Part shown: positions 1 through 64,000 of the stretch, piece after piece
Layout: each line of letters begins with the position of its first letter
Position numbering within the stretch: position 1 is the first letter of the stretch
NCBI RefSeq assembly: GCF_000244895.1
Contig: NZ_CM001441.1
Span: 3,182,226 to 3,246,225, forward strand
Source: Desulfosporosinus youngiae DSM 17734
GTDB taxonomy: Bacteria; Bacillota; Desulfitobacteriia; Desulfitobacteriales; Desulfitobacteriaceae
Reading direction: 5' to 3'
DNA length: 64,000 bases
The notes under the pieces: model-generated
Told to the model about the DNA's origin: nothing
Database searches by the model: none
What the model saw: the letters and a program-made list of their open reading frames with translations, nothing else
Translations under genes and position numbers: made by a program

Positions 1-1460
1 ATTTAATCATGATTAATATTGGCGGTGAAGCCTATGGTTTGTTTAATATGGTTTTTCCGATCTACATGCTGGCTCTGGTTGTTACAACAGCGGGTATCCC
101 GCTGGCGATTGCCAAGATGGTCTCTGAAGAAGTATCTCTCGGACGATTTGCGAACGCCCGGTCTATCTTTCGCTTATCTCTTTGGCTGCTCAGTATTTCA
201 GGCGCCATAGTCTCAATTGTTCTTTATGTCCTTTCCCCTTACATAAGTCAGCGGGTTTTTTCCGACCCGCGAGTGTTCAATGTTTTTCTCATCTGCACTC
301 CGGCAATTTTTGTCGTCTCTGTGTCTTCAGTTTTCCGGGGATACTTTCAAGGTTTACAGAACATGGTCCCTACGGCAATCAGTCAAATTTGCGAACAAAT
401 TATCCGGGTGGCTGTCGGCTATACCGCAGCCCTCCGGCTCCTCGGTAATGGAGTCGAGTGGGCTGCCGCGGGATTGGCCTTAGGTATGTTAGCCGGAGAA
501 GTCGTGGGATTAGTGGTTATTATCTTTCAATATCAGAGAGCAAAACCTAAAGTCACCAGTGAAGGTCTGACAGCAACCTATTCCTCCCGCCAAATCTTAA
601 GCCGGTTATGGCAGCTGGCCTCCCCTGTGACCGTTGGCCGACTGCTGGCCACGGGTTTATCCTCCTTAGATGCTATCATCATCCCTCTTCGGCTTCAAGC
701 CGCAGGCTATACAGCTCGTGAAGCAGTAACCCTCTTTGGTCAGCTCGGCGGTTCAGCCTTTACCTTACTTACCTTTCCCAGTGTCTTTACCTTTGCCTTA
801 GCAACGTCCCTGGTACCCGCCATATCCGAAGCAGCCGTAAAACGGCAGTTAAATGTCGTCCGGGCACGCAGCGCTGAAGCCATACGCTTAACCATCCTGA
901 TTGGTATACCCTGCCTGATCATTTTATTTTACTTTTCCCGTCCGCTGACCGCATTTTTTAAGAGCGATGATATTGCACCTATTTTGCGGCTATTAGCCTT
1001 AGGCGGCATCTTCTCCTATATACAGCAAACCACAACGGGGATCTTGCAAGGACTTGGCAAGGTTCATCTTCCGGTCCTGCATTCCATCATTGCAGCGGTC
1101 ATTCGCATCCCGGCCTTATTCTATCTGACTGCCCTTCCTCAGTGGGGTCTCCGCGGAACAGCCTGGACATTTACACTAGGTTATTTTATTACAGCATGTT
1201 TAAATCTTATGGCAATTTCACGGTATACCGGCATGCCTCTGGACCTTCAGCGCTTTGTTCTCCAGCCTGTTTTTGGAGGGGTGGGCATGCTTATTGTGTT
1301 CCAATTCATGGACCCGTTCTTCAAGGGGCATGTACTTGGCTATCTATGTGAATTCGTCGTTGGTTTAACCCTTTATGGTATCATCTTATTGTTCAACGGC
1401 GGAGTTACTTTCTCAGATTTGAGACGGCTCCCTTGGATCGGGAAATTTCTGCCCCCTTAA
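1..1460 (+). CDS. SpoVB/MurJ-type polysaccharide flippase, 5' partial
   Basis: Multi-helix membrane protein of the MOP exporter superfamily (SpoVB/MurJ/Wzx), which flips undecaprenyl-linked cell-wall or spore-cortex precursors across the membrane. The visible 483+ residues hold about a dozen hydrophobic segments, with the family-like entry 'GEAYGLFNMVFPIYML' near the start and the 'FRGYFQGLQNMVPTAISQ' loop around residue 110. Full members are about 510-540 residues and begin with one more helix, and the frame stays open to the window edge, so the first ATG at 9 is probably internal and the gene starts upstream. It converges on the next minus-strand gene with one base between stop codons. SpoVB versus another wall flippase cannot be decided here. 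Confidence 0.85.
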   Translation, partial: LIMINIGGEAYGLFNMVFPIYMLALVVTTAGIPLAIAKMVSEEVSLGRFANARSIFRLSLWLLSISGAIVSIVLYVLSPYISQRVFSDPRVFNVFLICTPAIFVVSVSSVFRGYFQGLQNMVPTAISQICEQIIRVAVGYTAALRLLGNGVEWAAAGLALGMLAGEVVGLVVIIFQYQRAKPKVTSEGLTATYSSRQILSRLWQLASPVTVGRLLATGLSSLDAIIIPLRLQAAGYTAREAVTLFGQLGGSAFTLLTFPSVFTFALATSLVPAISEAAVKRQLNVVRARSAEAIRLTILIGIPCLIILFYFSRPLTAFFKSDDIAPILRLLALGGIFSYIQQTTTGILQGLGKVHLPVLHSIIAAVIRIPALFYLTALPQWGLRGTAWTFTLGYFITACLNLMAISRYTGMPLDLQRFVLQPVFGGVGMLIVFQFMDPFFKGHVLGYLCEFVVGLTLYGIILLFNGGVTFSDLRRLPWIGKFLPP

Positions 1461-1461
1461 A

Positions 1462-1719
1462 TCACTTCCACCATCTGCGGATTTGCTGTCCCCATTGCCA
1501 ATATGACAGGACAAAGGTCACAAGGACCAGTAAAATTGCTAAGATCTTATAGACAAAATACACTTTTATCACGGTCAAAAAAACCATACCCAGTCCTAAT
1601 AAAGCCGGTATTGCCAATAATTTAACGATTGACCTTGAATTTTCCTTGTTTCTGAAGCCAGGATAAGAAAAAATCACAACAAATAAGACAAAATAAAATA
1701 TAAACGTTCCAATTATCAT
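1462..1719 (-). CDS. small membrane protein, unknown function
   Basis: 85-residue hydrophobic protein with three predicted helices: an N-terminal one (residues 1-20), then two around 33-52 and 55-72, ending in a basic, Trp-rich tail (QQIRRWWK). A strong GGAGGAAG ribosome site sits about 6 bases before the ATG, which supports translation. No family is recognised. It ends back to back with the flippase gene and is divergent from the spore protein gene, so it is probably a single-gene unit. Confidence 0.6.
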   Translation of the reverse strand: MIIGTFIFYFVLFVVIFSYPGFRNKENSRSIVKLLAIPALLGLGMVFLTVIKVYFVYKILAILLVLVTFVLSYWQWGQQIRRWWK

Positions 1720-1840
1720 CGAAAGCTTCCTCCATTAGTAAAAACACATTAACTATCCATTATTTATGCACCATAAACCATCATCGATCTGTGAATACTA
1801 GAATTGTCGCAGTGAAAAATTTGAGAGGAGATGGTTATAA

Positions 1841-2059
1841 ATGAGCCGGAGATCAAATAAAAACAGCGGTATTTTACCTCAACCGGTATTAGAACAATTC
1901 AAATGGGAAGTCGCCGAGGAATTAGGCTTAAGCTCCAAAATTAAAAGTCAAGGCTGGGAAAACATGACGTCCCGTGAATGCGGGCATGTGGGAGGCCGCA
2001 TTGGCGGAAGTATGGTTAAAACCATGATCCGCAGAGCCAAAGAATCCTTAAATAACTAA
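1841..2059 (+). CDS. alpha/beta-type small acid-soluble spore protein (SASP)
   Basis: 72-residue spore DNA-binding protein that coats DNA in the forespore, protects it from UV and heat, and is degraded at germination. Family hallmarks: an N-terminal segment with 'FKWEVAEELGL' and the C-terminal DNA-binding motif 'MTSRECGHVGGRIGGSMVK'. The first half departs somewhat from Bacillus SspA (no clear GPR cleavage motif), as in clostridial-type SASPs. A GAGAGGAG ribosome site precedes the ATG and a strong hairpin follows the stop. Expression is expected to be forespore-specific (sigma G), but I could not place a convincing promoter. Confidence 0.9.
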   Translation: MSRRSNKNSGILPQPVLEQFKWEVAEELGLSSKIKSQGWENMTSRECGHVGGRIGGSMVKTMIRRAKESLNN

Positions 2060-2073
2060 TCTGAAAAGCTGAT

Positions 2074-2107
2074 AAAGGAGTACAGAACCAATCGTCTGTA
2101 CTCCTTT
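2074..2107. terminator. bidirectional terminator between SASP gene and surE
   Basis: Perfect 13-bp stem (arms 2074-2086 and 2095-2107, AAAGGAGTACAGA and its complement) around an 8-base loop, between the convergent SASP and surE genes. A/T-rich ends on both sides suit termination in either direction. Confidence 0.85.
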
Positions 2108-2109
2108 AA

Positions 2110-2889
2110 TTATACCCCATTAACATCAAAACCGTCCGCTTTCTCGAATAAGGATTTCCAATTTTGCAGACATTTATAGTCTGTCAGATCACTGTGCATG
2201 GGCGTAATCGAGACAAAATCATCCTGGATGGCTCTTAGATCTGTACCCTCCTCTAGATCCTGAACCCGATTCCCGCATTGCCAATAATAGGTTCTGCCCC
2301 GGGGATTGACTCTGCGCTCAAAAACATTGTCATAAACCGTTTTACCCAGACGTGTCACCTTGACACCTGCCCACTCGGACCGGGGCTTTCCGGGGAAATT
2401 AATATTCATTAATCCCTCCTGGTAACAGGACACAAAGTAATCCAAATGCTCCGCTAAATAACTGGCCGACGGTTCAAAATCAAGGAAATCATAGCTGGCC
2501 AGGGAAAGGGCAAGTGAAGGAACTCCAAGTATAACCCCTTCCATAGCTGCCGAAACCGTTCCTGAGTAAAAAATATCCGTACCTAGATTGGAGCCTTGAT
2601 TGATACCTGAAATAAGGAGGTCGGGCCTGCTGATAAGCCCTGCCTGGATGGCAATTTTAACACAATCAGAAGGTGTGCCGCTGACAGCAAACCCCTTCTG
2701 ATCGCCGTCGAGATCATATTCCGTGATAAATAAAGGCTGGAATAAGGTTATGGAGTGACCCATGGCTGAACGCTGGCCTTCCGGAGCAACAATGCTGATC
2801 TCATGCTTCGTCTGAGACCGCAGGGCCTGATATAGGGTTTGAATCCCGGAGGCATGATAGCCATCATCATTGGTCAGTAAGATATGCAT
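2110..2889 (-). CDS. surE: 5'/3'-nucleotidase SurE
   Basis: 259-residue metal-dependent phosphatase that removes phosphate from nucleoside monophosphates (survival protein SurE family). N-terminal 'MHILLTNDDGYHASGI' carries the metal-binding DD pair. 'SGTPSDCVKIA' (around residue 90) and 'SGINQGSNLGTDIFYSGTV' (around 105-123) are the other active-site blocks. Length is typical. Last gene of a minus-strand run queD-queE-folE-ypmA-like-surE with small gaps; its start is 13 bases after the preceding stop and has a GGGGG-type ribosome site. Confidence 0.95.
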   Translation of the reverse strand: MHILLTNDDGYHASGIQTLYQALRSQTKHEISIVAPEGQRSAMGHSITLFQPLFITEYDLDGDQKGFAVSGTPSDCVKIAIQAGLISRPDLLISGINQGSNLGTDIFYSGTVSAAMEGVILGVPSLALSLASYDFLDFEPSASYLAEHLDYFVSCYQEGLMNINFPGKPRSEWAGVKVTRLGKTVYDNVFERRVNPRGRTYYWQCGNRVQDLEEGTDLRAIQDDFVSITPMHSDLTDYKCLQNWKSLFEKADGFDVNGV

Positions 2890-2902
2890 TTGATTCCCCC
2901 GA

Positions 2903-3094
2903 TCACTCTACTTCGTAGACAGAAATAACCATCTTATCCTCTTTCTTCTTTAATCCGAACATCAGACGATAATCTTTTAAATTTTTATTAAGAAAATCAA
3001 CCACTTTATAAAGTTCGCCATTGACATCAACCCGTAACGATGCCATTAGCTCTATATTTCCCTGGGGTTCAGACGGGTTTATCTTGTCGCTCAC
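2903..3094 (-). CDS. YpmA-like small protein (DUF4264-type)
   Basis: 63-residue soluble protein. The block 'LYKVVDFLNKNLKDYRLMFGL' followed by a charged stretch and 'KMVISVYE' resembles Bacillus YpmA, a small conserved Firmicute protein of unknown role (family assignment from memory, not searched). The start is a GTG with an AGGAAAGAGG ribosome site about 9 bases upstream. It lies between folE and surE on the same strand, so it is probably co-transcribed with the pterin/queuosine genes, although nothing in it suggests a role in that pathway. Confidence 0.7.
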   Translation of the reverse strand: MSDKINPSEPQGNIELMASLRVDVNGELYKVVDFLNKNLKDYRLMFGLKKKEDKMVISVYEVE

Positions 3095-3111
3095 CCAAAA
3101 CTACCTCTTTC

Positions 3112-3684
3112 CTAGCGGCTGTGTCCCTGAATCAATGAAAAAGCTTCCGATCTTGTAATGGGATTCGTCTTGAATATCCCCCTTACAGCGGAGGTTAAGG
3201 TTTGTGAACCTGCTTTTTTAACCCCCCGCATAGTCATACACATATGCTCCGCTTCTATAACTACCAATACGCCGAGTGGAGTAAGTTTATTCATAATAGC
3301 ATCCGCAACTTCCGAGGTTAAACGTTCTTGCAGCTGCGGTCTGCGCGCGAATCCTTCAATAACACGAGCAAATTTTGACAATCCCGTAATCTTTCCTTTT
3401 CTCGGAATATATGCAATATGTGCCTTGCCATAAAACGGCACCAGATGATGCTCGCACATGGAATAAACCGGTATATCCTTAACGATAACCATCTCTTCAT
3501 GTTCTTCCGAAAATTGTACATTCAAGTGTTGCCCCGGGTCTTCATGCAGCCCGTGAAAAACTTCATCATACATTCTGGCCACTCTTTTGGGAGTATCTCT
3601 CAACCCTTCCCGTTCGGGGTCTTCTCCGATAGCCTCTAAGATCATATATACAGCCTGCTCAATCTTTTCTAAATCCATCCCCAT
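3112..3684 (-). CDS. folE: GTP cyclohydrolase I
   Basis: 190-residue FolE1 enzyme that converts GTP to 7,8-dihydroneopterin triphosphate, the shared first step of folate and queuosine precursor synthesis. Seen: '[20 protein letters not shown]' (zinc-binding Cys and His residues, around 75-95), '[20 protein letters not shown]' (around 100-120) and '[12 protein letters not shown]' with the third zinc Cys (around 147). Length and motifs are complete. Ribosome site AAAGGAGA lies 9 bases before the ATG. It is 48 bases downstream of queE, which suggests it feeds QueD/QueE in this operon. Confidence 0.97.
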
Positions 3685-3732
3685 AATTCTTGTCTCCTTT
3701 TCTCTTGGTCAGGTTATAAACTGTCGAAAACA

Positions 3733-4464
3733 CTAAAGTTGTCCCATAAAAACGTGTGTCTGAGGAATGACTCGTACATCCGCAAGTTTCTCAAGAAAAA
3801 AACGCTGCCAGTTTAGAAGTTGGTAAGGTTCGGGAGCCTTTATTCCATGTATTGCTGTTACAGGCTGCAGGATTGTCCGGATTTGCGGATCAACCCCGGC
3901 CACTAAATCGCGGGCGGTTCGCAGTTCGTTCAAATCGGTTTGATTATGCACAACAAGTTTGACAAAGACTTCTTTCTGAAGACTATAACGTAAAAAGGTT
4001 TCATGAACAGCCCAGAAGGTCTGACCATCAAACGGTAATTTTATATCCATACTAATGATATCTACCCAGGGTAAAACTTGAAGAAGTTGCTCAGGCATTG
4101 TCCCATTGGTCTCGAGGTATATCTTTATACCTTTTTCTTGCAAAAAAGGCAATAATACTCGCAGTTGGTTACTCCATAAAAGAGGTTCCCCTCCAGTAAC
4201 ACTTAGGGAGTGGTGAATCGAAAAATCATAGGATTGGAGCAGCTCAATCAATTTAGCAAAGGAGACAGGGTTTTCATGGGTATCAAACATCCCCGAACCA
4301 GTTTCCGTCTCCATCCGCAATTGCTGCGGGACTGATGTCCCGGTATCACAATACGGACATTTTAAATTGCAGTTTGGCAAGCGCAAAAAAACTTGTCTGA
4401 CCCCAACGTAAGGACCTTCCCCCTGAATCGATGAGAAGATTTCTGTAACCGGCAGTTTAGGCAT
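3733..4464 (-). CDS. queE: 7-carboxy-7-deazaguanine synthase QueE
   Basis: 243-residue radical-SAM enzyme that contracts 6-carboxytetrahydropterin to 7-carboxy-7-deazaguanine in the queuosine pathway. The cluster motif is 'CNLKCPYC' (C-x3-C-x2-C, around residue 33-40), preceded by 'SIQGEGPYVGVRQVFLRL', the usual substrate-pocket start. 'SVTGGEPLL' (around 90) is the SAM-binding GGE block. The ATG shares one base with the queD stop (TAATG), which indicates translational coupling. Confidence 0.95.
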   Translation of the reverse strand: MPKLPVTEIFSSIQGEGPYVGVRQVFLRLPNCNLKCPYCDTGTSVPQQLRMETETGSGMFDTHENPVSFAKLIELLQSYDFSIHHSLSVTGGEPLLWSNQLRVLLPFLQEKGIKIYLETNGTMPEQLLQVLPWVDIISMDIKLPFDGQTFWAVHETFLRYSLQKEVFVKLVVHNQTDLNELRTARDLVAGVDPQIRTILQPVTAIHGIKAPEPYQLLNWQRFFLEKLADVRVIPQTHVFMGQL

Positions 4465-4862
4465 TACAAAGCTCCTCGAACGGATTTATCCTCTTTAAAA
4501 AGGGCCCAGGTATCCGGAGATTCATAGACTTTAACCCACGCCAAGTGCTTATCCTCAAGAACAAGATCCCCCTTGAATTCAAAAAACAAAAACCTGGCCA
4601 GGTTTTCAGCGGTTGGATTGACTCCATTGATCCCGAAAGGAGTCAAGTCATTTAACAAACTATGATCCAGTAATTTCAGGGTTTTGCGTATGGACTGCTT
4701 TACGTCTTTAAAATCTATTAACATACCCAGCTGATTTAATTGGCTGCCTTCAATACAAACTTCAACATCCCAGCGATGACCATGCAGCTTTGCACAATCA
4801 CCATCATAATCCCGGATAAAATGAGCAGCATCGAAATGTGCTCGTACACATACCTGAAACAT
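4464..4862 (-). CDS. queD: 6-carboxytetrahydropterin synthase QueD
   Basis: Enzyme of the PTPS/QueD fold that turns dihydroneopterin triphosphate into 6-carboxytetrahydropterin. Zinc-binding histidines are seen in 'FDAAHF' (early) and 'LHGHRWDVEV', with 'DHSLLND' and 'PTAENLARFLF' following. I take the ATG at 4862 because an AAGGAGCG ribosome site is 8 bases upstream; a longer frame starting at 4949 would add 29 residues with no family likeness. First gene of the queD-queE-folE-ypmA-like-surE run. No preQ1 riboswitch was recognised in its leader, and no queC is in the window. Confidence 0.93.
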   Translation of the reverse strand: MFQVCVRAHFDAAHFIRDYDGDCAKLHGHRWDVEVCIEGSQLNQLGMLIDFKDVKQSIRKTLKLLDHSLLNDLTPFGINGVNPTAENLARFLFFEFKGDLVLEDKHLAWVKVYESPDTWALFKEDKSVRGAL

Positions 4863-4948
4863 CTTGCGCTCCTTACATGACAAATTACATATTATTTTAC
4901 CACTATTATTTACAAAAGAAAACGAAATATCAAAAAATCTGAAAATCA

Positions 4949-4977
4949 AAAGGAGAAGGGGTTATTCCTTCTCCTTT
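4949..4977 (-). terminator. terminator of the TPR gene
   Basis: 11-bp perfect stem (arms 4949-4959 and 4967-4977, AAAGGAGAAGG) with a 7-base loop. The stop codon of the TPR gene overlaps the stem. T-rich sequence follows on the minus strand. Confidence 0.8.
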
Positions 4978-6142
4978 AAGCAAGTTTCAAAGCCTTATTA
5001 TAACAATCAATGGCCACATCCGCCTGGTCAATTTGGTCATATATATTTCCCAGTAAAGCCCATCCGGCGGAATGATCGGGGTCGATTTTCAGGAGCTGAT
5101 TGATTAAATCAATGCCTTCCTGCCAATTTCCTTTACGGGTCAGGCAGACACTCAGATTATAGAGAATCAGCGGATGATCCGGAGTCAGTTCCAAAGCCTC
5201 TCTATAATACTCCGCTGCTTTTCTGGTGCGCCCTTGATGAACTAAGGTAAAGGCCAAGTTGTTAAGTAAGACCGGATCCTTGGGATAGATGGTTTTAGCC
5301 TTTTCCAACAAGGTTAAGGCTTCCTGGGAACGGCCCTCATTTTGATAGACTGCAGCAAGGTTGCTCAGGCTTTCATAATGATCCGGCTCATATTTCAATG
5401 TATATTTATAAAATTGAATGCCTTTCTTAATCTTACCGTTCTGAACATAACAGTAGGCTAACCTGGCTGCTAAGTCCGGCGTTCCTCCATAACGGAAGGC
5501 CTTTTCATAACTATGACAGGCATCCGGCAGTTGTTCTAAAAGCAAATGCATTTCTGCCTTCATTTCCCAATACAATGATTCCCGGGGCCGAAGTTGGCAG
5601 CATCCCTGAAAACACCTTAAAGCTTCATGAATCTCCTCATGATGAGCGTGGATAATCCCTAAGCGATACACGGTTTCTGCATTTTGAGGTGCCGCCCTCA
5701 TGGAATTATCTAAGGCCTTAATGGCTTCACACCAATCTCCAAGTTCTAACTGGCAGTCCGCCAGCAGATCCCAGTATTTAGCGGTCTGAGGTTTCAGCTT
5801 GATTGCTTGCTCGATTTTGTCTTTGGCCTGAGGGATCAGTGCTTGTCCGAGATAGCACTTAGCAAGAAAATAGCCGATCTCCGCAGAATCCTCTTGATGG
5901 TCACTTTCCAAACGTTCTAAATATTCCCTTGCTTCCTGGAGAGCCTGGATCTCAATTAAATATCCGACTTCTTTAAACCTTGGCTTAGCTGAGTCTCGAT
6001 TTAATAAATCCACCCAATACCGGATTGCTTCATCCGTCTCCCCCCACCGCTGATGCCATCGGGCTTGCAGAGAACCCCACAAATATGAACTTTGCAAAGA
6101 GGGTCTTCTTTGTTTGCTATTCGAGGCCATAGGTAAAGCCAT
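4976..6142 (-). CDS. tetratricopeptide-repeat protein
   Basis: 388-residue soluble protein made almost wholly of TPR helical pairs, a scaffold for protein-protein contacts. Repeats with the A-Y-x-L-G/L-x-x-x-Y and terminal D-P spacing are visible from about residue 20 to the end, for example 'NLAAVYQNEGRSQEALTLLE' (around 265) and 'NLSVCLTRKGNWQEGIDLIN' (around 335). No signal peptide or enzymatic domain. An AAAGGAGCG site precedes the ATG. It stands alone between queD and the Fur-family gene, so its partner is unknown. Confidence 0.85.
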   Translation of the reverse strand: MALPMASNSKQRRPSLQSSYLWGSLQARWHQRWGETDEAIRYWVDLLNRDSAKPRFKEVGYLIEIQALQEAREYLERLESDHQEDSAEIGYFLAKCYLGQALIPQAKDKIEQAIKLKPQTAKYWDLLADCQLELGDWCEAIKALDNSMRAAPQNAETVYRLGIIHAHHEEIHEALRCFQGCCQLRPRESLYWEMKAEMHLLLEQLPDACHSYEKAFRYGGTPDLAARLAYCYVQNGKIKKGIQFYKYTLKYEPDHYESLSNLAAVYQNEGRSQEALTLLEKAKTIYPKDPVLLNNLAFTLVHQGRTRKAAEYYREALELTPDHPLILYNLSVCLTRKGNWQEGIDLINQLLKIDPDHSAGWALLGNIYDQIDQADVAIDCYNKALKLA

Positions 6143-6378
6143 AGTTTTCGCTCCTTTTTACTTATTTTTCCATATTCAGATTCTCCCTTCTTATCAATTT
6201 TCCCTTTAACCCAGACCATAAATCGAACGTCAAATGCTTAGCAAATGCGCGGTAATTCGTACTAAGATATGAAAACCGCAACGACACTCGCCAGTTTTAT
6301 CAGCATCTGACTCTTTTTCCTGATTATTTCTTACAATATTCCATAATATGTTTTGCTTAAAAATAATAGAGAAACGCC

Positions 6379-6828
6379 TTAAGGCGCTTCTCCGCATTTC
6401 TCACAATACCCATAAAATTTTAAATCATGATCCAGGATCTTGAAATGATTTCGTTTGATAATCACTGCTTCGAGAGACTCCAGCAAATCATCATCAAATT
6501 CTGAGACACTTCCACACCCTAAACAGATTAGGTGATGGTGATGATGGTGTTCGTCTTGCCGGCTGAATTCATAGCGGCTTCGTCCATCACCGAAATCATT
6601 TTTAAGTAGGATTCCTATTTCAGCTAAAATATCTAGGGTCCGGTAAACCGTTGCCAAACCGATCTCTGGATTTTGGTGTTTTACAAGCATGTAAACTTCT
6701 TCAGCGCTCAAATGACTATCCACGTTTTCCAGAAACGTTTGCAATATTGTCTGACGCTGGGGAGTTAACTTGTAGGAGCGGTTGCGTAATAAATTGCAAA
6801 TACTTTCAAAGGTTTTTACTTCCTCCAT
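6379..6828 (-). CDS. Fur-family metal-responsive repressor
   Basis: 149-residue regulator with an N-terminal winged helix ('YKLTPQRQTILQTF', then 'ATVYRTLDILAEIGIL') and a C-terminal metal-binding dimerisation domain. It has a run of six histidines near residue 94-99, and two Cys pairs, 'CLGCG' and 'CEKCG', that would form the structural zinc site. This fits iron-type Fur or a Zur/PerR relative; specificity cannot be read from the sequence. The GGAGGG ribosome site is clear. A short AT-rich leader (6829-6898) could hold an autoregulatory box but I see no convincing palindrome. Confidence 0.92.
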   Translation of the reverse strand: MEEVKTFESICNLLRNRSYKLTPQRQTILQTFLENVDSHLSAEEVYMLVKHQNPEIGLATVYRTLDILAEIGILLKNDFGDGRSRYEFSRQDEHHHHHHLICLGCGSVSEFDDDLLESLEAVIIKRNHFKILDHDLKFYGYCEKCGEAP

Positions 6829-6898
6829 TCCAAACCCTCCTCCATATATTACCTATTATATGATAATGAAACTCCATTGCAAGTAATTTCTTGTTATT

Positions 6899-8176
6899 TT
6901 AAAGATTAAACACTTCAAATACGGCAAATTTTAAGTAATCTGTTTCCTCACTGCCCAGAAGAACGGGATGATCAAGGCCGGCACGCCTGAATTCGATCAG
7001 TCTTAAGACCTTGTGCGCATCTCTGGCTGCCTCTTGGAGCAAGCTTAAGAAGCGGGCCGTGCTTAAATGATAGGAACAGGAGGCTGTTACTAAAATGCCC
7101 TGGTCCCGGACTAATTTCATGCCTTGTAAATTAATCTCTTTATATCCGCGCACCGCTCCTTCAATAGCCTGACGATTCTTAGCAAAGGCAGGAGGGTCCA
7201 GGATGACCACATCCCAGGTTTTTCGTTGGTTTACCTGGTCCCTTAAGTAATCAAAGGCATTGGCGGCTATAAATTCGGTGCGGTGCAGGAAGCCATTGAG
7301 TAAGGCATTCCCCTTAGCCATTTCAATCGCTTTTTCTGAGATATCCACACAAGTAACCTTTTTAGCGCCGTAGAGGCAGGCATGCAGCATAAAAGAACCT
7401 GTATGGGAAAAACAATCCAATACCTCGGCGCCATCCCAAAAGGGATTCTTAATCTGTTTCCCTTTAGCATCCACAGGCCATCCATCTTCCGAGAGTTTGA
7501 TGCCTCGCCTGGCCCCCCAGCCGCTCATCAAAGGCTTTAAAGCAGCTCTGTTTTCCCGCTGATCAAAGAAATAGCCTGTTTTTTGTCCCTCCGCAACATC
7601 CACCAGAATTTGTATTCCATTTTCCAGGACGGTTACTTTAGTGTCAAAGGGCTTATCCACATAGCCTGCTCTCTCTTCAAGTCCTTCAAGCCTTCTCACC
7701 GGGACATCACTGCGTTCGTAGATTCCCCGCGGGTTAAAAAGTTGCTTTAGTGCATTATAAACCCATTGACGCCGAACTTCGATCCCTAAGGACAGAATTT
7801 GCACTACCAGGACATCTTCATACTTATCGATAATTAATCCCGGCAGAAAATCGGCTTCTCCATGGACGACCCGGCAGGAAGCGGCGTCCGGCACCAACCA
7901 TTGCCGGCGCTTCCATGCCTGTTCGATTTTCCGGAAAAATAACCCTTCATTGATCTGATCGTTTTCTGAATAGGTGACAACCCGCAGGATAAGTTGAGAT
8001 GCCGGATTATAAAATCCTTGAGCCAAAAAATGACCGGCATGATTCACAATATGTATAATATCTCCGCCTTGGGGATTACCTTCGATTCGTTCAATTTCCC
8101 CGGGGAAAACCCAGGGGTGCCCTTGTTCCAGTCGTTTTTTGCGGTTTTTCTTAAGAAACGCCTTCCCAGCCGTCAT
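6899..8176 (-). CDS. class I rRNA cytosine-C5 methyltransferase (RlmI/YwbD type)
   Basis: 425-residue SAM-dependent RNA methyltransferase. An N-terminal PUA-like part ('RLEQGHPWVFPGEIERIEG', residues 16-34) is followed by a central RNA-binding region and a Rossmann methyltransferase domain: motif I 'VLDCFSHTGSFMLHA', acidic 'VTCVDISEKAIEMA', motif IV 'VILDPPAFAK' and the catalytic Cys block 'VTASCSYHLS'. This is the family that makes m5C1962 in 23S rRNA. An insertion of about 25 residues ('EDGWPVDAKGKQIKNPFWDG') just before motif I is longer than in E. coli RlmI. Apparently a single-gene unit. Confidence 0.88.
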   Translation of the reverse strand: MTAGKAFLKKNRKKRLEQGHPWVFPGEIERIEGNPQGGDIIHIVNHAGHFLAQGFYNPASQLILRVVTYSENDQINEGLFFRKIEQAWKRRQWLVPDAASCRVVHGEADFLPGLIIDKYEDVLVVQILSLGIEVRRQWVYNALKQLFNPRGIYERSDVPVRRLEGLEERAGYVDKPFDTKVTVLENGIQILVDVAEGQKTGYFFDQRENRAALKPLMSGWGARRGIKLSEDGWPVDAKGKQIKNPFWDGAEVLDCFSHTGSFMLHACLYGAKKVTCVDISEKAIEMAKGNALLNGFLHRTEFIAANAFDYLRDQVNQRKTWDVVILDPPAFAKNRQAIEGAVRGYKEINLQGMKLVRDQGILVTASCSYHLSTARFLSLLQEAARDAHKVLRLIEFRRAGLDHPVLLGSEETDYLKFAVFEVFNL

Positions 8177-8241
8177 TATAATAGCCCTCGCTTTCAGTTT
8201 ACCATTAATATGAGATTTATGTCCTTCAAAATATACCCCGA

Positions 8242-8284
8242 AACCTGAAAAAAAGGAAGCTTTCGCTTCCTTTTCTTAGGTTTC
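8242..8284 (-). terminator. terminator after the 38-residue gene
   Basis: 10-bp perfect stem AAAAGGAAGC / GCTTCCTTTT (8251-8260, 8265-8274) with a TTTC loop, extended by AACCT/AGGTT outer pairing. It lies 23 bases after the stop of the small minus-strand gene at 8307. Confidence 0.75.
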
Positions 8285-8306
8285 GGACTTATTATCATAG
8301 TGCTCC

Positions 8307-8423
8307 TTAGTAAAAGAAGGGATATGGGTAAGGATAAGCAGCTTGATAGGATGGGATATAACGCGGTGCTGAAAATCTTCCCAAACCGAAACCCAAGGCA
8401 AACGGAATAAGACCAAAGAACAT
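8307..8423 (-). CDS. 38-residue Tyr/Pro-rich small protein
   Basis: A short open frame with an AAGGAG ribosome site seven bases before the ATG and a strong terminator right after it. The peptide starts 'MFFGLIPFALGFGLGRF', a short hydrophobic Gly/Phe segment, and ends in a Tyr-Pro-rich tail '(A)YPYPYPFFY'. Composition resembles the very small coat-like or membrane-associated peptides common in spore formers (inference only; no family recognised). It is too short for most gene callers. The flanking UPF0180 gene has its own terminator, so this is a separate transcript. Confidence 0.6.
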   Translation of the reverse strand: MFFGLIPFALGFGLGRFSAPRYIPSYQAAYPYPYPFFY

Positions 8424-8490
8424 AAGGTCAACTCCTTCCTGAACGAAATAGTCTCAACTCAGTATATGGTAAATTATCCCTCCTTGGCAC

Positions 8491-8519
8491 AAAAAACTCG
8501 TCCTTTATCAAAGGACGAG
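8491..8519 (-). terminator. terminator of the UPF0180 gene
   Basis: 10-bp perfect stem CTCGTCCTTT / AAAGGACGAG (8497-8506, 8510-8519) with a 3-base loop and a run of six T on the minus strand. Textbook intrinsic terminator 20 bases past the stop. Confidence 0.9.
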
Positions 8520-8539
8520 AAAATGAAAGCATTGGAAGG

Positions 8540-8779
8540 TTAGGACAGCCGGTCCCGCAGTACATCAACGATTTCGTCCGCACTGCGCCCTGCTGCATTT
8601 ATCACCGGCATTTTCACCGGCCATTCAGGTGCTAAAATGTTCGTACCGTCCCCTTTTACCACAACTGCGCGAACACCTTTTAAGGACTGATCCTCTAAAG
8701 GAGTCGTTTTAAAACCGGCATTATGAAGGGCCTGAATGACATTTGCCAGCCCATCTTCAACGGCAATCGTTGTATACAT
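8540..8779 (-). CDS. UPF0180 (YkuS-type) small protein
   Basis: 79-residue soluble protein. Layout matches the UPF0180/YkuS family of Firmicutes: an N-terminal 'IAVEDGLANVIQALHNAGF', a variable middle, then 'VVVKGDGTN', a small central region and the closing 'VINAAGRSADEIVDVL'. Function is unknown in the family. AAAGGAGGG ribosome site before the ATG; own terminator downstream. Confidence 0.8.
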   Translation of the reverse strand: MYTTIAVEDGLANVIQALHNAGFKTTPLEDQSLKGVRAVVVKGDGTNILAPEWPVKMPVINAAGRSADEIVDVLRDRLS

Positions 8780-8850
8780 TTTTTTAACCCTCCTTTAAAC
8801 TATCCTTATAATTCCCTTATAAGTTTTAACCTATGCAAATTAGTTTCTGC

Positions 8851-11157
8851 TTAAAATTCAAAATTCTCTTGGAACCTGATCTTATAGTCCGTCGAGACGA
8901 GCGGGTGCTGTATTAGAATTCGCGGGGATGGATCGGGAAACAACGCTTCAACAGAGCAGTTGATGACGCCTTGAGTTTCAATCGAGATTTGAATACTGTT
9001 TTTCTGGGGGGGAGTCCTCTGGAGAATCAGGGAATAGGTTCCTGAAGATTGTTGTGCTCCTTTTAATTGCAGCTTTTTAGGAAGCTTAGACATGGGCAAA
9101 TAGTCATCCGTTCGAACCTCAAACGGATAGTCACTTTCAAATCTGAGGCGGGTTAAGTACGGTTCCCTCGCATATTTCAGGTTATAAGAAATGGTCAGGG
9201 TTCGTATGGAATCCTTGATGGTTTCTACAACGACAGCTTCGACACTTATTGGCGGCTTTTCATTGAGGATGGGTACGTAAATTTGTTTTCCTTTCTGGCC
9301 GCTTAAATCGTTTACCACTTGGCCCGGTAAAGGTTCATCAGAGAAAACTTGTACTTTTCCGTCATCACTTCCGGACCATTCTTCCTGAACAATGATGACC
9401 TGGGGGTAATCTCTTGTAAAGGCCGGTACCAGGCCGATCGCCAAAATCAAGAGAACAGTGACTAATAACGCAGGTCTTCGTGCCTGAATCAAGCGTTTTT
9501 TAAGGACTTGAGTTCTTGCTGCCCCCACATGCATTGCCGCTAATAAAAAGGGGATCAGCAGCAAGCTGTAGACTCCAAGAAACACCAGGAAATACTTGTG
9601 CAAGGCCTGGTAATAACTCATCCACTGATGGGAATTTAAGAGTTCAAAATGCAGCCAGCCGAGAAAATACGGGCCGATTAAAACCAGGATAGGGTTGGGC
9701 AAGAAGAACTGTAAATTCAGACACAGCAGCCAAAATACAAACGGAAAGGCCAGATCAATTCGGGTAAGCGCCAGAACCAGGGTAATGCCCAATAGGATCA
9801 TTACCCCGGTAATCCAATAGACTTGGGGGTCTCGAACCACCGGAAGCTTATAGAACCAACTTGTGAGAAGGATTAATACCCCTAAGGCTATCCCCGCGCG
9901 GGCTATGACAAAAACCAAAGGGTGGGCGCCGTATAATAAGTTCACCTGTTTAATCCAGCCCCAGATCAATTCTCCAATTCCGCTGACTCCAACTACCAGA
10001 ACACTCAGCAACAGCAATGTCCCTAAAATCCCCAGAACTTTTTTGAAGTCTAACGGTTTTTTAGTTCTTCCTTTATAAAATTTCATTAACATAAAACCCG
10101 TCAGCAGGAAGGTTAGGATGGCAGCTATACGAACTCCGTAACCGGGAAGAATAAGGACGTGTTTTCCTATCTGAAACGGTAAATACAACTCATCCCATTC
10201 ATGAGGGCCCATCCTTTCCATCTTTACTGTAGTCAGGAGATGATGCGTGAATTCTCCGACGTTCTGAATATCTTCGAGTGAAACACGCTCAATACTATCT
10301 TCCGGCCGATGGAAATACCCCTCAGGCCGGCCATAAATACCTAAGCCAAGAGCAGGAATTCCCTGATCCAGGAAAGAACTGTAGTCGCTTGAACCACCCT
10401 GGGAGCTTTCACGGGTCATTAGGATGGTATCCCGGCTGAGGCGGAAAGGAACGCGGCTTTCAGCCGCTAAAGCAGTTACCTGCTTAACCAGCTCCGGAGG
10501 GGTCGATTTTTTTCCGGCCGCATCAATCTCTATCGGACTGCCAACCATATCGACATTAAGCATCCATTGAACTGCCGACAAGTCTGCCTGGGACGCATAA
10601 AATTGAGAGCCGACAAGTCCATACTCTTCTGCCCCAAAGAAGATCAATTGATAGGTCTCTTCGTGGGGTTCCTGACTCAGAACCCTGGCCAGTTCCAATA
10701 AAACTCCCACGCCTGAGGCATTGTCCACTGCCCCCGGAACATTGAAGGTTGCTGAATCATAATGAGCACCGGCAACAATCGTTTCGGGACGTGTCCCCGG
10801 CAGTTCGGCAATAATGTTCTGGCTGCTGATCAGCTCAACCTGCTGCTCCTTTTGTAATAGAGAAGGCTCACGAACGACAACTTTGCTAAAGGGTTGTTCC
10901 CGTACCTTCCAACCATTTTGCCTTAATATATAAGCAATATATTGGGCTGCCTTCAGCTCCGACTTGCTTCCTGCAGGGCGCGGTCCGATTTTCTGAACGA
11001 GATGATTAACATGTTCAAAGGCCTTTTCACCGGAAAACTCCGATAACGAATCATTGAGAGCCGGTTTTACATAAGCTTTTGAAGAAACTAACCACGAAAT
11101 TGTGAATAAGCCCAAGACGACCATTAAGGCGATCGCAATAATCTTAGTATTCTTCAT
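8851..11157 (-). CDS. membrane-bound M28-family zinc aminopeptidase
   Basis: About 768 residues. An N-terminal membrane anchor is followed by an extracytoplasmic M28 peptidase domain with the expected zinc ligands: 'AGAHYDSA' (His), 'GAVDNASGVGVLLEL' (bridging Asp), 'FFGAEEYGLVGSQ' (catalytic and ligand Glu), 'NVDMVG' (Asp) and 'YFHRPEDSIER' (His). The middle third holds about eight transmembrane helices and the last 200 residues are soluble and beta-rich, as in multi-pass M28 proteins. I start at the ATG at 11157 because of the AAGGGG site 8 bases before it; a TTG 36 bases upstream is possible but has no ribosome site. Physiological substrate unknown. Confidence 0.85.
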   Translation of the reverse strand: MKNTKIIAIALMVVLGLFTISWLVSSKAYVKPALNDSLSEFSGEKAFEHVNHLVQKIGPRPAGSKSELKAAQYIAYILRQNGWKVREQPFSKVVVREPSLLQKEQQVELISSQNIIAELPGTRPETIVAGAHYDSATFNVPGAVDNASGVGVLLELARVLSQEPHEETYQLIFFGAEEYGLVGSQFYASQADLSAVQWMLNVDMVGSPIEIDAAGKKSTPPELVKQVTALAAESRVPFRLSRDTILMTRESSQGGSSDYSSFLDQGIPALGLGIYGRPEGYFHRPEDSIERVSLEDIQNVGEFTHHLLTTVKMERMGPHEWDELYLPFQIGKHVLILPGYGVRIAAILTFLLTGFMLMKFYKGRTKKPLDFKKVLGILGTLLLLSVLVVGVSGIGELIWGWIKQVNLLYGAHPLVFVIARAGIALGVLILLTSWFYKLPVVRDPQVYWITGVMILLGITLVLALTRIDLAFPFVFWLLCLNLQFFLPNPILVLIGPYFLGWLHFELLNSHQWMSYYQALHKYFLVFLGVYSLLLIPFLLAAMHVGAARTQVLKKRLIQARRPALLVTVLLILAIGLVPAFTRDYPQVIIVQEEWSGSDDGKVQVFSDEPLPGQVVNDLSGQKGKQIYVPILNEKPPISVEAVVVETIKDSIRTLTISYNLKYAREPYLTRLRFESDYPFEVRTDDYLPMSKLPKKLQLKGAQQSSGTYSLILQRTPPQKNSIQISIETQGVINCSVEALFPDPSPRILIQHPLVSTDYKIRFQENFEF

Positions 11158-11347
11158 AGTCAATGCCCCTTCAAACTTCAAACTTACTTCCAATTCTTAT
11201 GAAAAACTTCCAACGGTTATGCCTATCTGGTTGATCTGCCCTGCTAACTTAATGGCATATTGATAAAAACCCGGCTGACTGGAGATTATGGTTTTATCCT
11301 CTCTGAAGTATATGATATAATGAAACTATTATAATTGTGGGAGACGT

Positions 11348-12385
11348 ATGCGCATGTCAAAACGAAATTCCATTGGTTCAATTTTTATTCTGCTTTCGCT
11401 AAGCCTTCTATTCGTAAGCGGTTGTGCCTTTAAAATTCCCGAACTTTTTCCTAAAGAAGTTCCGGTTTCTAACTTGCCTGCTGAAGCGCTGTTTATCGAC
11501 AAGGATGCCATCTATAATAAAACCGTCGCCCTGATTGAATCCGCTCAAACCTCAATCTATGTGGAGCAGGCGGTGTTTGATGATCCAAGTCTCATCCAGC
11601 TTCTCATCTCTAAATCTAGTTCAGGGGTCGATGTCCGGGTCCTTTTAGACCAATGGCAAAAGGTCAACCGGGCAACTCTGGATCAATTAAAAAGTCAAAA
11701 TGTTTCCGTTCAGTTTTATCCGGCTCAAAAAGGGCAAATCAATCATACTAAGTATTTAATCATCGACCAAAAACAAGCTCTGATTTATGGCCCCTCCTGG
11801 ACGGGAAGTGGATTTCAAGCCCACGATCTTGCCGTTGAATTATCCGGAAAATCCGCCTGGAAAGCAGCTTCAGTGTTCTCCAAGGATTGGGAATTCACCA
11901 CGACATTTTCTTTGGATGTAGCAGATACTTCAACTCTTCCGGAAGATAATATTATTTTGGCCACTAATGCCAAGGTAAGACAACAACTTGTAGACCGCAT
12001 ATCTTCAAGTACAGAATCCATATGGATAGAAACCACAGAAATTACCGACCCTGAATTGATCCAAGCTCTCATTGCGGCTGCCCAAACAGGGTGTGATGTC
12101 CGGCTTATCCTTGAGCCGTCATTAGCTACCAAGACACCCGATTCCGTTCAGGAATTAGCGTCTAAAGGAGTTCAGATCCGCTTTTTTCCCAGCGAGCCGC
12201 CGCTGGGCATGAACTTAGCTTTATTTGATAATTCGTCATTTATTTTGACTAGTTCAGGCTGGACAAGCTACTCATTTCTCGCCAATCATGAATTTTCTGT
12301 TACGGTTCCTTCCCTGACTGCCTCCCACAAATTAGTTGAGATGTTTAAACAAGATTGGGAAAAAAGCCGCAGTGGTGAGTCCTGA
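11348..12385 (+). CDS. phospholipase-D-like lipoprotein with one intact HKD motif
   Basis: 345-residue protein of the PLD/cardiolipin-synthase superfamily. A lipobox ends the signal peptide ('LLFVSGCAF', Cys about residue 26), so it is probably tethered outside the membrane. Two PLD halves are visible. The first has 'NHTKYLIIDQKQALIYG' (H-x-K-x4-D, intact). The second keeps the fold pattern ('QIRFFPSEPP' to 'FILTSSGWT') but has lost His and Lys. Active PLDs normally need two HKD motifs, either within one chain or by dimerising, so it may act as a dimer or have lost activity. A TATAAT hexamer at 11316-11321 is a plausible -10. Start ATG has a GGGAG site. Confidence 0.8.
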   Translation: MRMSKRNSIGSIFILLSLSLLFVSGCAFKIPELFPKEVPVSNLPAEALFIDKDAIYNKTVALIESAQTSIYVEQAVFDDPSLIQLLISKSSSGVDVRVLLDQWQKVNRATLDQLKSQNVSVQFYPAQKGQINHTKYLIIDQKQALIYGPSWTGSGFQAHDLAVELSGKSAWKAASVFSKDWEFTTTFSLDVADTSTLPEDNIILATNAKVRQQLVDRISSSTESIWIETTEITDPELIQALIAAAQTGCDVRLILEPSLATKTPDSVQELASKGVQIRFFPSEPPLGMNLALFDNSSFILTSSGWTSYSFLANHEFSVTVPSLTASHKLVEMFKQDWEKSRSGES

Positions 12386-12509
12386 ATCGCTGCGACTTCT
12401 TCTGGCCTGCTTTTTGCCCGGCAGATATCCAATGTTCATGATCCGCTGATGCCGCACAGCGGCACGAATGTCTGTCCGGTACATTGAAGTAAAGTGAGTA
12501 CAGGTACAA

Positions 12510-12556
12510 AAAGGCGTTCTTCTCTCACGATAAACGTGGGAAGAACGCCTTTCTTT
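12510..12556. terminator. bidirectional terminator
   Basis: Long stem of about 18 bp (AAGGCGTTCTTC...GAAGAACGCCTT) with a short ATAAA loop and flanking A and T runs, between the convergent PLD-like and phosphatase genes. Confidence 0.85.
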
Positions 12557-12648
12557 AATGATTATTCAAAAACTATCAAGAAGTTTTTTGCACGACCCCT
12601 TATGTAGCACAAGTATCCTATCTGGTTTAACGACCCAATTCAGAAAAC

Positions 12649-13272
12649 CTATTCTTTCAGATCATCCAGGTGTTGACAATCCCCAAGGATACAAGGTATC
12701 CATTGATCTTCTTTAACCTCTAAAATATTGAGTGCCGTATTATGCTGCCAGGGTGTCTTGGCCCACTCATGAACTTCAAAACCCAACGCTTTGGTCACTA
12801 AGAGCTTAAGGGTGAGTCCATGGGTTACAAGGCAAATCGTTTCTCCCGAATGAAGTTTAAGGATCTGCTGCAAAAACTTCCATGCTCTTTCTGTGACAAG
12901 CTCCATATTTTCCCCGCCAGGCGTAGTAACCAGGTGTGGTTCCGAATCCCATAGTTTAAAGATATCCGGATTGCTTTCCCGTAGCTCTTGCCAAACGCTG
13001 CCTTCCCACTCTCCAAATGAAAACTCGCGAAGAGCAGGATCCACTAATAGTTTTTCAAGCCCCAGTTCCCGGCGAATCTCTTCAGCTGTGTTAACGGCTC
13101 GAGGAGCATCACTGGAATAGATGTGTGTAATTCCTTCCTCTTTTAACCTCAAGGCTAACGAACGCGCTTGAAGTATCCCCTTTTCTGTGAGCGGAGAGTC
13201 CAAACTCCCCTGAACTCTTCCTTCGATATTCCATAATGTCTGCCCGTGACGAGTTAGAATGATCCGAGTCAT
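12649..13272 (-). CDS. histidine phosphatase (phosphoglycerate-mutase-like)
   Basis: 207-residue enzyme of the histidine phosphatase superfamily, branch 1. The phospho-acceptor motif is 'LTRHGQTLWN' at residue 5-14. Other active-site parts are 'YSSDAPRAVNTAEEI' (Arg, around 60), 'FGEWEG' (Glu, around 90) and 'CLVTHGLTLKLL' (second His, around 155). The family includes GpmB-like and CobC-like phosphatases; no cobalamin genes are nearby, so the substrate is open. AAGGGG ribosome site. A probable 6S RNA lies directly upstream. Confidence 0.88.
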   Translation of the reverse strand: MTRIILTRHGQTLWNIEGRVQGSLDSPLTEKGILQARSLALRLKEEGITHIYSSDAPRAVNTAEEIRRELGLEKLLVDPALREFSFGEWEGSVWQELRESNPDIFKLWDSEPHLVTTPGGENMELVTERAWKFLQQILKLHSGETICLVTHGLTLKLLVTKALGFEVHEWAKTPWQHNTALNILEVKEDQWIPCILGDCQHLDDLKE

Positions 13273-13287
13273 AAATACACCCCTTAA

Positions 13288-13437
13288 TTAAAAGGGTAGG
13301 GAATCATCCCTACCCTTCCCCGACTTGCCGTAAGACTCCAGGTTTCTGACCCCGCTCTCGCAGGTGGGCACCTAGTCCAAACGTTCCAGCTTCCCTTATT
13401 CCTAAAGAGGAGGGCGTGTTGTAATTGTCCGGCATTT
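13288..13437 (-). ncRNA. ssrS: probable 6S RNA (SsrS)
   Basis: About 150 noncoding bases on the minus strand. The 3' half carries 'GTGCCCACCTG', then 'GGGGTC' and 'CCTGGAGTC', then 'TACGGCAAGTCGGG', an order I know from bacterial 6S RNAs. The 5' part has 'GCCGGACAATTACAA', able to pair with the 3' strand. A perfect hairpin (AGGGTAGGGA, 13293-13316) with T-rich sequence ends it, and a TATTAT -10-like box sits at the upstream edge. 6S RNA binds the housekeeping RNA polymerase. Ends are approximate; the call rests on remembered consensus, not a covariance search. Confidence 0.5.
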
Positions 13438-13550
13438 GGTTCCCTGGTCACATAATAGGATCAAAACCATGGTAGTCTATACGCACAAGTTAGGATATGT
13501 TTATATTATAGCACTGCTTAGTCAAAAAATCTCTAGAAAATCCTTGGAAA

Positions 13551-14018
13551 TTAATGTTTTCGTAGTTTATCCTCAATTTCTGCTAAGCGATCCTGGAGGA
13601 GGGCAATGGCCATTTCCTGATTACGTACCCGTCGCTTCAGATGATCTACCAGCTGAGTAAGTTCTCTGACATCCTCGGTCATAGATTCGAAAACCTCCCC
13701 AAACCGGGCACTCTCTTCGGCACTTGGGGTCTCCGAATCCTGTGTTTCAGCGGCTGAAGCATCCAGGGGGGTCTCCTCAATATCCGGCGCTGCCAACAAA
13801 TAGCGAAATCGTGCGTATCTCGAGTTCCGTCCCGGCTGAACTTCAATGACACCATCTTCTGCTAAAGCCTGAATAGCTCGTTTTAAGGTAACACTTGCAG
13901 CTCCTGTTTCTCGTTGAATATCAGAATATGCTAATTCAAAATCCTTACCCTGATACATACTAGAAATCTTTTCGAAAAATTCGACAAATTTTCTATGTGT
14001 TTTTTCTTTTAATCTCAA
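13551..14018 (-). CDS. winged-helix DNA-binding protein with C-terminal coiled coil
   Basis: About 155 residues. The N-terminal part (1-75) reads as a helix-turn-helix: 'ELAYSDIQRETGAASVTLKR' followed by 'IQALAEDGVIEVQPGRNSRY'. A Ser/Thr/Glu-rich linker (80-105) leads to a C-terminal coiled coil ('LVDHLKRRVRNQEMAIALLQ') that probably dimerises it. No named family is recognised. I choose the TTG at 14018 because a GGAAGGATGG site lies before it; the TTG at 14042 lacks one. Confidence 0.6.
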   Translation of the reverse strand: MRLKEKTHRKFVEFFEKISSMYQGKDFELAYSDIQRETGAASVTLKRAIQALAEDGVIEVQPGRNSRYARFRYLLAAPDIEETPLDASAAETQDSETPSAEESARFGEVFESMTEDVRELTQLVDHLKRRVRNQEMAIALLQDRLAEIEDKLRKH

Positions 14019-14289
14019 TGCTAGTCCATCCTTCCATACCAAGAATAATATAAATTAAAAATCTGTCTATATTATATCAAATTTATGGAAAAAATCTATA
14101 CTGAATATTGTTAATATTTAACTTTAATCAAACTATTTAGACTAAAATTCATTTATCCGCTATTTAACTGCCAGTAATAACTGGATAACATTGTCTAAGA
14201 TTCAGTTTGGAAATTCCAGCGGATTAAGAATATGGTTAATCGCTATAGAGTTTTTCAATAAACCTTATTTGAGCGGGCAAATGGGTGTT

Positions 14290-14655
14290 CTTCTGATGGA
14301 ATAAATCTCTAGGCCGCTAGGGCGGTGCCGGCAGAGGGTGAAAATGGGGGCTCTCTTGGGTCGGGCAGCTTCGTCCACATCCGCTCACCGCAGCATTCCG
14401 AGGCTCGCCCACTCGCCGGTGCGGGACTCCGCCAAACCTCCGGGTAATACCTGATGTGAACCCGTGGCTCCGTTTCCCCGCACCGTCTTGTGGGCTTTTA
14501 CCGCCTCTCCATGCAATGGGTTCGCTTCTGTGGACGAAGCTGCCCTACTTGCAGGTCCGGGGATTCTTCTGCATGTCTTTAATTTTTCAGAATAGCCCTC
14601 CATGCCGCTACCGCGGCACCATCAGAGGATGAAAACGGGAGTCTTCTTTTTCAGA
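14290..14655. repeat. GC-rich noncoding repeat element with internal inverted arms
   Basis: A GC-rich block within an otherwise AT-rich 0.77-kb gap (14043-14812). Two perfect 17-bp inverted arms (GGGCAGCTTCGTCCACA at 14363-14379 and its complement at 14529-14545) face each other. Its two outer ends are imperfect direct repeats of each other (GCCGCTA...GGTGCC/GCACC, then CAGAGGRTGAAAA). Part of it recurs inverted at about 36030-36112. No convincing protein in any frame. It looks like a dispersed chromosomal repeat. The rest of the gap (14043-14289, 14656-14812) shows nothing I can name. Confidence 0.55.
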
Positions 14656-14812
14656 GCAGATTAAATAGATGCACAGTTCGACCTTGATTCGGCATAGTGC
14701 TTAACAAATTCAGGTTTAAACCGTTTAAATCGTCCTAAAACATTTATAACAACCAGTCATACTCTTTGAAATTTTGGCATAGGTACTTATCAGTCAAAGG
14801 AGGGATTAACCT

Positions 14813-15184
14813 ATGTCAAAATCCTTTCAATTTAACCTAATTCTAAAAGGAATTCTCCTGGCGTCCATCTTAGCAATGGTCTTGTCTCTGGTATTTGGCG
14901 TTCTGCTCTCTTACACATCACTTCCTGAATCAACACTGGTAATCAACATTATCTATGGTGTAAGTGTCTTCATCGCTGCCTTTATCACGGCTTATCACGC
15001 AGGCACACGGGGTTTGTACTATGGATTGTCTGTAGGCATAGGATCTATCCTTTTAGTACTGGTCCTTTCCGCAATTTTGTGGTCGGACACTCCATCCTGG
15101 CTAAAAATCGCCGAGAAAATGATCATCGCACTTGTTTCAGGCGGCGTGGGCGGAATTATCGGGGTGCTTTTTCCTCAATCCTAA
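14813..15184 (+). CDS. TIGR04086-type membrane protein
   Basis: 123 residues with four predicted transmembrane helices (about residues 10-33, 40-60, 67-90 and 102-120) and the conserved-looking 'AFITAYHAGTRGLYYGLSVG' in the middle, matching the small Firmicute membrane family TIGR04086 (assignment from pattern). Function unknown. AAAGGAGGG ribosome site 8 bases before the ATG, and a strong terminator after it: a single-gene unit. Confidence 0.75.
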   Translation: MSKSFQFNLILKGILLASILAMVLSLVFGVLLSYTSLPESTLVINIIYGVSVFIAAFITAYHAGTRGLYYGLSVGIGSILLVLVLSAILWSDTPSWLKIAEKMIIALVSGGVGGIIGVLFPQS

Positions 15185-15216
15185 TTACTATTAAATTAAG
15201 GTTGTTAAAACCTTGA

Positions 15217-15255
15217 GATAAGAGGGAAATCTCGCCATGAGATTTCCCTCTTATC
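15217..15255 (+). terminator. intrinsic terminator
   Basis: Perfect 17-bp stem (arms 15217-15233 and 15239-15255, GATAAGAGGGAAATCTC) with a 5-base loop, 32 bases after the TIGR04086 gene stop. Confidence 0.85.
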
Positions 15256-15385
15256 CCTTCTCTTTATTTTCTACTTTTATTTGAAAAATCCTGCAATTCA
15301 AATGTTCTTAATTCAAATAAACTATGGAACTTTGAACTCTAAAGATATACAATAATTCCAAACGCAAGCAGGGGGGAATAGAACT

Positions 15386-15826
15386 ATGTGTATCGAAAAA
15401 ACACCTTGGGAACAAGTTATTGATTTTCACGGGCATACTTGTCCTGGAATTGCTTTAGGTTATCGAGTTGCTCAAATTGCTAAACGCGAATTGGGATTCA
15501 GCCCCGAACCGGAGACTTCGATCATGATTACTGCCTATACTCACTCTTGTGCCCTCGATGCTTTTCAAATAATTAACCGGGCAACCTATGGCCGGGGCAA
15601 CTTAAGGGTTGAGGAAACGAAACAACATGTCTATCATTTTCAAAAAACCGGTGGGTTGGAAGAATTACAGATTTCCATACGGCCCGAAATCCTGGAACAC
15701 CTCTCAGTCACTGATCAATCGTTAACCAGGCGTGAGCAGCAAAATAAGAACCTGGAAGCCATTAAAGTGATTTTAGGCGCGGAAGAATCACTATTCTGCA
15801 GTTTTCAGTTCGTGAAAAAACAGTAG
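15386..15826 (+). CDS. FmdE-family protein
   Basis: 146-residue soluble protein of the FmdE (formylmethanofuran dehydrogenase subunit E) family, which in non-methanogens is found in anaerobes and has no settled role. The metal-binding block is 'DFHGHTCPGIALGYR' (residues 14-28), followed by a second conserved area 'AYTHSCALDAFQ' (around 50-61). The C-terminal zinc ribbon of longer members is absent. AGGGGGG ribosome site. Neighbours (a membrane protein and lgt) give no pathway hint. Confidence 0.82.
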   Translation: MCIEKTPWEQVIDFHGHTCPGIALGYRVAQIAKRELGFSPEPETSIMITAYTHSCALDAFQIINRATYGRGNLRVEETKQHVYHFQKTGGLEELQISIRPEILEHLSVTDQSLTRREQQNKNLEAIKVILGAEESLFCSFQFVKKQ

Positions 15827-15849
15827 TTACACTCTAATCCACAGGCTTC

Positions 15850-16638
15850 TTAAGACACTGCTTCATTCTTCTTATTTCTCCATACTCGCCAGATCAGAAG
15901 CACTAGAGCAATTCCTACCGCTGCCATACTGCTCCATTGGGCTGCCGTCCAGTCGAATAAAAAGCGCGGGCTGTCTCCCCGGAGACCTTCCAGGAAAAAC
16001 CTTGATAGATTATACAAGACCATGTATAACAAAAAGATCATACCGGACGGCCATTTTCTTAATTTAAGAATTACCAGCAGGGCAAAAATAAGCACATCGA
16101 CTTGCCCTTCCCACACTTCTGCCGGCCAGAGCGGCTGGTCCCCGAAGGTTTTTCGGGCAATGGTGCCGACCGGATAAAGTATCCCAAAATCTCCTCCTGT
16201 CGGACCTCCAAAAGCGTCGCCGTTCATCAGATTAGCATTTCTCCCCACTGATTGAGCCAGGATCAGTCCCGGGGCTGCTATGTCTGCTAATTCCCAGAAG
16301 GACAGTTTTTTTCGCCAAACGTATATCCCGCCAGCTAATAAGGCCCCGACCACACCTCCTTGAATCGACAATCCACCGTGCCAGACAGCCAGGATTTCTT
16401 CGGGATATTGACGGTAGAACGCCCAGTCAAAAAAGAACACCTGCCAAAAACGCGCACCTATGATACCGGAAATGAGTAAAAGAGGCGCTAAATCCATGAA
16501 GACATCGATTAATTCCGGCCTGCCGTCTGATTTGGCAAAATATAAGGTAACACCTACTCCTACGATAAAAGCTAATGCAAAAATTGTTCCATAGGCTCTA
16601 ATAGGAAAATCTCCAATAAAAAACCAATACTGATGCAT
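15850..16638 (-). CDS. lgt: prolipoprotein diacylglyceryl transferase
   Basis: 262-residue membrane enzyme that moves diacylglycerol from phosphatidylglycerol to the lipobox Cys of prolipoproteins. Seven hydrophobic helices. Typical blocks are the N-terminal 'RAYGTIFALAF', 'ARFWQVFF', 'VWHGGLSIQGGVVGALLAGG' and the signature 'AQSVGRNANLMNGDAFGGPT'. Length is normal. AAGGAGAG ribosome site. The window encodes several lipoproteins that would be its substrates (11348, 44513, 59383). Confidence 0.96.
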   Translation of the reverse strand: MHQYWFFIGDFPIRAYGTIFALAFIVGVGVTLYFAKSDGRPELIDVFMDLAPLLLISGIIGARFWQVFFFDWAFYRQYPEEILAVWHGGLSIQGGVVGALLAGGIYVWRKKLSFWELADIAAPGLILAQSVGRNANLMNGDAFGGPTGGDFGILYPVGTIARKTFGDQPLWPAEVWEGQVDVLIFALLVILKLRKWPSGMIFLLYMVLYNLSRFFLEGLRGDSPRFLFDWTAAQWSSMAAVGIALVLLIWRVWRNKKNEAVS

Positions 16639-16790
16639 TTACACTCTCCTTCAGCTGCTATAAATTTAACGCTTATGGTCCCGTTACATTTATTTTCCAT
16701 TATAGCTTGAAAGATGAGTGACCACAAGTTTCTCTGAAATCCCAAGGCAAATCCGAACTATCCCTCCAAATTCAGATATCATTTTAAATT

Positions 16791-16828
16791 AAAAAACAGA
16801 CTAGCCATAATGCGCTAGTCTGTTTTTT
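16791..16828. terminator. bidirectional terminator
   Basis: 15-bp perfect stem AAAAAACAGACTAGC / GCTAGTCTGTTTTTT (16791-16805, 16814-16828) just past the stop of the 65-residue minus-strand gene. Confidence 0.85.
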
Positions 16829-16831
16829 AAT

Positions 16832-17029
16832 TTAGTTGTTTAGTCTGGCAAAAAAACCATTGTGTCGGTTGGCATCGGGTATCGCCGCTTCTCGTTCTGC
16901 TTTCCCGGTTGGTTTCTGAACTCTTAGAAAATAGTCGGAATGTTTCTTCTTTGCTGATCCTGCATCAGAAATCAATGTAATAACTAAGGCAGCAACTACA
17001 ATTAGTACAACTAACCATTCGAACAACAT
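16832..17029 (-). CDS. small single-pass membrane protein, unknown function
   Basis: 65 residues: an N-terminal transmembrane helix ('LFEWLVVLIVVAALVITLI') and a charged cytoplasmic tail rich in Lys, Arg and Asn. GGAGGTG ribosome site before the ATG. It starts 52 bases after the stop of the FtsA-like gene on the same strand and ends at a strong terminator, so the two are probably co-transcribed. No family recognised. Confidence 0.6.
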   Translation of the reverse strand: MLFEWLVVLIVVAALVITLISDAGSAKKKHSDYFLRVQKPTGKAEREAAIPDANRHNGFFARLNN

Positions 17030-17080
17030 TTCACAACACCTCCATTCTTATTTTATGTCCTCCGGCGCGATTGTCAAGCA

Positions 17081-19195
17081 TTAATTCCAGTTGGCTGTCA
17101 AACGATCGCCCGGATGCAATACTGTGGTAAACTCAGCAGGCTGACCATTGACCTTTAGAGTTAAGGAAGATCCGGGACGAACCTCATCCGGAAACTTAGC
17201 ATAGGGTAAGAGGTCTGAAAGGATCGGCATTTGCCTGTATCCATTAACCCGCAGATCCATTCCGTCTCTAAGCGGTTCAGTCTCCGACACGGAACGGCCC
17301 TGAGATGTGATAAGGATTTCTTGAATGGGATAGTCCACTTCCGCCCCATTGACATAGAAAATCATTGGCTCAGGCTTAAGCTGCAGATCACCGATCGTGA
17401 GCTGGATAATACGAGTCTCGAGGGAATCTCCATCTTGAAGTATTCGGTCACCTTCTGCCCGGCTGCCATTGACCAAAACTTCACGATCTAATTTAAGGGT
17501 CTGAAATTCTCCGTTAACACGAATTTCGACGTTTTCTTTTTGTGTTAAATCATACTTTTTTTGTTTAAGCAAATTCTCCAGATTATCATTGGGAAGATAG
17601 GCAAGCTTACAGCCATCAAGAATTTGGTCTGTTTCAGTTACCGACTGGTTATCCATAAAAACTTGAGGAGCAAACCTCTCACGCTGTCCATTCCAGGAAA
17701 TCCATTTTGACTTGGGCAATGACAACACATCTTTAATACAGGCCTTGGCATCCTGACCCGCTTCACCCGGGATAAAGCTGATCTCGTCTCCTGCTTTCAG
17801 GGATTGATCTAGTTTGCTCGGTTTTCCATTGACCAATAATTGAGCCGGGCTGCCCATCGTCCCCTTGATCACCCGCATTTCATTATTTATTTCAAAGGTC
17901 AAGGCCGCTCCCGGCTTTCCTAAAAATGAACGGGGCTGTATTCCCGCAGCCAGTAAAGCTTCGGCAACGGTCGCTAATTGTAAGGCGAAAATTGAAACCG
18001 GCGAACCATTGACTAATACAGTGTAATATTGCAGCCCGTTTTCTTGAAGAGCGGCTATGCCAATTCCGATGGGGGTAATCGTTTCCGGTCCTTTTAAGCT
18101 CTTTTCTCCCTTAATTTCCCCTATTCTATCCCTAATCTGAATGCCCACTCTGTTCCGGGGAATTCCCATGGTCTCAGCCAACAGTTCACAAAGCAAGGGA
18201 GTCAGACTTCCTCCTCCGATGAGGATAATGGCATGGGGAGCGCCATTATTCAGTCTCAAAATCTCCCCGGAAATATTTTCGGCCAGTTTTCCGACCACTG
18301 GGCGAATGATTTCCAGAACCTCCAACCGGTCTACAGCGACTTTTGCACCCAGAAAATCTGTAAAACTAATGGTCTGTTTCTTAGATAATTCCCGCTTAAC
18401 CTTTTCACCTACTTTAAAATCAAGCAGATAATGGGTACATATCTCCTCAGTAACCTCATCCCCCGCCATGGGAACCATCCCATAGGCAAAAAAAGAGCCG
18501 CTCCGAGTCAGGGCAATATCCGCAGTCCCTGCCCCAATGTCCACTAAGGCAAGATTCAGACGTCTCATATTCGGGGGAATGGCAGCCTGACCTGCCGCAA
18601 TCGGTTCCAAGGTCAGACTCGTCATTTCTAAGCCTACCCGGCCTAAGACAGCCACCAGACCATCAACGACTGTCCTGGGCAAGAAGGTGGCAATCACGGA
18701 TACCTTGGCAACTCTCCCCCTTTGTCCGATCAGATTCGCAATCTCTTCCCCCTCGTTCCAAGAGGAGATCGTGTTATATCCTACACAGTGATAGCTTTGT
18801 AAATGATCATCAGCGGAAGCCTGAAGCTGACGCAGGGCTTGATGAACGGCTTCAATTTCCAAGGCCAATACATTCTCCCGTTCCCAGCGTACCGGAAGGA
18901 GTTCCTTATGTTCAGCAACCGCTACTTCTGTGCGTAAGGCACGGCCTGCAGCTGCCACGGCGACCTGTTTCAAAGGGGTATCCAGCTTTTTTTCCAACTG
19001 GGCTTTAATCTTAGCGACTACCCGGGCAACTTCATCCACATCATGAACCTGCCCATCATACATGGCGCGTTGGCGATGTTCTGTCTGCGCACTCGCCAAT
19101 ATCTCATAACCCTGATCTTCATTCTTAGTCATTACCAGTCCCATGACCATTCGGGTTCCAATATCCAGCGCAAAAATCGGTTCCACTCGTTTCAC
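17081..19195 (-). CDS. FtsA/PilM-like actin-fold ATPase with long VNG-repeat tail
   Basis: 704 residues. The first 370 are an actin/Hsp70-fold ATPase like FtsA: phosphate-1 'FALDIGTRMVMGLV' (9-22), phosphate-2 'LVDIGAGTADIALTRSGS' (around 216) and the adenosine motif 'AIILIGGGSLTP' (around 325). The remaining 330 residues are unlike classical FtsA (about 420 residues) and carry six to seven spaced 'VNG' motifs (VLVNGSP, LLVNGKP, IRVNGEF, VLVNGSR, FYVNGAE, LRVNGYR, LKVNGQP), suggesting small repeated beta domains. No membrane-targeting amphipathic helix is obvious at the C-terminus. A GTG start is used. No ftsZ is nearby, so a role in division, cell shape or sporulation is open. Confidence 0.7.
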   Translation of the reverse strand: MKRVEPIFALDIGTRMVMGLVMTKNEDQGYEILASAQTEHRQRAMYDGQVHDVDEVARVVAKIKAQLEKKLDTPLKQVAVAAAGRALRTEVAVAEHKELLPVRWERENVLALEIEAVHQALRQLQASADDHLQSYHCVGYNTISSWNEGEEIANLIGQRGRVAKVSVIATFLPRTVVDGLVAVLGRVGLEMTSLTLEPIAAGQAAIPPNMRRLNLALVDIGAGTADIALTRSGSFFAYGMVPMAGDEVTEEICTHYLLDFKVGEKVKRELSKKQTISFTDFLGAKVAVDRLEVLEIIRPVVGKLAENISGEILRLNNGAPHAIILIGGGSLTPLLCELLAETMGIPRNRVGIQIRDRIGEIKGEKSLKGPETITPIGIGIAALQENGLQYYTVLVNGSPVSIFALQLATVAEALLAAGIQPRSFLGKPGAALTFEINNEMRVIKGTMGSPAQLLVNGKPSKLDQSLKAGDEISFIPGEAGQDAKACIKDVLSLPKSKWISWNGQRERFAPQVFMDNQSVTETDQILDGCKLAYLPNDNLENLLKQKKYDLTQKENVEIRVNGEFQTLKLDREVLVNGSRAEGDRILQDGDSLETRIIQLTIGDLQLKPEPMIFYVNGAEVDYPIQEILITSQGRSVSETEPLRDGMDLRVNGYRQMPILSDLLPYAKFPDEVRPGSSLTLKVNGQPAEFTTVLHPGDRLTANWN

Positions 19196-19307
19196 CTCTC
19201 TCTACCTAAATTCGCTTTATTTGGGCAAAATCCTGCTCACTATGAGCGCAGACCTCTTTTAGCGCTGAAAGTTTCTAAGAGTTCAAGACCCATTGTTTTT
19301 GAGATGA

Positions 19308-19336
19308 CAGAGTCCCATAAAAGGGGCTCTGTTTTT
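19308..19336 (+). terminator. terminator or attenuator upstream of the Rhs gene
   Basis: Stem CAGAGTCCC / GGGGCTCTG (19308-19316, 19323-19331) followed by TTTTTA on the plus strand, with no plus-strand gene before it. It may be a leader attenuator for the Rhs gene 275 bases downstream or shield it from read-through. Confidence 0.45.
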
Positions 19337-19480
19337 ATGGGCAATAGCTGGCCTTTAGAACGGGATAAAAATTCCCGGATAATGTCCCTCAGACTTACCA
19401 TTTGCCCGGATAAGAAAATTGGAATAACTTACATACCTGATAAAAAAAGGGATTGTCGATAAATCGCGAATAGTTAACAG

Positions 19481-19524
19481 TCTTTATAAATTCTTCACAA
19501 CTTCTTTATAAATTTTTCACAATT
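19481..19524. repeat. tandem 22-bp direct repeat upstream of the Rhs gene
   Basis: Two adjacent near-identical 22-base units (consensus TCTTTATAAATT-T-TTCACAA, units 19481-19502 and 19503-19524, three to four differences), 87 bases before the Rhs start. Position fits an operator for a regulator of the Rhs gene. The rest of the 19196-19610 gap holds the hairpin at 19308 and nothing else I can name. Confidence 0.45.
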
Positions 19525-19610
19525 CCAGAATTCCGGTCCCTAATCAATCGAGCTTCAGCCCACTGCCTCGGTCAAGACCGAGAGCTCTTATTCATCAAGG
19601 AGGAAACGTC

Positions 19611-22600
19611 TTGGGTAGACAACGAACAAACTTAATCTCCGGCATCCTGTCTCTGAGTATGCTCTTTTTCGGAATTGCCCCGCAACTGACCCTTGCCGCC
19701 GCAGCGAAGGAAGGTTTAACCAACCTTTCTAAGACAGAACAAGCCATCAGCGAAAAAAAGCTCAACAAAAATGTCACCAAAGTCCGGGAACTCACCGAGA
19801 ATCGGGATAAATACACCAAGCACTATCTAAACAGTGACGGCAGCTTTACTGCCGAAACCTCTAAGAGCAGCAGACATTATCTGGATGCCGGCGGAAAATG
19901 GCAGGATATCTCCAATAAAGTGGTTCCCTCGGCTAAAGCAGGCTTTGCCGCCCAAAACGAGGCCAATGGATTTCAAACTCAATTCGCCGATCATTCCGCC
20001 TCCGACATTCTTGTGAACGTTATTCTTGATGCTAAACACCAAATTGCCTGGAAAATGGATCAAGTTCAGAAGGTTGATGCCGTAAAAACAGACACTTCTG
20101 TAACTTACCCAAATCTGCTTCCTTCGACGGATTTAGAGTACCTCCCTTATTCCGATGGACTCAAAGAAAATATTATCCTCAAAGACAAGGCAGCCCCCAA
20201 CTCCTTTAAATTTATCCTGGAAACCCAAGGCTTAAAACCCAAAGCCCTGGACGATGGCAGTATCGCCTTGCAGGACGAAACCTCGGGAGAGACCCAGTTA
20301 ACCTTGCCTCCCGCCTATATGATCGACCAAAAACAGCAAATCAGTCATGCCGCAAAGGTAACTCTTTCTTCGTCTGACAAACCAAATCAGTTTATCCTGG
20401 ATATCGTGGCGGATCTAACCTGGTTAAATGATCCTGAGCGATCCTTTCCCGTCATTGTGGATCCGATCATTTCCAACGAAAACATTACAGCCGATGTAGG
20501 AGCCAACGGAATTGATACCTATATAGCATCCAATAGCCCTTACAAATATTACAACAGCCCTTATATGACCACGGGCTGGGATACTGCTCTTGGCGCAACC
20601 CGGTCGTTGATCAAATTCCCTCTCCCCCCCCTTCCGGACGGCGCTATCGTTACAGACAGCATCTTCTCTCTTTACAAGTATACAACAACCAGTGAAGCTC
20701 AGGACCTAGCTGCCTTTAGAATCAAGACTGCCTGGAGTCCGCTGGACATCACTTGGGACCATCAACCTGAAATTGACAAAGATAACGAACAAACCAGAGC
20801 CTCACTTATTACCGTTCCGGGCAGCCACATAGGCTGGGTAAACTTTAACGTCTGGTCTATCGTCAAAGGCTGGTATAATGGCGGTCTGGACAAGAATGGC
20901 TTCATGGTTGCACATAACCAGGAAGGCAATCCCTTGTTCTTCTATCGCACAAGCAATTACGGAACCAATCAGCCCTTTCTCTCCATCACCTATATCACCG
21001 ACCAAACAGGGTTAAACCCTTACTGGAGTTACGCCAATACACCGGTCGGTTCCGCCAACACGGATAACGGCAACTTCATTAGCTCTGTTGTAGATTTCTC
21101 CCTGCCTGGCCGAGGAATACCCAACAGCGTTACGAGAACCTTTAACAACCGGGGGGCTCTTGAGGGAATCTTCGGCAAAAAATGGTTTTCCAATCTCGAC
21201 ATGCAGCTCGTGGATAAACCCTGGGGAAAAGTGCTCTTGGATTCAGCCGGGACGGAACGTCCCTTCATGCTCAAAAGCGACGGACAAACCTATGCCGCCC
21301 CGGATAATTACCCGGTTCAGCTCTATAAGAACCCTGACGGAACCTTTACCCTTCAGGAGATCAATGAAAGCGGCGGTTACCGAACGGAGCTCCCCAGTGT
21401 CGCCTTTGCCGGGGACGGCAAGGTGATTCGCCTTCTGGACGGCAAAGGAAATACCACGAACATCACCCGCGCCGGGGATAAAATCCGCTTAACCGATGCT
21501 TCCGGCCGGATGGTGGAATTAACCCTTGCAAACGGTACCGTGGCTTCTTTGAAAGACCATACCGGTCAGGTAAAGGTAACCTACAATTATACGGGCGGTT
21601 TCCTGACCCAAGTCACTTACAAAGATGCAGCCTATGGGGATTCCAGCCTTAAGTACAGCTGGGACAAGGGTCAACTGCGGTCCATGACGGATAAAAATGG
21701 CACACCCTATTATCTGACTTATGATAACCTCAACCGCATTGCCAGTGTCGGAGAAATCAATCTGCTGGGCAACCCCAGCTTTGAAGCAGGCTATGGCACT
21801 AATCTCGATTCTTGGGAAGAAACGGTGGAACCCGATTATGGAAGCATAACAGAAGACTCCTCAACAGCAACAACGGGTAAAGGCAGTGTGCACATCCAAG
21901 GCAGCTCAACGCTTTACCCCGGTTCTACTCAAAGCTATCTCCATGTCAGTCAAACCCTTCCGATTAAACCCTCCACATCCTACAATTTAAGCGCTCAGTT
22001 GAAAACCGGTGCTCTCAAGGGCAAGGCTTTTCTCAACACGGTGCAGTTGGATGTTAACGGCACCATCCTGGATTCCACCTGGAAGGATACCCGGTCCATT
22101 GCCCTCACGGGAACAAAGGACTGGACAAAACAATCCCTAAGTGTGACCACCCAAGCCAATGCGGCTTACCTGAGGGTCTACATGCAAGCGGACCATGACA
22201 GCACCCATTTTGGCGGAGATGCTTACTTCGATGAGGCTCAACTGGTCGAAGGAGCAGCCGCAGCCGAGTTCCACGGTCATACAGAGATCGGCTTCGGCGG
22301 GGATGGCTGGGTTACCTCTCCCCTGGGGGACGTCACTCAGTATGTGCACAATAATTATGGCAATCCCATAGCCGTGATCAATGATCCGGTCGGTCTGAAT
22401 TCAGCCACCCGCATGACCTGGAATGCCGCAGACCAGCTGACAAGTCTCACCACACCTTCTGGAAACACTTACAACTATAAGTATGATCCCCTTGGGAATA
22501 TGGAAAAGGCCACAGACCCCAAAAACAATAAAACCAACTATGAATACTATAGAAATCGCCTGAAAACTTTAACCCAAGCAGACGGCAAATACGTTCAGAA

Positions 22601-25600
22601 TGCCTGGGACCCGGTCAGCTTAGACCAGCAAACCCAAACCGACCAGGCCGGCAACTCCAAAGCCTACGCCTATAATGCCGGAAACCTGACCATGGAATCC
22701 AATCTCTTGGGGATAGCGGATAACCGGATTTACAACAGCGGGTTTAATGAAGTGGACAGCAATAATCAGTCCTTGGAATGGTTGGGTTATGCGCCCACGG
22801 GCAGTACTAATCTCACCGAGGAGGATCCGGAAGCCCCTTACGGCGGGAGTCGTATCTTAAAGCTCAATCCCGGAACAAACCATAACACCTATCAGTGGAC
22901 AGGCTTTGTCAGTGTAGCCGACAAAGCGAAGGGCAACTATATCCTTAGTGGGGATATTAAAGCCGCAGGAAGCGGCTCAACTTTAGGGGCAGTCATCAAT
23001 ATCTTCTGGTACGATGCGGATAAAAACCTAATTGAAGATCCGACCCCTTATTTTAAAGTCAAAGACGGAGAGTGGCAACGCTATACCGCCATGGACATTA
23101 AACCGCCAGCCAATGCTGTTTATACCCGGATCATGGCCATCACCTACCAAGGGTATACCGGTTACTTCGACAACCTTCAGTTTGAACAAAGCTCACAGAT
23201 CCGGGGGTATAACGCTCTGCAAAACTCCTCTTTTGTCAACGGGCTTTCCAAATGGATTCGCTCCAGCAGCTATGCAGACGTCATATCAGAAGTAGGAACC
23301 ATCAATCTCCCCTCCACCGGCAGCAGCTATTTGGAATCTCAAACCCTGATCCCCATTAAACAAGGGGAAGACTATACCCTAAGCGGAAATCTCAGCACAG
23401 GCCCAATGACCGCCGCTTCAGATAAGGGAGCTTCCCTGCAGGTCCTGATCTACAATCAGGCCGGGACCTATGTTCAAACCTTTAAATCTAAAATCGTTTC
23501 GGAAAAATCAGACCTGGCCAAGTATGTCGTACCCTTCGAATCCCCGGTCAACGGAACCGCCAAAGTCCGTTTAGACGTGACCAGCGCTCAAGGGATTGCC
23601 AAGTTTGATAATATTCGCTTCGGGTATGGCCGGGAAGCGGTTACCTCAAACTATGATTCCTCGAATAATTATGTTGTCAGCACCACCAATCAGCTGAACA
23701 AAACGGTCAGCTATGCCAACGATGCCTATGGACAAGCAACCTCCGTCACTTCCCCTACCGGTGAGGTCATCCGCTACGCCTATGACGGCCAGGAGCGTTT
23801 GCGCACCGTCACAGACAACGCTCAAAACCTGACCACCTACGGCCTGGATGCCAACGGCAACGTCTTAAGTGTCAACACCAAGGCTCCCTCAGGTACGATC
23901 TACAATCAAAGCTCCTTCGTCTATGATGACAAGAACAATCTCAAGGCTGAGAAAAACGCCGCCAACTCCATTGTCAGCAGTTATGCCTACGATGCCAATG
24001 GCCGGCTCACACAAAAAACCAATGCCGGCGGCAGCACTGTCAGCTTAGAGTACGATCCCTTAGGCTTGCTTAAGACTCTGAGATTATCCAGTAATGAAAC
24101 CTATGGCTTCAGCTATGACCTGGAAGGTCGGCGCAAGCAGGCAACAGTTTCGAAAACGCCCACTGGTCCAATCCTTCATACCTTCGACTATGATTACGAT
24201 GAGGTAGGAAATCTGATCAGCTCTATCGAAAAGGGCAGCAGCGGCACGTTTATCGGGAGCATCACCAAACCTGCCGGAGACATGTACTCCAAGACGGATC
24301 AACTCCTGGGCTTTAAGCTTAAGTATCTATCCAATCCTGACGTCCTCTACGCCTTTCTCTATTCCCCCAACAAGTTGGTGGAAAAGGTCTCGGCAGCGGG
24401 CAAAGACACCCTCTTTAAGTACGATGAGGGCAGCAAGCTGAAGTTGCAGACTAATCCCAATGGTGTGGAGGATCGATTCGACTATAACGAAGGCAATCAG
24501 TTGATTGGCACCTCGGCCTTCAAGCCCGGCAATGACTATAAGACAAGAATTTCGAGCACCTATAAGTATGATGACGACGGCCGGCTGATCGAAATCAAGG
24601 GCCAAGGCCCGGGCAGTCCCACGGCAAAGTATGTTTACAATGATCTTGCCGGAACGGAAAAGCTGAACCGCTTAACCCAAGCTGAGATCACGGATGTCGG
24701 AACCCAGTACACTCTGGATTACAGCTATGATCCGGCAGGAAACCTTAAATCCATGGATGTACCCAAAGGGCAGGTAGAACAGAAAAATACTTTCACCTAT
24801 GATGGGGATAATAAGATCAGCTCTATCAACGGGTCGGCGAGTAATGTGAGTTATGATGCCAATGGGAATCTGACCAAGCTGACGGTTAACGGCAAAACCC
24901 AGCAATATGTCTATGATGCGGCTAACCGCTTAATCAGCGTGAAAAACGAAGCAGGTACGGTCATTGCCAGCTACACTTATGACGGGGATGGACAGCGTCT
25001 TACGAAAACTGTGGGATCGGAGACCATAACTTATCATTACTTTAAGGGTCAGCTGATGTACGAGACCTCCGATCAGTATGCGGATAAAGTGACCGCCCGC
25101 TATACCTGGACCCCGGAAGGAAAGCTGCTCTCGATTTATATCTTCCGCCCTGTTGGGGGCTATTGGAACTATTATTACTACCATTACAATGCCCATGGGG
25201 ATGTTGTGGCGGTAACGGATTCTAATGGAAATGTGTACCGGCAGTATGCTTATGATCCGTATGGGAATATCATCAGTGTTAAGGATGGAGCCAATGTCTC
25301 GAAAGACATGAGCACGGATGAGTTTAATCATGCTTACACTTATGCGGGATATCGGTATGATAAGGAAACCGGGTTGTATTTCCTCAATGCCAGGTACTAT
25401 AATGCAGGGATTGGCAGGTTTTTGACGAAGGATACCTTTAAAGGCAGAGCTAATGATCCCCAAAGTTTAAATCGATATGCTTATGCCCATGGGAATCCCG
25501 TTAGTTTTGTTGATCCGACGGGACATGATGTAGGGGCACCAGGGATGGATTTGGGAGTTTATACTGAGTATCAAAAACAAGGTCTCTATCCAACAGGAAG

Positions 25601-26030
25601 TTACTCTACACCAATGCCTGCGCCTAAGAATACAAGTGGGAATGTGCATAATGCTAATAGTGTTGCAAATGCAAATGATCAACTATTATCAACTACAGCA
25701 CTAACTATTGATGGGATGAGTTCAGCGAAAAGTTTATTATTAGTAGCTAATAAAGGTTTATCAAAAGCTATAGGGAAATCGTTACCGGTTTTTGGTGCAA
25801 GCACCCTTGCTTATGGTTTAGCACAAGATTGGACCAATTATAACGGCAATAATTTGATTTATGCTATGGGACTAACGTTTATAGGGGCAACATTACCTGT
25901 CATTGGAACTGCATTTTTAGTTGGAGTGTTAGGCGCGACTACCGCTGGAATTACTTTTGGTGTAACATCAGGCTTTGCATTATCATTTATTATTCCTGAA
26001 ATAAAAAGTAGACGACTAAAAAAAGCTTAG
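19611..26030 (+). CDS. secreted giant YD-repeat (Rhs-type) polymorphic toxin
   Basis: 2139 residues; TTG start with an AAGGAGG site. Order: signal peptide (1-30, cleavage near 'LTLAAAA'); N-terminal export region (50-280); DNRLRE-like domain (about 290-455, 'RSLIKFPLPPLPDGA', 'WSIVKGWYNGG'); YD-repeat shell with three inserted carbohydrate-binding-like segments (about 717-883, 1042-1195, 1202-1340); Rhs core ending 'GLYFLNARYYNAGIGRFLTK' and 'PTGHDVG' (about 1920-1972); then a variable tip (about 1985-2139) of two hydrophobic stretches and a basic end. The tip is AT-rich, unlike the body, a sign of tip exchange. By family knowledge the shell encloses and releases the tip as a contact-dependent toxin. 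The tip looks pore-forming (inference). The next gene is the probable immunity protein. Confidence 0.88.
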   Translation: MGRQRTNLISGILSLSMLFFGIAPQLTLAAAAKEGLTNLSKTEQAISEKKLNKNVTKVRELTENRDKYTKHYLNSDGSFTAETSKSSRHYLDAGGKWQDISNKVVPSAKAGFAAQNEANGFQTQFADHSASDILVNVILDAKHQIAWKMDQVQKVDAVKTDTSVTYPNLLPSTDLEYLPYSDGLKENIILKDKAAPNSFKFILETQGLKPKALDDGSIALQDETSGETQLTLPPAYMIDQKQQISHAAKVTLSSSDKPNQFILDIVADLTWLNDPERSFPVIVDPIISNENITADVGANGIDTYIASNSPYKYYNSPYMTTGWDTALGATRSLIKFPLPPLPDGAIVTDSIFSLYKYTTTSEAQDLAAFRIKTAWSPLDITWDHQPEIDKDNEQTRASLITVPGSHIGWVNFNVWSIVKGWYNGGLDKNGFMVAHNQEGNPLFFYRTSNYGTNQPFLSITYITDQTGLNPYWSYANTPVGSANTDNGNFISSVVDFSLPGRGIPNSVTRTFNNRGALEGIFGKKWFSNLDMQLVDKPWGKVLLDSAGTERPFMLKSDGQTYAAPDNYPVQLYKNPDGTFTLQEINESGGYRTELPSVAFAGDGKVIRLLDGKGNTTNITRAGDKIRLTDASGRMVELTLANGTVASLKDHTGQVKVTYNYTGGFLTQVTYKDAAYGDSSLKYSWDKGQLRSMTDKNGTPYYLTYDNLNRIASVGEINLLGNPSFEAGYGTNLDSWEETVEPDYGSITEDSSTATTGKGSVHIQGSSTLYPGSTQSYLHVSQTLPIKPSTSYNLSAQLKTGALKGKAFLNTVQLDVNGTILDSTWKDTRSIALTGTKDWTKQSLSVTTQANAAYLRVYMQADHDSTHFGGDAYFDEAQLVEGAAAAEFHGHTEIGFGGDGWVTSPLGDVTQYVHNNYGNPIAVINDPVGLNSATRMTWNAADQLTSLTTPSGNTYNYKYDPLGNMEKATDPKNNKTNYEYYRNRLKTLTQADGKYVQNAWDPVSLDQQTQTDQAGNSKAYAYNAGNLTMESNLLGIADNRIYNSGFNEVDSNNQSLEWLGYAPTGSTNLTEEDPEAPYGGSRILKLNPGTNHNTYQWTGFVSVADKAKGNYILSGDIKAAGSGSTLGAVINIFWYDADKNLIEDPTPYFKVKDGEWQRYTAMDIKPPANAVYTRIMAITYQGYTGYFDNLQFEQSSQIRGYNALQNSSFVNGLSKWIRSSSYADVISEVGTINLPSTGSSYLESQTLIPIKQGEDYTLSGNLSTGPMTAASDKGASLQVLIYNQAGTYVQTFKSKIVSEKSDLAKYVVPFESPVNGTAKVRLDVTSAQGIAKFDNIRFGYGREAVTSNYDSSNNYVVSTTNQLNKTVSYANDAYGQATSVTSPTGEVIRYAYDGQERLRTVTDNAQNLTTYGLDANGNVLSVNTKAPSGTIYNQSSFVYDDKNNLKAEKNAANSIVSSYAYDANGRLTQKTNAGGSTVSLEYDPLGLLKTLRLSSNETYGFSYDLEGRRKQATVSKTPTGPILHTFDYDYDEVGNLISSIEKGSSGTFIGSITKPAGDMYSKTDQLLGFKLKYLSNPDVLYAFLYSPNKLVEKVSAAGKDTLFKYDEGSKLKLQTNPNGVEDRFDYNEGNQLIGTSAFKPGNDYKTRISSTYKYDDDGRLIEIKGQGPGSPTAKYVYNDLAGTEKLNRLTQAEITDVGTQYTLDYSYDPAGNLKSMDVPKGQVEQKNTFTYDGDNKISSINGSASNVSYDANGNLTKLTVNGKTQQYVYDAANRLISVKNEAGTVIASYTYDGDGQRLTKTVGSETITYHYFKGQLMYETSDQYADKVTARYTWTPEGKLLSIYIFRPVGGYWNYYYYHYNAHGDVVAVTDSNGNVYRQYAYDPYGNIISVKDGANVSKDMSTDEFNHAYTYAGYRYDKETGLYFLNARYYNAGIGRFLTKDTFKGRANDPQSLNRYAYAHGNPVSFVDPTGHDVGAPGMDLGVYTEYQKQGLYPTGSYSTPMPAPKNTSGNVHNANSVANANDQLLSTTALTIDGMSSAKSLLLVANKGLSKAIGKSLPVFGASTLAYGLAQDWTNYNGNNLIYAMGLTFIGATLPVIGTAFLVGVLGATTAGITFGVTSGFALSFIIPEIKSRRLKKA

Positions 26031-26042
26031 GAGGAAATATAG

Positions 26043-26429
26043 ATGGGGTGGAACTATATACCCTGGCCAATAATTATACTTGCTTTATTTTTAGGCGGTA
26101 TGTTCTTTATTGTAAATGCAATAAAGATTAGAAAAAAATCACCTACAGCTTTCGTACTATCGTATTTTCTTCTTGGAATTAGTTTTATCTTTTTTGGGTT
26201 TTTAAAAATAGCTCAAGTTTTTTTAGCAGATCAAAGCTATAATATTATGGTTAACATTTCAACTTTTTTATTCACTTTTTCTATACCTTTGCTTTTAATT
26301 GGGGGTTATCAGAAAGTTAAAAATGAAGGAAGAATGGGTGAAAAAGTCAAGAAAGATTTTATTTTAGTTGGTGGTTTTTTTCTGTTTTGTGTCTTCTTTA
26401 CTCTGTTTGTCTGGTTTCAAACTAGGTAG
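26043..26429 (+). CDS. four-helix membrane protein, probable immunity to the Rhs tip (Y-[LI]-P-W family)
   Basis: 128 residues, four transmembrane helices, starting 12 bases after the Rhs stop with an AGGAGG site. The N-terminal 'NYIPWPIIIL' matches 'NYLPWQLSVL' and 'SYLPWQLNLI' of the products at 27427 and 33926, and all three share length and helix layout, so they form one family. Each follows a hydrophobic tip end with a basic tail. Position and membrane nature make it the likely partner that protects the producer from a membrane-acting tip (inference; not a family I can name). Confidence 0.65.
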   Translation: MGWNYIPWPIIILALFLGGMFFIVNAIKIRKKSPTAFVLSYFLLGISFIFFGFLKIAQVFLADQSYNIMVNISTFLFTFSIPLLLIGGYQKVKNEGRMGEKVKKDFILVGGFFLFCVFFTLFVWFQTR

Positions 26430-26484
26430 TTTTTCGCTTTAATTTAAACCTTGTACATTGAAATTAAAAATTCTAAAACAATTA

Positions 26485-26589
26485 ATGAACACTGTCCCTA
26501 AGTTTTTCTCTGGACCAAAAAGTTTTTTGCCAATGTTTTATATTGAAGATTCAAATATGAGCCATTTCTATGGTATTCCAACAACTTAA
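26485..26589 (+). pseudogene. remnant of a displaced toxin tip
   Basis: Short open stretch of 34 codons ('KFFSGPKSFLPMFYIED', ending 'HFYGIPTT') with its stop 17 bases before the next small gene. Same tip-end/partner layout as the other modules of the array; the rest of the tip and its Rhs joint are gone. Confidence 0.4.
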
Positions 26590-26606
26590 GCAATATTGGA
26601 GGGAGA

Positions 26607-26825
26607 ATGAATCACATTAATGAAAATATCTTTTGCTGCAAAAGACTAAAAGAAGTATATGAGGATGATGACTCGAACCATGAGATATTTGTCTACACCC
26701 TCGATTTTGATGAAACCCAATGGTATATTCCTGGAATAGGACATCTTTACTTTTGCCCATTTTGTGGAAGCAATATCGCCGGACAAGGGTTCGGTAAAAA
26801 GTGGGAACCATTTAATCAAAAATAA
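26607..26825 (+). CDS. small zinc-ribbon-like protein, probable orphan immunity protein
   Basis: 72 residues, acidic, with an early Cys pair ('FCCKRLKE') and a C-terminal 'YFCPFCGSNIAGQGF' (C-x2-C) that could bind zinc. The layout recalls the small CPxCG proteins found as immunity genes in polymorphic toxin loci (DUF6980-like, from memory). TTGGAGGGAG ribosome site. It follows a tip remnant and is followed by a hairpin (26856-26897), completing a module. Confidence 0.55.
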   Translation: MNHINENIFCCKRLKEVYEDDDSNHEIFVYTLDFDETQWYIPGIGHLYFCPFCGSNIAGQGFGKKWEPFNQK

Positions 26826-26855
26826 CTTCTACTATCTTAGCAAAAGCATCCGAAA

Positions 26856-26897
26856 CAAGGGTCAAGTCCGAAGAGGGCTTGGCTCTTCATTTTTTGC
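26856..26897 (+). terminator. module-end hairpin
   Basis: Imperfect stem AAGGGTCAAGTCC / GGGCTTGGCTCTT followed by CATTTTTT. A similar GGTTCAAGCC...GGGCTTGGTCC hairpin ends the module at 31.3 kb. Confidence 0.6.
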
Positions 26898-26929
26898 ACT
26901 AGCTGTAATTCTAGGTTGAAGTTTTAACG

Positions 26930-27402
26930 GTCAGCAGCAAAACCCAGCAATACGTCTATGATGTGGCTAACCGCTTAACAGCTGCGAAAAACAGAACGGG
27001 TGATGCTATTCTAACTACATTTATGAGGTGGTCAGCGTCTCACGAAAAAAAAACCGTAGGATCTGAGACCATAACTTATCATTACTTTAAGGGCCAGCTG
27101 ATGTACGAAATCTCCAATTAGTGTGCGAGTAAAATTACGGCCCGCTATACCCGAACTCCGAAAGGAAGGCTGCTCTCGATCTATATCTATCGCCCTGTTA
27201 GAGGCCATTACAATTACTATTACTATCGACATGAGTGCGAATGATAATTTTAATCATGCATATACTTATGCGGGATATAGGTATGATAGAGAAACTGGGC
27301 TGTTATTTCCTCACTGCCAGGTATTATAATGCAGGAATTGGAGCTTTTTTCATAGCTGATGAATTTGTAAGAAAAAGAAAGAAAGATTTACTGTGTCATT
27401 AA
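26930..27402 (+). pseudogene. degenerate Rhs C-terminal fragment with hydrophobic-tip end
   Basis: Decayed copy of the parent Rhs gene region 24.88-25.42 kb: readable pieces include 'YHYFKGQLMYE', 'GRLLSIYIYRPVRGHYNYY' and 'NHAYTYAGYRYDRETGL'. It has frameshifts, an in-frame TAG and an internal deletion that removes the 'NAHGDVVAVTD' part. It ends with a tip tail 'FFIADEFVRKRKKDLLCH' whose stop is 24 bases before the next small gene. The tail resembles the parent tip end (hydrophobic, then basic). Confidence 0.75.
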
Positions 27403-27426
27403 TACCAAATAAGAGGGGATGTTCTC

Positions 27427-27799
27427 ATGGTATTAAGCAATTATCTACCTTGGCAACTAAGTGTATTACTACTAACATTATCGTGTATTGTTTGTATTTC
27501 GTATTCGGTAAAGTATTGGCGTTCAGGATATAAGATAGTTGCAGTATCTTTTTTTGGATTTAGTATTCTAGCTGCACAAATGGTTTTGGGTTATTTAAGA
27601 GGAAGTGGATATAATGGGGATTATAACAAGAGGTTTCAAAATTGAAACTGGCCTAGTTTTCATTTCGATGTTGATTGGAGCTGTTTGGAAGATTAAGAGA
27701 GAAGATAACAAAAGATATAAAGATGCTCTTAAATTCTTGATAGTAATTGGGATAATCCTAATAATTCTTCAAATAATGGTGTTTATATCTTTGAGGTAA
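27427..27799 (+). pseudogene. frameshifted Y-[LI]-P-W membrane protein (immunity paralogue)
   Basis: Two overlapping frames together make one protein like that at 33926: first 'NYLPWQLSVLLLTLSCIVC' to 'LGYLRGSGYNG', then, in another frame, 'LVFISMLIGAVWKIKREDN' to 'ILQIMVFISLR'. The join near 27605-27645 is a single frameshift; the corrected product would be about 125 residues with four helices, like its paralogues. An AGAGGGG site precedes the ATG and a strong hairpin follows. The frameshift could be true decay or a sequencing error. Confidence 0.7.
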
Positions 27800-27842
27800 A
27801 GAATTGTCGAACCTACTGTTTAGCTGTGATGCTTAGGTCGGC

Positions 27843-27876
27843 AAAGGCCTTCGAAGTTCGTCTCGAAGGCCTTTTT
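27843..27876 (+). terminator. module-end terminator
   Basis: 12-bp stem AAAGGCCTTCGA / TCGAAGGCCTTT with trailing TT and CCC. Almost the same hairpin ends the module at 36.9 kb. Confidence 0.8.
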
Positions 27877-27895
27877 CCCTCCCTAAGGGACTGGT

Positions 27896-28284
27896 TCTTC
27901 TATACCCGAACCCCGGAAGGAAAGCTACTCTCGATTTATATCTTTCGCCCTGTTAGAGGCTATTGGAACTATTATTACCACCATTACAATGCCCATGGGG
28001 ATGTTTGTAGCGGTAACGGATTCCAATGAAGCTGTGTACCTGCAGTATGCTTATGATCCTTATGGAAATGTCATCAGTGTTAAGGATGGTGCCGGAGGAA
28101 AAGCAAAAGACATCCATTTAGATCATACTGAAAAACCTGGCTCTCATCCTTGGCCACATGCACATGAATGGATTGGTAACAAGCGAAAGCAATTGGTAAT
28201 AAAGAATGGCGTCCAGCTACCCCCGAAGACTTAAGTGATATTCCAAAATCAAAATTTCCAAGTAGGTATCGCATACTGCCGTAA
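27896..28284 (+). pseudogene. Rhs fragment fused to a His-rich toxin tip, frameshifted
   Basis: Copy of parent region 25.10-25.29 kb ('PEGKLLSIYIFRPVRGYWNY', then 'YAYDPYGNVISVKDGAG'), with a one-base insertion in the 'NAHGDV/AVTD' part. It then diverges into a soluble tip 'KDIHLDHTEKPGSHPWPHAH', dense in His like the metal-nuclease tips of polymorphic toxins. A second frameshift near 28190 must be corrected to read on to 'EWRPATPEDLSDIPKSKFPS' and the stop at 28284, 14 bases before the partner gene. Confidence 0.7.
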
Positions 28285-28298
28285 AAGGAGTGTAGAAC

Positions 28299-28817
28299 AT
28301 GAGTACTATATGTTTTGGGATTATTGAATTTAATATAGATTTAGACGACACAAACATGGCTTATCCCTTGACTAGGGAATTAGTTGCAAAATCTCTGTTC
28401 CACAATTATTACCTTGAGCTTACCAATCGTGTATTAGACCCAATGTCTAGGGATATACTTGATAGACTTCAAACATCGAATATGCTAGAAGCTAAAAATA
28501 TTATGGAATTTTATTTAACTGATGCGCCAATTGCACCAGATTTTGGATCGGGACTACAAGAATTTTTAATATTGCAAGAACAATTAGGCGAAATACCATA
28601 TAACAGTAATTTCTGTAAGTTTTTCAAAGAACTTTGGACGAATCAGATGATACAAAAAATTGTTATTATATTAGGATGGGATTTAAGTATCTACGAGCAA
28701 TTAGAACTACACCGAGTAAAAGACATTAATGAAATGTTTCAATATGTGGTTACCGATTATCTGAAGACACAAGGAGAACTCAATTCAGTATTTGTTATAA
28801 GTAAAGGAGTAAACTAA
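28299..28817 (+). CDS. probable orphan immunity protein, unknown family
   Basis: 172-residue soluble acidic protein with an AAAGGAG site, directly after a broken His-rich tip. No signal peptide or membrane segment; helical middle ('DPMSRDILDRLQTSNMLEAK') and a C-terminal 'LGWDLSIYEQLELHRVKDIN'. No family recognised. By position it is the immunity partner of the preceding tip, kept intact while the tip has decayed. A perfect hairpin follows. Confidence 0.6.
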   Translation: MSTICFGIIEFNIDLDDTNMAYPLTRELVAKSLFHNYYLELTNRVLDPMSRDILDRLQTSNMLEAKNIMEFYLTDAPIAPDFGSGLQEFLILQEQLGEIPYNSNFCKFFKELWTNQMIQKIVIILGWDLSIYEQLELHRVKDINEMFQYVVTDYLKTQGELNSVFVISKGVN

Positions 28818-28840
28818 ATTCAATCATTACAGTTATCGTT

Positions 28841-28866
28841 GGCTGTCTCATGAGACAGCCTTCCTT
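28841..28866 (+). terminator. module-end terminator
   Basis: Perfect 20-base palindrome GGCTGTCTCATGAGACAGCC followed by TTCCTT. Confidence 0.65.
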
Positions 28867-28867
28867 G

Positions 28868-29067
28868 CCAACAGATTTTTACCTGGTTGGAGCCTTAACG
28901 CAGGCTTCACAGCGGGAGTGGGTGGGATTGGACAAATGCAAGGTACCTCTGGATTTGCAACGGAATATGTTATTGAAATTCCTCAAGCTGGATATTTAAT
29001 GTATACCAGGATAATTGGTAGGTTTTCCCCAGGTAGTTTTGCAGGGCCAATTGTTCCCCATTTTTAA
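28868..29067 (+). pseudogene. remnant of a displaced Gly-rich toxin tip
   Basis: Open for about 65 codons with no start: 'GWSLNAGFTAGVGGIGQMQG', then 'YVIEIPQAGYLMYTRIIGRF' and a stop at 29067, 16 bases before the next gene. No Rhs core sequence remains attached. The Gly-rich run resembles the end of an ADP-ribosyltransferase- or beta-sheet-type tip, but I would not name it. Confidence 0.5.
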
Positions 29068-29082
29068 ACGGAGGCTAATAAA

Positions 29083-29496
29083 ATGTTTAAAGAAGTAAAA
29101 ACAAGTACTATTGGATATATACTTTTTGGACTAGGTTTAATCTATGTAATTTTTTCTGTTTTAATTGGAGGAGAAAAGGCTCTAAAGATTGAGCCTGATT
29201 TAAGAAATCAATTTAGCATGATAACACCATTCCCTGGAACGGAACAATATGATTCCGATTATATTGTGAAAGAAGGTTTAGTAGATCTTGATTGGTTTTA
29301 TCGAAGTAGTGTTCCTTTTGACGAAGTATTTAAGCATTATACTGACGAGTTAGAGAAAAATGGGTGGAAATTTCATATGAAGCAAAAAAACAGAGATGGA
29401 ACCGTGTCTTATTATTTCAGACAGGGAGATTATTTCGCCAATATTACTTTTCTTGATAATTATCATTTCCAATTTAATCTTAGGTGGGCAATGTAG
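29083..29496 (+). CDS. membrane-anchored probable immunity protein
   Basis: 137 residues: an N-terminal transmembrane helix ('IGYILFGLGLIYVIFSVLIG', 11-30) and a soluble domain with 'TPFPGTEQYDSDY' and a charged beta-rich end ('KNGWKFHMKQKNRDGTVSYY'). An ACGGAGG site lies before the ATG. It follows a tip remnant and is followed by a terminator. No family recognised; the array position suggests immunity. Confidence 0.6.
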   Translation: MFKEVKTSTIGYILFGLGLIYVIFSVLIGGEKALKIEPDLRNQFSMITPFPGTEQYDSDYIVKEGLVDLDWFYRSSVPFDEVFKHYTDELEKNGWKFHMKQKNRDGTVSYYFRQGDYFANITFLDNYHFQFNLRWAM

Positions 29497-29539
29497 GTGA
29501 ATAAAAAAGATTATTATATTTCTAAAATGTGACAAGGAG

Positions 29540-29584
29540 AAAAGGAACGACTTAGGGATAAAACCTTCGGCTCGTTCCTTTTTC
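29540..29584 (+). terminator. module-end terminator
   Basis: Stem AAAGGAACGA / TCGTTCCTTT with TTTC after it; loop of about 21 bases. Confidence 0.7.
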
Positions 29585-29735
29585 TACCATGGGAACTCTC
29601 GAATTTTATTAATCCTAGGCGTAATATGCAGTGCGATACGTTTCTAGGTCAATAAAAGCTTAGAATTCAATATTACTATTCATAGAACTAACATATTGAA
29701 AACAATGGTCCTGCCATCACTCATAAGGAGGAATG

Positions 29736-30904
29736 TATTCCAAGACGGATCAACTCCTGGGCTTTAAGCCTAAATATATATCCAGTCCTGACGTCCCCTA
29801 TGCCTTTCTCTATTCCCTCAACAAGTTGGTGGAAAAAGTCTCGGCAGCGGACAAAGACACTCTCTTTAAGTACGATGAAGGCAGCAAGCTGAAGTTACAG
29901 ACGAATCCCAATGGTGTGGAGGATCGCTTCGATTATAATGAAGGCAATCAGCTGATTGGTACCTCGACCTCAAACCCGGCACCAATACAAAAATCACGAA
30001 CAAGTATGAGTATGATGACGATGGCCGACTTAAAAGCATTACTCGTGACGGTTCAGAAGATCCAACAACAAAATATGTTTACAACAATGGCACGGAAAAG
30101 CTGAACCGCTTAACCCAAGCCGGGATCACGAATGACGGAATAAACTACACTCTGGATTACAGCCATGATCCGGCGGGAAACCTTAAAACCATGGAGCTGC
30201 CCAGCGGGCAGACAAATACCTTTGCTTATGATGGGGATAATAAGATCAGCTCTATCAGTGGGTCGGCGAGTAATGTGAGTTATGATGCCAACGGGAATCT
30301 GATCAAGCTGACGGTTAACGGCAAAACCCTGTAATATGTCTATGATGCAGCTAACCGTTTAACCAGCGTGAAAAACGGAGCAGGTACTGTCATTGCCAGT
30401 TACACCTATGACGGGGATGGCCAGCGCCTTACGAAAACCGTGGGATCGGAGACCATAACTTATCATTACTTTAAGGGTCAGCTGATGTACGAAACCTCCA
30501 ATCAGTATGCGGATAAAGTGACCGCCCGCTATACCTGGACCTCGGAAGGAAAACTGCTCTCGATTTGTATCTTCCGTCCTGTTGAGGTCTATTGGAACTA
30601 TTATTACTGCCATTACAATGCCCATGGGGATGTTGTGGGAGGAGGACGATGGGTAGATAAACCCTTGGAAAGCCTAGGCAAGATAAGATATGGTGGAGTG
30701 GTTGCAGGAGTGTCTGGAATAGTAAATACTGCACTTATCTCAGCGAACCCAGCATATACATCTTTGCAAAAGCAGCAACTAATTAAACGTAACTGGATAT
30801 TTACTGGACTAGGCTTTGTAACAGGTGTGTCAATCGGCTTATTGATCCCTGGCGTAGGATGGGGCATTTACTGCCACCTTGGTAAGCTCAGCCATAATTT
30901 ATGA
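29736..30904 (+). pseudogene. large Rhs C-terminal fragment with a hydrophobic tip
   Basis: Best-preserved copy of the parent gene (region 24.29-25.21 kb): 'SKTDQLLGFK', 'FKYDEGSKLKLQTNPNGVED', then a one-base deletion near 29970, and in the right frame 'SYTYDGDGQRLTKTVGSETI'. An in-frame TAA replaces a Gln codon near 30331. After 'YNAHGDVV' (30637) it switches to a new tip with two hydrophobic stretches ('YGGVVAGVSGIVNTALI', 'FTGLGFVTGVSIGLLIPGVG'), open to 30904. The tip codons themselves are intact. Confidence 0.8.
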
Positions 30905-30959
30905 GGCTCAATCATTTACGAAGATAGAACTATAAGGCGAAAGAGTTAGGAGGTGTCCA

Positions 30960-31253
30960 ATGCACGGTTTAAACGACTGGATAGTCCTGGTTCTTACAGG
31001 TATCCTTATGGCACTAGTTGTTGGAAGAGTACTTGCTATTTTCATCAATTTTATAATTGGTTCTTTGGAGATATTCAACAATTTATTTATTTCATTATTT
31101 TCTTCTTTCTTTTTGCCCTTTGTTGGATATTATTTCTTGAACAAATTCGGAGAGGAGTTTTTTCAACGGCATTTACTATTTGTTGTTGCACTCTTAAGTC
31201 TTTTACTAGGATTACCAAACCATATCTATGACGTACAAAAGAGACAACAGTAA
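30960..31253 (+). CDS. three-helix membrane protein, probable immunity partner
   Basis: 97 residues with three transmembrane helices and a polar end ('NHIYDVQKRQQ'). An AGGAGG site is 6 bases before the ATG. It lies just after a hydrophobic tip, as the Y-[LI]-P-W proteins do, but shares no clear sequence with them. A hairpin (31327-31355) follows. Confidence 0.6.
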   Translation: MHGLNDWIVLVLTGILMALVVGRVLAIFINFIIGSLEIFNNLFISLFSSFFLPFVGYYFLNKFGEEFFQRHLLFVVALLSLLLGLPNHIYDVQKRQQ

Positions 31254-31326
31254 AAATTTGAATATTGCTGAAAAATAACTGGACTCTGATTAAGTTTTTA
31301 ATTGAATTTTGCAAACACATGCGAGG

Positions 31327-31358
31327 AAGGTTCAAGCCTAAAGGGCTTGGTCCTTTAT
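31327..31358 (+). terminator. module-end hairpin
   Basis: Stem AAGGTTCAAGCC / GGGCTTGGTCCTT then TAT, resembling the hairpin at 26856. A second stem (GGGTAGGAGGCTGA...TCAGCCGACCTCCC) follows at 31363-31400. Confidence 0.55.
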
Positions 31359-31395
31359 AATCGGGTAGGAGGCTGATCATTAGTTGGTCAGCCGA

Positions 31396-32051
31396 CCTCC
31401 CACAATGTCAGGTACTATAATGCAGAGATTAGCAGGTTTTTGACGTAGGATACCTTCTATGGAGAACCTTCAAATCCTCAAGGCCTGAAAACATACGCTT
31501 ATACAGGAGGAGACCCTGTAAACAGGATTAATCCTAGTGATCATTTCTAGTTCCTTTGCCATATTTGGGTGAAGGGGTGGTTATGGCTTTAATCGTTATT
31601 GGAGAATATCTAGCAACAGTAGCTTCTGCGCCCGATTTTCAATAGGATGTTCAGATGACAGCCATGAATTTAGCTGAAGGTGACTATGTAGGAGCGGCAG
31701 TAAATGCGCTATCCTCAGCTGTACCGGGTGTGTCTGCTGCAGAAGTTAAAGCAGCTGTGAAGTTAGCCAAGAATACTGATTGAGCCGCAAATAAACTTAA
31801 GCCAGATTTATATGCAGTTGGGCCACATAGTACCCTTTAAATGCGACCCACTAATTAACAAAAACAACGAACTATAAAACTTATAAGTTTGCAGATCTTA
31901 GAAATCCAAACACGTGGGAACGCATCAAACGTTTTGACGGAATCGGGAAGCCACACATGATAAGATAACAGGTGAAATTCTCATGCCTCATGTTCATGAT
32001 CCACTGGTGCCTGGTGGGGGTCGAATCCCGAACCTTTGGGAAATGCCGTAA
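31396..32051 (+). pseudogene. Rhs core end with pretoxin-like region and decayed nuclease-like tip
   Basis: Divergent Rhs core ('RYYNAEISRFLT', stop, 'DTFYGEPSNPQGLKTYAYTG'), then a region typical of the linker before toxin domains ('MTAMNLAEGDYVGAAVNALS', 'AVPGVSAAEVKAAVKLA'), then a soluble tip reading, across at least two frameshifts and several stops, 'RNPNTWERIKRFDGIGKPH', 'KITGEILMPHVHDPLVPGG' and 'RIPNLWEMP'. The His/Pro pattern suggests a metal-dependent nuclease-type tip. Stop at 32051, 12 bases before the Imm53-like gene. Confidence 0.7.
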
Positions 32052-32063
32052 GGAGTGCTTAAA

Positions 32064-32366
32064 TTGAACTTATTAAAATGGTTAGAAGATTGGTATTACT
32101 CGAATTGTGACGGTGATTGGGAACACTTATATGGTGTTACAATTTCTACGTTAGACAATCCTGGTTGGACTATTAAAATTGAGTTGTTAGAAACATTTAT
32201 GGAAACTAAACAATTTCAAGCTATTAAACATTTTCGCACAGAAGAAGACTGGATTGACTGTAAGGTTACAAATGGGGTTTTTACAGGATGCGGTGGGCCA
32301 AGAAATTTGGAAGAAATAATTAGGATCTTTTACAAATGGGTAGAGAGCAACGAGGAAAAGAATTGA
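32064..32366 (+). CDS. Imm53-like immunity protein
   Basis: About 100 residues. 'LEDWYYSNCDGDWEHLYGVT' followed by 'ISTLDNPGWTIKIEL' matches my recollection of the Imm53 immunity family found beside polymorphic toxins. The TTG at 32064 is preferred (AAGGAG site 8 bases before it); a GTG at 32055 lies inside the ribosome site. Intact although its tip is badly broken. This is the clearest family evidence that the array holds toxin immunity genes. Confidence 0.7.
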   Translation: MNLLKWLEDWYYSNCDGDWEHLYGVTISTLDNPGWTIKIELLETFMETKQFQAIKHFRTEEDWIDCKVTNGVFTGCGGPRNLEEIIRIFYKWVESNEEKN

Positions 32367-32451
32367 TCACGAAAGCTTCCTCAACACTGACCACGATGAA
32401 CTAGGGTACCACTAAAAACAGGAATCAGATCTAAGTCATCTCAAAGGTCTG

Positions 32452-32493
32452 AAAGAGGAGTCCTTCGTCTCGTAAGAAGGACTCCTCTTTTGA
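32452..32493 (+). terminator. module-end terminator
   Basis: Perfect 15-bp stem AAAGAGGAGTCCTTC / GAAGGACTCCTCTTT followed by TGA; 9-base loop. Confidence 0.85.
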
Positions 32494-32529
32494 TAGGGCA
32501 GATGCTTTTCAGGCATCTAGCTATCCATA

Positions 32530-32796
32530 ATCCGAACACGAGCAAACAATGAGTGTTTCACATGCAGGCAGTAACAATCTCAGCGAAAAAGATCGACTGC
32601 TCTTTGCTATGTCTGCACTTGGAGCAATCTCAATGGGAAAAGCAGCTGTTTAGGTGTAGATGCGGTTGGAACAATACGGCTATCCAAAACTAGGGACGGA
32701 ATTAGTTGGATTTGGTGCAGATACGGCTGGTTGGGCAAACACACAAGCCAGTATACAGTCCATGGATTGGCTGAGCCCCCCTACTTTTTTAATATC
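32530..32796 (+). pseudogene. toxin-tip remnant without partner gene
   Basis: Broken reading stretches ('AGSNNLSEKDRLLFAMSALG', then after stops 'LEQYGYPKLGTELVGFGADT' and 'GWANTQASIQSMDWLS'). Style matches a polymorphic-toxin tip, but neither Rhs core nor an immunity gene remains. The following 70 bases hold nothing I can name. Confidence 0.35.
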
Positions 32797-32865
32797 TCAT
32801 TGAATGAGAAACCTAAAGGGTTTGACTAAATATATATCACAAAACTTGCGGTGGAGAAATGTAAG

Positions 32866-33436
32866 CAGACGGCAAATACGTTCAGAATGCCTGAGATCCG
32901 GTCAGCTTAGACCAGCAAACCCAAACTGACCAGGCCGGCAACTCTAAAACCTACGCCTATAATGCCGGAAACCTGACAATGGAATCCCCTAAGCTTAAAT
33001 CGATATGCTTATGTCCATGGGAACCCCATTAGTTTTGTTGATTCGACGGGACATGATGTTAGGGGCACCGGGGATGGATTTAGGTGTGTATCTGGAGTAT
33101 CAGGAACTGGAGCTTCCCCCGACTGGCAGTTATAATACCCCATCTCCGAAGAAAACGGCCCCAAGGACAAAGCTTTCAAAGGACATTATCACAAAAGCTG
33201 GTACTTCAGCGACTTATGCTGGAATTATAGCAGGCGTAGTAGGTTTAGGGTTGATTGGTGTTACCGCTGTTGTTGGATCCTCGGTTATTTTAACAACTGT
33301 TGGTACTGCTGCCTTCGGTTTAGGTTTGCTGTTTGGTGAGGTAGCGGCTATTTCTCAAAGTATTCAATATGGTATGGGCTGGGATCCTAGCGCTGCCTTG
33401 ATGGATATTGGTGCTGGTATCGCAAGCTTATACTAA
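32866..33436 (+). pseudogene. recombinant Rhs fragment carrying an intact hydrophobic tip
   Basis: Starts as a copy of parent 22.58-22.70 kb ('NSKTYAYNAGNLTMESP' type sequence) and jumps at about 32990 to a copy of parent 25.46-25.60 kb, a deletion joint of roughly 2.7 kb. One base is inserted in 'HDV/GAPGMD'. From 'GAPGMDLGVYLEYQELELPP' on, the frame is open to 33436: the same linker as the parent, then a different tip with long hydrophobic helices ('AGIIAGVVGLGLIGVTAVVG', 'FGLGLLFGEVAAI'). An ATG at 33005 opens this frame but is probably not a true start. Confidence 0.75.
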
Positions 33437-33454
33437 TTTAAGGAGTGTTTTAGG

Positions 33455-33757
33455 TTGGAAAACTCTCTAACACAGGCGTTTCTTGGTTTACTCGTACTTG
33501 ATGCCGTAGTAGCAGTAGGTCTATGGTTTATTCTAAGTCGAATTACAAAGCTCACTAAAGGCAAAATTACGAGTATCGTTGCTGCTGTTGGTTTTTCACC
33601 GTTCTGTGGGATTTTCACATGGGCTTTGTTCCCTGAAATTGGGGTATACTCTCTATTCCTGTTAGGGATTCCTATTTTCATGTTTTTTATAGGACCTTTT
33701 TACTGGCGATGCCTTAAAACTTATCAGGAAATTCTTAAGAAATCATACAAAAATTAG
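33455..33757 (+). CDS. three-helix membrane protein, probable immunity partner
   Basis: 100 residues, helices at about 8-27, 40-60 and 65-82, with a basic C-terminus. TTG start with an AAGGAG site 8-10 bases before it, 18 bases after the stop of a hydrophobic tip. Unlike the Y-[LI]-P-W family in sequence. Probable immunity protein by position. Confidence 0.6.
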   Translation: MENSLTQAFLGLLVLDAVVAVGLWFILSRITKLTKGKITSIVAAVGFSPFCGIFTWALFPEIGVYSLFLLGIPIFMFFIGPFYWRCLKTYQEILKKSYKN

Positions 33758-33766
33758 TAATTTTGG

Positions 33767-33925
33767 TTTTGCAGCATCAGCCTGGTTACTGGAGTAGTAT
33801 TTTCGGCAGAAGCATCAGCTTTAACAATTACCACAGTGGGTTTGACCGCTGCTTTTGCAACATCCTATTGCTGGAGGGCCGTTAAAAGAAAGATATACGA
33901 TATTAAGCTTTTAGGAGGTATTTAA
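33767..33925 (+). pseudogene. hydrophobic toxin-tip remnant
   Basis: About 50 codons open to a TAA that directly abuts the next ATG: 'GVVFSAEASALTITTVGLTA', then a basic end 'YCWRAVKRKIYDIKLLGGI'. Same hydrophobic-then-basic design as the parent tip end, and like it placed before a Y-[LI]-P-W protein. Confidence 0.55.
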
Positions 33926-34309
33926 ATGCTTTTTAGCTACCTACCGTGGCAACTTAATCTTATAATTCTTTCAATTTGTTTGGTAATAATTCTGTACCAA
34001 TTAATAAAATTCTGGAAATCAAAACTGAAGATTTTATCAATTGCTTTTGGAATATGGGTAGTATTAATAATCCAATTGGGAATTGATTGCTTGAGGGAAG
34101 GGTTGGGATATAAAGCATTATTTATATTCCTTACAGAATTTTATATTTTATTGGTAATAAGTATTTTTCTAATGATTGCTGGAACAATGAAAAAGCTTAA
34201 AAAGGAAGATGATTCAAAAATAAGACCTTTTGTCAGATTCGTAATAATAATGGTTTCAATTTTAGTTACTTTATTTATAGCTATTCTTATATCTATACAA
34301 AACATGTAA
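33926..34309 (+). CDS. Y-[LI]-P-W four-helix membrane protein, probable immunity protein
   Basis: 127 residues, four helices; 'FSYLPWQLNLIILSI' at the N-terminus and 'MKKLKKEDDSKIRPFVRFVI' between helices 3 and 4. Nearly collinear with the frameshifted gene at 27427 (NYLPWQLSVL...WKIKREDNKRYKDALKFLIV) and more distantly with 26043. An AGGAGG site overlaps the end of the preceding tip remnant. Confidence 0.65.
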   Translation: MLFSYLPWQLNLIILSICLVIILYQLIKFWKSKLKILSIAFGIWVVLIIQLGIDCLREGLGYKALFIFLTEFYILLVISIFLMIAGTMKKLKKEDDSKIRPFVRFVIIMVSILVTLFIAILISIQNM

Positions 34310-34429
34310 TATATTATACGAATCATTTGGGTAAAAAGGAGTTATTTAACTGAAAATTCACCTCAATAAATGAGGGAGTTTCCTGTTTTTGCTTAATAGA
34401 TCTGTTCTTTTATGACATACCAAAAGCAG

Positions 34430-34695
34430 TGCCAACGGAAGCGCAAGCAGGCAACGGTTTCTAAAACACCCACTGGCCCAATCAGTCATACTTTCGACTA
34501 TGATTACGATAAGGTAGGAAATCTGATCAGCTCCGTCGAAAAGGATGGCAGCGGCACGTTTATCGGAAGTATCACGGAACCTTCATCGGGAGTATTCCAA
34601 GACGGATCAACTCCTGGGCTTTAACCTTAAGTATAAGACAAATCCTACAGTCCCCTACGCCTTTCTCTATTCACCCAACAAGTTCAAATGTTAGA
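34430..34695 (+). pseudogene. Rhs fragment without tip
   Basis: Copy of parent 24.12-24.38 kb: 'RKQATVSKTPTGPISHTFDY', 'DYDKVGNLISSVEKDGSGTF', then a frameshift and 'YAFLYSPNKF'. It breaks off at 34690, and an A/T-rich hairpin (34716-34754) follows. The stretch 34310-34429 carries a ribosome-site-like AAAAAGGAG and a CCTCA...TGAGG hairpin, probably the end of the previous module. Confidence 0.75.
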
Positions 34696-34787
34696 ATAAT
34701 ATTTAGAGAGTTAGAAAAGAAGAATAATGCCTTACATTTGGGCCTTCTTTCTTTTGCTCTCACATTAAAAAAGTAGAGGTCAAAAAG

Positions 34788-35237
34788 TTGAAAAAATATT
34801 TTATCGTTAAACCTTTGATGATAACAATAATAATTTTCTATTTGTTTGGAATATGGATTGTGAGTATGTTGCTATATCTATTTATTCCACATGAAATATT
34901 TAGTGTTTTTTTCTTAGGACTATGTAGTGTAGTTTTTATTAGCATAGTTTACAAACTTTTGAGTCAGAAGATTGAGATAAGCGACCAAGGTGTTAAGTAT
35001 AAAACCCCATTTACTTGCTATGAATTAAAATGGCACGAGATTAAGATAATCGGGATTGCAAATTTTAATTTTTTGGTGAGCAAACACCCTTGGCTGTATT
35101 TCTCAGAACAGGAACGATACCTTGATAGTTTATCTAGAATGAAAAATGTTTCAGGATTTCTTATGATGAACTACAGAAAGTGTATAATAACTGAAATTAA
35201 AAAATATTGGCAGGGAGAAATTTTTTTCTCCGACTAG
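34788..35237 (+). CDS. two-helix membrane protein with soluble C-terminal domain
   Basis: 149 residues: two transmembrane helices (about 10-33 and 37-57), then a soluble part beginning 'KIEISDQGVKYKTPFTCYEL' and 'KWHEIKIIGI', which has the strand pattern of bacterial PH-like domains (pattern guess). TTG start with an AGAGGT site. It sits at the end of the array after a tipless Rhs fragment and may be an orphan immunity gene or an unrelated passenger. Confidence 0.55.
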   Translation: MKKYFIVKPLMITIIIFYLFGIWIVSMLLYLFIPHEIFSVFFLGLCSVVFISIVYKLLSQKIEISDQGVKYKTPFTCYELKWHEIKIIGIANFNFLVSKHPWLYFSEQERYLDSLSRMKNVSGFLMMNYRKCIITEIKKYWQGEIFFSD

Positions 35238-35501
35238 TTTGCAATTATTGAAATAACAAATAGACCTTGTAATTATAAGATAAGTCAACTGATGGTTTGG
35301 CTCTTTTTTCTTTGTACTAGGCGTAGCCATCTAGGGAAGATGTGTTCTTGCTGTCCGGTCTTTCCCCTTTCTTCGTTGCATTATTTCAATTCTGCCGTGA
35401 GTTTTCGGCGACAGAAAAGATGTCAAATTCCTGGGTGTCACTTCCCGAGCTATTTGGCAGTAGAATTCTCGGAAATCACTGACAGTTGGAAGTCATTATT
35501 T

Positions 35502-35830
35502 TTAGAAATGTCTGTCATTCAAAAAGTGACCTCTTCCAAATGTTAGTGTCAGTAGAAAAAAGATAAACCGCTTTAATGTCATCTTCGGAGAAAAACATAT
35601 GAGTTTCACCGGCTTTACGAAGGCTATGGAAGACATAGTCTTTGGTTTCTCTTCAGAGAGGCCGCTTAGATGAAAACGAACATTGATGCATTGGCCGATG
35701 GCTCTTAAGGATAGCAGCTTCATGCGGTATTTCAGTTCCGGTTGCCCGCTAAGAATCAAAGCCAAGGGAGACATGGACCCGAGGCTTTTGTTCGCCGTCC
35801 CATGAATGCGCATTTGGTAAGCCTTCTCTA
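35502..35830 (-). pseudogene. remnant of an ExeA/TniB-like AAA ATPase of a mobile element
   Basis: Minus-strand piece reading 'SPLALILSGQPELKYRMKLL', 'LRAIGQCINVRFHLSGLSEE', and after one frameshift 'ETKDYVFHSLRKAGETHMFF' and 'SEDDIKAVYLFSTDTN'. This is the C-terminal half of the AAA ATPases that accompany transposases (ExeA/TniB type). Walker motifs and the transposase are missing. The flanking 35238-35501 and 35831-36029 hold no other gene; a hairpin (35906-35939) lies downstream. Confidence 0.6.
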
Positions 35831-36029
35831 ACTAAGCCCCAAAATACTCATTAAGTTGATCACTAAAAGAAGTGTTAGAAAGCAAATATCAGCAAAATGC
35901 GTAACAAGGGTTCAGTCCATTATAGGGAACCCCCTTTTTGTCTAAACGAAAACCGCCTACTATGTAAGTCCTGAGAGCTCAGCTTTGACCTCCAGTATAA
36001 ATCAAATCCTGCGATACCCTAATTGTATT

Positions 36030-36112
36030 CATTACTCTGAATGCTGCGGTGGGCGGATGTGGCGAAGCTGCCCGACCCCGGAAGCACTCTCGTCTTCATC
36101 CTCTGTTGATGC
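36030..36112 (-). repeat. fragment of the GC-rich repeat seen at 14.3 kb, inverted
   Basis: On the minus strand this reads GGGTCGGGCAGCTTCG, then CCACATCCGCCCACCGCAGC, preceded by CAGAGGATGAA. It matches 14331-14397 with few differences. It is wedged between the AAA ATPase remnant and an Rhs fragment. Confidence 0.6.
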
Positions 36113-36114
36113 TG

Positions 36115-36380
36115 TCCTGTCGACAACTTATGCGGGATATTGGTATGATAGGAAACCGGGCTGTATTTCCTCAATGCCAGGTACTACAATGCAGGGATTG
36201 GCAGGTTTTTGACGAAGGATAATATTTATCTGGACCTAGAACCGGTGACTATATTCAAACTCTTGAATGGGCTGAAATGGTATCCCTATTAAACGAACCG
36301 ATTGGACAGATCATGGTCGTCCACAAAATCATACTAACCCTCACAATCATTATGCAGAGCTTATTAACGGTTCGTGGTGA
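36115..36380 (+). pseudogene. Rhs core end with His-rich toxin tip, frameshifted
   Basis: Copy of the parent core end ('TYAGYWYDRKP', then in the next frame 'YFLNARYYNAGIGRFLTKD'), followed by a soluble tip 'GDYIQTLEWAEM' and, after a frameshift near 36280, 'IKRTDWTDHGRPQNHTNPHN' and 'HYAELINGSW', stop at 36380. The D-H-G-R-P...H-x-N-P-H-x-H layout suggests an HNH-like or related metal nuclease tip. Confidence 0.7.
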
Positions 36381-36417
36381 TTTAAGTGAAAACTTTAAAT
36401 TAAGGGAGGAATTGATC

Positions 36418-36894
36418 TTGCAGGTTTTCAGGGACAACCGCTTTGAATATAGCTTTTTATTGGGAAAGGAGCAGTTTTCAGCTGAACTAATCTGTTTAGG
36501 CGATCAACTAGGAAAAATTTTAAATTGTATTAAGTATGAACTGAGAAATCATTGCTGGTTTGTGTTTGATGTCTTTGGGAGTTCGCACACTCTTATGAGC
36601 TGCCTGTTCCCTCAAGACCAAGCAGGGATATGTTTGATTAATACAACTGAAGAATTAATTGAAAAGGTTAAGAAGGTAATTCAATTTGAGCGCGGTGTTT
36701 TCATCGCATTTCCAATAAATAAGGAAGTACTTTGGAAGAAAAACTTACTACCACAAACTGAAGCTTTAGAGGGACTCCATCATCCAGAATCCGAAATAGA
36801 GATAAGAGCCTTCGATTATAGCTACTTTGAAGTTTATACACTAAGGGATACATTGAGTAAAGTTTTTAGATCATGTTTCAAGTTCCCTGTATAG
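36418..36894 (+). CDS. probable orphan immunity protein, unknown family
   Basis: About 158 residues, soluble; notable stretches 'CLFPQDQAGICLINTTEELI' and 'HHPESEIEIRAFDYSYFEVY'. I take the TTG at 36418 because a GGGAGG site sits 8 bases before it. A longer frame beginning at 36277 would run through the frameshifted tip. It follows a His-rich tip and ends at a strong hairpin, completing the last module of the array. Confidence 0.55.
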   Translation: MQVFRDNRFEYSFLLGKEQFSAELICLGDQLGKILNCIKYELRNHCWFVFDVFGSSHTLMSCLFPQDQAGICLINTTEELIEKVKKVIQFERGVFIAFPINKEVLWKKNLLPQTEALEGLHHPESEIEIRAFDYSYFEVYTLRDTLSKVFRSCFKFPV

Positions 36895-36917
36895 GTGCCT
36901 AAAAATGCTCGGGTCGG

Positions 36918-36956
36918 AAAAGGCCTTTGAAGTTTTGTCTTCGAAGGGCCTTTTTC
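36918..36956 (+). terminator. module-end terminator
   Basis: Stem AAAGGCCTTTGAAG / CTTCGAAGGGCCTTT followed by TT and CC, near-identical to the hairpin at 27843. Confidence 0.8.
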
Positions 36957-37111
36957 CTCCCTAGGGAACTTAATGCTGACTTTTAGTTCATCATTACTAT
37001 AGCCGGAGATGTTATAGAGTAGGTAGGCAAAATCAGGAAGATGGTTAAAGTCAAATTACAGTCTAATTACAACATACCTCACGGCAGTTTAGGCATCTGC
37101 TCTCCTCTTTG

Positions 37112-37162
37112 AAAACAAGGACTGATGCTCTGCGAACTTTCTTCGTTTTGCAGCAGTCCCTT
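37112..37162 (-). terminator. terminator of the DUF3102 gene
   Basis: Long imperfect stem AAGGACTG...CTGCGAA / TTTTGCAG...CAGTCCCTT. On the minus strand it ends with TTGTTTTC. Duplicated with the gene end at 52.26-52.32 kb. Confidence 0.6.
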
Positions 37163-37201
37163 CAATTATCCCAAACCGGCCTGCACCTAAATCCGCGGGC
37201 C

Positions 37202-38014
37202 TTACAATCTCTCCGCTATTTTCCCGATCAGCCCGCTTACCTCACTTTTATACGTTTCATGAGCTTCGGGGTCTACCGGAGCTAGCTTAGTCAGTTCCTT
37301 CAATAACTCTTCAAATTCTTTGGCTATACTTTTGTAGAGAAAGCCGACTTTGTTGGCTGTCAGCCCGATCCGGGCGGCTTTGATCTCCTTTTCCAGAGCG
37401 GTGACTTTCACAGCTGAAGCCTCGCTTTGCTTGGCTGCCTCCAGCTTCTCCTGTAACGTCCTGATGGTTAACTCTTTAGTGTGGATGGTCGCTTGAAGAC
37501 CGGAGGCCTGTTTTCTCAACTCATCCCGCTCAAAAATTATTTTAGTGGCTGCGTCTTGGTTAACTTCCAGGGCATTTTGGAGCTCCGCTTTCTCGCTAAG
37601 GGCCTGGTCCCTTTCCAGGACTGCCTGCTTAAGCTCCCGGGTAGACATGCCGGTCACATCATTTTCTGCCATAAATGACTCCCGTTCCTCCTCGGGAATA
37701 CCCAGGAGGATAATTGCCTGGGTGTAGCTCAAATTCGGAATCGATTCCGAATTTGAACCGTTCTGGGCGACGGTCAGCTTGTCCCCATACTCATCAAAGA
37801 CACGCATCAGTTTGTTGGCCGTGCTTTGGGAGTAACTCACCGAACTCTCCAGCCACTTTCCCCATTCTCCATGATTGACCATGGATTTGGCCTCCGCCAA
37901 GCGCCGTCCGATCTCGACTGAGCTGTAAAGCAGCATTCTGCCGGTCTGATCTTTAATACTATTAATTTCGGCCGCTATAATCTGCGGCGTCCGCTCAGTT
38001 AATCCGTTCGCCAT
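37202..38014 (-). CDS. DUF3102-type protein with coiled coil
   Basis: About 270 residues. The N-terminal half has the DUF3102 pattern: 'EIGRRLAEAKSMVNHGEWGK', 'SVSYSQSTANKLMRVFDEYG', then 'LSYTQAIILLGIPEEERESF', as in phage- and plasmid-linked proteins. The C-terminal half (150-250) is a long coiled coil ('LQATIHTKELTIRTLQEKLE'). I start at the ATG at 38014 (GAGGAGC site 10 bases upstream); an earlier in-frame ATG at 38068 is possible. The frame contains a 28-bp perfect palindrome (37729-37756) that recurs outside the gene at 38911. A truncated copy lies at 52350. Confidence 0.75.
   Translation of the reverse strand: MANGLTERTPQIIAAEINSIKDQTGRMLLYSSVEIGRRLAEAKSMVNHGEWGKWLESSVSYSQSTANKLMRVFDEYGDKLTVAQNGSNSESIPNLSYTQAIILLGIPEEERESFMAENDVTGMSTRELKQAVLERDQALSEKAELQNALEVNQDAATKIIFERDELRKQASGLQATIHTKELTIRTLQEKLEAAKQSEASAVKVTALEKEIKAARIGLTANKVGFLYKSIAKEFEELLKELTKLAPVDPEAHETYKSEVSGLIGKIAERL
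37729..37756. repeat. 28-bp perfect palindrome, copy 1
   Basis: Perfect inverted repeat centred between 37742 and 37743 (half-site TCAAATTCGGAATC), inside the DUF3102 reading frame where it encodes 'NSESIPN'. Identical over 28 bp to the palindrome at 38911-38942. Confidence 0.85.
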
Positions 38015-38122
38015 GTTTTTCAAGCTCCTCTTCTTATTCATAAGCTTTTCCGGAGGAAAAGCTCCCATAAGACAAGACGGATTTGAACAATCTTACTCAT
38101 AGCCTATGTGTTCAAGCCCTCA

Positions 38123-38203
38123 CTTGTGACAATAACAAGGGCAAGACCGTAAAGAACGCCGGAGCATAGGCACTTCACGGTTTTGCCCTTATTTTGTCAC
38201 AAG
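38123..38203. repeat. imperfect 27-bp inverted repeat
   Basis: Arms 38123-38150 and 38177-38203 (CTTGTGACAATAACAAGGGC and its near complement) enclose 26 bases, in the divergent gap between the DUF3102 and DUF1659 genes. It could form a long hairpin in RNA from either strand or mark the end of an old element. Confidence 0.6.
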
Positions 38204-38307
38204 TATCCCGGACAAGGGTAACCCCTGCCGGACAAGGTGCATAACATAAGATAAAAAGACCGGCCAAGGCTTGGCCAGTCAAACTTCAAACAAGGGGGAA
38301 ATTATTC

Positions 38308-38532
38308 ATGACTATCATTTCGTCAGGGGTGGAAACCGAAATGGTTGTGCGTTATCAGACCGGGACAACTGCCGAGGGCTCCCCGGTTATCCGGCAAAAA
38401 AGCTTTTCCGGACTGAAGATGGACGTGTCCGATGAGGACCTTTATGAAGCAGCAACCACCTTATTCAATTTGCTGGAATATCCGTTGGTATCCGTGACCC
38501 GGAATAACCGCTTTGACCTGACTGAGGAATAG
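38308..38532 (+). CDS. DUF1659-type small protein
   Basis: 74 residues, soluble: 'GSPVIRQKSFSGLKMDVSDE', then 'LYEAATTLFNLLEYPLVSVT', the usual DUF1659 layout. Such genes typically sit beside a DUF2922 gene, as here (41 bases downstream). Function unknown. An AAGGGGG site precedes the ATG. Confidence 0.8.
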   Translation: MTIISSGVETEMVVRYQTGTTAEGSPVIRQKSFSGLKMDVSDEDLYEAATTLFNLLEYPLVSVTRNNRFDLTEE

Positions 38533-38572
38533 AGGTCTGTTCAATCAATCATAAAGAGGAGGGAATATTAGT

Positions 38573-38812
38573 ATGGCAAATACGCAGCAGAAGACCCTTC
38601 GGCTGACCTTTGCTACAACCCTGGGAAGCACATTTACTCTTACACTGCCGGCACCAAGGGAAGATCTGACTGCCGCAGAAGCTGAGGCCGCTATGGAACT
38701 GATTATCGCAAAAAATATGTTTCTCACTACCGGCGGTGAATTGATCGGCAAGAGAGATATAAAAATTACGGATTCAACTACAACCGATTTATATGATCCG
38801 CCCCAGTATTAA
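38573..38812 (+). CDS. DUF2922-type small protein
   Basis: 79 residues, soluble: 'KTLRLTFATTLGSTFTLTLP', then 'LTAAEAEAAMELIIAKNMFL' and an acidic end, as in the DUF2922 family. AGAGGAGGG ribosome site. Second gene of a pair with the DUF1659 gene. Function unknown. Confidence 0.8.
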   Translation: MANTQQKTLRLTFATTLGSTFTLTLPAPREDLTAAEAEAAMELIIAKNMFLTTGGELIGKRDIKITDSTTTDLYDPPQY

Positions 38813-38910
38813 AGCGCGCCAGACGAGAAATGCCCCGCTTGCCGATGGCAGTTGATTTTTTGCGGCCCTATGGCCGCTCTTATGGATAAAACCCGGCTCC
38901 AACCATGGCA

Positions 38911-38942
38911 GTTCAAATTCGGAATCGATTCCGAATTTGAAC
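38911..38942. repeat. 32-bp perfect palindrome, copy 2
   Basis: Perfect inverted repeat (half-site GTTCAAATTCGGAATC) in the noncoding gap 98 bases after the DUF2922 stop. The inner 28 bp equal copy 1 at 37729. The rest of the gap (38813-39130) shows nothing else. Confidence 0.85.
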
Positions 38943-39130
38943 AGAGACCAGACGACGATCCTCGCTCCCGGTTACATCCGGACAAACTTAAGAATGCGTA
39001 TTACACTCAACCATTTTCGTAGTAGCCAAACAATTTCAACAGTTGGTGAATCCTAAGAACCAAGTCTCAGACAAGTCCGCTTTGATTCCGGATGATACGA
39101 CTCCCGCAAAGACAGGTCGAAGAATTGAAC

Positions 39131-40315
39131 TTAAACAGCCTCTTTTAGAACCCCCGCAAGACACTTAATACCTTCGACGAGCCTGTCTTCCGGCATGTTT
39201 GAAAAGTTAATTCTGAACGTATTTTCTTTCCCTCCATTGGGGAAGAAAGACCCACCCGGAACAAAGGCGACATTTTTCTCAAGACATTTAACCAGAACAT
39301 CCCTCGCGTTAATATGAGGAGGGAGTTCTACCCAAGCGAACAGACCTCCCTGGGGCTTCGTAAATGTTACACCATGAGGGAATTCAGCCTCCATTAATTG
39401 AATGGTAATATCTCTGCGTTTTCTGTATATCCGGCGTATTTTTTCGATATGTGTTTCTATATCATAAAGTTCAAGGTATTTGCTGATCTCCCTTTGAGCA
39501 ATCGTATTGCACTGCAGGTCAGCGCCCTGCTTGACAAGTACATAGTTTGCTATTGCACTTTTGTCACCTGCTATCCATCCGATTCTGTAGCCGGGACAAA
39601 ATATTTTGGAAAATGTTCCGAGACAAAGAACACAACCCGTCTTATCAAAGGACTTTACAGATGGCAAAGGCTCGCCTTCAAACCTCAGTTCGCCATACGG
39701 ATTATCTTCAATAACAACAACCTGATGCTTTTCAGCGATATCTGCCAGCCATTTTCTCCTCTCCAGGCTCCATGATCTGCCGGTTGGATTTTGAAAATCA
39801 GGAATTACGTAAATGATTTTTACTCGTTCGGTCGTCTCCATAATACGCTCAAGTGCGTCGGGGATCATCCCGCAATCGTCTGTCGGCACTTCCCGAAACT
39901 TACAGCCATAGGCTTTGAAGGCGCTGATTGCTGCAAGGTATGTCGGGCTTTCACAAAGTACAGTGTCTCCCTCATCGAGAAACACCTTGCCCGACAAATC
40001 AATCGCCTGCTGGGATCCATGGGTTATCAGGATATTGTCGGCATCGAAATTAGTCCCGCGTGTAGAATTCATTCTTTTTGCTATCCACTCCCGCAGAGGT
40101 GCATACCCTTCAGTTGTGGCATATTGGAGTGCCGCCTGACCATCTTCCTCCAGCACCCGCCGGTTTACCTCCATAATTTCTTCTACCGGGAAAAGCTCGG
40201 GTGCCGGCAGGCCTCCTGCAAAGGAGATAACTTCCGGCCTTTCGGTTACCTTTAGAATCTCCCTTATTTCTGAAGCCTTTAAATAGGACATTCTTTTTGC
40301 AAATTTGAATTCCAT
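39131..40315 (-). CDS. PLP-dependent aminotransferase, class I fold (2-aminoadipate/aromatic type)
   Basis: 394 residues. Typical fold-type-I blocks: 'ISFAGGLPAPELFP' (30-43), 'ATTEGYAPLREWIAKRMN', 'ILITHGSQQAIDLSGKVFLD' (around 95), 'YVIPDFQNPTGRSW' (around 170), 'VVIEDNPYGELRFEG', the PLP lysine in 'GTFSKIFCPGYRIGW' (around 233) and the carboxylate Arg in 'NTFRINFSN' near the end. This group includes LysN-like 2-aminoadipate and branched/aromatic aminotransferases; the substrate is not readable. It lies 43 bases downstream of a MocR regulator on the same strand. Confidence 0.88.
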   Translation of the reverse strand: MEFKFAKRMSYLKASEIREILKVTERPEVISFAGGLPAPELFPVEEIMEVNRRVLEEDGQAALQYATTEGYAPLREWIAKRMNSTRGTNFDADNILITHGSQQAIDLSGKVFLDEGDTVLCESPTYLAAISAFKAYGCKFREVPTDDCGMIPDALERIMETTERVKIIYVIPDFQNPTGRSWSLERRKWLADIAEKHQVVVIEDNPYGELRFEGEPLPSVKSFDKTGCVLCLGTFSKIFCPGYRIGWIAGDKSAIANYVLVKQGADLQCNTIAQREISKYLELYDIETHIEKIRRIYRKRRDITIQLMEAEFPHGVTFTKPQGGLFAWVELPPHINARDVLVKCLEKNVAFVPGGSFFPNGGKENTFRINFSNMPEDRLVEGIKCLAGVLKEAV

Positions 40316-40358
40316 TTTATTCCTTCCATCCTTTACGTTATTTCATTTATAAGCCCGC

Positions 40359-41873
40359 TTATACTATGGGATTGATTTCCAGGATTGAATATAGATCATC
40401 ATTGCCCTTTTCTGCCTCCAGCTCTTTCATGGCAGCGCATAACCGTTTAATCCCTTCCTCAATATCCTTAAGAGGTGCATAGGTGAAATTGAGTCTTATG
40501 AAGTTATCACCTTGTCCTGAAGAAAAGAAGGGTGAGCCCGGCACAAAGGATACCTTGTAATCAGCGGCTTTTGCTAAAAGCTTTAATGATGAAATGCCAT
40601 CCGGAAGCCGGCACCAGAAATAATAGCCCCCTTTCGGCCTGTTCCATATTAAATCCTTAGGAGCATATTTAGCCAGAGCCTTATACATAATATCTCGTCT
40701 TGTTCGGTACTCGCTGCAAACCTTATTTAAATGAGCTTCAAGTGAACCGTTTTCAATAAATCTTTCCACAATATACTGTGAAAGGCTGCTTGAGTGCAGG
40801 TCAATTAACTGTTTGGCCGATGCAAATTCCCGTATTATTTTTTTGTGAGCCACCATCCACCCCAGTCTCAGACCGGAGTAAATGTTTTTCGAGAAAGTAC
40901 TCAAATAAATAACATACCCTTCGTTATCCAGGGATTTGAGCATCGGGAGCAAATTACCCTCATAACATAGATCGCCATAGGCATCATCCTCAAGAATCAT
41001 TACATTGTGTTTTGAGGCAAGTCTCACAAGCCGTTTCCTTCTTTCCAGCTCCATTTCAGCTCCTGAAGGGTTCTGGAAAGTTGGTATGGTATATATAAGT
41101 TTAGGTCTGTACCTGTGCAGCAGCTGTTCGAGCACATCGACATTCATGCCTTTGTCGTCAATAGGAACACCGATTACTCGCGCTCCGGCTGTTCTAAAAA
41201 CCTGAATGGCGGGGAAATATGTGGGTTCTTCCACAACAACTATATCTCCGGGATCGATTAATATCCTGGCAGCCAAATCAATGCCCTGCTGGGAACCGGA
41301 AAGTATCATAATTTCATCGGGCCGGCAGTAGAGCCCTCTCTTTTGCATAAGCCCGCAAACGACCTTACGAAGAGATATAAACCCCTCTGTTGGAGTATGA
41401 AGTAAAGACCTAAAGTTTCTGTTATTTACAACTTCATTTTCAATCCCTTCCAGTGCCTCAATTGGGCCGCTTTCAGGGGATGCTATACCGGTAGCAAATG
41501 AAATAACATCGTTTCTGCTTGCCAGCATCAATAGATCTTGCACCAAGCAGGAATCAAATCTGTTCGAGTATTGACTAAAAATTTGATTCCATTGAGGCTC
41601 CCGTGAAGAGCCGCAACCGCTCAATTCCTCATCGAGATAGGAAAGCACAATAGTACCGGCTCCAACTCTGGAGCCAATAAGCCCCTCAGCCTTCAGTTCA
41701 CTGTAAGCATTTAATACTGTCGTTCGATTAACGCCAAGGTTTTCTGCCAGTTTTCTCTCCGCTGGCAGGCGAAATCCGGGCAAAAGCTCCCCAGATAAGA
41801 TTTGGCGACGTACTTGCTCAATAATTTGGACATAGACCGGTGCATCAGAGTCCCTGTTAATTGTTACCTTCAT
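40359..41873 (-). CDS. MocR/PdxR-type GntR regulator with aminotransferase domain
   Basis: About 504 residues. N-terminal GntR winged helix ('RQILSGELLPGFRLPAERKL', 'LGVNRTTVLNAYSELKAEGL', residues 25-70) fused to a fold-type-I aminotransferase-like domain ('MILSGSQQGIDLAARILID', 'TIPTFQNPSGAEMELERRKR', PLP lysine in 'STFSKNIYSGLRLGWM'). Such proteins sense a PLP-bound ligand and control vitamin B6 or amino-acid genes. The PLP lysine is kept. The ATG at 41873 has a GAGGTGG site. Probably controls the adjacent aminotransferase. Confidence 0.88.
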   Translation of the reverse strand: MKVTINRDSDAPVYVQIIEQVRRQILSGELLPGFRLPAERKLAENLGVNRTTVLNAYSELKAEGLIGSRVGAGTIVLSYLDEELSGCGSSREPQWNQIFSQYSNRFDSCLVQDLLMLASRNDVISFATGIASPESGPIEALEGIENEVVNNRNFRSLLHTPTEGFISLRKVVCGLMQKRGLYCRPDEIMILSGSQQGIDLAARILIDPGDIVVVEEPTYFPAIQVFRTAGARVIGVPIDDKGMNVDVLEQLLHRYRPKLIYTIPTFQNPSGAEMELERRKRLVRLASKHNVMILEDDAYGDLCYEGNLLPMLKSLDNEGYVIYLSTFSKNIYSGLRLGWMVAHKKIIREFASAKQLIDLHSSSLSQYIVERFIENGSLEAHLNKVCSEYRTRRDIMYKALAKYAPKDLIWNRPKGGYYFWCRLPDGISSLKLLAKAADYKVSFVPGSPFFSSGQGDNFIRLNFTYAPLKDIEEGIKRLCAAMKELEAEKGNDDLYSILEINPIV

Positions 41874-41999
41874 ACCAAACCACCTCATTGGATCAATCCA
41901 TTTTTTATTTTAATGGCACATCTGCTGTTAATCAACAACCAATATAAGATTTTTTTACTCATCCAATAACAAACCTGGCCACGTGAGCGAGTGTGGCTA

Positions 42000-42400
42000 C
42001 AGGAAAAACAGATAACGGAAGTTCATGGAAGTAAAATATCAGGAGATTTAACTACAGCTCTGGCAATAGCTACTCTCTGACATTGACCGCCTCAAAGCTC
42101 CCGTGGATATTTATCTTTAAAGGCCAGTACATCCAAAAGTGTCATCGTCTCATGCACCTTTTGGCGAATTGTCTTTTCATCGAGTTTTAAACACCGGAGC
42201 GGAAAAGCCACATTGTCATAACAGTGCCTGTCCGATAACAGCCGGTAGTTCTGCGTCACAATGCCAATATGTTTCAGCCGATACGCCGCCATTTCCTCCC
42301 TACTCTTTGGCAGCTTCATCTCTTTAAAATAATAGTCGCCTGTATAATCCAAGTCCAATCCAGCAAAGTATTGCCAACACCGAGGCACATAGTATCACCA
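42000..42400 (-). pseudogene. ABC transporter ATPase fragment (LolD/MacB type)
   Basis: Minus strand: 'FAGLDLDYTGDYYFKEMKLP', Q-loop 'HIGIVTQNYRLLSDRHCYDN', then 'PREL', a TGA where the Ser of the LSGGQ signature should be, and 'GGQCQRVAIARAVVKSPDIL'. The N-terminus with Walker A and everything after the signature are missing. A decayed remnant of an antimicrobial-peptide/lipoprotein exporter ATPase. Confidence 0.7.
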
Positions 42401-42520
42401 ACCAGGTCATATACCCAATCCAAATTGATATTAATAGCTCCGCAATCGCCACGACGCGGGCATAGTTTCTTATTTCTGTAAATCTATATAGCAACTATCT
42501 TGATAAATCAAAGGCTCTCC

Positions 42521-42562
42521 AAAAAGACTTCCTTTTCGTTTGTCCGAAAGGGAAGTCTTTTT
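42521..42562. terminator. orphan bidirectional terminator
   Basis: Stem AAAAAGACTTCCTTTCG-type / CGAAAGGGAAGTCTTTTT with flanking T and A runs, in a 0.6-kb noncoding gap after the ABC relic. The rest of 42401-42650 shows nothing. Confidence 0.7.
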
Positions 42563-42671
42563 GATGTTAGTGGTACAGTCAGACCTGCTGCCTCCAATAT
42601 ATGCCTGTATCAGCGATTGGCAAAAACAGGTTAATTTTTCGTAATTAATTTAAAAATCAATTTTAAAAAAG

Positions 42672-42720
42672 ATGTGATTTTGCCTGTTCAATGTAATGTA
42701 TAGGGTGAAGGGAGAAATTA
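42672..42720 (+). promoter_or_regulatory. putative ECF-sigma promoter, site A
   Basis: Contains ATGTGATTTTG, a short spacer, then GTTCAATGTAATGTATA and GTGAAGGGAGAAATTA. Almost identical over about 50 bases to the minus-strand site at 49561-49607 and close to that at 51515-51562. It lies 280 bases before the secreted amidase gene; between them is a short open stretch ending 'HIRPPSTIIGSRIFQ' (stop near 42897) that I cannot assign. Confidence 0.55.
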
Positions 42721-43003
42721 ACATCTAATCCCAAATCAAAGCCAATTATGCAGAAACAAAAACAAAGGCTAGCTAAGCGAATCTTCACTAGCACTATGAG
42801 ATTGATGTTACTCCTGAAAGTTTAATAAAGGGAGGTGGAGAAGCAATGGCACACATAAGACCCCCATCTACTATAATAGGCTCTCGGATATTCCAATGAT
42901 CGCTAACCCTTTGAAATCGTTTAATTACCCTTAATATTGAAGGGAGGATTTTTGGTACTAATAGGGTTATCCATATGTACAATGAAATAGGAGGAAAATG
43001 ATA

Positions 43004-44344
43004 ATGAAAAAAAATAGAATATTGCTTTGCCTTTTATGCATTTTGTTAATAGCATTTGCTTATAATCCTGTATTTGCTAGTTCAAATTCAGGCGAGCCTA
43101 TATCACAACTATCTACTCCTGGCGATACATTAAGTAAAAGTCAAAATGAATATGTGAGTATTACCAATAATGCTATTAGCCAAAATATCGGCGATAATAA
43201 AAAAATTGAGGCAATCTGTGAAGAATTCCTGACCCTATCCAAAGCTTCTGTACGAGATCCCCAAAACTATGATAACACCCTGCGCATCGGCAAAAATAGT
43301 TTAAAAAACGATAAAATCCAATACAGATTAACTGGCTATCAATATCAAGCCGCTTTAAATAACGCTCTGGGGTGGGAAATTTCAAAAGATAATTTGGTTT
43401 TTTCTGATTTCACACTATTGAATCAAAGTAAAAACACTGCTACTGCAAGTATTATTGAAAAATATACCTACTACATTAACGATGGTTTTGATGATGAAAG
43501 TTACAGAAGCAAAAAGTATACCTTTGAACTGCTTCGTGATTCAGATGGATGGAAAATTACAAACGTGACTACTGATGACCCATGGGAAACAGATACTAAT
43601 TTTAAATATGAACCAATTGATGTAACAAATGCCGTTAATGCACACATAAAAGAAAACAAGGAAGTTGCCGCGTCACCGGCATCAGCCGATGAAAGCAAAC
43701 CTTTTGTAGTAGCGCCTACAGCTTGGTACCAATGGACGTACCACCCTTCTTTAGCTGTATCATATGCAGTTGCCCATTACGCTGATACCACTAACTCTGT
43801 TTTTGGTTATCACTCCGGAAATAACTGTCAAAATTTTGCCTCGCAATGTGTTTGGGCAGGATTAAAAGGTACAGGTTCAAATAAAGAAGCAAGACCCGCA
43901 GTGCCAATATCTCGTGTAGGTGCTTCTGCCCCTAATGTTTGGTGCGTTAACCAAGCGACAACAGCTTACGGGTTTCCATATAACTATAGTTGGGATAATG
44001 TAATAGCATTTGCAAATCTATTGATACGTAGTGGACCAGAATATGGTGAAGGTCCATATGGCAATGCATATTTTAGTAATGGAGTCCAAAATGCAGAAGT
44101 AGGGAATGTCCTAACTGTAGATTGGGATGGATCACCCTCTTTAACGACAATAGATCACGCTATGTTTGTAACTCAAGTATCAGGGACTTCTGGATCGCGT
44201 ACTAAAGATCAAGTAAAAGTTGCTGCTCATACAAAGCATTCTAATACAGCCTATGAGGTTCTATCACAATATACCCCCCAGTCAATTGGCTCTTTTGGCC
44301 GAGACGTAATCTGGTCGGGAAATTATACCGCAGCGCAGCCTTAA
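43004..44344 (+). CDS. secreted protein with C-terminal amidase domain (Amidase_6 type)
   Basis: About 446 residues. Signal peptide (1-26, 'LLCILLIAFAYNPVFAS'), an N-terminal alpha/beta region (45-220), and a C-terminal cysteine amidase-like domain: catalytic Cys in 'YHSGNNCQNFASQCVWAG' (around 272-289) and His in 'TIDHAMFVTQVSG' (around 385). This domain occurs in exported Firmicute proteins thought to cut wall or peptide amides. ATG 43004 has an AGGAGG site 7 bases before it; the ATG at 42998 is too close. An ECF-type promoter site upstream suggests envelope-stress control. A hairpin follows at 44352. Confidence 0.8.
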   Translation: MKKNRILLCLLCILLIAFAYNPVFASSNSGEPISQLSTPGDTLSKSQNEYVSITNNAISQNIGDNKKIEAICEEFLTLSKASVRDPQNYDNTLRIGKNSLKNDKIQYRLTGYQYQAALNNALGWEISKDNLVFSDFTLLNQSKNTATASIIEKYTYYINDGFDDESYRSKKYTFELLRDSDGWKITNVTTDDPWETDTNFKYEPIDVTNAVNAHIKENKEVAASPASADESKPFVVAPTAWYQWTYHPSLAVSYAVAHYADTTNSVFGYHSGNNCQNFASQCVWAGLKGTGSNKEARPAVPISRVGASAPNVWCVNQATTAYGFPYNYSWDNVIAFANLLIRSGPEYGEGPYGNAYFSNGVQNAEVGNVLTVDWDGSPSLTTIDHAMFVTQVSGTSGSRTKDQVKVAAHTKHSNTAYEVLSQYTPQSIGSFGRDVIWSGNYTAAQP

Positions 44345-44351
44345 AATTGAT

Positions 44352-44399
44352 AGAAGAGAGAAGTTAAGAGAAGAAATTAATCTCTCTCTTCTTTAACTA
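44352..44399 (+). terminator. terminator of the amidase gene
   Basis: Stem GAAGAGAGA / TCTCTCTTC with an AT-rich tail, just after the amidase stop. Confidence 0.55.
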
Positions 44400-44512
44400 A
44401 ACTAGTATAAAATATTATTGAATACTAATTTTATATACTAAAATAAATTCCATGCTTTATGATATTTCCGGTGAATTGCCCGATGAATTGATAGCAAAGG
44501 AGAACCATTTCT

Positions 44513-45682
44513 ATGAGAAGAAAGAGCTATTTGCTTATTTTCCCCTTTCTCTTACTTTTAACCGGATGTGCCGATATAAGCGGAAAGCATCCGGTTATTT
44601 CTCAGACGACCGTAACAAATATTCAAACCCAACAATATACATTTTCTATTGTCCAAAGTAAAGGCTCTTCTGCCCAGATAAATGATAAGATTTCCTATAC
44701 CGGGGCTTTTGAGTTGATTGTTAAGAACGACAAAGGAATAGAAACCTCCCATAAATCCCTTAATGATTACTTTAGCAAGCAAAAACTGGTCTTTGAAGGA
44801 CCGGTGAATCTTGACGCCAGCAACGATTATAATGCCGACAATTTATTTGATATTCCCATTGGCTTCCCTGCGGGTGACGGCAGCGGTCAATATCAATATG
44901 GCATATTCAGTATTGATAAAGATGGTAAGATTTTTTCCTTGCCGGTCAAAGGATACAAAGATGATGGCTTTGTTTATACGGCGCTTGATGACAAACACTC
45001 AGCGGCGCTTACACAAATAGATAATTTCGCGGACAATAGGCAGCATCCAGCTATTTTGATGGGGATCCGCAAGGACGGCGGTTATGAACCGGCCAAATAT
45101 GTCTGGGATGGAAAGCAATTTAATTTTAGCAGCCCTTTTGTGGTCGCTAATGCCGAAACAAATGCCCATAATCAAAAATATTCAATAACAGCCATCCAAA
45201 CCGAATATAAGAAACCGCTTACGCCGGAGGATGAAGGGTTCAGTATTTTTGAAAGCATGTACCGCGGACGTTTTGACCTTCTTGTCCAGGACAGCAGCGG
45301 TAAGGTGACCAGCCGTATTTCGTTGAACAAATATTTTGGAGATGATGACCTGGGCTTTGGGGATATTCCGCTTAAGTTCAAAGATTATAACCAAGACGGA
45401 AATGCGGATTTTGTGATTGGCCGGCCTGCTCCGATTGGTGATAGTCCTGATTTTCAATATGCTTTATTCAGTGTCAATCCGGAGGGAATAGTATACAACC
45501 TTCCTGCGGTGGGCTATAGGAAAGACGGATATATTTATAGCGCGGAAACACGGGCGGGATTTCCTTTACTTAATAACGATGAAGTTGGTATAGTAGTCAC
45601 TTTAGGCAGCCTTTTTGAATATCGCTTTGCACAAGCAAAATATTTATGGGATGGAAGCCGGTTTGTGTTTCAGTTGAATTAA
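44513..45682 (+). CDS. lipoprotein with two related beta-rich halves
   Basis: 389 residues; signal peptide with lipobox 'LLLLTGCAD' (Cys about 19). The mature part is a tandem duplication: 'YTGAFELIVKNDKGIETSHK' (around 65) matches 'YRGRFDLLVQDSSGKVTSRI' (around 250), each followed by an Asp-rich FG-GAP-like stretch ('ADNLFDIPIGFPAGDGSGQY'; 'GNADFVIGRPAPIGDSPDFQ'), then 'AKYVWDG' / 'AKYLWDG'. It could bind calcium (inference). AAAGGAG site. No named family. Confidence 0.65.
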   Translation: MRRKSYLLIFPFLLLLTGCADISGKHPVISQTTVTNIQTQQYTFSIVQSKGSSAQINDKISYTGAFELIVKNDKGIETSHKSLNDYFSKQKLVFEGPVNLDASNDYNADNLFDIPIGFPAGDGSGQYQYGIFSIDKDGKIFSLPVKGYKDDGFVYTALDDKHSAALTQIDNFADNRQHPAILMGIRKDGGYEPAKYVWDGKQFNFSSPFVVANAETNAHNQKYSITAIQTEYKKPLTPEDEGFSIFESMYRGRFDLLVQDSSGKVTSRISLNKYFGDDDLGFGDIPLKFKDYNQDGNADFVIGRPAPIGDSPDFQYALFSVNPEGIVYNLPAVGYRKDGYIYSAETRAGFPLLNNDEVGIVVTLGSLFEYRFAQAKYLWDGSRFVFQLN

Positions 45683-45814
45683 ACGCTGGCGTGAAAAATA
45701 GGAGCTAACTGTAGCGAACTACGCTCAACCCCTGTGATATAACGTAAGTGTCAAACCGACCTTGTACCGAATGCCAATATAAAAAGAACCCCAGCGATAG
45801 GGTTCTTGCGTTAA

Positions 45815-47428
45815 TCATTTTTTATTTGATCGGCAGCGGTCAGGCAGCGTGCTCGACCACGGCATCAAGTCTTTTATAAACTCTCGCTGCTTTCCGTCTA
45901 GATATTGCGGAATAGTTTCTAAAAGATATGAAAAGTATTCATAGGGTCTCAGACCATTGGCTTTCGCTGTTTCAACAATACTATAGATGATCGAGCTAGC
46001 TTTGGCACCATTTGGCGAATAGCAGAACATCCAATTGTTTCTACCTACGGCAAAGGCTTTGGCTGCACGCTCTGCTGCATTATTATCGATTGGGATAAGT
46101 CCATTTAATAAATAGGTTTCAAGATACGTTTGTTGATTGAGGGCGTACTTTACAGCTTTCCCTATCAGACTTTGGCTGTCTGCGGCGACTTCCATCGGTT
46201 TTAGCCACTCAAAAAAGGCCTCAAGGATCGGCTTGCTTTGTTGCAGACGACCTTCACGCCGTTCTTCTTCAGTTTTCGTTTCCAGAAAATCCTCGATCTT
46301 ATAGAGCAAGGCTAGACGCTTAAGTGCCTCTTCCGCGACAGTTCCTTTCCTGTCCTTGGCTGGAAGTGCAACTAGGCAGTCGTTGAATTTCCGGCGTACG
46401 TGAGCCATACAACCTGATACCACAATGTCTTCCGACATGCTATGGTAAGCAGCATAACCATCACAGGTCAAGTACCCCTTATATCCTGAAAGGAAAGTTT
46501 TGGGGTGTTGTGCTTGACGCGTCATTTGATAGTTATAGAGCACAATCGGAGGTTGTTCTGTCAGCTCTCCCGTACGGTAGATCCACATCCAGCTATCGCT
46601 TTCGGCTGGTCTGCCATCTTCCTTAATAACTTGAACTCTAGTCTCGTCACATTGAATTGCTGGACAGGACAGCAATTCTTCACGCAGGGCATCATACAGG
46701 AGGGAAAGGTAATCCTCAGTGCAACGGATTATCCAGTTGGCCATTGTCTGACGGGAAAGATTAACGCCATAGCGCTGAAACTCTTTTTCCTGACGAGCAA
46801 GTGGAACAGAATTCACATACTTCCCGTTAATAACAGCAGCAACAACAGATGGGGTTGCTACACTGCCTCGCAGTAGCGGTTTTTCCTTTTCAGCTCGTTC
46901 AATGTGGTCACATTCGCAGTTAGTACATCCATACACATATACGACATGCTCTTCATTCTCAAAGTGTGCAGGGACAAATTTCATATAATTTGATAGTTCT
47001 CTATTGATAACTTTCAATGGTGAACTGCAGTGTGGACAGGAACAAGCTTCTTCAGACAGTTTATGTTCGATGCGTTCAACAGGAAAGTCCGATAAATCTT
47101 GTTGGCGTTTACCTTTTTGCTTTTTCGTCCTAGCAGGCTTTTTAATAATATCTTCAATCGTTGGCTCAGTAACATCAGAGCTAGCTTGGACTTCCGCCTC
47201 ATTAAAACAAAAGGACAGTTGTTTTACGCCATCTTCAGGGTTACTCTTCTCGCTAGAGCGACCATAACGCTGATGCTGGGCTAGAGCCAACTGTTGGGTC
47301 ATGAAATCCAATTTCGCAGTAATTTCTTGGTTATGAGCCATTAATAGTTTACATAGCGAAAGCAATTCATCCTTAGAACAATTATTGAGTTGTTGGGATG
47401 ATAGTGGAAGTAACGTTTGCTTTTTCAT
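45815..47428 (-). CDS. tnpC: IS66 transposase (TnpC/Orf3)
   Basis: 537 residues, the main IS66 transposase. N-terminal coiled coil ('LMAHNQEITAKLDFMTQQLA'), zinc-ribbon region ('CSCPHCSSPLKVINRELSNY'), and the DDE domain with 'IQCDETRVQVI' (first Asp), 'LTCDGYAAYH' (second Asp) and 'PIDNNAAERAAKAFAVGRNN' (Glu). The C-terminal 'YEYFSYLLETIPQY' is usual for the family. Full length. Confidence 0.95.
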   Translation of the reverse strand: MKKQTLLPLSSQQLNNCSKDELLSLCKLLMAHNQEITAKLDFMTQQLALAQHQRYGRSSEKSNPEDGVKQLSFCFNEAEVQASSDVTEPTIEDIIKKPARTKKQKGKRQQDLSDFPVERIEHKLSEEACSCPHCSSPLKVINRELSNYMKFVPAHFENEEHVVYVYGCTNCECDHIERAEKEKPLLRGSVATPSVVAAVINGKYVNSVPLARQEKEFQRYGVNLSRQTMANWIIRCTEDYLSLLYDALREELLSCPAIQCDETRVQVIKEDGRPAESDSWMWIYRTGELTEQPPIVLYNYQMTRQAQHPKTFLSGYKGYLTCDGYAAYHSMSEDIVVSGCMAHVRRKFNDCLVALPAKDRKGTVAEEALKRLALLYKIEDFLETKTEEERREGRLQQSKPILEAFFEWLKPMEVAADSQSLIGKAVKYALNQQTYLETYLLNGLIPIDNNAAERAAKAFAVGRNNWMFCYSPNGAKASSIIYSIVETAKANGLRPYEYFSYLLETIPQYLDGKQREFIKDLMPWSSTLPDRCRSNKK

Positions 47429-47541
47429 ACTACAAATTATACCATGAAAAGACCTATTTTACGAGGTTTTTCGTCACGCTGATGTAGCTGAAAGCTTGAT
47501 TTCACCCAGTTTTTTTCGGTTTGTTGATTCTGAAAAACATC

Positions 47542-47895
47542 CTAGATAACAAGTGTTGGATGGCGTTGTTCAAAGGCTTGTTGTTGTTCGACAGCTAGGC
47601 CTTCAGTTAACCATCTTAACTCACGAAGAGTAATTAAACGTATCTCTTGGGCGTTCATTGGCCAACGAAAATGTCCCCGTTCCAAACGTTTGATGAAAAG
47701 CCAGAAACCTGAGCCATCCCACTGCAGGATTTTGAGTCTGGTTTGAGCTCTGTTACAAAAAACGAACATAGCTTTGGAATAAGGATCCAACTGGAATCTA
47801 AGTTTGATAATAGCCGAAAGACCATGAAAGCTTTTACGCAGATCAGTAATTCCAGTTGCCAGATAAACTTGAGTCCCTGCTGCGGAGTCAAGCAT
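47542..47895 (-). CDS. tnpB: IS66 accessory protein TnpB (Orf2)
   Basis: 117 residues: 'VYLATGITDLRKSFHGLSAI' near the N-terminus and 'VFCNRAQTRLKILQWDGSGF' in the middle, the hallmark of IS66 Orf2, needed for transposition with TnpA and TnpC. It overlaps the end of tnpA by 8 bases. Confidence 0.93.
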   Translation of the reverse strand: MLDSAAGTQVYLATGITDLRKSFHGLSAIIKLRFQLDPYSKAMFVFCNRAQTRLKILQWDGSGFWLFIKRLERGHFRWPMNAQEIRLITLRELRWLTEGLAVEQQQAFEQRHPTLVI

Positions 47896-48202
47896 GATTT
47901 TTCAGTAACCCAATAACTCTAGCTAATTGTTCAGGGCGAAAGTTTTCTGGAATCATAACGGAAAACAAACCGATCTTTACCACTAGAGGAGAACATTCAG
48001 CATCAGGCAATGCTTCGGATAAGGAAACGAATTCAGGTACTGTATTTTCACAGGAAACTGAATTTTTGATCTTTCTCATCCAGTAATGCAAAGTGGAGAT
48101 TGGGAAAGAGTTTTCGGCACACCATTGTTTAGCAGTTAGTCCACTTGATCGATAGGCAGCTACACGGTCTCGCCATAATTCCAAGGATGTTTCTCGGGAC
48201 AT
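47888..48202 (-). CDS. tnpA: IS66 accessory protein TnpA (Orf1)
   Basis: About 104 residues with a helix-turn-helix typical of IS66 Orf1: 'LWRDRVAAYRSSGLTAKQWC', 'FPISTLHYWMRKIK'. The ATG at 48202 is chosen for its GGAGGTG site; an earlier in-frame start at 48292 would lie within the terminal repeat. Confidence 0.88.
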   Translation of the reverse strand: MSRETSLELWRDRVAAYRSSGLTAKQWCAENSFPISTLHYWMRKIKNSVSCENTVPEFVSLSEALPDAECSPLVVKIGLFSVMIPENFRPEQLARVIGLLKNHA

Positions 48203-48430
48203 TTCACACCTCCAGATCTCTGTATAAAAATCTTGTATGTATGTATTATCCCAGAAACCTAGTACCCATTCCAGACACGGTCGGTTTGACACTTACGATA
48301 TAACCACTGCCATGGTGAATCGCCGCCATTGACAGTGGTTGAATTATAGATCTTGGTCATTCATTCCTTTTTGTACGGCATTCGCATACAGATGTCTTTC
48401 ATTGAGCTGTAAACCCCGAAAATGTCAACC

Positions 48431-48475
48431 CCCCCCCCATCTGATCACTTGCTCTTGGTTTATCAGACGGGGGGC
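48431..48475 (-). terminator. GC-rich hairpin after the 122-residue gene
   Basis: CCCCCC-A-TCTGAT pairs with ATCAGA-C-GGGGGG across a 20-base loop, about 50 bases past the stop of the minus-strand gene. A run of nine to ten C starts it. No long T run, so termination is only probable. Confidence 0.4.
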
Positions 48476-48523
48476 TGTGCTACACGACAGTGTTTGTTCC
48501 AGCGCTTACAACTTATATTCTGT

Positions 48524-48892
48524 TTAGTATTGGCAAGTTGTAGATGAAACTTCATTTTTTACAACTATGTTATCAACAACAAAAGAATGAGCTCCGCTAA
48601 CTCTCCAATTTTGTGTTCCAAATGAATTACTAGCTGTCATATCATATTGTGCATATGGAGGTTCAAAACTATCGGCTCCCTGGTCTACCAGAACATCATC
48701 TTTATAAAACCAACCACGCAAGCCAATTTCATCAACTGTTGGCTCATCAGTAGACGAAATTACATAACCTTCCATAGTAGAACCCGTATAAATAAGAGAA
48801 TAACTAGTAGTTATAAGGGCATAAGCAACAGTTGAGTATAATAGTACAAAAGTCAATGCTAATGTAGTAATAATAAAATTCTTTCTGTTCAT
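48524..48892 (-). CDS. small secreted protein, unknown function
   Basis: 122 residues with a signal peptide (1-25, 'LALTFVLLYSTVAYA') and a short beta-rich mature part that ends in a Cys ('SSTTCQY'). No family recognised. Its ATG overlaps the preceding stop (TAATG), so it is translationally coupled to the 155-residue gene. Both lie behind ECF-type promoter site B. Confidence 0.6.
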   Translation of the reverse strand: MNRKNFIITTLALTFVLLYSTVAYALITTSYSLIYTGSTMEGYVISSTDEPTVDEIGLRGWFYKDDVLVDQGADSFEPPYAQYDMTASNSFGTQNWRVSGAHSFVVDNIVVKNEVSSTTCQY

Positions 48893-49359
48893 TATTTTGC
48901 CCCCTTAACTTTATGATCTATTTTAACTGGCTTTTCTTTTGATATATCAAACTTAGTAAGCGAAATGGTACCGTCCGCATGCTGAATTGCAATTGAAGCA
49001 ACGTTGTTTCCTTCGATGAAATAAATCGGTGTTAAATCACCTACTACGAATATATTATCATCAGTTAACATAGCAAGAGCATTTGCAAGTTTGCCTCTAA
49101 CCTCAACGCTTTCAGTCGCAATGTTATTGTCAAATACATCCTTATCAAAAAGAGCTTTTACCTTACCTGTATCTAAACTAAAGGTTTTTATAGCTGAATC
49201 CTTGATAGCATATTCTTTTTCTGTATATCTACTGCTTTTACCAATTATTTGATCTGAAAAAACACTACTAACATTTCCGATCAATATCACAATTATTAGT
49301 GTTAATATTGCAGAAATGCCTATAAAAGCTTTTCTCTTATTCAAAGAAATCACCTTCAC
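48892..49359 (-). CDS. membrane-anchored exported protein, unknown function
   Basis: 155 residues: basic N-terminus, one transmembrane or signal segment ('AFIGISAILTLIIVILIGNV', 11-30), then a soluble domain. No family recognised. AAAGGTGA site before the TTG/ATG region (start TTG at 49359 after GAAGGTGATTTC). First gene of a two-gene operon; ECF-type promoter site B lies about 200 bases upstream. Confidence 0.6.
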   Translation of the reverse strand: MKVISLNKRKAFIGISAILTLIIVILIGNVSSVFSDQIIGKSSRYTEKEYAIKDSAIKTFSLDTGKVKALFDKDVFDNNIATESVEVRGKLANALAMLTDDNIFVVGDLTPIYFIEGNNVASIAIQHADGTISLTKFDISKEKPVKIDHKVKGAK

Positions 49360-49560
49360 CTTTCTTTTTTAACACTTAAATCCTCCGACAAAAATGCAGA
49401 TTTTTTATTTTAGTTCACATTCACCAACTACTTAATTAATCTAGTATTTACTTTTTAGTCCCTTCAGGCCCAAATACTTCTTTATTTATCAAACTACTTT
49501 TTCGCACCTCCTTGTACATAAATGACATTAATCATTTGAGAGTAACATCAACCTCTAATT

Positions 49561-49607
49561 TCTCCCTTCACTATATACATTACATTGAACTGACAAAATC
49601 ACATCTT
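49561..49607 (-). promoter_or_regulatory. putative ECF-sigma promoter, site B
   Basis: On the minus strand: GATGTGATTTTG, spacer TCA, GTTCAATGTAATGTATA, then TAGTGAAGGGAGA. Differs from site A at only a few positions over about 50 bases. Faces the 155/122-residue operon. Confidence 0.55.
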
Positions 49608-49815
49608 TTCAGCAAAAAACTTTCAAACAAATTACGACAAATTAACTCATTTTACTGACTGCTGATACAGGCGTATTGAAACAAAAGGCTGTCCTGAAAA
49701 CTTTTTATCCATGCTCCGCTCGTCCTTCCTAAATAGCAGCCTACACGGCTGGCGGTACTGTGTCTGATGAAGAATATCCCATAATGTCCAGCTTGCTGTA
49801 AAAGAGAAGGTAAAA

Positions 49816-50039
49816 ATGCACCTGATTATGGCACCTATTGAAATGATCGCCTGGTTCGATTCCGGCATAACGGAAATGTGGTCAAAGTGGAGCGGGTTCT
49901 CAGAATATCAGACGAAAAACTTGCCGGGAACAAGATGGAAGTTTACGAGTGCTAAAGTGAAGTTAATGAGCAGTTGAAGCGATATGCACTTAAGTATAAG
50001 TTGGACACATGCAAGTGGTTTCTCTATAAAATTGGCTGA
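49816..50039 (+). pseudogene. remnant of a conserved small Firmicute protein
   Basis: Reads 'MAPIEMIAWFDSGI', then in another frame 'FRHNGNVVKVERVLRISDEK', 'LAGNKMEVYEC', an in-frame TAA, and 'KRYALKYKLDTCKWFLYKIG'. The pieces match the layout of a short conserved protein I know from Firmicute genomes near DNA-repair genes ('PIRFR...LAGN...LKYE..TCRWFL'), here broken by one frameshift and one stop. Confidence 0.5.
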
Positions 50040-50123
50040 ATATCCGGTTGAGAATGACTCAGATCCTGAATTTAACCGGAAAATGAGGAAGCTAATCTTT
50101 CAGAAAAGCTGATTAGATATTTG

Positions 50124-50169
50124 AAAACGCCATACTAACGTTTATCAAAAAACAGTAGTACGGCGTTTT
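50124..50169. terminator. bidirectional terminator
   Basis: AAAACGCC / GGCGTTTT outer stem with ATACT/AGTA inner pairing, 12 bases past the stop of the 150-residue minus-strand gene. Confidence 0.6.
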
Positions 50170-50180
50170 AAAATATTTAT

Positions 50181-50618
50181 TTAATACGCAGTCACTGGAT
50201 TTGAGGTGACAATCTTGGTCTCTGATCCCCCGTCATCTGCAACGTAAAATTCAACATAACTTCGGTATTGTGTGCCGGGCGTTCCATAATAATAGCAATC
50301 ATAAACATAGGTACCGGTATTGTAGAGGTAATCATCTCTCACGATTGTATATATGGACTGCCAATAACCATTTCTTAAAGTTTGAACTTCTATGGTTTTG
50401 ACTCCAAGTTGATCGACGATCCTTGTGGCACCTAACATGTTTTCCAGCAAAAGCGTCCCATTTCCTATTGCTTGTGCAGTTACACTTGTGGAACGGATGT
50501 ATAAACTTGCCTTTTGAGATTCAACATTATCGGCGCTTGCATAAGAAGCCAACGGTGAAGTCAGCATACACAGCATAACGGTAAAAAGCTGCGCAATAAT
50601 TTTCTTTTTACATAGCAT
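50181..50618 (-). CDS. small secreted protein, unknown function
   Basis: About 145 residues; signal peptide (1-27, 'FTVMLCMLTSPLASYASA') and a beta-rich mature part with many Tyr ('YVYDCYYYGTPGTQYRSYVE'). ATG 50618 has a GGAGG site 8 bases before it, located inside the end of the DUF4367 gene; the two overlap. Third gene of the sigma operon and a probable regulon effector. No family recognised. Confidence 0.65.
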   Translation of the reverse strand: MLCKKKIIAQLFTVMLCMLTSPLASYASADNVESQKASLYIRSTSVTAQAIGNGTLLLENMLGATRIVDQLGVKTIEVQTLRNGYWQSIYTIVRDDYLYNTGTYVYDCYYYGTPGTQYRSYVEFYVADDGGSETKIVTSNPVTAY

Positions 50619-50622
50619 ATCT

Positions 50623-51510
50623 TTAACCTCCATACATCGAATCTATAATTTTTTTCATTTCATCTGCCGAGACATCGCTACTGATGTTATATACAACTAC
50701 CGAATCACTCCAAACGGCTTGAACTTGACCAAGGTTATTCATGATATAGTGTTTCACATTGTTTTTTTCGTAGATTTCAACCAGTTTTTCATCTTTTTCA
50801 AAATTAATATTTGCTGCTGCTTTATTACTATCATCATAGATACTAAGGTCAAAAACGATAGCTTTATTGGTGTTATCCTGGTAATATAACAATATTTTAA
50901 GGCTATCCGACCGGGCAAATTTCTCAGCATATTTAAAGGTAAAACCGTCAGGAAACCATTTGGGTGATAATGGCTTTAAAGGAAGACCCTTTATAACTTC
51001 CTCGACACTGCTATAGGTATTTCTTTGGGCAATATTGGTATTGCTGTTTTGCCCATTTGAGTAATTTTGAGTAGATAAATTGAATGTATCTTTCCCCCAC
51101 TGAACCATAGATTGTATAAAATTATAACCGAACGCATTGGCAGCAACAGATGACGTGAAGAAAATTATAATAAAGCAAGCGGCAATTTGCGCAACCCGTT
51201 TTTTTGTATGGATTTTGCGCTGACTGGCGCACCAGTTTTTATATCTCCGGTCAACATTCCGGCGCATGGCTTGCACTTTTTCTTCGGAAAGATATTCCTC
51301 TTTGCCTTCAATAAGATCAATCGCTTTTACACATTCGTCGATCAGATCGGTATCCATGCTTATTTCATCAGCTGACGAGGCTTCATATAAAATCCTATAC
51401 AGCTTATCTTTTACAATCGCGTCACTCTCCTTTTCGGACAGTATTTTTTTGATAATCTCTTTGTCGCTGCTTATGTCGGGGGGATAAGAATTATTCGTTT
51501 TCTCCTCCAT
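50623..51510 (-). CDS. DUF4367-type membrane protein, probable anti-sigma factor
   Basis: 295 residues: cytoplasmic N-terminal part (1-105) with acidic helices, one transmembrane helix (around 107-127, 'VAQIAACFIIIFFTSSVAAN'), and an extracytoplasmic DUF4367-like domain ('LPLKPLSPKWFPDGFTFKYA', ending 'SADEMKKIIDSMYGG'). It lies directly after an ECF sigma gene, the usual place of its anti-sigma. No classic zinc-binding HxxxCxxC motif, so the inhibition mode would differ. A putative ECF promoter (site C) lies between the two genes. Confidence 0.75.
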   Translation of the reverse strand: MEEKTNNSYPPDISSDKEIIKKILSEKESDAIVKDKLYRILYEASSADEISMDTDLIDECVKAIDLIEGKEEYLSEEKVQAMRRNVDRRYKNWCASQRKIHTKKRVAQIAACFIIIFFTSSVAANAFGYNFIQSMVQWGKDTFNLSTQNYSNGQNSNTNIAQRNTYSSVEEVIKGLPLKPLSPKWFPDGFTFKYAEKFARSDSLKILLYYQDNTNKAIVFDLSIYDDSNKAAANINFEKDEKLVEIYEKNNVKHYIMNNLGQVQAVWSDSVVVYNISSDVSADEMKKIIDSMYGG

Positions 51511-51514
51511 GTCT

Positions 51515-51562
51515 TTCTCCTTTCAACTATATACATTACATAAGTTACCGAAAATCACATGT
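51515..51562 (-). promoter_or_regulatory. putative ECF-sigma promoter, site C
   Basis: On the minus strand: ACATGTGATTTTCGGTAAC, then TTATGTAATGTATATAG and TTGAAAGGAGAAAG. Shares ATGTGATTTT and ATGTAATGTATA with sites A and B at the same spacing. It overlaps the last codons of the sigma gene and points at the DUF4367 gene, which fits autoregulation. Confidence 0.55.
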
Positions 51563-52143
51563 TATTCTGAAAAAGATTTTCGAACTTCATTTTCTTCAAA
51601 ATAAGCACGAATAATATTTTTTATTTTTTTCTTCAGACGGTAAATCCGAGTCGTCATGGCGGTGGCCGAAATGTCATGTTTTTTGGAAAGCTCTGTGACG
51701 GACATATTATCTTTGTAATAGTCTAAGTACAGGTCATATTCACTCTGCTTAAGTTTTCCCAATATCTCTGCACTGATTTTATCTGGGTCGAGCGTGTTGT
51801 TAAAAAGTTTCTCCAAATCATCATCCAGTTCCGTCAAAGCTCCGGTGATATTGTCATCTATGCTTACTTCATGCCTTTTTTTAATGTACATGTTTCTATA
51901 TGAATTGTTAATCAAGTTCCGCGCCGTGGCATACAACCATCCTTCCACATTCGGGTGATTCTTTAATTTTGAGATTTGTTTCCAGGCTTCCAGAAATGTG
52001 TTTTGAGTGCATTCTTCAACAAAGTCTAAAAATTCTTCTTGCCCCTTGACCAGTCTTCTGCAATAAACAGCAATCCGATTGAAATACTTATCGCATAAAT
52101 CTTCATAAAAAATATCATCGTTTTTACGATTCCACTGCCACAA
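51562..52143 (-). CDS. ECF-type RNA polymerase sigma factor
   Basis: 193 residues. Region 2: 'FLDFVEECTQNTFLEAWKQI' and 'NVEGWLYATARNLINNSYRN' (around 35-80). Region 4: 'YLDYYKDNMSVTELSKKHDI', 'SATAMTTRIYRLKKKIKNII' (around 135-175). No region 3, as expected for ECF factors. GGAGGGAG site. It heads the operon sigma-DUF4367-secreted protein and probably recognises the shared motif of sites A, B and C. Confidence 0.88.
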   Translation of the reverse strand: MWQWNRKNDDIFYEDLCDKYFNRIAVYCRRLVKGQEEFLDFVEECTQNTFLEAWKQISKLKNHPNVEGWLYATARNLINNSYRNMYIKKRHEVSIDDNITGALTELDDDLEKLFNNTLDPDKISAEILGKLKQSEYDLYLDYYKDNMSVTELSKKHDISATAMTTRIYRLKKKIKNIIRAYFEENEVRKSFSE

Positions 52144-52254
52144 ACAAACTCCCTCCTCTATTTAAAATTTTACTTACTTTTACAGTATATTACATATTGT
52201 TCTATTAAAGGTAATTTACGAAAAAATCAATTTGGTTTTTGAGCCATTTTCTAT

Positions 52255-52736
52255 TGAAAACAAGGGGCTGATGCTCCACAAACTTTCTTCGTTTTTGCAC
52301 CAGGCCCTTCAATTATTCGCAAACCAGCCTGCACTTAGACCCGCAGGGCTTACAGTCTTTCCGTTATTTTTCCAATCAGCCCGCTTACCTCATTTTTACA
52401 CGTTTCATGAGCTTCCGGGTCCGCCGGAGCTAGCTTATTCAGTTCTTTCAACAACTCTTCATATTCTTTAGCTATACTGTTGTAGAGAAAGCCTTTGTTG
52501 GCTGACAGCTTGATCCGGACGGCTTGAAGACTGGAGGCCTGTTTTCTCAACTCATCCCGCTCAAAGGTTATTTTAGTGGCTGCGTCTTGGTTGGCTTCCA
52601 GGGCATTTTGGAGCTCCGCTTTCTCGCTAAGGGCCTGGTCTCTTTCCAGAACTGTCTGCTTAAACTCCCGAGTAGACATGACGGTCACATCATTTTCTGC
52701 CATAAATGACTTCCGTTCTTCCTCGGGAATGAACAT
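52255..52736 (-). pseudogene. truncated second copy of the DUF3102 gene
   Basis: The 128-codon frame 52350-52736 matches the C-terminal part of the gene at 37202: 'SFMAENDVTVMSTREFKQTV' against 'SFMAENDVTGMSTRELKQAV', with a 40-codon internal deletion in the coiled coil. The DUF3102 core is missing and the copy starts abruptly at 'FIPEEERK'. The terminator hairpin is duplicated too (52255-52320). Segmental duplication followed by decay. The gap 52737-52961 shows no gene. Confidence 0.75.
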
Positions 52737-52961
52737 TTTACTTTAATTTACTTACTACAAATGACGCAATAGAAGAAACAATTATAACAAAAACTAACAT
52801 ATTCCAATCTATATTTAAAAATGATCCTTTCATTATATAAGAAAAGATAATGTATGTAGGTATAAGTATAGATAAATGAAATAATGTTTTTTTCATAACA
52901 CTTTACTCTCCTTGTGGTTTTAATCCTAAATTCTTGCCAAATACAAAAAAAAGCTATCCAA

Positions 52962-55625
52962 TCAATCCTTTGGATAGCCGCTTAAAAGCTTTTCTATAAA
53001 TATTCCTGCAATCGCTGGATCGAACTGGGTACCGGAATTCCTCCTGATCTCCTCCAAGGCTTGTTTTTCTGTCAAAGAGACCCGGTAAGGGCGCTCGCTG
53101 ATCATAGCATCATAGCTGTCGGCCAGAGCAATGATCCTTGATACCAATGGAATAGCTTCACCTTTTAAGCCTTTGGGATAGCCTTTTCCATCCCATCGTT
53201 CATGATGGGCTAAGATACAGTCAGCCAAATCCACCATTTCATAGGATGAACTCAAAATTCTGTAGCCTATATCCGGATGCCTTTTTAAGTCATCCCACTC
53301 ACGATCCGTAAGTTTTCCGGGCTTATTGAGAATTCCTTCTTCAATGGCAATCTTTCCTATATCATGAAGCAACCCTACAACTTTCAGCCGGCTTATTTCT
53401 ATTTCCGACAGACCGATTGTTCTGCCAATATCCTGACAAATTTGACTGACTCTTTTCGAGTGTTGTTCTTCCCGAGGGTTTTTTTCGTGTAATGTATTAA
53501 TAATCGTATTAATAGTATTGCCTCTCATACCTTCGTTCTCAATGACTTTGTGCTTGTACATAATATCCTCAGCACTTTTTAAAATCTTTAATATATCGTC
53601 ACCGGGATTCTTCTTAGTCTCCCATCCAAAGGATATGCTCATGCGAATAGCATTAATCAGCACATCACTATAGTTTTCCCGTATTCGGACGACAAGCTTT
53701 TCTGCTTCCTCTGAAGCTGTCTTAGGCAGAAGAATAACAAATTCATCTCCGCCCCAGCGAGCCACAATATCATCGTTTCGGCAGGCACTCTGAATGGCTT
53801 TTCCTGCTTCTTGCAAAAGTTTATCTCCAATATCGTGACCAAAGGCATCGTTGACAAGCTTCAGGCCGTTGACATCCCCGATAATAATGGAAATAGGAAT
53901 ATTCTCTTCCGTATCCAACTGTTTGATTGCTTCTTCATAAAACCTTCTGTTATAGAGCCCTGTTAACGGGTCGTGATAGCTCAAAAAACGATTTTCATCT
54001 TCTCGTCTTTTTCGATCCGTGATATCTCTGACAATGCTCAGCAGAACCCGTCTGCCCCCTAACATGGTTCCTTGTGAACTTACTTCAACATTAATGGACG
54101 TCCCATCTTTAAGATAATGAACGGTGTCAAAAAGAATACCTTCTTTATCGGCTAATTCCATTTGCTCAGCAATCTCAGCTGATTCACTGCAATGCCGCAA
54201 ATCATAGATTGTCATCGACAAGAGTTCAGCGTAAGTATAACCATAAGTCTCAGCGGCAGCATTGTTAACTTCAAGAATATTCCCCTGCTTGTCAACGAAA
54301 AGCATGGGGTCTTTGGATTTTTCAGCCAGAACTTGATATTTATGAAGCCGTTCATTCAGTTGCTTCCATTCGGTTATATCAATTCCTACACCCGCAAAAT
54401 ATTGTTTGTCATCAATCATGACTTTACTGGCCGTGAACAGCATGGGAATTCTTGTGCCGTCCTTTTTCCGGAGATTAGCTTCAGCGTTCCCGAAACCTGT
54501 CTTGTCAATCATAGCAAGCCCATCTAAAACGGCTTTTTGGCTTGCTTGATCTCCTTCATACCAATCCAACAAATGCATTTCTGCCAATTCTTCAGCACTA
54601 TAGCCGGTCATTTCCTCGTGTTTGTCATTCCAACGGACTAACTTACTCTTATCATCATAGAGATAAATCATCCCTTGGGCACTATGAAACAGGGCATCTG
54701 TGAAGACTCTCTCCTTATTCAATTCATTTTCAGCCCGGATCCTTTCAATAATCTCCTCTTCCAAAATACTGTTCAGGTCCTGAAGCTGAATGGTTCGTGC
54801 AATAACTTTCTTCTCTAAATCTTCATTAAGCACCTTGACTTCGTCTTCAGCCTTTTGGCGTTTTATAATCTCTTCTTCGAGCACGGCGTTCATTTCTTCA
54901 AGTTCGGCATTGGTCTCTTGCAGTTCGGCATTGGTTTCTTCCAACAAAGCGTTAGTCTCTTCCAGCAAGGCATTGGTCTCTTCCAACTGGATAGTCCTTT
55001 CCTGGATTCGCTGTTCAAGGTCCTTATTTAAATTGGTAATTTCTATTTCCTTATGAATTTTTTCATTGACTTTATCCTCTAAAAAACTGTTTTGCAAAGC
55101 ATAGCTTGAAAGTTGTTGGACCGTTAAGAACAGATAATTACATATATTCTCAAATTGTCCGCGAGTCATCCTTTTAACCTTCAGTAATTCCCGTTGATAA
55201 AGTTCCTGATCCATACCAATTAAATCTGCATACTGGAATTGATCCGCTCCATAGGCTTCGTCAAGCACTTGTCCTACCAGCCAATTGGCGATGTGCTCCC
55301 CCGCAACGATGATACTTGCTCCCCCATCAAGCAAGCCTCCGCTCAAGCATCGTTGAATATTGGGCCCTTTTTTATTAAGACCGCCAATGATTGAATCTGA
55401 AATCAGACAGTTCTTACGCCCGATTTCGGTTTTTCTTATTTCAGTGCACAAATTGCAAAATCCGCTGGGCTTAGTGATTGGAGTTCCATCGGGCTCTGTA
55501 ATCAGAGAAGCCACACCAGTTGCGGCAGACAATGAATCCTGAAGCTTTTGAATTTCCTCCAAATCAAAAAGTTCATAAAACGTATGCTTTTTGTTACGGT
55601 TATCAAAGATCAGTTCTTCGCTCAT
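52962..55625 (-). CDS. PocR-PAS-GGDEF-HD-GYP cyclic-di-GMP signalling protein
   Basis: About 887 residues. PocR sensor domain (20-185: 'FYELFDLEEIQKLQDSLSAA', Cys in 'FCNLC' and 'RCLSGG'); a coiled coil of heptads built on 'EETNALL' / 'ETNAELQ' (210-300); two PAS domains (315-430, 435-555); GGDEF (565-720) with intact 'RWGGDEFVILLP'; HD-GYP (735-885) with 'LLHDIGKIAIEEGILNKPGK' and 'HHERWDGKGYPKGL'. It therefore has both synthesis and breakdown motifs for c-di-GMP. The PocR domain suggests sensing of a small hydrocarbon or redox ligand. The ATG at 55625 has an AAGGTGA site; a GTG 9 bases upstream is possible. Confidence 0.9.
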   Translation of the reverse strand: MSEELIFDNRNKKHTFYELFDLEEIQKLQDSLSAATGVASLITEPDGTPITKPSGFCNLCTEIRKTEIGRKNCLISDSIIGGLNKKGPNIQRCLSGGLLDGGASIIVAGEHIANWLVGQVLDEAYGADQFQYADLIGMDQELYQRELLKVKRMTRGQFENICNYLFLTVQQLSSYALQNSFLEDKVNEKIHKEIEITNLNKDLEQRIQERTIQLEETNALLEETNALLEETNAELQETNAELEEMNAVLEEEIIKRQKAEDEVKVLNEDLEKKVIARTIQLQDLNSILEEEIIERIRAENELNKERVFTDALFHSAQGMIYLYDDKSKLVRWNDKHEEMTGYSAEELAEMHLLDWYEGDQASQKAVLDGLAMIDKTGFGNAEANLRKKDGTRIPMLFTASKVMIDDKQYFAGVGIDITEWKQLNERLHKYQVLAEKSKDPMLFVDKQGNILEVNNAAAETYGYTYAELLSMTIYDLRHCSESAEIAEQMELADKEGILFDTVHYLKDGTSINVEVSSQGTMLGGRRVLLSIVRDITDRKRREDENRFLSYHDPLTGLYNRRFYEEAIKQLDTEENIPISIIIGDVNGLKLVNDAFGHDIGDKLLQEAGKAIQSACRNDDIVARWGGDEFVILLPKTASEEAEKLVVRIRENYSDVLINAIRMSISFGWETKKNPGDDILKILKSAEDIMYKHKVIENEGMRGNTINTIINTLHEKNPREEQHSKRVSQICQDIGRTIGLSEIEISRLKVVGLLHDIGKIAIEEGILNKPGKLTDREWDDLKRHPDIGYRILSSSYEMVDLADCILAHHERWDGKGYPKGLKGEAIPLVSRIIALADSYDAMISERPYRVSLTEKQALEEIRRNSGTQFDPAIAGIFIEKLLSGYPKD

Positions 55626-55937
55626 CCTCTTCACCTTACCTTCAATCTCATGGATACGTGATCAATCAGTTTCTTCTTTTTACAACAAACCTCTCCGCTT
55701 ATAATCATCCCCTTATTTACTCAATTGAAAATCCTGTCACTTCCTGAAAGTTTTTATGGGTTCTATTTTTTTGAATTAATTACTAATTTGTCTTATATTA
55801 CTTTCAACATATGTTTCAAATTTCCTCTAGCCTTTGACATTTTTTTTCTTTTATATCACACTTTGTAATTTTTATATCAACACCTGCCAACCCCAGCGAG
55901 CTTTTCTGAAGATCAAGGATGGACTCGGGCATTGAAA

Positions 55938-55990
55938 AAGGCCTCCCTTATTTGCCATTGTTATAGTCACAATGTAAGTAAGGGGGGCTT
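55938..55990 (-). terminator. terminator of the ABC import operon
   Basis: Stem of about 20 bp (AAGGCCTCCCTTA...CATTG / CAATG...TAAGGGGGGCTT). On the minus strand it ends in a run of T. It lies 35 bases past the last ABC gene. The rest of 55635-55937 is AT-rich with no gene seen. Confidence 0.75.
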
Positions 55991-56024
55991 CCCAAGGATC
56001 AAACACTTGGCCAAAGAAATCGAA

Positions 56025-56636
56025 TTAACAATTGTTCAATTCTTCCAAATCGATAATCCTCGTACATACCCTTTCAGCTAAGGCCCGGTTATGGGTGACC
56101 GCCAAAAGACCCATTTGGCGCTCTTCCACTGCTTTGAGCACAATATCCCAAATCTGAGCCTGAGTAATCACATCAAGCATCGTGCTCATTTCATCTGCCA
56201 GCAGGAAACGGGTCTGGGGTCCAAGAGCCCGGGCAACACAGAAGCGCTGCAGTTCCCCGCCCGAAAGTTCATTAGGCCAGCGTCCCAGCCATTCCCGCTC
56301 GATTCCCATGGCAGCCAGGAGCTGATCATCCGGGGCCCAGCCTTCCCGAAGAGAGTCGCCTAACTTCCGGCGCGGGTTCAGGGCTTTTTCCGGATGCTGA
56401 TAAATCAACTGGACAGGACAGTAGCCGGAATCAGGCAGAGGGCTGCCGTCGATCAGCACCTTACCCCTTGTTGGCCTGATATAACCTGACAAAATCTGAG
56501 CCAACGTACTTTTCCCATAACCGGACGGACCAACCAGGCCGACACGTTCCCCTTGCGCTACACTTAGATTGATATCCTTGAGCAGCCAGGCCGCTTTGCC
56601 ATATCTGAAACTGATTTGCTGCGCTTCAAGTCGCAT
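56025..56636 (-). CDS. oligopeptide/nickel-type ABC transporter ATPase 2
   Basis: About 203 residues, a short OppF/NikE/CntF-like ATPase. Walker A 'GPSGYGKST', Q-loop 'LIYQHPEKALNPRR', signature 'LSGGELQRFCVARAL', Walker B 'RFLLADEMSTMLD', H-loop 'AVTHNRALA'. The oligopeptide-binding C-terminal extension of typical OppF is missing, as in metal-type systems. It overlaps the preceding ATPase gene by 11 bases (ATG at 56636; a start at 56642 is also possible). Confidence 0.88.
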   Translation of the reverse strand: MRLEAQQISFRYGKAAWLLKDINLSVAQGERVGLVGPSGYGKSTLAQILSGYIRPTRGKVLIDGSPLPDSGYCPVQLIYQHPEKALNPRRKLGDSLREGWAPDDQLLAAMGIEREWLGRWPNELSGGELQRFCVARALGPQTRFLLADEMSTMLDVITQAQIWDIVLKAVEERQMGLLAVTHNRALAERVCTRIIDLEELNNC

Positions 56637-57558
56637 GAACACACCTCACCTTCCCGCCCCTGACAGAGCGCATAGGTATGTCGCCTGTACATTCAGCCGT
56701 GCGGTCGGAACAGCGGGGAGCGAAGCGGCAGCCTGATAGTTGGCTGCCGGCATAAGGCTGGGTCCCCGGAATCGGTGTGAAGCCATTTTGCGGGAGAGCA
56801 TTCCACAGGGCTTTGCTGTAGGGATGCCTCAAAGCATCCCCGCCCTTGACGAAATCGCCCGCAGGAGCAATTTCAACCGTTGTTCCGGCATAAAATACCG
56901 CGATCCGGTCCGCTACTTTAAAGGCCAGATCAATATCATGGGTAATCAGCATAACTCCGCAGCCCTGATCAGCCAGCTCCCGGAAATTGCGCAAGGTTTC
57001 CTCGGCGATTTCCGGATTAAGCCCCGGCGTCGGTTCATCCGCAATAATTAGTTTGGTATCGTTGATGACTGCGGTAGAGACCAACACCCGCCTGGCCATC
57101 CCCCCCGAAAGCTGGAAAGGGAATTTCCGGCCAGCTTCCTGACCAAGACCATAACGGGCAAAGGCTTGCTGCTGCTGCGCCTCTGTTCCTTTTTCCCCCC
57201 TCACTTGCTTGCCGACCCGCATCAGTGGATCAAGATAGGTTACAGACTGAGGAACAAGGGCCATCTCCTGTCCGCGCAATTTCTTCTGCAGCTCAGGAGT
57301 CAGGGTTTGACCGCAGAATTTAATCCTTCCGCTGGTTCCGGCATTGCCGGGCAACAGACCCAGGATAGCATGGGCGAGCAGACTCTTCCCCGAGCCGCTG
57401 GAACCGGCCACGGCCAGGATCTCCCCTGCCTCAATACTCACGTCGAGCTGGGAAATAACCTCCAGATCCCGTTGTCTAAGCCCTCTGTCATACATCCTGA
57501 ATTGGACCGAAAGGTTCTCGACTTCCAGCACAGGAATCGTTTCCGGTTGCTTTGTCAC
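56626..57558 (-). CDS. oligopeptide/nickel-type ABC transporter ATPase 1
   Basis: 310 residues, DppD/NikD-like. Walker A 'GSSGSGKSLLAHAILGLLPG', Q-loop 'ALVPQSVTYLDPLMRVGKQV', signature 'LSGGMARRVLVSTAV', Walker B 'KLIIADEPTPGLNP', H-loop 'MLITHDIDLA', and the family's C-terminal Cys motif 'GCRFAPRCSDRTAECTGD'. AGGAGG site; 12 bases after the permease stop. Confidence 0.9.
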   Translation of the reverse strand: MTKQPETIPVLEVENLSVQFRMYDRGLRQRDLEVISQLDVSIEAGEILAVAGSSGSGKSLLAHAILGLLPGNAGTSGRIKFCGQTLTPELQKKLRGQEMALVPQSVTYLDPLMRVGKQVRGEKGTEAQQQQAFARYGLGQEAGRKFPFQLSGGMARRVLVSTAVINDTKLIIADEPTPGLNPEIAEETLRNFRELADQGCGVMLITHDIDLAFKVADRIAVFYAGTTVEIAPAGDFVKGGDALRHPYSKALWNALPQNGFTPIPGTQPYAGSQLSGCRFAPRCSDRTAECTGDIPMRSVRGGKVRCVHAT

Positions 57559-57570
57559 CTTTTTACCTCC

Positions 57571-58410
57571 TTATTCCTGGGCACTGAATGGATCAATTAA
57601 GGCTTTAACATTCTCTCCGATGGCATCGAACATCATCACAATCAGCAGAAGCATCAGGCCGGGGAAGAAAGCCAGCCACCACATCCCGGTGGCTAAATGC
57701 TTCATGGCCTCAGACAGGATGATCCCGACGGCAGGCATATCCAGGGGCAGCCCGTATCCTAAAAAAGTGATGGCTGCTTCATGGAGGATAGCATGAGGGA
57801 ACAACAGAATCAGCCCGATTACAAATTGAGGAAATACATGAGGAACGATATGGGCTTTGGCAATAAACCAATTGCTTTTGCCTAATTTCCGGGCGGCCTG
57901 AACATAATGGGCATTGCGGATCTGCAAAACCTCGGCCCGCACCACCCGGGTCAGATTGGGCCAATGGGTCACTGCCACCCCGATGATCACACCTTGCATC
58001 CCCCTCCCCATCATAAACGAAATAAGCATCAGCATGACCAAATGGGGAACACCCATACATAAATCCACCAGCCAGGTAATCAGCTTATCCACATTACCCC
58101 CAGCCGTAGCTGCCACAATTCCCAGCACCAGGGCAATCAGGGCACTGACCGTGGCAGCCAGCATGCCGATCAGAATGCTGTTGGACAATCCTTTAATCGT
58201 CCGGGCAAACATATCCCGCCCCAGATAGTCCGTTCCATACCAATGTTCCAAAGAAGGGGCCAGTTTTTTGACACTATAGTCCGGAGCATAGGCATCCGGG
58301 CTCATCATCACACCCATAATCGTAATCAGAAGCAAAACCGCCGCCGCCAGACCTAGGACAATCAGAGTTCGGGTGCGCCGGTTCATCCCCTTGGGTCTAG
58401 CCATGGGCAT
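57571..58410 (-). CDS. ABC transporter permease 2 (DppC/NikC type)
   Basis: 279 residues: N-terminal helix, a periplasmic loop with 'HWYGTDYLGRDMFARTIKGL' (typical of the C-type permease), then five helices with the EAA-like loop 'YVQAARKLGKSNWFIAKAHI'. The ATG overlaps the end of the B permease by 14 bases. Confidence 0.9.
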   Translation of the reverse strand: MPMARPKGMNRRTRTLIVLGLAAAVLLLITIMGVMMSPDAYAPDYSVKKLAPSLEHWYGTDYLGRDMFARTIKGLSNSILIGMLAATVSALIALVLGIVAATAGGNVDKLITWLVDLCMGVPHLVMLMLISFMMGRGMQGVIIGVAVTHWPNLTRVVRAEVLQIRNAHYVQAARKLGKSNWFIAKAHIVPHVFPQFVIGLILLFPHAILHEAAITFLGYGLPLDMPAVGIILSEAMKHLATGMWWLAFFPGLMLLLIVMMFDAIGENVKALIDPFSAQE

Positions 58411-59386
58411 TCCCCTCCCTTATCTGAGGATCGACAATTCCATAGATAATATTAGCCAGGAAATTGCCCACGAACACAAACAAGGCACTCCATAAGGCGA
58501 TTCCCAAAAACAAGGGCACATCCCCCTTCAGACCGGCCTGAGTGACTGCATTGCCCAGACCGGGATAGGAAAAGACCTGCTCAGCCAGAACCGAACCGCC
58601 AAACAGCTCACTGAACGAGGCAAATTGCAGGGTTATGGCCGGAAGCATGATATTTCTCAAGCCATGGCGTTTGACAATACTGAACGTCGATTCCCCCCGT
58701 GCCTTGGCAAATAAGACATAGTCCGACTCCAAGACATCAATTATTTTCTGACGGGTATGCAAAGCGATATTGGACACCCCGATAATGCTTAAGGTAAAGG
58801 CCGGCAGAATTAAATGGTGAATACGCTCCCAGATCGTGACGTCCGAGGCCAGTTTGCCGATGGGGGCTGCCAAGCCGATGGGAAACCACTTGAGATTGAC
58901 GGCGAAGACCATCAGAATCAGCAGCCCGACCCAGAAGGTGGGTGCCGAGGATAGGGTCAGGCAAAATGTTTTAAGAACCCGGTCCAGCTTCCTTCCTTTA
59001 TTTACTCCCGCCAGAATGCCCATGATAAAGCCAAGCAGGCCGGAGAGCACCCAGGCTACCCCCATCAGGATGCAGGAAGCTTTAAAACGCTCGGCAATAA
59101 CCTGGGAAACGGGCAGGCGATAGGTGATGGAGGTTCCCATATCCCCTTCCAGCAAATTACCCGCCCAGATTAAATATCGTTCCGCCGGCGCTTTGTTCAG
59201 CCCCCAATATTCAGCCACATTGTCCCGCTGTTCCTGGGAAATGTTTGATTCCGAACCCACATAGGCATCAATGGGATCGATCGGGGAAGACATGACCAGC
59301 ATAAAGGTTACGATACTGATCGCAACAAGCAAGGTCATCATGCGCAGCAAGGTTGTCAGAATGTAGATTAGGGAATTCCGGCTCAT
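58397..59386 (-). CDS. ABC transporter permease 1 (DppB/NikB type)
   Basis: 329 residues with six helices; the B-type periplasmic region 'NVAEYWGLNKAPAERYLIWA', 'GDMGTSITYRLPVSQVIAER' and the coupling loop 'DYVLFAKARGESTFSIVKRH'. It overlaps the substrate-binding gene by 4 bases (ATGA), indicating coupled translation. Confidence 0.9.
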   Translation of the reverse strand: MSRNSLIYILTTLLRMMTLLVAISIVTFMLVMSSPIDPIDAYVGSESNISQEQRDNVAEYWGLNKAPAERYLIWAGNLLEGDMGTSITYRLPVSQVIAERFKASCILMGVAWVLSGLLGFIMGILAGVNKGRKLDRVLKTFCLTLSSAPTFWVGLLILMVFAVNLKWFPIGLAAPIGKLASDVTIWERIHHLILPAFTLSIIGVSNIALHTRQKIIDVLESDYVLFAKARGESTFSIVKRHGLRNIMLPAITLQFASFSELFGGSVLAEQVFSYPGLGNAVTQAGLKGDVPLFLGIALWSALFVFVGNFLANIIYGIVDPQIREGNAHG

Positions 59387-60993
59387 TGGCTAAAGCTCCA
59401 CTCATTCAGGTTGGCAATAACAGGAATGCCATGCCCATGGGGGTGAAGCCGCTGCTTGCCCAGATCCAACCCATCCCGGACAAAGTAAGTGTGATCAATA
59501 TTGACAAGCCACAGGTACGGATAATCCACGCTGGTTCCGGTCTGTCCATCCCATTGCATCAGCTTCCAGTATTCGATGGCTTCCTGCATAGTGGTAGCGG
59601 CAAGCGCCTTTTCAATGTATTCATCCACTTTGGGATTAGAGTAGGATGGAGTGTTGCTGATCCCTTGTCCCATCATCTTGGAGTAGTAGCCATTGTAAAG
59701 GTCAATGGGATTATAATCTCCGAAGCCAAAACAGGTGGGTGTATTTCTGCTCATGGCTTTGGCATCTGCCCAGGCTGCCGCTTCAGCAATGATGTTAATG
59801 CCCAGTTTTTTAGCATCCCCGCTTAAAGCCACGGCCAGATTATAGCGCTGCAGGTCATCGCTGCGTCCGGTAATCTTGAACTCCGCTTTGAGGCCATTCT
59901 TTTCCCGGATGCCGTCACCGTCTGTATCCACCCAGCCTGCTTTCTCCAAAATAGCTTTAGCTTCATCCACCCGGTCATCTTTAAACTCCGGGGTATTGTT
60001 CCAGGGCAGAGCGTCTACCCGGCCATAGGCAGGAACCCCGATACCGTTAAGGGCATTCTTGATAATCGTTACCCGATCAATCCCGATGGTCAGAGCTTCC
60101 CGTATTGCAATATCACTGGTAACATTGTTGCCGATCACCTTGCCGTCCGCGTCAAGTTTTTCAGGGATAACCGGGAGGTTGAAGCCCCGGTTATCGACGG
60201 TTTTGATGCTCTGCAAGGTCATCCCGGGCACCTTTTCTTCAGCGTATTCAGGGTTGACCATCACCACATCCAGGGTGCCGGATTTGGCGGCAGCAAGGGC
60301 TGCTTCCTCATCCAGATTGAGAATGGTGATTTTCTTAAAGGCCGGTTTCTGACCATAATAATATTCATTGGGAACCACGATCAACTGCTGCTCCTTGTCC
60401 AATTGTGCCACCTTAAAGGGGCCGGAGCCGATGGGGTTATCTCCATACCCTTCACCATAAGCATGCTCGGGAACGATGCCCAGCAGAGCGGTTGTGGAAG
60501 CAAAGGCAGACCATTTTTTATTCAGGGTAAATACCACGGTTGCAGGATCAGCTGCTTCCGCTTTTTCCAGCATGGTCAAGTCCACACTGGAACCGCTTGT
60601 TTTGGCTTTCATATAAGTAAAAGCTACGTCGGAGGCTGTCAGAGCTTGTCCGTCGGAGAATTTAATATCATCCCGCAAAGTATAAGTATAAGTCAAACCA
60701 TCGTCACTGATCTTGTATTCCTTGGCCACGTCCGGCTCGGTCTCGATTTTCTCGTTAAATTTTAATAATGTGCTGTGAAAAATGCCATAGCCATAAATCC
60801 CATAGCCGACAATCGGATCATAGCCCCCGCTGCACATGCCATAACCAACCGAGATGACAAGCTCATCCTTGACGGGTTGGTTTGGGGAGCTGCCTCCGGT
60901 TGGAGCGGTTCCGGCCGCACAGCCGGTAAGCACCAGTGACCCCAGCATGATACAGGAGATCAGTAAGGCCCAGATTCTTCGGTGTTTCTTCAT
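59383..60993 (-). CDS. ABC substrate-binding lipoprotein (SBP family 5)
   Basis: 536 residues; lipobox 'LGSLVLTGCAAG' (Cys about 25). SBP_bac_5 features: 'YTYTLRDDIKFSDGQALTAS' (around 108), 'GSGPFKVAQLD' (around 190), 'AIREALTIGIDRVTIIKNAL' (around 305), 'EAKAILEKAGWVDTDGDGIR' (around 345). The C-terminus has 'RLHPHGHGIPVIA', a clustered His motif that could bind a metal, so nickel or a metal chelate is as likely as peptides. First gene of a five-gene import operon (binding protein, two permeases, two ATPases). Confidence 0.88.
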   Translation of the reverse strand: MKKHRRIWALLISCIMLGSLVLTGCAAGTAPTGGSSPNQPVKDELVISVGYGMCSGGYDPIVGYGIYGYGIFHSTLLKFNEKIETEPDVAKEYKISDDGLTYTYTLRDDIKFSDGQALTASDVAFTYMKAKTSGSSVDLTMLEKAEAADPATVVFTLNKKWSAFASTTALLGIVPEHAYGEGYGDNPIGSGPFKVAQLDKEQQLIVVPNEYYYGQKPAFKKITILNLDEEAALAAAKSGTLDVVMVNPEYAEEKVPGMTLQSIKTVDNRGFNLPVIPEKLDADGKVIGNNVTSDIAIREALTIGIDRVTIIKNALNGIGVPAYGRVDALPWNNTPEFKDDRVDEAKAILEKAGWVDTDGDGIREKNGLKAEFKITGRSDDLQRYNLAVALSGDAKKLGINIIAEAAAWADAKAMSRNTPTCFGFGDYNPIDLYNGYYSKMMGQGISNTPSYSNPKVDEYIEKALAATTMQEAIEYWKLMQWDGQTGTSVDYPYLWLVNIDHTYFVRDGLDLGKQRLHPHGHGIPVIANLNEWSFSQ

Positions 60994-61161
60994 TGTTTGA
61001 TTTCCCCCTCCTAAAAGTTGAATTTATTTATAAAAAAAGAGAAATAGCCTCTTTCTTAACCCTTCAGCCGGGTTTCGTTAAATAAAAAGTATTCGGTCAC
61101 TGCCAAGAAAACCGGTAAAATTATCGGATAGAAGTAACTTATAACTGACATATAAAAACAA

Positions 61162-61221
61162 AAATGGCCATGAAAGACAAGCTCTCACATGCAGCGAGAA
61201 CATTGACCTCCATGGCCATTT
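61162..61221 (-). terminator. hairpin between pgi and the ABC operon
   Basis: Perfect 11-bp arms AAATGGCCATG (61162-61172) and CATGGCCATTT (61211-61221) enclosing an inner TCTC/GAGA stem. The minus strand continues with TTTTTG and TTTTT. Probably terminates pfkA-pgi transcripts. Confidence 0.6.
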
Positions 61222-61234
61222 ATACTTATTCTTG

Positions 61235-61274
61235 TTATCTTGAGTTATCTTGAGTTATCTTGAGTTATCTTGAA
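61235..61274. repeat. four tandem copies of TTATCTTGAG
   Basis: 10-bp unit repeated four times without gaps (last copy ends A), 186 bases past the pgi stop on the minus strand. Simple tandem repeat; no other feature in 61275-61459. Confidence 0.8.
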
Positions 61275-61459
61275 AAGGCTGTTATTCCTTCACAGATCTC
61301 AATTTATTATCTATATTAAGCTTATTCTACATCAATCCGTCAAAATCCTTCATAATAGAATCTAATTTTTTTAAATCTTATATTATATTTAACAATATTG
61401 AGAGTTCACTCATGTTATCTGCATTAAGGAACAAGGTACCTTGTCCTCCCGACCCTCTT

Positions 61460-62872
61460 TTAGAGGATATAGCGAATCTTCCCATACTCCTCTATCTCGC
61501 GTTTTCTCACATCATATCCCTTGCGGCCCATTAAGGCGTAGGTCCCGTTTTTTCCCTCTTCAACCCCCGGCTGATCATAAGCATTAATATTCAGCAGCTC
61601 ACCCATATAGGCTGTCTCCCACTCCAGGAGCAGCAGCAACTGTCCTAGGTTGTAGGCATCTAACTTGGAAAGTATGATTTTCTGATGCTGCCGCCCGGCT
61701 AAGGTCAAAGCATATTCGGTTGCCTTCTGTTCCGCAAACAGCAGCTCCTCCAAGGTACGTCCTCCTAAGAAGTGAATATCTTCAGGCAGCTCAGGGTCTA
61801 AGGGAATCACTTGGGATTCCTTAAAGTTCCCGATAGTCACAAAGGTAATCACCTTATCATCAGGCCCTTCAACATATAACTGCACTTGGGAATGCTGATC
61901 CGTTACCCCCAGCGCTTTGACCGGGGTCTGCCCGGCATGGACTTCACGTCCCTGGCGGTCATAGCGTTTTCCCAAGCTTTCCGCCCACAATTGAGCATAC
62001 CAGTCCGCCATGGTTTTTAAGCTGTCCGCGTAAGGCATAAACACCGAAATAGTCTTGCCTTTTTGCCATAAATGATGAGCCAAGGCTGCCCTTAATTGGG
62101 CCGGATTTAAGAGCACCCCTTGGGTTTCCCGAATCCGCCGGTCCATGCTCAGAGCACCCTCCAGAAGCTGAGCAATGTCAATTCCGCAGATGGCAGCAGC
62201 CAGCAAACCCACAGGGGTTAATTCAGAAAACCGTCCTCCTATTCCCCCAGGTATTACAAAGCGCTGAAACCCTTCTTTAAGAGCAATTGGCAGGAGGTTC
62301 CCTTTTTCTTTATCTGTCGTGACAACGATATGCTCCCCATAAGTATCTCCACAGACCCGGCGTAAATTATCCCGGACAATTAAAAACTGAGCCATGGTTT
62401 CTGAGGTATTGCCTGATTTGGAAATCACATTAAACAGGGTTTTGCGAAGATCAAGCATCTCTAACAATTCTTTAAATCGCACCGGATCAATATTGTCCAC
62501 CACATACAAACGGGGCCGGTACCCCCGCTTCTCGGGAGGAAGTTCATTGTAGTAATAATGGTTCAGGGCCTGCTGAACAGCCAGCGGTCCAAGGGCTGAG
62601 CCTCCAATGCCCAAAACAACCAAGTTTTCAAAGTTAGCGGCTGCAGTATCGGCATACTTAATGATTCCTGGAACTTGGGCCTTCATGGAGTCCAGAAGCT
62701 TAGAGAAATCCAGCTCACCGGCCTCCCGGCGCTCCTCAAGTGAAGTCTGGGCTTGATCCAAGGCATTCTGAAGACTCAACAGCTCTTCCTTTGTTAAGCC
62801 ACTTGGATTTTGCGGACTATTCATCATCCCCGTGTAGTCTATTCCTACTCCGGACCGAACTTGATTCTCCAT
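61460..62872 (-). CDS. pgi: glucose-6-phosphate isomerase
   Basis: About 470 residues; interconverts glucose-6-phosphate and fructose-6-phosphate. Seen: 'VVLGIGGSALGPLAVQQAL' (around 80), 'NVISKSGNTSETMAQFLIV' (around 140), 'VIPGGIGGRFSELTPVGLLA' (around 205, PGI signature area) and 'ALGVTDQHSQVQLYVEGPDD' (catalytic His region, around 320). The ATG at 62872 has a GAGGGTGA site; a longer frame from 63007 would overlap pfkA and add unrelated residues. Follows pfkA on the same strand with a 31-base gap. Confidence 0.95.
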   Translation of the reverse strand: MENQVRSGVGIDYTGMMNSPQNPSGLTKEELLSLQNALDQAQTSLEERREAGELDFSKLLDSMKAQVPGIIKYADTAAANFENLVVLGIGGSALGPLAVQQALNHYYYNELPPEKRGYRPRLYVVDNIDPVRFKELLEMLDLRKTLFNVISKSGNTSETMAQFLIVRDNLRRVCGDTYGEHIVVTTDKEKGNLLPIALKEGFQRFVIPGGIGGRFSELTPVGLLAAAICGIDIAQLLEGALSMDRRIRETQGVLLNPAQLRAALAHHLWQKGKTISVFMPYADSLKTMADWYAQLWAESLGKRYDRQGREVHAGQTPVKALGVTDQHSQVQLYVEGPDDKVITFVTIGNFKESQVIPLDPELPEDIHFLGGRTLEELLFAEQKATEYALTLAGRQHQKIILSKLDAYNLGQLLLLLEWETAYMGELLNINAYDQPGVEEGKNGTYALMGRKGYDVRKREIEEYGKIRYIL

Positions 62873-62903
62873 TAAATCACCCTCATTTCTGCAGTTTCCA
62901 AGC

Positions 62904-63872
62904 CTAAATTGAAAGCTGATTTGCCAACTCATAAAGATTTCTGTTAAAAGGACGGCGTTCACCATAGGCCGCATCAAGGGGCCTGGAAATGACCTCCTGG
63001 TTGACATAGGCTGTCATTTTGTTAGTCTCTCCGGCCAAAATGATCTCCACCGCTTTTCCTCCCATAGCTGCCGCAATGACAGCATCTAAGGCGCTGGGAT
63101 TGCCGCCCCGCTGCAAATGCCCCAGAATAGTGATGCGAGTCTCAAACCCGGAACGAGTACGCAGCTCCTCACCTATTTTATAAGCACTTCCCGCACCTTC
63201 GGAGACGATGATAATACTGTGATTTTTGCCGCGTTGATGCCCGCGTTTCAATTTATCGCAGATTTCATCATAATCAAAGGGGATTTCGGGTACCAAAATC
63301 GATTCCGCCCCACAGGCAATCCCTGCCTGAAGAGCAATATTTCCGCAGTCTCTGCCCATAACTTCCACCACAAAGGTCCGTTCATGAGAGGTCGCTGTAT
63401 CCCGGATTTTGCCCACAGCATCAATGACTGTGTTAACTGCCGTGTCAAAACCGATTGTCAGATCGGTTCCTGAAATATCATTGTCGATAGTGCCTGGAAT
63501 CCCAACGATCTGAATTCCCCTGGCCAGGGTTTGAGCACCTCTGAAAGAGCCATCCCCGCCGATGACCACTAAGGCGTCTATTTGGTGCTTATGTAATTGA
63601 TCTAAGGCCTTCTGCTGCCCTTCTTCTGTTTTCATCTCCGGACAACGTGCCGTCTTGAGCATGGTTCCGCCGCGCAGGACAATATCCGCCACGGATCCTA
63701 AACTTAACTCTTGAATTTCACCGTGAATAAGCCCTTCATATCCGCGGCTGATTCCATAAACCTTAATTCCATGGTAGATACCTTTACGGACCACTGCACG
63801 AAGGGCTGCATTCATTCCAGGAGCATCTCCCCCGCTGGTCAGCACCCCGATCCGCTCTATTTTTCCCGACAT
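62904..63872 (-). CDS. pfkA: 6-phosphofructokinase, ATP type
   Basis: 322 residues; phosphorylates fructose-6-phosphate in glycolysis. 'GVLTSGGDAPGMNAALRAVV' (9-28, ATP site), 'GGDGSFRGAQTLARG' (around 102-116), 'GIPGTIDNDISGTDLTIGFD' (catalytic Asp, around 123) and 'VEVMGRDCGNIALQAGI' (around 168). Length is that of bacterial PfkA. AAGGGTGA site. First gene of the pfkA-pgi pair; 63873-64000 upstream is AT-rich and probably holds its promoter. Confidence 0.97.
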   Translation of the reverse strand: MSGKIERIGVLTSGGDAPGMNAALRAVVRKGIYHGIKVYGISRGYEGLIHGEIQELSLGSVADIVLRGGTMLKTARCPEMKTEEGQQKALDQLHKHQIDALVVIGGDGSFRGAQTLARGIQIVGIPGTIDNDISGTDLTIGFDTAVNTVIDAVGKIRDTATSHERTFVVEVMGRDCGNIALQAGIACGAESILVPEIPFDYDEICDKLKRGHQRGKNHSIIIVSEGAGSAYKIGEELRTRSGFETRITILGHLQRGGNPSALDAVIAAAMGGKAVEIILAGETNKMTAYVNQEVISRPLDAAYGERRPFNRNLYELANQLSI

Positions 63873-64000
63873 TGGATCACCCTTTCTTATTATCTTGCTC
63901 TATCATCGTTTTTATCACACTCTCAATATTGAAAACCATTCAGTATTAGTTCATATTTTGTTTTTAATTCCTGATCTTTGGCTAGTTTTCCCTGCATTTT

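Follow-up and report, generated by a model that had tools for sequence, protein, structure and literature searches.

In most DUF3102 genes a near-perfect palindrome of 28 bp occupies one and the same codon position, and the palindrome and the part of the protein predicted to read it appear, from sequence comparison, to change together across more than 100 gene copies from bacteria and phages. Our best reading, which we hold with good though not full confidence, is that DUF3102 is probably a ParB/Noc-like protein of phage type and acts as a dimer, binding both the palindrome inside the gene that encodes it and dispersed copies. What stands out is the placement of the putative site inside the protein's own gene, which is unusual. 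A full-text search of a literature collection turned up DUF3102 in three papers; judged by title and abstract, none deals with the family.

The window, a 64,000-nt stretch of the Desulfosporosinus youngiae DSM 17734 genome, contains two perfect palindromes, P1 of 28 bp and P2 of 32 bp, which can be read directly from its sequence. They lie among the following features:

37202–38068, minus strand: DUF3102 gene (PF11300, E 1.1e-59), with a predicted ParB/Noc-like DNA-binding domain and, after it, a long coiled coil
37729–37756, no strand: P1, 28-bp perfect palindrome with halves TCAAATTCGGAATC and GATTCCGAATTTGA, in the DUF3102 reading frame
38308–38532, plus strand: DUF1659 gene (PF07872), divergent from DUF3102 and a recurrent DUF3102 partner in this bacterial order
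38573–38812, plus strand: DUF2922 gene (PF11148), a recurrent DUF3102 partner
38911–38942, no strand: P2, the P1 palindrome lengthened to 32 bp, perfect and noncoding
37097–38963, no strand: dispersed repeat unit (DUF3102, DUF1659, DUF2922 and P2) with homologous copies

The start of the DUF3102 protein is probably the ATG at 38017, giving 271 amino acids, because an RBS-like AGAGGAG lies upstream and the resulting length is as in relatives. P1, whose center falls between 37742 and 37743, encodes S-N-S-E-S-I-P-N-L in frame with DUF3102; in the 288-aa reading these codons are S105–L113, a disordered linker in the AlphaFold model. P2 lies ~100 bp past DUF2922, and the dispersed repeat ends 21 bp to the right of P2. 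The initial annotation had described two exact copies, one coding and one noncoding and extended to 32 bp, and this is what we find, with the spacing corrected from 1.15 kb to ~1.18 kb (1184 bp start to start, or a gap of 1152 nt between the arms). P1 and P2 are the sole occurrences of their 18-bp core in the window, where shuffles predict 0.03.

Pattern searches of the 5.66 Mb genome found 26 sites within three mismatches of the 28-mer (reversed control, 0), many of them paired at 325–1184 bp. For the wider class AAATTC-N12-GAATTT, ~50 sites were listed, and almost all of these are palindromes. The initial annotation had named copies with no link to DUF3102 as a refuting outcome; most copies are in DUF3102 genes or their relics. 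The 47 sites inspected in retrieved stretches were mostly within DUF3102 relics of varying length, and a few consisted of little beyond the palindrome itself. Most chromosomal palindromes are sites remaining in decayed copies of the gene. The genome has 40 DUF3102 matches, 16 of which are long single matches without an internal stop.

To compare genes, we scored each palindrome as the number of paired positions out of 14, counting at least 10/14 as near-perfect. The set comprised 123 intact DUF3102 genes from this genome, its relatives and the phylum, and 102 of them reach this mark with a 28-bp palindrome at a shared codon position; the initial annotation had proposed looking near DUF3102 genes in relatives, and there it is present. 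With synonymous codons redrawn for the same proteins (200 trials), a mean of 3.7 and a maximum of 9 genes reached this score. In the 82 genes of this and related genomes the score is bimodal, either 9–14 or at most 6. Full-length paralogues in the genome have different palindromes of 26–34 bp at this same codon position. The outer arms are conserved (TCAAATTC...GAATTTGA, with TCAAATTC common to most sites), and the inner half-cores differ with both halves changed, in 47 versions; examples from paralogues are GGAATC, GGATTC, GTCACC, GTCAGC, GTCTGC and CCCAAA, among others. The center dinucleotide is pyrimidine-purine in 101 of the 102 bacterial genes. Relics that span the palindrome position have at least 12/14 pairs in 12 of 12 cases, with the rest of the gene broken. 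The position of P1 is explained by its being part of a DUF3102 gene, not by the edge of a unit. AlphaFold predicts the window protein with a mean pLDDT of 84 and a single poorly ordered internal stretch, residues ~101–110, between helices 81–102 and 115–121; the palindrome codons would thus form a disordered linker, and the protein would therefore tolerate DNA-level constraint there. The only frequent neighbors of the 123 genes are DUF1659 (50 loci) and DUF2922 (49 loci), in either orientation. In one locus (L134:2553-7493), two tandem DUF3102 genes 4.5 kb apart have palindromes that differ by one base.

DUF3102 relatives are also encoded in 356 viral stretches, and the family seems to be of phage type. 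Among 78 distinct viral genes, 55 have a palindrome of at least 10/14 pairs (synonymous null: mean 0.7, maximum 4), and the center is pyrimidine-purine in all 69 viral genes scoring at least 9. The class pattern was matched in 25 of 26 viral records, with 0 matches to the reversed control in all of them, and about half of the 26 have one or two extra sites besides the one in the gene. Most of 16 extra phage sites that we inspected are intergenic, often starting immediately downstream of a stop codon. In a tally by eye, the extra sites agree with the in-gene site in the base at half-position 6 (C or G) wherever it is defined in both, apart from a few mixed cases. Such extra sites fit a reader that the phage itself encodes and that acts in trans. 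A PcfJ-like gene is near DUF3102 in 79 of 80 viral loci (L289–L368), with DUF3102 mostly directly downstream, and the two form a conserved viral pair in the early region; in some viral loci, replication-initiation-type genes follow DUF3102.

If the protein reads the palindrome, its residues should be tied to the bases of the half-site. In the 102 genes, mutual information picks out residue 66 for half-position 11, and residues 85, 86 and 89 for positions 4 and 7. The base at position 4 is C in genes with Arg86 (58/61) and A in those that have Lys, Asn, His or Tyr as residue 86 (40/40); in the viral genes with Asn86 and a paired position 4, the base there is A in 58 of 58. Position 11 is G solely with Tyr66 (16/16) and A with His or Phe66 (78/81). 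On a tree that omits the recognition-helix residues 79–92, residue 66 and the linker, and rests on 95 columns, 11 of the 12 changes at position 4 share their branch with a change of residue 86 (p 3e-13), and 9 of the 10 changes at position 11 share theirs with a change of residue 66 (p 9e-11). The Bonferroni threshold of 6e-5 for 820 tests is also passed by two further pairs: residue 143 with position 2 (p 1.5e-7) and residue 82 with position 5 (p 7e-6). Residues beside the palindrome were mostly negative. On strongly supported branches only, the independent pairs agree in 4/4 and 3/3 cases with none disagreeing, numbers too few for significance. Gene conversion that moved helix and palindrome together could be an alternative source of the covariation. 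ParB contacts parS through its recognition helix, Q162 and helices 6 and 8 (PMC7383237). A hand alignment of LSYTQAIILLG...MSTREL in DUF3102 with LSMGHARALLG...LSVRET would place the covarying residues in the same regions, with residues 116 and 143 falling in those of helices 6 and 8.

The DUF3102 domain is predicted to have a ParB/Noc-type DNA-binding fold, and homology is likely. Residues 25–157 of the full-length AlphaFold model align with Noc-NBS (6y93) at Z 8.4 (rmsd 2.6, 110 aligned), and the model aligns with Spo0J/ParB (1vz0) at Z 8.0, with the caveat that helical domains easily yield middling Z values. Using a domain-only model built from an alignment of 89 sequences, and re-aligning Foldseek's own list with VIA, the nine best matches were all Noc or ParB (Z 8.0–6.2, 14–21% identity, rmsd 2.4–3.2 for eight of the nine), among them 7nfu (Z 8.0, rmsd 2.5, 93 aligned), 6sdk (7.3), 7ol9 (7.2) and 4umk (7.1). 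The next were Raf1 (5.7 and 5.2) and further ParB; no other fold reached 5. On its own, Foldseek returned no E-value below 0.001. Pfam HTH_ParB was weakly matched by 18 of the 89 members (best E 0.0015), and a profile search of PDB sequences returned only coiled-coil or chance matches. Kinship with ParB rests on predicted structure, because a profile-profile comparison with the local Spo0J gave nothing significant. The CTP-binding ParB domain is absent: Pfam shows DUF3102 alone, and the model begins with the DNA-binding domain. Neither beside the 123 bacterial genes nor in the phages, where PcfJ recurs, is there a recurrent ParA/Soj partner gene. The palindrome was also considered as the canonical parS TGTTTCACGTGAAACA or a variant of it and rejected, as its sequence differs and the whole genome has one near-parS site. 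DUF3102 would work like a ParB/Noc DNA-binding domain, yet we do not class it as ParB, because the CTPase domain, the ParA partner and the parS sequence are all missing.

Several known systems invite comparison. ParB/Spo0J with parS and Noc with NBS resemble DUF3102 in the predicted DNA-binding fold, in the protein regions implicated in base contact, and in a palindromic site of two half-sites with a C-G center step. They differ in having a CTPase domain and a ParA neighbor, and in a site of 16 bp, against ~28 bp for DUF3102, of unrelated sequence. Unlike ParB and Noc, DUF3102 has many paralogues with different sites per genome, and its site is at a fixed codon across the whole family. In B. 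subtilis one parS lies within spo0J, so that a site in the gene of its binding protein has a precedent. In-frame palindromes within coding sequence are also known from the Rickettsia palindromic elements, which occur in noncoding DNA as well and are insertions in unrelated genes. A reading of the DUF3102 palindrome as an inserted element of this kind was rejected: an insertion was sought at the palindrome in the DUF3102 alignment and none was seen, the palindrome is confined to a single gene family, and it covaries with the protein. The plasmid protein KfrA, an autorepressor and maintenance aid with a helix-turn-helix and a long alpha-helical tail (PMC7783346), shares with DUF3102 the arrangement of an N-terminal DNA-binding domain and a long coiled coil, but its operator consists of direct repeats overlapping the promoter, whereas the DUF3102 site is a palindrome within the gene. 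Pfam gave no match to the KfrA N-terminal domain, or to anything beyond DUF3102, at E 0.001. KorB of plasmid RK2, a ParB-family repressor (PMC11790492) that acts through several operators, resembles the proposed DUF3102 protein in being of ParB type. It has the CTPase domain that DUF3102 lacks. The operators of KorB are not known to occupy a conserved codon position within the coding region of KorB itself.

We infer binding, dimerization and their outcome for DUF3102, and would picture them as follows. The protein would be a site-specific DNA-binder with a ParB/Noc-type domain (the helix-turn-helix and following helices) and no CTPase domain. The coiled coil would probably make it a dimer, each half of which would read one half of the 28-bp palindrome, in linker codons of its own gene that tolerate DNA-level constraint. 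With the site inside the gene, specificity and address would therefore travel as one unit, and paralogues would have different addresses. The most likely outcome would be autoregulation, in which the bound protein forms a block within the gene during transcription, combined with the bridging or organizing of DNA through further copies, as for KorB, KfrA and Noc. As the main role, autoregulation is a tentative choice to which we would give a little under an even chance; DNA organization or maintenance in that place is rather unlikely. The earlier suggestion of a binding site for a dimeric protein, perhaps the DUF3102 product, gains support from the conservation across genes, the ParB/Noc-type model and the covariation of half-site and recognition helix.

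Palindromes can become perfect by template switching without selection, and in L057 (~2085), L060 (~2072) and L061 (~2101 and 5766) they have grown to 48–66 bp as flanking DUF3102 sequence from upstream was copied in inverse orientation, with loss of the reading frame, an extension that is a signature of this process. Template switching is also probably the way in which both half-sites change in one step. A purely mutational origin would have template switching in replication perfect imperfect inverted repeats, and relics spread the palindrome, with no protein reader at all. We think this improbable: it leaves unexplained the fixed codon position across genera and phages, the bound at 28 bp in most genes (pairing per position is 0.72–1.00 up to pair 14, where it is 72%, and 0.28 at pair 15), the pyrimidine-purine center, the covariation with residues 66, 82, 86 and 143, and the intergenic phage copies that share the in-gene core. 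The compensatory changes would equally be expected of an RNA helix, but that the palindrome is an mRNA hairpin acting in translation control or mRNA stability seems extremely improbable. Mismatches at positions 2–14 of the sense strand have no G-U bias (GT+TG 15 vs. CA+AC 47), the symmetry runs nearly to the center without a loop (pairing 0.94 at position 2), noncoding copies exist, and Rfam gave no family match, only sub-threshold, chance-type matches to inverted repeats.

The initial annotation had also raised a mobile unit covering 37.7–38.9 kb. Its right end stands, as homologous copies end at 38963, 21 bp past P2; its left end does not, since the unit reaches ~37097 and P1 is not an edge. 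If P1 and P2 were the ends at which the unit recombines or transposes, with DUF3102 as the mobility protein, this would account for the 53-nt imperfect inverted repeats that include both palindromes, for the proximity of P2 to the repeat edge, and for dispersed deletion derivatives, two of which (L050 and L054) seem to have lost the stretch between P1 and P2. We nevertheless consider it unlikely: the unit continues ~600 bp past P1, no transposase or recombinase recurs beside the 123 bacterial genes, no catalytic domain was found, and most intact genes do not have a second palindrome in the retrieved locus (10 of 95 do). Deletion between 28-bp direct repeats, moreover, needs no special enzyme. 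Lastly, the sharing of the outer arm by most sites is what a single shared reader might require, and some other dimeric host factor could read the palindromes, with the covariation of DUF3102 being indirect. This is very improbable, as the core variation within one genome would require many such readers and DUF3102 is the only co-encoded factor that varies in step with the palindrome.

Binding by DUF3102 itself, our preferred reading, would offer a testable function for a domain of unknown function present in hundreds of viral contigs. The family provides a natural series of more than 100 putative protein-DNA pairs, each with protein and target encoded by a single gene. The recognition code of a ParB-like domain could be deduced and put to a direct test, and the pairs might be used as orthogonal DNA labels in the way that ParB/parS and Noc/NBS already are. 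The palindrome would also be a clear case of coding sequence under DNA-level constraint, probably from its own protein product. More speculatively, and in our view with odds well below even, these genes might be self-addressed units, with specificity determinant and target in one gene, each duplicated or transferred copy founding an orthogonal protein-DNA pair. They might then act as a phage or element identity tag (in incompatibility, exclusion or DNA organization), and the dozens of orphan palindromes might be decoys or anchors on the host chromosome.

In Desulfosporosinus, DUF3102 has become part of the dispersed DUF3102-DUF1659-DUF2922 repeat. Its right edge is sharp at ~38963 in many copies and its left edge lies at ~37097–37109, and many copies are left-truncated or internally deleted. 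When an empty site of the window unit was sought across the genus, the flanks were found in different genomes and none was clean. The window holds a second fragment of the repeat 15 kb away, at 52254–52730, which does not have the palindrome part and is 86–94% identical to 37109–37380 and 37491–37699. To the right of the unit, at 39025–39130, is a repeat of ~105 bp with copies of 78–87% identity in several other Desulfosporosinus genomes. Another repeat, noncoding and ~100 bp long, has ~10 copies in the genome (L262–L271, for example L262:1453-1561), with palindromes of CCCAAAC or GTAAGC core, some of them 50–66 bp, followed by GGATTAGCAAGTAAAAGGGTACCCTATGGTACCCC; the CCCAAAC core is that of the DUF3102 gene in L021. 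At L180:1869-2147 the flanks are joined gap-free in three relatives (G004, G012 and G014), and the ~280 bp present in this genome are therefore an insertion, made up of several small repeats that include a 70-bp repeat very abundant across the genus.
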